Source: Prolixibacteraceae bacterium (lineage in GTDB: Bacteria; Bacteroidota; Bacteroidia; Bacteroidales; Prolixibacteraceae). Taken from it: DNA of 15,697 nucleotides. Positions within the stretch are counted from its first letter, which is position 1; each line of letters opens with the position of its first letter. This document shows positions 1 through 15,697 of the stretch, one piece after another. The stretch covers positions 1-15,697 of the forward strand of contig JAGODU010000096.1 of NCBI GenBank assembly GCA_017998095.1, written 5' to 3'. The notes beneath the pieces were generated by a model. That model saw only the letters and a list, made by a program, of their open reading frames with translations, had not been told where the DNA came from and did not search any database. Both the position numbers and the translations under genes were made by a program.

Positions 1-74
1 GAAACACTACCGAGCTGCTCAGCAAGCTCTAACACGCTCAATCTTTGCTTGGCGATCTTTAGGGCTACGTCCAT
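1..74 (-). CDS. IS481-like transposase, N-terminal fragment
   Basis: On the minus strand an ATG (72-74) follows a strong AGGAGG ribosome site (plus 81-86) by seven bases. It opens a frame of 24 codons that runs off the window, beginning MDVALKIAKQRLSVLELAEQ. The Leu/Ala/Glu-rich helix fits the N-terminal helix-turn-helix of IS481-type integrase-core transposases, in which a short helical lead precedes the DNA-binding helices. The catalytic core is not visible. A decayed homologous start at 15341-15413 encodes a very similar stretch, which supports this being a real protein start. Truncated by the window edge, not by mutation. Confidence 0.65.
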   Translation of the reverse strand, partial: MDVALKIAKQRLSVLELAEQLGSV

Positions 75-83
75 TTTTAACCT

Positions 84-120
84 CCTAAGCTTTACTATAA
101 TGCAAGTTTAGAAGCTTAGG
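84..120 (-). promoter_or_regulatory. stem-loop overlapping the IS transposase ribosome site
   Basis: CCTAAGCTT (84-92) and AAGCTTAGG (112-120) are perfect 9-base inverted repeats. In minus-strand RNA the second arm ends in AGG and runs directly into the AGGAGG ribosome site (plus 81-86). A transcript entering from outside the IS would contain both arms and could fold so that part of the ribosome site is hidden. A transcript starting inside the loop would lack the first arm and be translated. This is how several IS families avoid activation by read-through; here it is inferred from sequence only. Confidence 0.45.
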
Positions 121-128
121 AATACACA
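111..128. repeat. terminal inverted repeat of IS481-like element (left copy)
   Basis: GAAGCTTAGGAATACACA here is the exact reverse complement of 15573-15590. A diverged version, 14 of 18 matches, occurs at 15287-15304. The tip faces the interior of the window. Confidence 0.75.
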
Positions 129-379
129 TTATAATAATTTTTCATCGCAAACAGGAAGTTTACTTGTTCTGTATGTTTATTTTTTAATAATTCTGCTATT
201 AAATTGTTGTTTTTTATAGTGTTGTCATATGTCGAGATATAGTATGTAGTGGCGCTATTAGTTTTGCCTTGGTTGTCGCATGTTTTATAGGGATCCTTTT
301 GTATATCCGGTTTAATAATTGGTATATATTTATTATACCACAACCCAAAATTTAGAATTGCTATGATGCTCTTCGACAT
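116..379 (-). pseudogene. gene remnant trapped between two insertion sequences
   Basis: An 87-codon minus-strand frame fills the space between the IS481-like tip and the left end of the ISL3 element. Its stop (116-118) and last few codons (N-V-Y-S) lie inside the IS481-like terminal repeat. Its only ATG (377-379) lies inside the ISL3 left repeat and has no ribosome site. Both ends are therefore supplied by insertion sequences, and the native gene was probably longer. The interior reads like a normal protein (for example NNNLIAELLKNKHTEQVNF), but I do not recognise the family. It could also be a chance open frame, since the DNA is AT-rich. Confidence 0.35.
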
Positions 380-389
380 TTTGAATGGA
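368..389. repeat. ISL3 left inverted repeat
   Basis: This is the left partner of the imperfect repeat ending at 1627. The expected leading GG is TG here, so the outermost base pair is already lost. Confidence 0.65.
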
Positions 390-406
390 CATAGTATACT
401 CTATAC

Positions 407-1657
407 ATGAAAGACCTTGATTTGTTTAAGATGGCGCTAGAACTGGATGAGGAGTGGTTCGTGGTTAAATCGGAATTTATTCCAAAAGACATAAAATTGG
501 ATATTTCCCTCGATTTTAGGCTTGGGGAAGTGCTTCCCTGCCCCGAATGCTCTCTTAAGTCAATGGTCCATGATACTGAGGGGAAAACTTGGCGTCATCT
601 GAATTTCTTTCAGCACGAAGCGTCCTTGCATGCAAGGGTTCCCCGCATCCGCTGTCAGGAACAAGGGATAAAGATGATTGAGATTCCCCGAGCCCTGGAG
701 CAGAGCGGTTTTACCTTGCTTTTTAAAGACTTGATTCTATCCATGGCTGATATCATGCCCGTCAATGCCATCGCGAAGCTGATAGGGAAGACGGACAAGC
801 GGCTTTGGAGAATCATTATCCACTATGTCAACCGTGATCTTGAACAACAAGATCTATCGAAGGTGCGACGAATTGGGGTGGATAAGACATCGACCAAACC
901 GAGCCATAACTACGTCAGCTTCTTTGTGGAAATGGATACCAAGAAAGTTGTATTTGTGACTGAAGGAAAGAAATCCTCATTGGTGCAAGCATTTAAGGAT
1001 CATTTATTGAAGCATCGCGGTGATCAGGAGTTGATCTGGGTATTCTCTTGCGATATGTCGCCCGCCTTCATTGCCGGAATCAAGACCCAGTTACGCACTG
1101 GCAATATTGCCTTCGACCATTTGCCTGTTATGAAATTATTGAACAAATCGCTGGAAGAAGTACACCGACAAGAGCAAGCCATGGAATCAATGCTGAAGGC
1201 AACGCGCTATGTCTGGCTAAAGAATCGGAGCAATCTCATTGCCAAACAGCGAATGAAGCTGGACTCGCTGTCTAATCTGAAACTGAAAACCGCCCGAGCA
1301 TATGGATTGAAGCTTGTATTTCAGAAGGCATTTCCCTACGATGGGAGACTCGGTGTCTATGCGCTCAAAAAATGGTATTTTGGGGCTATTCGATTACAGC
1401 TAGAACCGATTAAACATTTTGCCAGAATTCTCAAGGAGCATTGGGACGGGGTTGCCCGCTGGTTTGAATGTAAACTTAACAATGTACTGCTGGATAGCCT
1501 CAACAGTCTGGTCCAAGCAGCCAAAGCAAGGGCTAGTGGTTACCATTCTACCACAAATTTTAAAACCATGATTTATATGATTGCAGGTAAAGTTTGGGGA
1601 GGCTATCCATATGAAACGTCGAAAAGCCTAATTTTTTCTTCATTAATGCATAAATAA
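407..1657 (+). CDS. ISL3-family transposase (probably inactive)
   Basis: This 416-residue protein has the ISL3 layout: an N-terminal zinc-ribbon region (C45-P-E-C48, then C83), a helix-turn-helix region and a DDE-type core. Core blocks are GVDKTS (D159), SCDMSPAFI, FDHLPVMKLLN (D237) and LLDSLNSLVQAAKARASGY. In the last block ISL3 enzymes normally have the catalytic glutamate (LEGLNS-like), but this copy has D363. The second zinc-ligand pair is incomplete (C83-Q-E-Q86, where His or Cys is usual). The frame runs about ten codons past the right inverted repeat before stopping, so the element's own stop is gone. No ribosome site precedes the ATG; TATACT at 395-400 could be a -10 element. Family assignment is firm, activity doubtful. 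Confidence 0.85.
   Translation: MKDLDLFKMALELDEEWFVVKSEFIPKDIKLDISLDFRLGEVLPCPECSLKSMVHDTEGKTWRHLNFFQHEASLHARVPRIRCQEQGIKMIEIPRALEQSGFTLLFKDLILSMADIMPVNAIAKLIGKTDKRLWRIIIHYVNRDLEQQDLSKVRRIGVDKTSTKPSHNYVSFFVEMDTKKVVFVTEGKKSSLVQAFKDHLLKHRGDQELIWVFSCDMSPAFIAGIKTQLRTGNIAFDHLPVMKLLNKSLEEVHRQEQAMESMLKATRYVWLKNRSNLIAKQRMKLDSLSNLKLKTARAYGLKLVFQKAFPYDGRLGVYALKKWYFGAIRLQLEPIKHFARILKEHWDGVARWFECKLNNVLLDSLNSLVQAAKARASGYHSTTNFKTMIYMIAGKVWGGYPYETSKSLIFSSLMHK
1606..1628. repeat. ISL3 right inverted repeat
   Basis: This right end lies inside the transposase reading frame, which continues through it into flanking DNA. It pairs with 368-389. Confidence 0.65.
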
Positions 1658-1682
1658 AGTTCGTTTTTTGGGTCAGATGAAA

Positions 1683-1691
1683 TGATACAAT
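1683..1691 (+). promoter_or_regulatory. candidate extended -10 promoter of the ssp operon
   Basis: TGATACAAT has the TGn extended -10 motif plus TACAAT, one base from TATAAT. The T-rich stretch at 1663-1668 (GTTTTT) is a poor -35. A start near 1698 would place the strong ribosome site at 1701-1709 just inside the transcript. The site lies about 55 bases past the ISL3 right end. It is the only promoter-like site I see before the operon. The operon's own sigma factor may use a different sequence. Confidence 0.4.
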
Positions 1692-1715
1692 TTAATAGTG
1701 AGGGAGGTGTTTAAT

Positions 1716-3431
1716 TTGTGGTGCAAAAATTGTAATAGAGAAACAGAGGATGAAAAGTGTGAGCTTTGTGGGAGTGTGACTGAACAAGAAATACCATATG
1801 TAGTTTTTTGGTGTGATGAATGTAAAGTGCCAATTATTAAAGCGGCTAACAGTATAGATAAAAATATTTGCACTCTTTGTAATGGAAACACCACTTATCT
1901 TTGTGCTGATTTGCGTCCAGTTTTTCCTGAAGAGAGACTTTTATTAGAAATTATCGGAGCAAAACCGTTTGCTTATCATGACAAAGCTATCTGGGCTTCT
2001 AATAACCGTTATTACATCGATGGAAAAGTAAAGCTGATTACCACCAGTTTTTATAAAAAAATTTCGCCTAAGTCCATTAGGGAGTTGCTAAATCAGTATA
2101 GCGTTCAAAATGATTATTTATATTTTAACCAGTTTATTGAGAGGTTTATAAAAGCAAATCAGGACAGGCTTAATTATCTGAAAGACGAAGCATTCGACTT
2201 TATTCAATCTGCAGCCGAAAAATACCCTCACGAAAGCATTGTTCTTTCTTTCTCGGGTGGCAAGGATTCAACAGTCACAGCAGATTTGGCAGCGAGAGCA
2301 TTAAGCGATCCGAGTCTTGTTCATATTTTTGGGGATACAACTTTAGAATTTCCGCTTACAATGGAGTATGTACAACGATTCCGAAAGAATAATCCAAAAG
2401 CAATTTTTAAGGTAGCTAAAAACAAGGAACAAAATTTTTACAAAGTATGTGAGGATATTGGTCCTCCTGCTCGTATGCTTCGCTGGTGTTGTTCAATGTT
2501 CAAGACGGGTCCGATAACCCGTGTTTTAAACAGTATGTTTCGAGATACAGATATTTTGACCTTTTACGGCATCAGAAAATGTGAATCCGTAAGTCGAAGT
2601 AAGTATAACCGGATTGAGGATAATGCGGAAGCTGTTAAAATACAAAAACAAAAGGTTGCTTCTCCGATTTTTTATTGGAAAGACATTGATATATGGCTTT
2701 ATATATTAGGAGAACAAATAGACTTTAACGATGCTTACAGGTTAGGGTATGACCGTGTGGGATGCTGGTGTTGCCCCAATAATAACGAAAGAGCGCAGCT
2801 TCTTTCGCAGATTTATATGCCGGAACAGGCTGAGAGATGGAGAAATTTTCTTGTGGATTTTGCAAAGAGAATTGGAAAGCCTGATGCAGAGGTTTATGTT
2901 GATACAGGTAAATGGAAAGCTCGGCAAGGCGGAAATGGTGTTGTTGCGGCTGAGGACGTCAAGATAAAATTTACTAACTGTACAGCAGAAGAAAACGCAA
3001 AGATTTATAAGCTAAACAAGCCAGTGGACGATAGCTTTATTCAACTTTTTATTCCTTTTGGCAGAATTGCACCAGAATTAGGTAGAAAGCTTATCAATGA
3101 AACCATTGTGATAGATATAAAAACCAATGTGCCGATACTATCTATTCAGCCTTTTTCGCAGGATGGATACGATTTTGCGGTAAAAGTTAAGACATTGAAT
3201 GTAGCCAAGCACGATGATTTGCAGCGTATGGTTGGCTATCAAGTTAGGAAATTCAATGCCTGTAGAAAATGCTTAAAATGTGAATCTCTGTGCAAGTTTG
3301 GGGCTATCTCAGTCCATGGTGATTCCTATCTTATCAATGAGCAGAAATGCAAACGGTGTAAGATGTGTGTCACCGCTAAGTATTTAGATGGTGGTTGCTT
3401 AATGGAAAAATATTTGAAAACCAAAGACTAA
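1716..3431 (+). CDS. sspD: SspD/DndC-like PAPS-reductase-family sulfurtransferase with ferredoxin tail
   Basis: The expected role is to activate the DNA backbone with ATP and transfer sulfur during phosphorothioation, as the DndC/SspD family does. The 571-residue protein opens with two zinc ribbons (C3, C6, C15, C18 and C33, C36, C52, C55). Next comes a PP-loop ATP pyrophosphatase motif SGGKDST (about 180-186), then RWCC (C258, C259) and GCWCC (C350, C352, C353), cysteine sets typical of a family-specific iron-sulfur site. The C-terminus adds two ferredoxin-type clusters: CxxCxxCxxxC (516-526) and CxxCxxCx9C (545-561). I start at TTG 1716 because AGGGAGGTG (1701-1709) is spaced correctly for it; the upstream GTG at 1698 lies before that site. 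First gene of the operon, 17 bases before sspB. IbrA-type or other PP-loop enzymes are the alternatives, but the neighbours favour SspD. Confidence 0.85.
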   Translation: MWCKNCNRETEDEKCELCGSVTEQEIPYVVFWCDECKVPIIKAANSIDKNICTLCNGNTTYLCADLRPVFPEERLLLEIIGAKPFAYHDKAIWASNNRYYIDGKVKLITTSFYKKISPKSIRELLNQYSVQNDYLYFNQFIERFIKANQDRLNYLKDEAFDFIQSAAEKYPHESIVLSFSGGKDSTVTADLAARALSDPSLVHIFGDTTLEFPLTMEYVQRFRKNNPKAIFKVAKNKEQNFYKVCEDIGPPARMLRWCCSMFKTGPITRVLNSMFRDTDILTFYGIRKCESVSRSKYNRIEDNAEAVKIQKQKVASPIFYWKDIDIWLYILGEQIDFNDAYRLGYDRVGCWCCPNNNERAQLLSQIYMPEQAERWRNFLVDFAKRIGKPDAEVYVDTGKWKARQGGNGVVAAEDVKIKFTNCTAEENAKIYKLNKPVDDSFIQLFIPFGRIAPELGRKLINETIVIDIKTNVPILSIQPFSQDGYDFAVKVKTLNVAKHDDLQRMVGYQVRKFNACRKCLKCESLCKFGAISVHGDSYLINEQKCKRCKMCVTAKYLDGGCLMEKYLKTKD

Positions 3432-3448
3432 TGCTTAGGGGTGTAATA

Positions 3449-4333
3449 ATGAAGTTTAAATTTAGAGCACATGATACATTTTTTATTAGAAAAGGTTGGC
3501 TTAATAAAGGAATGAGAAATGTTAAAAATGACCCACAGGTTTTCATGGGTGTTAACGGAAACCCTATGGACATTTTAGGTATAGGTACAAATATGGTAAA
3601 GGCGTTGCGATATTGGCTTCAGGCGGTTGGACTTACTGAGGAACCACCTGTTGGAAGAAAGGTACAGAAGTTTACCAGTTTTGGTACAGTAGTTTATGAA
3701 AACGATCCCTATTTTGAGGAAATGGGTACGTTGTGGCTTCTTCATTATAAACTTGCCACTAACAAAACGGATGCCACTGCTTGGTATTATTTCTTTAACG
3801 AATTTAAGCTGTCTGAGTTTACAAGAGATGACTTTGTGGTGCAATTAAAAAACTATATTCGTATAAATGATGATGAGGTTTCGGAGCGTTCATTAGAGGA
3901 CGATTACAACTGTATCATTAACACCTATGTACCACGCATTAAAATTAATCCTGAAAAGGTACAGCCGGAAAGTAATATCGATTGTCCTTTAGGTGAGCTT
4001 GGACTTGTTGACATTGTAAATAAAAAGAAAAAGATATACAAAAAAACCACCCCAAAGATAGATACCTTGCATCCACTGATATTGCTTGCAGTTATTGTGG
4101 ATCAGGCTGCGGGTCAGCGTGAAATCAAAATTTCAGCGATTCAAAACAATACTTGTAACGCCGGTAAGGTGTTTAACCTGGATATAATCACACTAACCAA
4201 TCTGCTTTATAAAATAGAACTTATGGGATATATCAAAGTAGTTCGTACTGCAGGACTTGATGTTGTTCGGATTGAAAGAGAAGTAGAATTTTTAGAGTGT
4301 GTAAGAGAATATTACCGAGCAATCAACAATTAA
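3449..4333 (+). CDS. sspB: SspB-like DUF4007 protein, probable PT nickase
   Basis: The 294-residue protein has the DUF4007 signature: FRAHDTFFIRKGWLNKG near the start (5-21) and LGIGTNMVKALRYWL (about 43-57), matching the family pattern HxTFxxRxxWLxKG and LGxGxNMV. The C-terminal part (about 200-294) looks like a winged-helix or mixed fold ending in VVRIEREVEF. In characterised Ssp systems the DUF4007 protein SspB nicks DNA so that one strand can receive sulfur; this function is taken from the family. ATG 3449 follows AGGGGTG at a good distance. An in-frame upstream ATG (3395) lies inside sspD, has no ribosome site and adds residues unlike the family start. Seventeen bases after sspD and 27 before sspC. 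Confidence 0.85.
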   Translation: MKFKFRAHDTFFIRKGWLNKGMRNVKNDPQVFMGVNGNPMDILGIGTNMVKALRYWLQAVGLTEEPPVGRKVQKFTSFGTVVYENDPYFEEMGTLWLLHYKLATNKTDATAWYYFFNEFKLSEFTRDDFVVQLKNYIRINDDEVSERSLEDDYNCIINTYVPRIKINPEKVQPESNIDCPLGELGLVDIVNKKKKIYKKTTPKIDTLHPLILLAVIVDQAAGQREIKISAIQNNTCNAGKVFNLDIITLTNLLYKIELMGYIKVVRTAGLDVVRIEREVEFLECVREYYRAINN

Positions 4334-4360
4334 AACAAAACACATGGGAGAGACAAAATT

Positions 4361-7300
4361 ATGTTTAATGAAAAGATAAATGTTGCAAAAGGTTTTCAAA
4401 CCTCAGTCAACATTGTCTATGATTTATACAATGATGAAAAAGTAAGAAACTTTATTCCAACCACATCGTCCTTTGATGTTATAGAAGATGTGCTCTTTAG
4501 CACGACCAAAAGCGCAACTCAAAGGGCAAGGATATTGATTGGAGCCTATGGTAGGGGTAAATCTCACATAATTCTTGTCTTGATGTCACTTCTTTTCAAA
4601 AAAGATGTGACGTTATTTGATATGCTCTTAAAGAAAATGAAAACACACAACTCAATGCTTTATGAATTTACGGTTGATTATATTAAAAGTGATAAGAAAC
4701 TGCTCCCTATTATTATTAACGGAAGCAGTGCAAGTCTAACTCAGTCTTTCCTCAATGCTTTGCAGCAGGCTTTAAGATCGGAAAACTTAGCTGATTTAAT
4801 GCCTGAAACCAATTTTAAGGCTTCTATCAACACAATAGAGCTTTGGAAGCAAAGCTACCCGGATACCTACGAGAAATTTGCTAATACCTTAAGTGAGCCA
4901 GTGGATAATTTTATTCTCGCATTGAAAGAATATGATGTTAATGCTTATAAACGTTTTGAGAAGTTATACCCTACCCTTACCTCTGGTAGCACCTTTAATC
5001 CCTTTCTCGGATTTGATGTTGTAGAACTTTATGAAAAAGTAGTAGATAAACTTCAGACAAAAGGTTATGACGGTGTTTACATTATATATGACGAGTTTAG
5101 TAAATATTTAGAGTCAAGCATCGCAAGTGCTACTATCAGTGACATTAAGCTGTTACAGGATTTTGCTGAGAAGTGTGACCGTAGTGGAAACAAACAAATT
5201 CATTTAATGCTTATTTGTCATAAGGATATTGCAAATTATATCGACAACAGCCTACCGAAAGAAAAAGTGGATGGATGGCGTGGTGTTTCTGGTAGATTTA
5301 AGCATATTAATCTACATAACGACTTTTCCCAGATGTATGAGATTATTTCTGCTGTTATTAAAAAAGAAGAGGCGTTTTGGAATAAGTTTTGCGAGGAAAA
5401 CAAAGACAGATTTGATGATTTGACTAAACGTTTTACTTTGAACGGAGTTTTGGATGAAAAAGACGAAAATATGGTGCAGACAGCAATCAAAGGCTGCTAT
5501 CCTCTGCATCCTATTTCAACGTTCATATTACCAAGATTATCTGAAAAAGTTGCTCAGAATGAGCGGACCTTGTTTACCTTTCTATCATCGGATCAGAAGT
5601 ACACCCTATCTGAGTTTCTGAAAACAGCAGATGGTAATTTCCCTATGCTTACTCCTGATTACATTTATGACTATTTTGAGCCACTACTTAGAAAAGAGCC
5701 TTATACGAGCGAAACGCATAAGCTGTATAAGCTCACTTCTAATGTACTCCGAAAGGTTGAACCGGACTCTCTTGGAGCAAAGATCATTAAGACAATTTCG
5801 CTTATTTATATCATCGAGCAGTTTGAAAAACTGCCACCTATTTTTAATATTATCGCTGATACTTTCAAAGATAGTGTTAGAGATACTAAAGAAATTAGTA
5901 AAGTATTGTCTGAACTGATTGATAAAGAATGTATCGTTTATCTAAAGCGTAGCAACAATTACTTAAAACTCAAAGAAAGTAGCGGTGTAGATATCCCTGG
6001 TGAAATAATAAAGGCTATTGAGAAAAATAAAAGTACATTAAGCGTAAAGGATATTTTGAATAAATTTACTTTTGACAGTTATATGTATCCGACTCGCTAC
6101 AATGATGAAAATGAAATTACACGTTATTTCGACTTTATTTTTATTGACAGTAATGAATTTTGGGCTGTAGAGAATTGGGAAAGGAAAATCGAAGGAACAG
6201 ATGCAGACGGAATGGTTTACGCCATAATCCCTAATAGTCAAGAAGAAATAGACAATATTAAAAAAGCGTTATTAAGTGGCCAGCACAACCACAATAGAAT
6301 TGTCTTCGTTGTCCCAAATATCTATACCGAAATTGAAAAGATTGCCTATGAGTATAGCGCAGTAAAGCAGCTAAAATCTCTTGTGGTAGATGATGACTTG
6401 CTTTCTGATGAATACGATATTTATATAGAGGATTTAGAGGAAGTTATAGGTAGTTTTATATTTTCTTACATAAGACCTGAAACAGGTGGTGCAGAATACT
6501 TTTATATGGGTGAAAAAAAGAATATTTACCGCAAAGCACAGTTTTCTGCACTTCTTTCAGATATTTGTGAAAGAATCTATCCTTATACACCAATAATCAA
6601 TAATGAGTCCATAAACAAAAATGTTTTGTCTACGGTTGCTATTAATAGCCGTACAAAGTTAATCTCAGCACTTTTAGAGACCGAATTAGACACGAACTTA
6701 GGATTGACGGGGACAGGACAAGATGTATTCATTATGCGAAGTACATTGGTTCAAACAGGAATTTTGCAGAATGCAGACAATGCACCTGTTATTAACTTTA
6801 ATCCTGATGATGCAAATATGCGGAATATGCTGACTACTATACGGAACTTTTTTACAGGTGCGAATATAGGTGGCGGTCAGAGTTTCCGCGTGCTTTATAA
6901 TAAATTAACTCTACCACAAAATGGTATTGGATTGAAAAAGGGAGTTATCCCAATTTATATTGCCATAGTGTTACATCATTATAAAAAGAACTTGGTTATA
7001 AAAAATAAAGGCAACGAAGTAAGAATTACAGCTGATCTTTTAAACAGTATAAATGAAAATCCTGATGAATATTCGGTTTTCTTAGAAGACTGGAACGAGG
7101 AAAAAGCGAAGTACATGACGGAACTTGAAAGCATCTTTAGTGGATATGTTATTGAAAAGGAAAAGACCTATAACAGCTTTTCCTTTATTGTGCTTGCTAT
7201 GAATCGTTGGTATATGTCATTACCAAAGTACGTTAAAGAAATGAGTAAAATTTATTGTGGTATCAATAGAAAGGAATCTTATAAACCTGTTCCTAGAGAA

Positions 7301-7993
7301 CAAAAAAAGTTTATTAATAGCTTAAGACAGATTGATAACAATTCTAGAGAATATCTTTTTGAAAAGATATTTACTTTCTTTGGAATGAATGAGTTTAATC
7401 TCATGATTCTTGATCATATAAAAGCAACTAAACAAGTTTTTGATATGGCTAAGGGCAACCTTATCAATGTGCTAATTTCTGATGTGAAAACTATATTTGG
7501 AGGACAGAACACGAAAAATGCAAGTCTCACCTCTGTTATTAAGGATTGGTATGAATCTCTTGGCGAAAATACTATCAATTATCTGTTTACTAATAATGAA
7601 AGCAAAATCCTTGAGCTGATGAAGTCAATTACCAATGATGAAGTAGCGTTTATGGAACGCTTAGGCAAAGCTGTCACATCTTTGAGGATTGATGATTGGA
7701 ATGAAAACACTATAGAAATGTTCTTAAAGGACTTAGTTGCCTTTAAGGAAACTGTAGATAACTTTGATAAAAATTATGCGAATAGTAACGAAAATGTTTC
7801 CGAAATGTACAGGATTGTTTTTATAGACAAAGATGGTAGCGAGGTAGTTAAGACGTTCAGTAAGACAAAATATAGTGACAGAGCAAAACTGCTCTTGAAC
7901 GAAATTACAACTTCGCTTGAAGAAATGGGGCAGGCTATTTCTGAACAAGAAAAGCGTCAGGTCCTCATGGAACTGCTTGAAAAGATGTGTTAA
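4361..7993 (+). CDS. sspC: SspC-like large P-loop ATPase
   Basis: This 1210-residue protein begins with an AAA+-like NTPase domain. Walker A is GAYGRGKS (61-68) and Walker B IIYDE (D244, E245), followed by a sensor-like LMLICHKD about 40 residues on. The remainder is long and helical, with no second Walker site that I can find. Position between the DUF4007 and cysteine desulfurase genes points to SspC, the ATPase partner of the PT modification complex. The length and N-terminal Walker A in a GxYGxGKS context also recall the large BREX ATPases BrxC/PglY. I see no BREX methyltransferase or phosphatase nearby, so SspC is preferred. GGGAG at 4346-4350 sets the ATG. Confidence 0.75.
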   Translation: MFNEKINVAKGFQTSVNIVYDLYNDEKVRNFIPTTSSFDVIEDVLFSTTKSATQRARILIGAYGRGKSHIILVLMSLLFKKDVTLFDMLLKKMKTHNSMLYEFTVDYIKSDKKLLPIIINGSSASLTQSFLNALQQALRSENLADLMPETNFKASINTIELWKQSYPDTYEKFANTLSEPVDNFILALKEYDVNAYKRFEKLYPTLTSGSTFNPFLGFDVVELYEKVVDKLQTKGYDGVYIIYDEFSKYLESSIASATISDIKLLQDFAEKCDRSGNKQIHLMLICHKDIANYIDNSLPKEKVDGWRGVSGRFKHINLHNDFSQMYEIISAVIKKEEAFWNKFCEENKDRFDDLTKRFTLNGVLDEKDENMVQTAIKGCYPLHPISTFILPRLSEKVAQNERTLFTFLSSDQKYTLSEFLKTADGNFPMLTPDYIYDYFEPLLRKEPYTSETHKLYKLTSNVLRKVEPDSLGAKIIKTISLIYIIEQFEKLPPIFNIIADTFKDSVRDTKEISKVLSELIDKECIVYLKRSNNYLKLKESSGVDIPGEIIKAIEKNKSTLSVKDILNKFTFDSYMYPTRYNDENEITRYFDFIFIDSNEFWAVENWERKIEGTDADGMVYAIIPNSQEEIDNIKKALLSGQHNHNRIVFVVPNIYTEIEKIAYEYSAVKQLKSLVVDDDLLSDEYDIYIEDLEEVIGSFIFSYIRPETGGAEYFYMGEKKNIYRKAQFSALLSDICERIYPYTPIINNESINKNVLSTVAINSRTKLISALLETELDTNLGLTGTGQDVFIMRSTLVQTGILQNADNAPVINFNPDDANMRNMLTTIRNFFTGANIGGGQSFRVLYNKLTLPQNGIGLKKGVIPIYIAIVLHHYKKNLVIKNKGNEVRITADLLNSINENPDEYSVFLEDWNEEKAKYMTELESIFSGYVIEKEKTYNSFSFIVLAMNRWYMSLPKYVKEMSKIYCGINRKESYKPVPREQKKFINSLRQIDNNSREYLFEKIFTFFGMNEFNLMILDHIKATKQVFDMAKGNLINVLISDVKTIFGGQNTKNASLTSVIKDWYESLGENTINYLFTNNESKILELMKSITNDEVAFMERLGKAVTSLRIDDWNENTIEMFLKDLVAFKETVDNFDKNYANSNENVSEMYRIVFIDKDGSEVVKTFSKTKYSDRAKLLLNEITTSLEEMGQAISEQEKRQVLMELLEKMC

Positions 7994-8005
7994 GAGGGGT
8001 TAACA

Positions 8006-9163
8006 TTGAATAAATCCGTATACTTTGATAATGCAGCCACAACATTTCCAAAGCCTGAAGAAGTGTACATATTCATGGATAAATTTTACCGTGAGTGTGG
8101 AGTTAATGTGGGTAGAGGTCAACATAAATTGGCTTTTACCGCAAGTAACCTGATAGCAGAGACAAGGATACTCTTGCAAGATTTGTTTCATTGTCCCAAC
8201 AAAAAGGTAGTCTTTACCCATACAGCGACAGAGGCTCTAAATATTATTTTACAGGGTCTACCTATTGATGATAATTATAATATTTATTTATCGCCTTTTG
8301 AACACAACTCCGTAACAAGGGTAATAAGCTATTTGCAAAGCATTTATAAGCTAAACATCTATACGTTACTGCTGGATAAGACAACTTTTACATATGATTT
8401 AGAGAAAATCAAGTACCAGTTTGCAGAGAATAAGCCCAATATAGTTGTAGTAAGCCATGCAAGCAATGTATGCGGTGTTGTGGCTCCTATTTATGATATT
8501 TGTGTTTTATCAAAGCCTTATGAGGCTATCAATATTATTGATATGTCTCAAACTGCCGGACTGATAGACACTGATTTAAGCAGTGATGCTTTTGACTTTG
8601 CCGTATTTGCCGGTCATAAAACATTGTACGGTCCATTGGGCATAGCTGGCTTTACTTGCTCAGGTAAAGTGAAGCCAGCACCATTACTTTATGGCGGCAC
8701 AGGAGTAGATTCTGCAAATCAGAGCCTGCCTGAAACAATACCTGAAAGGTATGAGGTGGCAAGTCCAAACATCATGGCAATTTCAGGATTAAATGCCGCA
8801 TTAAAATGGATTGATAAAGTTGGTATTAAATCCATTTTAGAAAAGGAAAAGATAAATCATAAAAGGTTGTTAGAAGTATTAAGGAATTTCGACAATATTA
8901 GAATCATCAGTCCAACTAATGAAGACACAACAATAGGTGTAGTATCCTGTGTATTTGACGGCTACAGTAGTGACAGTATCGGGCAAATTTTAACTGAACA
9001 CGATATTGCGGTTAGAACCGGACTACATTGCGCCCCTTCTGCACATCAATTTTTAGGCACTTTTCCTTCTGGTACTGTACGGTTTAGTGTTAGCTATTTT
9101 AATGATGATAGCGACTTTGAAAAGCTACAAGAAGTATTAGAGTATATAGAGGATAATACTTAG
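8006..9163 (+). CDS. sspA: SspA-like cysteine desulfurase
   Basis: This is a PLP-dependent class V aminotransferase-fold enzyme of 385 residues. Near the start it has VYFDNAATTFPKPEEV, the classic desulfurase opening. GHKTLYGPLG carries the PLP-binding lysine K205. RTGLHCAPSAH carries the catalytic cysteine C342 that would hold the persulfide. It would strip sulfur from L-cysteine and pass it to the SspD-like protein. The start is TTG 8006, preceded by AGAGGGGT; no ATG is available before residue 30. It begins 12 bases after sspC, so it is co-transcribed. Not all ssp loci carry their own sspA, and here a dedicated copy is present. NifS/SufS/Csd enzymes for general metabolism are the alternative, but position argues for a dedicated role. 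Confidence 0.9.
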   Translation: MNKSVYFDNAATTFPKPEEVYIFMDKFYRECGVNVGRGQHKLAFTASNLIAETRILLQDLFHCPNKKVVFTHTATEALNIILQGLPIDDNYNIYLSPFEHNSVTRVISYLQSIYKLNIYTLLLDKTTFTYDLEKIKYQFAENKPNIVVVSHASNVCGVVAPIYDICVLSKPYEAINIIDMSQTAGLIDTDLSSDAFDFAVFAGHKTLYGPLGIAGFTCSGKVKPAPLLYGGTGVDSANQSLPETIPERYEVASPNIMAISGLNAALKWIDKVGIKSILEKEKINHKRLLEVLRNFDNIRIISPTNEDTTIGVVSCVFDGYSSDSIGQILTEHDIAVRTGLHCAPSAHQFLGTFPSGTVRFSVSYFNDDSDFEKLQEVLEYIEDNT

Positions 9164-9173
9164 ATGTAAGTAT

Positions 9174-9281
9174 ATGAGAGGAATTGAATTCGAAAATTTT
9201 TTAAATGCCGATTCTAAAATTATCATCAAAGCAAACGCAGTACACTTACTGATTAGCAAGTCCAAAGAGGTAAAACAATGA
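9174..9281 (+). CDS. possible 35-residue small protein
   Basis: In the 114 bases between sspA and the helicase gene, an ATG opens a 35-codon frame (MRGIEFENFLNADS at the start, LLISKSKEVKQ at the end). Its TGA overlaps the helicase ATG as ATGA, a typical translational coupling arrangement. It has a central beta-like III/V stretch and no cysteine or membrane segment. Against it: no ribosome site lies in front, and this is the only start available after an in-frame stop at 9147. It could be chance, a leader peptide for the accessory module, or a true small subunit. Confidence 0.35.
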   Translation: MRGIEFENFLNADSKIIIKANAVHLLISKSKEVKQ

Positions 9282-11473
9282 GCTTGCAGGATATAGAAAT
9301 TAAAAGTGAATATCGCTCACTATTTGATAATGTAGCTAAGGATTTTTATATTCCTTTGTTACAACAAGCTATATCATATAAAAGAGCTGTTGGATTTTTC
9401 TCGTCCTCAGCGCTTGTTGAAATATCTAAAGGCATATCAGCACTTGTGAAAAATGGCGGGAAAATCCTGTTAATAGCTTCCCCGTATTTATCAGCAGAAG
9501 ATGTGGAAGCAATACATAAAGGATATGAATTAAGAGATAACATAATCAAAAAAGCTTTAGTACGTGAGCTGAAAGAAGCGAAAGATGTCTATGAGAAGGA
9601 TAGGCTTAATCTTTTAGCAAATCTTATATCGGATGAGATATTAGACATCAAAATAGCCTTTACAGAAGATAAAAATAAAATGGGAATGTACCATGAAAAG
9701 ATGGGTATTATCAGTGACGATTTTGGTAACAAAGTTGCTTTTTCTGGTTCAATGAATGAGTCAGCAGCGGCTATGACATTAAATTATGAAACTATAGATG
9801 TCTTTTGCTCATGGAAAGGTGAACAAGATCGAGTAGCCGCAAAGGAAAATGCGTTTGCATCTATTTGGAATGACTGTGAACCTAACATTCGGATTATTGA
9901 TTTTCCAAATCTAAAACAAGAAATTATTGATAGATATAAAAAAGCAACTCCTAATTATGATATAGATAAGCATGAGTTTGGAGAAAGAATATATGTATTA
10001 GAGAAAGCAACAAAATATCGTTTAGGACCTGATATTCCACGGAATGTCCAGTTACATGATTACCAAATTAAGGCTATTGATGAATGGGAAAAGCGTGATT
10101 ATAGAGGCATCTTTGATATGGCTACTGGAACAGGTAAGACCTTTACTGGTCTTGGTGCGATAGCAAGATTATCTGAAAGGGTATCAGACAAACTTGCCGT
10201 GATTATCGTTTGTCCATATCAGCATTTGGTTGAGCAATGGGTTGAAGATATTGTAAAATTTAACATGAACCCAATTATTGGTTATAGTGCGTCCTCACAA
10301 AAGGATTGGAAACGCCGATTGGAGGATGCTATAAGAGATCAAAAACTGAAGGTAAGAAACAAAGAATTTTTCTGCTTCATCTGTACAAATGCAACATTTT
10401 CATCGGATTTTGTACAGACTCAAATTAATAAGATAAGAGGCAATGCTTTATTAGTGGTAGATGAGGCTCATAATTTTGGGGCAGAGTATTTAAGTAAGTT
10501 ATTGAGCGAAAAGTTTACATATAGACTTGCATTATCTGCAACGCTTGAAAGACATAACGATGAAGAAGGAACTGCAAAATTATTTTCGTATTTCGGAGAA
10601 AAATGCATCGAATACTCTCTGGATAAAGCAATAGAAGAAAAGAAACTAACCAGATATAAATATTATCCCATCATCGTTACTCTAAATGATGATGAACTTC
10701 GACGATATTCAGAGCTTACCTATGAGATAGGGAAATGCTTAATAAAAGGGGAAAATGGGAAAGTAAAGTTGAGCGAAAAGGGTAAAATTCTTGCGTTGGC
10801 AAGGGCAAGGTTGGTTGCTGGTGCTGAGGATAAAATTACAAAATTAGAGGAATATATTAGGCCATATCTTCATGACAGACATATTTTGGTTTACTGTGGT
10901 GCAACAAAACTACTCCGTGAAAACCAAGACTTTACTACGGTAGATGATGAAGATTTAAGACAAATTGATGTAGTCACTGATTTGCTAGGAAATAAACTCA
11001 ATATGAAAGTATCTCAGTTTACATCTAAAGAAAATGTTGAAGAGCGAGAGATATTAAAAAGAGAGTTTGCAGATGGTGATACTCTTCAAGCCTTAATTGC
11101 GATTAAATGTCTTGACGAGGGTGTAAATATTCCCAAAATAAAAGTCGCATTTATATTAGCAAGTACTACTAACCCAAAAGAATACATTCAAAGGCGAGGC
11201 CGTGTGCTGAGATTAGCTGAAGGTAAGGAATATGCGGAAATTTATGACTTTATCACCCTTCCTCGTCCTCTTGATGATGTACCTTCACTCACAGTGGAGC
11301 AAATGAAAAAGGAATTGTCTTTAGTAAAGAACGAGTTGTGCAGAGCTGAGGAGTTTGCTCGAATTGCTATGAATATGGTTGAGGCTGAGTCAGTTTTAGA
11401 TGAAATTAAAAAAGCTTACTCTATTAACGATAATCTGATTACTTTCGAGGAGGACTTTGATTATGGACAATAG
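9278..11473 (+). CDS. phospholipase-D nuclease / superfamily 2 helicase fusion
   Basis: This 731-residue protein joins two modules. Residues about 1-230 form a PLD-like domain with H139-E-K141 and a following GSMNES, the HxK and GSxN pattern of PLD-type nucleases. From about 255 there is a DEAD/DEAH helicase: ATGTGKT (282-288), DEAH (395-398), SAT (420-422) and QRRGRVLR (638-645). A role as DNA-translocating, possibly DNA-cutting interference factor is likely, and helicase proteins of this general kind are known beside dnd and ssp genes. It may correspond to one of SspF/G/H, but I cannot assign which. GAGG at 9267-9270 supports the ATG. It overlaps the next gene by 11 bases. No frameshifts or missing core motifs. 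Confidence 0.85.
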   Translation: MSLQDIEIKSEYRSLFDNVAKDFYIPLLQQAISYKRAVGFFSSSALVEISKGISALVKNGGKILLIASPYLSAEDVEAIHKGYELRDNIIKKALVRELKEAKDVYEKDRLNLLANLISDEILDIKIAFTEDKNKMGMYHEKMGIISDDFGNKVAFSGSMNESAAAMTLNYETIDVFCSWKGEQDRVAAKENAFASIWNDCEPNIRIIDFPNLKQEIIDRYKKATPNYDIDKHEFGERIYVLEKATKYRLGPDIPRNVQLHDYQIKAIDEWEKRDYRGIFDMATGTGKTFTGLGAIARLSERVSDKLAVIIVCPYQHLVEQWVEDIVKFNMNPIIGYSASSQKDWKRRLEDAIRDQKLKVRNKEFFCFICTNATFSSDFVQTQINKIRGNALLVVDEAHNFGAEYLSKLLSEKFTYRLALSATLERHNDEEGTAKLFSYFGEKCIEYSLDKAIEEKKLTRYKYYPIIVTLNDDELRRYSELTYEIGKCLIKGENGKVKLSEKGKILALARARLVAGAEDKITKLEEYIRPYLHDRHILVYCGATKLLRENQDFTTVDDEDLRQIDVVTDLLGNKLNMKVSQFTSKENVEEREILKREFADGDTLQALIAIKCLDEGVNIPKIKVAFILASTTNPKEYIQRRGRVLRLAEGKEYAEIYDFITLPRPLDDVPSLTVEQMKKELSLVKNELCRAEEFARIAMNMVEAESVLDEIKKAYSINDNLITFEEDFDYGQ

Positions 11474-11642
11474 TAATCCAACAATTATCAATGGTATTGA
11501 AATTGATACCGAAAAGGCACAAAAAATGCTGACAAAATTGATTATGATAGAAAAGAAAAACATCAAAACAAAGCAGTATAATGATGGCGAAATGGTAAAG
11601 ATTATTAAGAAGATGATTGAGGAGGAAGTGCAATGCTATTAA
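11463..11642 (+). CDS. 59-residue conserved-looking small protein
   Basis: A GAGGAGG ribosome site (11447-11453) sits nine bases before ATG 11463. The first 11 bases overlap the end of the helicase gene, and the last 10 overlap the DndD-like gene. The protein is charged and mostly helical, with basic and acidic runs (KKNIKTKQYNDGE, then KKMIEEEVQCY). It has no recognised domain or membrane segment. Strong translation signals and tight coupling on both sides argue that it is real and made in step with its two neighbours, perhaps as an adaptor for the helicase or ATPase. I do not recognise the family. An in-frame TTG at 11457 is less well placed. Confidence 0.7.
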   Translation: MDNSNPTIINGIEIDTEKAQKMLTKLIMIEKKNIKTKQYNDGEMVKIIKKMIEEEVQCY

Positions 11643-13633
11643 GAACATTAAAGCTGAAAGACTTCCGACAGTTTAAAGGCGAACAGACTATATCTTTTGC
11701 TACTGACCCTGTAAAAAACGTTACAGTGATTATGGGTGAAAATGGATCGGGTAAAACTACTCTTGCACAGGCTTTTACCTGGTGCTTATATGGTGATACT
11801 TATTTTGACGATAAATCGATGCTTTGTAAAGCTACTGCACAAGCAATGCTTCCGAATACAGAAGAAACCGTTAGAGTAGAATTGAGTTTAATGCATAGTG
11901 GTATAGAATACACTCTTATTCGTGAACAACGTTATACAAAAGACGGAACCGGAAATTTAAAGCGACCTTATAATACTATATTTAAGATAGCCTATAAAAA
12001 TAGTGATGGTCAGCGTGAATTTGTAAGAGATTTAGAAACCGATATACGAATGAAAGAAATCTTGCCTAAAGAGCTTTCTAAATATTTCTTTTTCGATGGT
12101 GAACGTATTGGGAATATGAGTAAGGAAATTCGAAAAGGTAAGAGTCAAGAATTTGCCCAAGCAGTTAGGGGGTTATTAGGGCTAAGTGCGTTTACTGCCG
12201 CGTTAGATCATTTGAAAGGGCGTGCTCCTAAAGTATCTGTTATTCGTAGTTATGATGAGAGCTATGACTCTAAAAGCGATAGTAAGATTGCCCAGTACAC
12301 AAAAGAAATTGAAGAATGCGACGAGAAAATTGCAGGTATTGAAAAACGGTTAGAAGAAATCGAAAATGAAGAAAGCATTGCCCAAGAGAAATGTAACGAT
12401 TTGAGTGAAAAAATTAAGGCCAATGCAGATAGTGAGCGCTTAGCCAAAGAAAAAGAGCGCCTAAGTCAAAAATTACAAGGGTTAGTGCAGTCTAAGGTCT
12501 CAAATACTGCTTCACTCCTAAAATCTTTTAATAAAGATGCGTCTGCTTATTTTGCTAAGAAGCTAATGAAAGATGCTCTGCAGCAGCTATCGGAAGCAGA
12601 TAAATTAGACAAGGGTATCCCTGATATTCATGCAAGAACTATTGAATTTTTAATTAAACGTGGAATATGTCTTTGTGGAAGTAAAATTGAGGTGGGTAAT
12701 GACGCCTATAAGGAATTAAACAAGATGTTGGAGTTTATACCGCCACAATCAATTGGTGCTTTGATATGTCAGTTTGTAAGAGAATGTGAGTTAAAATGCA
12801 AAAGTTCAGATAGTATGTTTGACGATGTTTCTAATAAATATTCCATGATCAGAGACTTTGAGAACACCTATACAGAAGTTAAAAATGAAATCAAGCTCAT
12901 TGAAGAGAAACTACAAGGAATGGAAAAAGTGGGAGAACTTCAAAAAGACTTAATGAAATATGAAAAAGCATTAAGGCAACTTCGTGAAGAAAGGGATAAT
13001 TTAAATCGTCAAAAAGGTAGTTTGGAAACAACAAAAGAGCGGCGCATTACGGAAAGAAAAGAATTGACTCTGATAGATGCAAATAATAGAAAAATAGAAG
13101 TTTACAAAGCTTACGCCCAATATATGTATGATGTATTAGACACGCTTTATAAGGAAAAAGAAGCTGAGACAAGAGCAGAGCTTGAGAAAACTGTAAATGA
13201 AATCTTTAGAAGCATTTATAACGGTGGATTTTCGCTTTCAATTGATGAAAAATACAATATTCAAATTGTTGTCAACGATTTTGAGGGTTTTAATGAAGAT
13301 ATCGAAACATCGACGGCACAAAGTATCTCAGTTATTTTTGCTTTCATTTCAGGAGTCATAAAAATGGCCCGTCAAAGCAGAAATCCCGAAAATGAAAATG
13401 AGATGTTGGTTTCTGAACCGTACCCTCTGGTTATGGATGCCCCTTTGTCAGCATTTGATAAGAAAAGGATCAAAACTGTTTGTGATATACTACCCAAAGT
13501 CGCTGAACAGGTTATAATTTTTATTAAAGATACAGACGGTGAAATTGCTGAAATAAACATGGGTGAAAAAGTTGGTATGCGTTACTTATTCAACAAAAAG
13601 AATGAGTTTGAAACATATTTATTAACGAGGTGA
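11633..13633 (+). CDS. DndD-like SMC/Rad50-type ATPase
   Basis: This 666-residue protein has the split ATPase layout of SMC/Rad50 proteins. The N-terminal lobe has Walker A GENGSGKT (35-42) and FFFDGERI (D155), a block typical of DndD. A long coiled coil follows (about 230-540), interrupted by a hook-like CLCG (C346, C348). The C-terminal lobe has the signature-like STAQS (560-564) and Walker B VMDAPLSAFD (D602) with its D-loop. DndD-family ATPases act with PT modification or restriction complexes on DNA. Here the protein sits in an Ssp-type locus and may serve the interference arm instead. GAGGAGGAAG just before ATG 11633 is a strong ribosome site. It overlaps the preceding small gene. Confidence 0.85.
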   Translation: MLLRTLKLKDFRQFKGEQTISFATDPVKNVTVIMGENGSGKTTLAQAFTWCLYGDTYFDDKSMLCKATAQAMLPNTEETVRVELSLMHSGIEYTLIREQRYTKDGTGNLKRPYNTIFKIAYKNSDGQREFVRDLETDIRMKEILPKELSKYFFFDGERIGNMSKEIRKGKSQEFAQAVRGLLGLSAFTAALDHLKGRAPKVSVIRSYDESYDSKSDSKIAQYTKEIEECDEKIAGIEKRLEEIENEESIAQEKCNDLSEKIKANADSERLAKEKERLSQKLQGLVQSKVSNTASLLKSFNKDASAYFAKKLMKDALQQLSEADKLDKGIPDIHARTIEFLIKRGICLCGSKIEVGNDAYKELNKMLEFIPPQSIGALICQFVRECELKCKSSDSMFDDVSNKYSMIRDFENTYTEVKNEIKLIEEKLQGMEKVGELQKDLMKYEKALRQLREERDNLNRQKGSLETTKERRITERKELTLIDANNRKIEVYKAYAQYMYDVLDTLYKEKEAETRAELEKTVNEIFRSIYNGGFSLSIDEKYNIQIVVNDFEGFNEDIETSTAQSISVIFAFISGVIKMARQSRNPENENEMLVSEPYPLVMDAPLSAFDKKRIKTVCDILPKVAEQVIIFIKDTDGEIAEINMGEKVGMRYLFNKKNEFETYLLTR

Positions 13634-13638
13634 TAGAA

Positions 13639-14160
13639 GTGTTTGATAAAGAATATTCTTTCAGAGGTATACACGCAGAAAGAGTTATTAAACTTACAGC
13701 TAAATTTGATGGAGATAATCAATTATTTGCAAGGAACCTTGATGTTTACATGGTTGCACCCATTATAGGCTTTTTATATGGTCGCAAGGCTGATTTAGAC
13801 AAAGGTACGGAAACCACCAAAATATTTCCGGATATTCTGATACGTGAACAACTAAATCTCAATTTTAATTATAGGCTGATAATGCTTTTAGATAAGGAAA
13901 ATGAGCCAAATTTTGACGAACGTATGAATAAGGCGTTTCGATATTATGGTAGTGAAAAGGCGCAGTGTGATGAGCAATTATATGAACAGTATGTACGTGG
14001 TGGTGTTGATGTATTATATGAAAAACTCATTGAAACTGCTAGTAACAGTGATGATTACCTAAAAAATCTCTATGATTTTTTAGAAGAATTTGATGAGCGT
14101 TATAACCAAGCTATTAGCACTGATAGTATCTTGGATCTATGCCATTTAGCAAGAAGTTAA
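13639..14160 (+). CDS. unrecognised 173-residue helical protein
   Basis: I do not recognise this family. It is largely helical, with a conserved-looking start (YSFRGIHAERVIKLT), a hydrophobic centre (DVYMVAPIIGFLYGRKAD) and an acidic C-terminus. There is no transmembrane span, signal peptide or cysteine-metal motif. It is not obviously DndE: that family is shorter and I do not see its usual pattern. GTG 13639 is preferred because GAGGTGA (13627-13633) lies five bases upstream. The alternative GTG at 13630 would overlap the DndD-like stop in a GTGA arrangement and add three residues. Placement directly after the DndD-like gene suggests a partner of that ATPase. Confidence 0.75.
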   Translation: MFDKEYSFRGIHAERVIKLTAKFDGDNQLFARNLDVYMVAPIIGFLYGRKADLDKGTETTKIFPDILIREQLNLNFNYRLIMLLDKENEPNFDERMNKAFRYYGSEKAQCDEQLYEQYVRGGVDVLYEKLIETASNSDDYLKNLYDFLEEFDERYNQAISTDSILDLCHLARS

Positions 14161-14164
14161 AGCT

Positions 14165-15265
14165 ATGGCAAGTATATCTCTTCATCAGGAGATAATTGAA
14201 AAACTACATAAAGCCTATAATATCAAAGGATACCTTACTGAGGAAAGTGTTTATGATGCAATTATAGAGTACAATTTACCTTTGGATGAAGTGGAGTATC
14301 TATGTGATCATCTTCTTTCTATGGGTGTGATAATATGTGATGCTTCTATTGAAAATTCGGATGATGACGAAGATGATTATGATCGTAGCCAAACCGATTA
14401 CGATAAGCTATTTCAAGAGGTTGTGGAGATTGATAAGAGTTTAGCTCCATTTATAAACGAGATACGTAAAATAAGGCCTCCACAACGTAGGGAATTGCAG
14501 AATTTAATGCCACATGCTAAGAGTGATAATCATTATGCAAAGCAGCGCATTATTGAAATGTATTTACGAACAGTTGTCAGAATCGCTTTGTGGCATCATA
14601 AAAAGTATAAAATCCCTTTGGCTGATACTATACAAGATGGATGTGTAGGTTTAGTCATTGCTTTAGATAAGTATGATGTTGGTAGGCAAGATGAATTTAT
14701 AACTTATGCTTCCTTGTGGATATGGCAAAATATAATTCGAGCTGCTCCGACATTAAATCCACTGATGTACATACCTGTTAATGTAAAGAACAAATTTTTC
14801 AGTATATATGACATACTTGAAAAGTGTTATCATTGCTATAAATGCGACTGTAATAAGATTTGTTCAGAGGTGTTAAAGGCAGTATCAGAAATATTTGGCT
14901 GTAATGAAGATGAAGCGGAAGAATATATTAATTATCTTAACCCCTTTGAGAGTATTGAAGAATTAATAGAAAAAGATGAGTCTTTATTTTATGATAATTT
15001 TGCTGCTGAAGAACAAATAATTACCAATTTTTTTAAAAAAGAATTAGAAAATACTATTAAGAAAATATTGCAAACATTAAAATCTCGAGAAAAAAAAGTT
15101 ATTTTACTGCGGTATGGATTTGTTGACGGAAAAGAATGGACATTGGAAAAGATCGGAAATGAATTTGGATTGACAAGAGAGCGCGTTAGGCAAATAGAAA
15201 AGATGGCTTTAAAGAAACTACTGCATTTAAACAAAAGTGAAATATTAGAATCTTTTATAAAATAG
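14165..15265 (+). CDS. RpoD-like sigma-70 factor with cysteine cluster
   Basis: This 366-residue protein has the domain order of a housekeeping-type sigma: region 1.1 (about 1-60), an acidic linker (DDDEDDYD), region 2 (DTIQDG at 154-159; YASLWIWQNIIRA at 181-193), region 3, and region 4 with helix-turn-helix TLEKIGNEFGLTRERVRQIE (326-345). At positions that contact the -10 element in E. coli sigma-70, W433 is L184 and T440 is I191, while W434 and Q437 are kept (W185, Q188). R436 is W187. Region 3 carries C221, C224, C227, C229 and C233, absent from usual RpoD. It starts four bases after the 173-residue gene, without a good ribosome site, so coupled translation is likely. It may direct transcription of this operon or redirect the host polymerase during infection; both are inference. 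Confidence 0.85.
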   Translation: MASISLHQEIIEKLHKAYNIKGYLTEESVYDAIIEYNLPLDEVEYLCDHLLSMGVIICDASIENSDDDEDDYDRSQTDYDKLFQEVVEIDKSLAPFINEIRKIRPPQRRELQNLMPHAKSDNHYAKQRIIEMYLRTVVRIALWHHKKYKIPLADTIQDGCVGLVIALDKYDVGRQDEFITYASLWIWQNIIRAAPTLNPLMYIPVNVKNKFFSIYDILEKCYHCYKCDCNKICSEVLKAVSEIFGCNEDEAEEYINYLNPFESIEELIEKDESLFYDNFAAEEQIITNFFKKELENTIKKILQTLKSREKKVILLRYGFVDGKEWTLEKIGNEFGLTRERVRQIEKMALKKLLHLNKSEILESFIK

Positions 15266-15286
15266 TATATATATTTTTAATTTTTA

Positions 15287-15414
15287 TTTTTATTCTTAAC
15301 CTTCTAAATTTATAGTATAATGAAGAATAAGAGGTTAGAGATGGAAGCAGCGTAAAGATCGTATAGTAAAGGTTAAGTGCATTGGACCTTGCTGAAGAAT
15401 TCGGTAGTGTCTCC
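15287..15414 (+). mobile_element. decayed IS481-like relic
   Basis: This stretch aligns without gaps to the left IS tip read on the minus strand. The tip matches 14 of 18 bases (15287-15304), the leader of 36 bases keeps its length, and the gene start ATGGA is at 15341. The transposase start is dead: a one-base deletion and two nonsense changes (AAG to TAG, CAA to TAA) fall in the first ten codons. Once the frame is restored it reads RLSALDLAEEFGSVS against RLSVLELAEQLGSVS in the intact copy. Homology stops near 15414. The orientation is opposite to the two flanking copies. Confidence 0.7.
15341..15414 (+). pseudogene. IS481-like transposase start, inactivated
   Basis: This is the coding part of the relic. 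The single-base loss in GCG-TAA gives M-E-A-A-stop. The rest of the gene is absent. The ribosome site has changed from AGGAGG to AGAGG. Confidence 0.65.
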
Positions 15415-15454
15415 CCCTATTAGTCAAGAAAGTTAGAATATTCTATTTAATGAG

Positions 15455-15500
15455 AAACCAGCCATGAGCCCCTCGGTAAACAAAAAGATGGTGGTTTTTT
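15455..15500 (+). terminator. probable rho-independent terminator
   Basis: AAACCAGCCAT (15455-15465) can pair with ATGGTGGTTT (15488-15497), with one bulged G, and the arm runs into a T stretch to 15500. The loop contains a small GAG/CTC inner pair. No other hairpin-plus-T site is seen after the sigma gene, so this may end the long operon. It could equally belong to a lost IS. The AT-rich 15266-15300 shows no hairpin. Confidence 0.5.
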
Positions 15501-15572
15501 AGAAGATACTCTCGGCTCAAACAGGGAGAATAGTTGCGAAACCAAGAAGTTCTCACTATGCGGCGACTTTTA
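15501..15572. other. unassigned spacer
   Basis: I see no gene or clear repeat between the terminator and the right-hand IS tip. Base composition is higher in GC (CTCGGCTC, GCGGCGAC) than the operon, which suggests DNA of a different origin, possibly from another lost element. Confidence 0.4.
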
Positions 15573-15590
15573 TGTGTATTCCTAAGCTTC
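15573..15590. repeat. terminal inverted repeat of IS481-like element (right copy)
   Basis: Perfect 18-base match, reversed, to the left copy. It contains the stop codon of the transposase gene (15582-15584). Confidence 0.75.
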
Positions 15591-15697
15591 ATTGCTTACA
15601 TTTTTTAAAGTCCCCTTGAGGAACATCTCTATGGTTTCCCAGGGACATCTGCCCTGGTTTCTATACCCAAGGTGTGGCCTCTCATAGTTATACTCTT
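15582..15697 (-). CDS. IS481-like transposase, C-terminal fragment
   Basis: On the minus strand a frame enters from beyond the window (first full codon 15695-15693) and reads 37 residues to a TAG at 15582-15584. It includes YNYERPHLGYRNQGRCPWE and ends in KNVSNEA. The YN-x-x-RPH-x-GY motif is the hallmark of the C-terminal end of the integrase core in IS481/IS3-type transposases, just past the catalytic glutamate. The stop lies inside the terminal repeat, so gene and IS end together. Only the final portion is visible, and intactness cannot be judged. Confidence 0.75.
   Translation of the reverse strand, partial: EYNYERPHLGYRNQGRCPWETIEMFLKGTLKNVSNEA

Follow-up and report, generated by a model that had tools for sequence, protein, structure and literature searches.

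The window analysed here is a 15,697-nucleotide stretch of contig JAGODU010000096.1 from a Prolixibacteraceae bacterium (assembly GCA_017998095.1). Nine open reading frames occupy the forward strand between positions 1716 and 15265, in the order sspD-B-C-A, pbeABCD and a gene for a sigma-70 family protein (Table 1). Distances between consecutive genes range from -17 to +27 nt, with the sole exception of 114 nt from sspA to pbeA, and from pbeA to the sigma gene neighbouring genes overlap or are 4 nt apart. An initial annotation, made from the sequence without database searches, had described the locus as an Ssp set linked with a helicase/DndD-like module and its own sigma factor, on one strand with short gaps or overlaps, and the open frames and HMM matches bear this description out.

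Table 1. Features of the Ssp-Pbe-sigma locus, with the evidence for each assignment.
Feature	Position	Strand	Evidence or remark
sspD, BrxP-type PAPS-reductase-like sulfurtransferase	1716..3431	+	PF01507 106.8 bits; PADLOC BrxP E 6.9e-81 vs SspD E 3.4e-14
sspB, DUF4007 DNA-binding protein	3449..4333	+	PF13182 289.3 bits (cut-off 27); PADLOC SspB E 8.7e-62
sspC, large AAA ATPase	4361..7993	+	PADLOC SspC E 2.7e-125, BrxC E 9.2e-54; Walker A GAYGRGKS
sspA, cysteine desulfurase	8006..9163	+	TIGR01977 408.7 bits (cut-off 377); PADLOC SspA E 1.3e-31; HCAP catalytic-type motif
35-codon remnant of a 96-107 aa frame found in some relatives between sspA and pbeA	9174..9281	+	
pbeA, HKD (PLD) nuclease domain fused to SF2 helicase	9278..11473	+	PADLOC PbeA E 1.4e-252; TIGR04095 520 bits (cut-off 600)
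pbeB, 61-aa small protein	11457..11642	+	position and size only; similar frames in 26 related loci
pbeC, CxC-type ABC ATPase	11633..13633	+	PADLOC PbeC E 2.5e-110 vs DndD E 4.1e-36
pbeD, DndE-fold partner of ABC ATPase	13630..14160	+	structure comparison
sigma-70 family protein	14165..15265	+	PF04545 60.8 bits, PF04542 40 bits, both above cut-off
native sequence upstream of sspD	1629..1715	+	common to Pseudobacteroides; separated by an IS from its upstream Cro/CI-type regulator gene

All four features of an SspABCD module were found by HMM and motif: a DUF4007 SspB, an SspC ATPase, a PP-loop SspD and an SspA with its catalytic cysteine. SspD combines Zn-ribbon-like cysteines at the N-terminus, the PP-loop SGGKDS and a C-terminal 4Fe-4S ferredoxin-like region. 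Its earlier designation as "DndC-like" is incomplete: PADLOC scores BrxP at 270.6 bits against 51.2 bits for SspD, and by this measure the protein is specifically of the BREX-4 (BrxP) type, in its long form. The gene starts with TTG, and the pattern ATG/GTG/TTG-TGG-TGC/T occurs at the same place in 16 of 23 relatives; the query for the sspD HMM searches was taken from position 1698, not 1716. Searches for DUF4007, DndC, DndD and SspF/G/H, proposed in the initial annotation, recovered DUF4007, while none of SspE, SspF, SspG or SspH is among the PADLOC matches listed for the 10 window proteins (25 of the 96 families for pbeC). Judging from their families, the host's sspDBCA genes are expected to form phosphorothioate (PT).

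The second half of the run has all the features of a PbeABCD (CxC-DndE) set, namely PbeA, a PbeB recognised by position and size, a CxC ATPase and a partner with the DndE fold. PbeA carries the motifs HEK, GSMN, DEAH, SAT and QRRGR, and PbeC has the Walker A sequence GENGSGKT and a zinc hook (CLC) at residue 346; a CxC motif is present in 31 of 31 PbeC homologues longer than 600 aa. The ATPase had been regarded as a DndD import from the Dnd branch, an idea that we reject because PADLOC and the CxC motif place it with PbeC, and the two small proteins previously left unrecognised are PbeB and PbeD. A sequence search of PbeD against the PDB gave chance matches only, and Foldseek ranked DndE first, though at E values of 0.6 and more; the DndE fold was supported by a second structural comparison, VIA-align. 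Pbe was described as a PT-dependent effector in PMC6459918 and re-annotated in PMC10853773, so that the effector half of the operon is known. PMC6459918 also reports that archaeal Pbe is PT-dependent and that protection is impaired by deleting its individual genes.

Among the closest known systems is DndCDEA-PbeABCD (Haloterrigena jeotgali A29; the CxC ABC ATPase-DndE systems), which has the same pbe genes in the same order, whereas the window carries Ssp-type modification genes in place of dndCDEA and, in addition, the sigma gene. None of dndC, dndD or dndE exceeded its cut-off in the window (TIGR03185, 112.9 of 245.85 bits; TIGR03183, 38.2 of 290.4 bits). The SspABCD-SspE and SspABCD-SspFGH systems share SspB (DUF4007), SspC, a PAPS-reductase SspD and a cysteine desulfurase with the window, but the window has Pbe as its effector and a long, BrxP-type SspD. 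BREX type 4 (brxP-brxC-pglZ-brxL) also has DUF4007 and an SspC/BrxC ATPase, and most of SspD resembles BrxP; we rejected this assignment because neither PglZ nor BrxL is among the matches listed for the 10 window proteins, for which the Pfam lists are complete. In the MZA system, too, defence genes are accompanied by a protein with a sigma-70 domain, MzaA, but MzaA is about 700 aa long and its partners differ from those in the window. The match of the window sigma to the NCBIfam MzaA model, confined to the sigma part, scores 145.2 bits against a cut-off of 800, and no other Mza protein is among the matches listed for window proteins. The suggestion that the locus is a distinct PT defence type is therefore sustained in part: what is new is the pairing of known modules, Ssp and Pbe, with a new accessory subunit, and the chemistry is not wholly distinct. 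We found no description of the Ssp-Pbe pairing or of the sigma gene in the open-licence PT literature, in agreement with the earlier remark that the sigma is part of no described PT system.

The arrangement is not peculiar to this genome. In 35 loci gathered by similarity to the window PbeA, which are close relatives rather than a random sample, all eight ssp and pbe genes occur in 20, and all but the short pbeB in 24; gene order and strand are identical in all 24 loci with full ssp and pbeA, C and D. The 35 include near-copies (L010/L013/L018, L022/L035 and L030/L031), an sspD truncated at a contig end (L009) and one fragmented locus (L034). The gene-order survey that the initial annotation recommended thus shows a recurrent order, and the sigma gene, far from being confined to one genome, lies behind pbeD in 21 of the 29 loci with room for it and is missing from eight. 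A 169-aa gene in the sigma position of L024 was considered as a region-1.1 fusion; similar by eye, it gave no match to the N-terminal HMM and was rejected.

The sigma protein comprises a region 1.1-like domain and regions 2, 3 and 4, with a Cys-rich run in region 3 and without the sigma-finger motif of RpoD. Its N-terminal domain is homologous to the ordinary region 1.1 of the host RpoD, and its best fold matches are primary sigmas. In the tree, nine host RpoDs form one side of a branch with support of 100, against the other 61 rows, and the sigma falls outside the RpoD group. By these characters, the position outside that group and a finger motif that is mostly missing, it is not a primary sigma factor (RpoD), although regions 2 and 4 place it in the sigma-70 family. 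Conservation is uneven across the protein: measured against host RpoD, the R-E-R-Q of region 4.2 is identical in all 72 cells and the DNA face of 2.3/2.4 in 110 of 126 cells, but identity falls to 31 of 72 cells on the beta-prime face and to 13 of 126 in the sigma finger. The window sigma is 82% identical to the Pseudobacteroides copy, compared with 95-98% for the other proteins, and its dN/dS is 0.42. It has also lost the residues numbered W433 and R436, and because of this loss and its fast change the window copy may be drifting. A plasmid search with the sigma as query matched 77 records, none with more than 80% of the query covered; the best 20 of these are without a name or are called RpoD or sigma-70, at about 28-35% identity.

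Presence of the sigma gene follows the effector. Two changes account for it on the PbeC tree (30 rows of known state), whereas the SspA tree (26 rows) needs seven, no better than shuffles. In one PbeC clade, 21 of the 22 rows whose state is known carry the gene. In L012 the ssp proteins are 78-90% identical to those of the window, PbeC and PbeD only 40-46%, and the sigma is absent; L019 and L023 keep Pbe and the sigma with ssp genes that are quite different. To judge from these distributions, the sigma belongs with Pbe rather than with the modification set. Pbe does not require it, since several Pbe loci have no sigma-type gene: besides eight of the 29 loci above, it is absent from L078 and L079, and in 14 of 20 plasmid Pbe records none occurs in the stretch read (the six positive records include L138, in which the copy spans the record start).

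Other pieces of the transcription and gyrase machinery accompany Pbe elsewhere. In Alphaproteobacteria, Lactobacillales, Arthrobacter and Clostridia, Pbe loci encode another protein, which contains sigma region 4 and, in most cases, RNA-polymerase alpha-CTD repeats as well. Such genes lie within the pbe run in L119, L126, L120, L127, L134 and L080, and before sspD in L027. Pfam did not detect region 2 in these proteins, and they are therefore not whole sigma factors. For the 1334-aa protein of L080, no relative was found in plasmids. A GyrA C-terminal domain occurs in two Pbe loci. In L023 it is fused to the N-terminal domain of the sigma, so that the sigma and the adjoining GyrA-CTD protein have this domain in common; in L136 an opposite-strand gene lies between the GyrA-CTD gene and pbeA. 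The three GyrA-CTD proteins read have an intact GyrA box, QRRGG(R/K)G. Relatives of the GyrA-CTD proteins occur in 91 plasmid records, and the 20 listed are mostly named gyrA; being so widespread, the domain is not specific to Pbe. Genes for TFIIB and TBP were seen near the haloarchaeal Pbe sets L137 and L129. Both genes are common on haloarchaeal plasmids, and their proximity may reflect merely that abundance. Two papers (PMC12839542, PMC10853773) place sigma-like HTH or alpha-CTD-like domains within BrxL, PglW and a DndH variant.

The locus is a recurring bacterial anti-virus operon whose products probably put a sulfur mark on the DNA of the cell itself and act against DNA that is unmarked. 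By analogy with their families, SspA would take sulfur from cysteine and SspD would hand it to the DNA backbone, at a site chosen and opened by SspB and the SspC ATPase. If Pbe acts here as it does elsewhere, the PbeC-PbeD pair of ATPase and DndE-fold protein would scan DNA, and the PbeA helicase-HKD protein would block or cut what is unmarked. We infer both the coupling of the two halves and the role of the sigma. Our preferred reading, held tentatively, is a PT restriction-modification system of mixed parentage in which the chief role of the sigma is that of a Pbe subunit for promoter-type DNA recognition. An inherited member of the Pbe side, it would bring or license the Pbe machine at promoter-like DNA, for example the early promoters of an incoming phage, rather than act as an ordinary transcription initiator. 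This reading is suggested by the way the sigma tracks PbeC, by the conservation of its DNA-reading face, and by the sigma-4/alpha-CTD and GyrA-CTD proteins that adjoin other Pbe sets. Against it, the protein has all the parts of a sigma, a region 1.1-like domain included, and may simply drive transcription, some Pbe loci have no sigma-type gene, and the window copy changes fast. Residues that face RNA polymerase drift in genuine alternative sigma factors too.

The main rival, in our view somewhat less likely, is that the protein is a working alternative sigma that turns on all or part of the operon while host transcription is under stress or a phage has shut it off, so that defence proteins are still made. 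The completeness of the protein, its retained promoter-reading residues and its place as the last gene of the run fit this view, as does the membership of the sigma-type MzaA in another defence system. According to PMC12345140, phage JSS1 suppresses dndFGH transcription through the protein JSS1_004. Upstream sequences speak against it. No promoter signature distinguished the sigma-bearing operons (the window and 12 relatives) from nine relatives without the gene or of untested state. A sigma-specific promoter upstream of sspD was rejected because the best -35/-10 score was reached by at least 45 of 200 crude two-base-block shuffles in 16 of 22 upstream stretches, and TGTCC/GGACA half-sites occur upstream of loci with and without the sigma. 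We likewise rejected a promoter between sspA and pbeA, in a gap of 300 nt, as this space is a reading frame of 96-107 aa in L005, L013 and L018. The sigma also remains with Pbe in loci that have exchanged their modification genes, and an alternative sigma leaves unexplained the sigma-4/alpha-CTD proteins without region 2 and the GyrA-CTD fusion.

It is improbable, in our view, that the sigma, alpha-CTD/sigma-4 and GyrA-CTD proteins act as baits. They would then mimic host parts that phages bind or modify during takeover and be hooked to Pbe, whose nuclease a phage inhibitor would set off. Sigma, alpha and gyrase parts all belong to host machines that phages attack, with anti-sigma proteins, alpha ADP-ribosylation and gyrase inhibitors, and the window sigma changes fast; the N-terminal domain that the sigma and its GyrA-CTD neighbour have in common in L023 is as expected of a common hook. 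That domain need not be a special hook, however, since it is homologous to region 1.1 of the host RpoD; moreover, the best-conserved residues are DNA contacts and the GyrA box is intact, neither of which a mere bait would need, and we know of no phage partner of these proteins. That Ssp, Pbe and the sigma merely share a defence island with separate jobs, or that the sigma is a passenger, is very unlikely given the overlapping or 4-nt-spaced genes from pbeA to the sigma, the order kept in the related loci and the near-constancy of the sigma in one PbeC clade, even though defence genes cluster, Pbe also lies beside other modification genes or none, and the sigma is not universal.

A broader form of the recognition-subunit reading is plausible, though short of probable: Pbe machines across bacteria, and perhaps haloarchaea, may adopt pieces of host transcription initiation and DNA topology as exchangeable recognition or bait subunits. 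Restriction would then be guided to promoters, or set off when a phage attacks the host's machinery, and not directed by a fixed DNA sequence alone, and the sigma, alpha-CTD and GyrA-CTD modules would fall into one functional setting. Wang et al. (PMC8092258) report that both SspE and SspFGH are missing from 2,211 of 2,678 sspBCD sets (a share printed as 83.9%), and suggest that there may be further effectors; for some of these sets, a concrete candidate is Pbe. Xiong et al. (PMC6459918) do not settle by what means Pbe halts a virus when no cleavage is visible, or which partners 320 of 553 solitary PbeAC sets have. A promoter-reading subunit, if real, would offer a testable answer on how Pbe chooses its target.

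Beyond the gathered loci, 391 genomes of the nearest genome's class contain DUF4007 over cut-off in six, three of which have a PbeA-like gene within 9 kb; one of the three is the nearest genome itself, and no PbeA-like match reached the curated cut-off. Elsewhere, the neighbours of Pbe modules include dnd genes or genes for methyltransferases, and some modules have no recognised modification gene beside them. Among phage records, relatives of PbeC occur in two unannotated faecal phage records.

Nine open reading frames form a single run in the window, and profile searches give their order as sspD, sspB (DUF4007), sspC, sspA, pbeA, pbeB, pbeC, pbeD and a sigma-70 gene, with pbeB named from its position only. 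The coordinates and gene list of the initial annotation were borne out by the reading frames and these searches. The modification half is of the Ssp type, with a BREX-4-like SspD. The window SspD matches BrxP at E 6.9e-81 versus 3.4e-14 for SspD and carries Zn-ribbon-like and ferredoxin-like cysteines; neither PglZ nor BrxL was seen among the window proteins in profile searches. Such an arrangement is noted for a subset of Ssp systems in PMC12839542. We infer that the Ssp genes form phosphorothioates.

Features of the window and of related loci from other genomes (L numbers)
Locus	Feature	Coordinates	Size or identity	Placement
Window	ISL3 transposase	407-1657		just upstream of operon
Window	junction of transposase frame and native flank	1628/1629
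Window	nine-gene run	1716-15265		+ strand
Window	reduced sspA-pbeA frame	9174-9281	35 codons	between sspA and pbeA
Window	inverted-repeat pair	1-61/15353-15413	74%	window ends
Window	inverted-repeat pair	99-129/15572-15602	84%	window ends
L005	sspA-pbeA frame	9681-10004		between sspA and pbeA
L119	sigma-4 protein		1026 aa	upstream of pbeA
L126	sigma-4 protein		1017 aa	upstream of pbeA
L127	sigma-4 protein		732 aa	upstream of pbeA
L120	sigma-4 protein		1082 aa	upstream of pbeA
L134	sigma-4 protein		437 aa	directly after pbeD
L080	sigma-4 protein, three alpha-CTD repeats		1334 aa	upstream of pbeA
L027	sigma-4 protein		688 aa	before sspD
L137	TFIIB-family gene (Natrinema)	13064-13987		two places behind pbeD
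L129	TBP gene (Halococcus)	4138-4698		near pbe genes
L008	GmrSD_N, first kind	7502
L030	GmrSD_N, first kind	14952
L031	GmrSD_N, first kind	14952
L038	GmrSD_N, first kind	214
L020	GmrSD_N, second kind	16064
L024	GmrSD_N, second kind	15644
L125	sspD-B-C-A and helicase, ATP-binding and PLD genes (Treponema plasmid)	16031-27888

The ISL3 transposase frame extends into the native flank directly behind the site where a small Cro/CI-type HTH gene precedes sspD in four relatives (L005, tested against Pfam; L020, L022 and L035, judged by eye); the insertion has separated the window operon from this regulator. Between sspA and pbeA, relatives (L005, L013, L018) have a frame of 96-107 aa; the window retains it in reduced form, and in other loci it is either broken or shorter. 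The two inverted-repeat pairs that join both window ends are perhaps remnants of mobile elements around the operon.

A single scan of genome contigs with the window PbeA yielded 35 loci, a sample biased to close relatives and annotated by comparison with the window proteins. All eight ssp and pbe genes occur in 20 of them, and all except the short pbeB in 24, with the same order and strand in 24/24; these include near-copies (L010/L013/L018, L022/L035, L030/L031), an sspD cut by a contig end (L009) and a locus in pieces (L034). At least one ssp gene is present in 33 loci; L029 has none, and the L006 sequence stops too near upstream to judge. By record titles the hosts are mostly Clostridia, with Bacilli, Lentisphaerae, Fusobacteria, Actinomycetota and Gastranaerophilales also represented. 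A less biased sample, 391 genomes from the class of the nearest genome, gave PbeA-like matches above 300 bits in six (none above the curated cut-off of 600), DUF4007 above cut-off in six, and both within 9 kb in three, one being the nearest genome itself. A PbeA relative at E 1e-60 is present in 20 plasmid records, all of which were opened, and in two of them it is paired with ssp genes (L123, Rhizobium; L135, Sphingomonadaceae). A literature search of open-licence papers found no description of the sigma gene or of the Ssp-Pbe pairing.

Many Ssp-Pbe-sigma loci also carry a DndB homologue and a partner of about 175 aa, located after sigma (L011, L013, L018, L022, L034, L035) or between sspC and sspA (L009); L025 has the DndB-like gene only. 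The homologue was Pfam-tested in L013, L022 and L025 and assigned by similarity elsewhere, and in L022 the partner weakly matches GIY-YIG. Two kinds of GmrSD_N (DUF262) protein lie inside or near Ssp-Pbe operons, with a protein-kinase-like gene behind them in L020 and L024. In L125 the ssp genes are followed by a DEAD helicase, an ATP-binding protein and a PLD protein, each with its own gene, perhaps a split Pbe-like effector.

The sigma gene follows pbeD in 21 of the 29 loci that extend at least 1.1 kb beyond pbeD and can therefore be scored (the L034 copy is in two pieces). Its presence requires two changes on the PbeC tree (30 rows of known state: a single clade, with one loss in L024) and seven on the SspA tree (26 rows), comparable to shuffled labels; both are quick trees with SH-aLRT support only, in which some of the long branches were flagged. 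L012 represents a natural swap: its Ssp proteins are 78-90% identical to those of the window, its PbeC and PbeD are 40-46% identical, and it is without sigma.

Seven other Pbe loci have a different sigma-region-4 protein nearby. Pfam places an alpha-CTD above cut-off in those of L080, L134 and L127 and below it in L119 and L126; it saw none in L120 and L027. Searches of the plasmid collection found relatives of the L119 protein beside pbe genes in 2/2 records, the L134 protein matched only itself, and relatives of the L120 protein occur in five records (H50-H54). Four of these were opened (H50-H53): H50, H52 and H53 adjoin pbe genes, and H51 spans the start of the record holding the pbe genes of L138. 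On plasmids at least, proteins of this type thus accompany Pbe.

Behind sigma in L023 (Paenibacillus lemnae) lies a gene for a sigma N-terminal domain (E 1.9e-13, HMM built without this protein) fused to a GyrA C-terminal wheel; a database protein, P0122, has the same architecture. The P. lemnae genome has its own GyrA (839-aa frame, 48% identical). The N-terminal domain is sigma region 1.1: its profile also gives weak matches to host RpoD-type frames. In Halorhabdus tiamatea a GyrA-CTD protein is encoded upstream of the Pbe set, separated from it by a gene on the opposite strand.

Short PbeAs of about 458-547 aa occur in L120, L136, L137, L138, L140 and L141 and seem to be without the HKD part, judged by alignment range (L120, L136-L138) or length (L140, L141). 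Their loci carry a nearby sigma-4, GyrA-CTD or TFIIB gene. TFIIB and TBP are archaeal initiation factors, and their genes in L137 and L129 may be there by chance.

At E 0.001 the sigma family numbers 666 database proteins, of which 120 were listed; in a tree with 40 of the database proteins it separates from nine host RpoDs with a branch support of 100. We compared 18 operon sigmas (21 minus three near-duplicates) with the nine RpoDs, using E. coli residue names. The region 4.2 reading helix is as in host RpoD in 72/72 cells and the DNA face of region 2.3/2.4 in 110/126; the beta-prime face of region 2.2 is kept in only 31/72 and the sigma-finger motif in 13/126. Alternative sigmas vary on the RNAP side too, so the residue pattern alone leaves a transcription role possible.

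The common property of sigma and the sigma-4/alpha-CTD and GyrA-CTD parts is recognising or wrapping DNA, and BrxL, PglW and a DndH variant are described as containing sigma-like HTH and alpha-CTD-like domains (PMC12839542, PMC10853773). For these reasons we favour sigma as a DNA-recognition subunit of Pbe. Control of transcription by sigma is a close second; one phage does silence phosphorothioate defence genes, according to PMC12345140. Sigma may possibly be a decoy.

A possibly metal-binding (H)xCxxC...C motif lies in sigma region 3 of 12 of 20 relatives (L006-L009, L015, L016, L020-L023, L025, L035) and was not found there in L010, L011, L013, L014, L018, L019 and L037; the window and L005 have a shifted Cys-rich run. 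The dN/dS of the window sigma against the Pseudobacteroides copy is 0.42, with change mostly on the window branch by comparison with L006; other pairs gave 0.09-0.23, and 0.50 came from one very close pair in which changes are few. No other gene in the run is under so little constraint as the window sigma, so this copy may be drifting.
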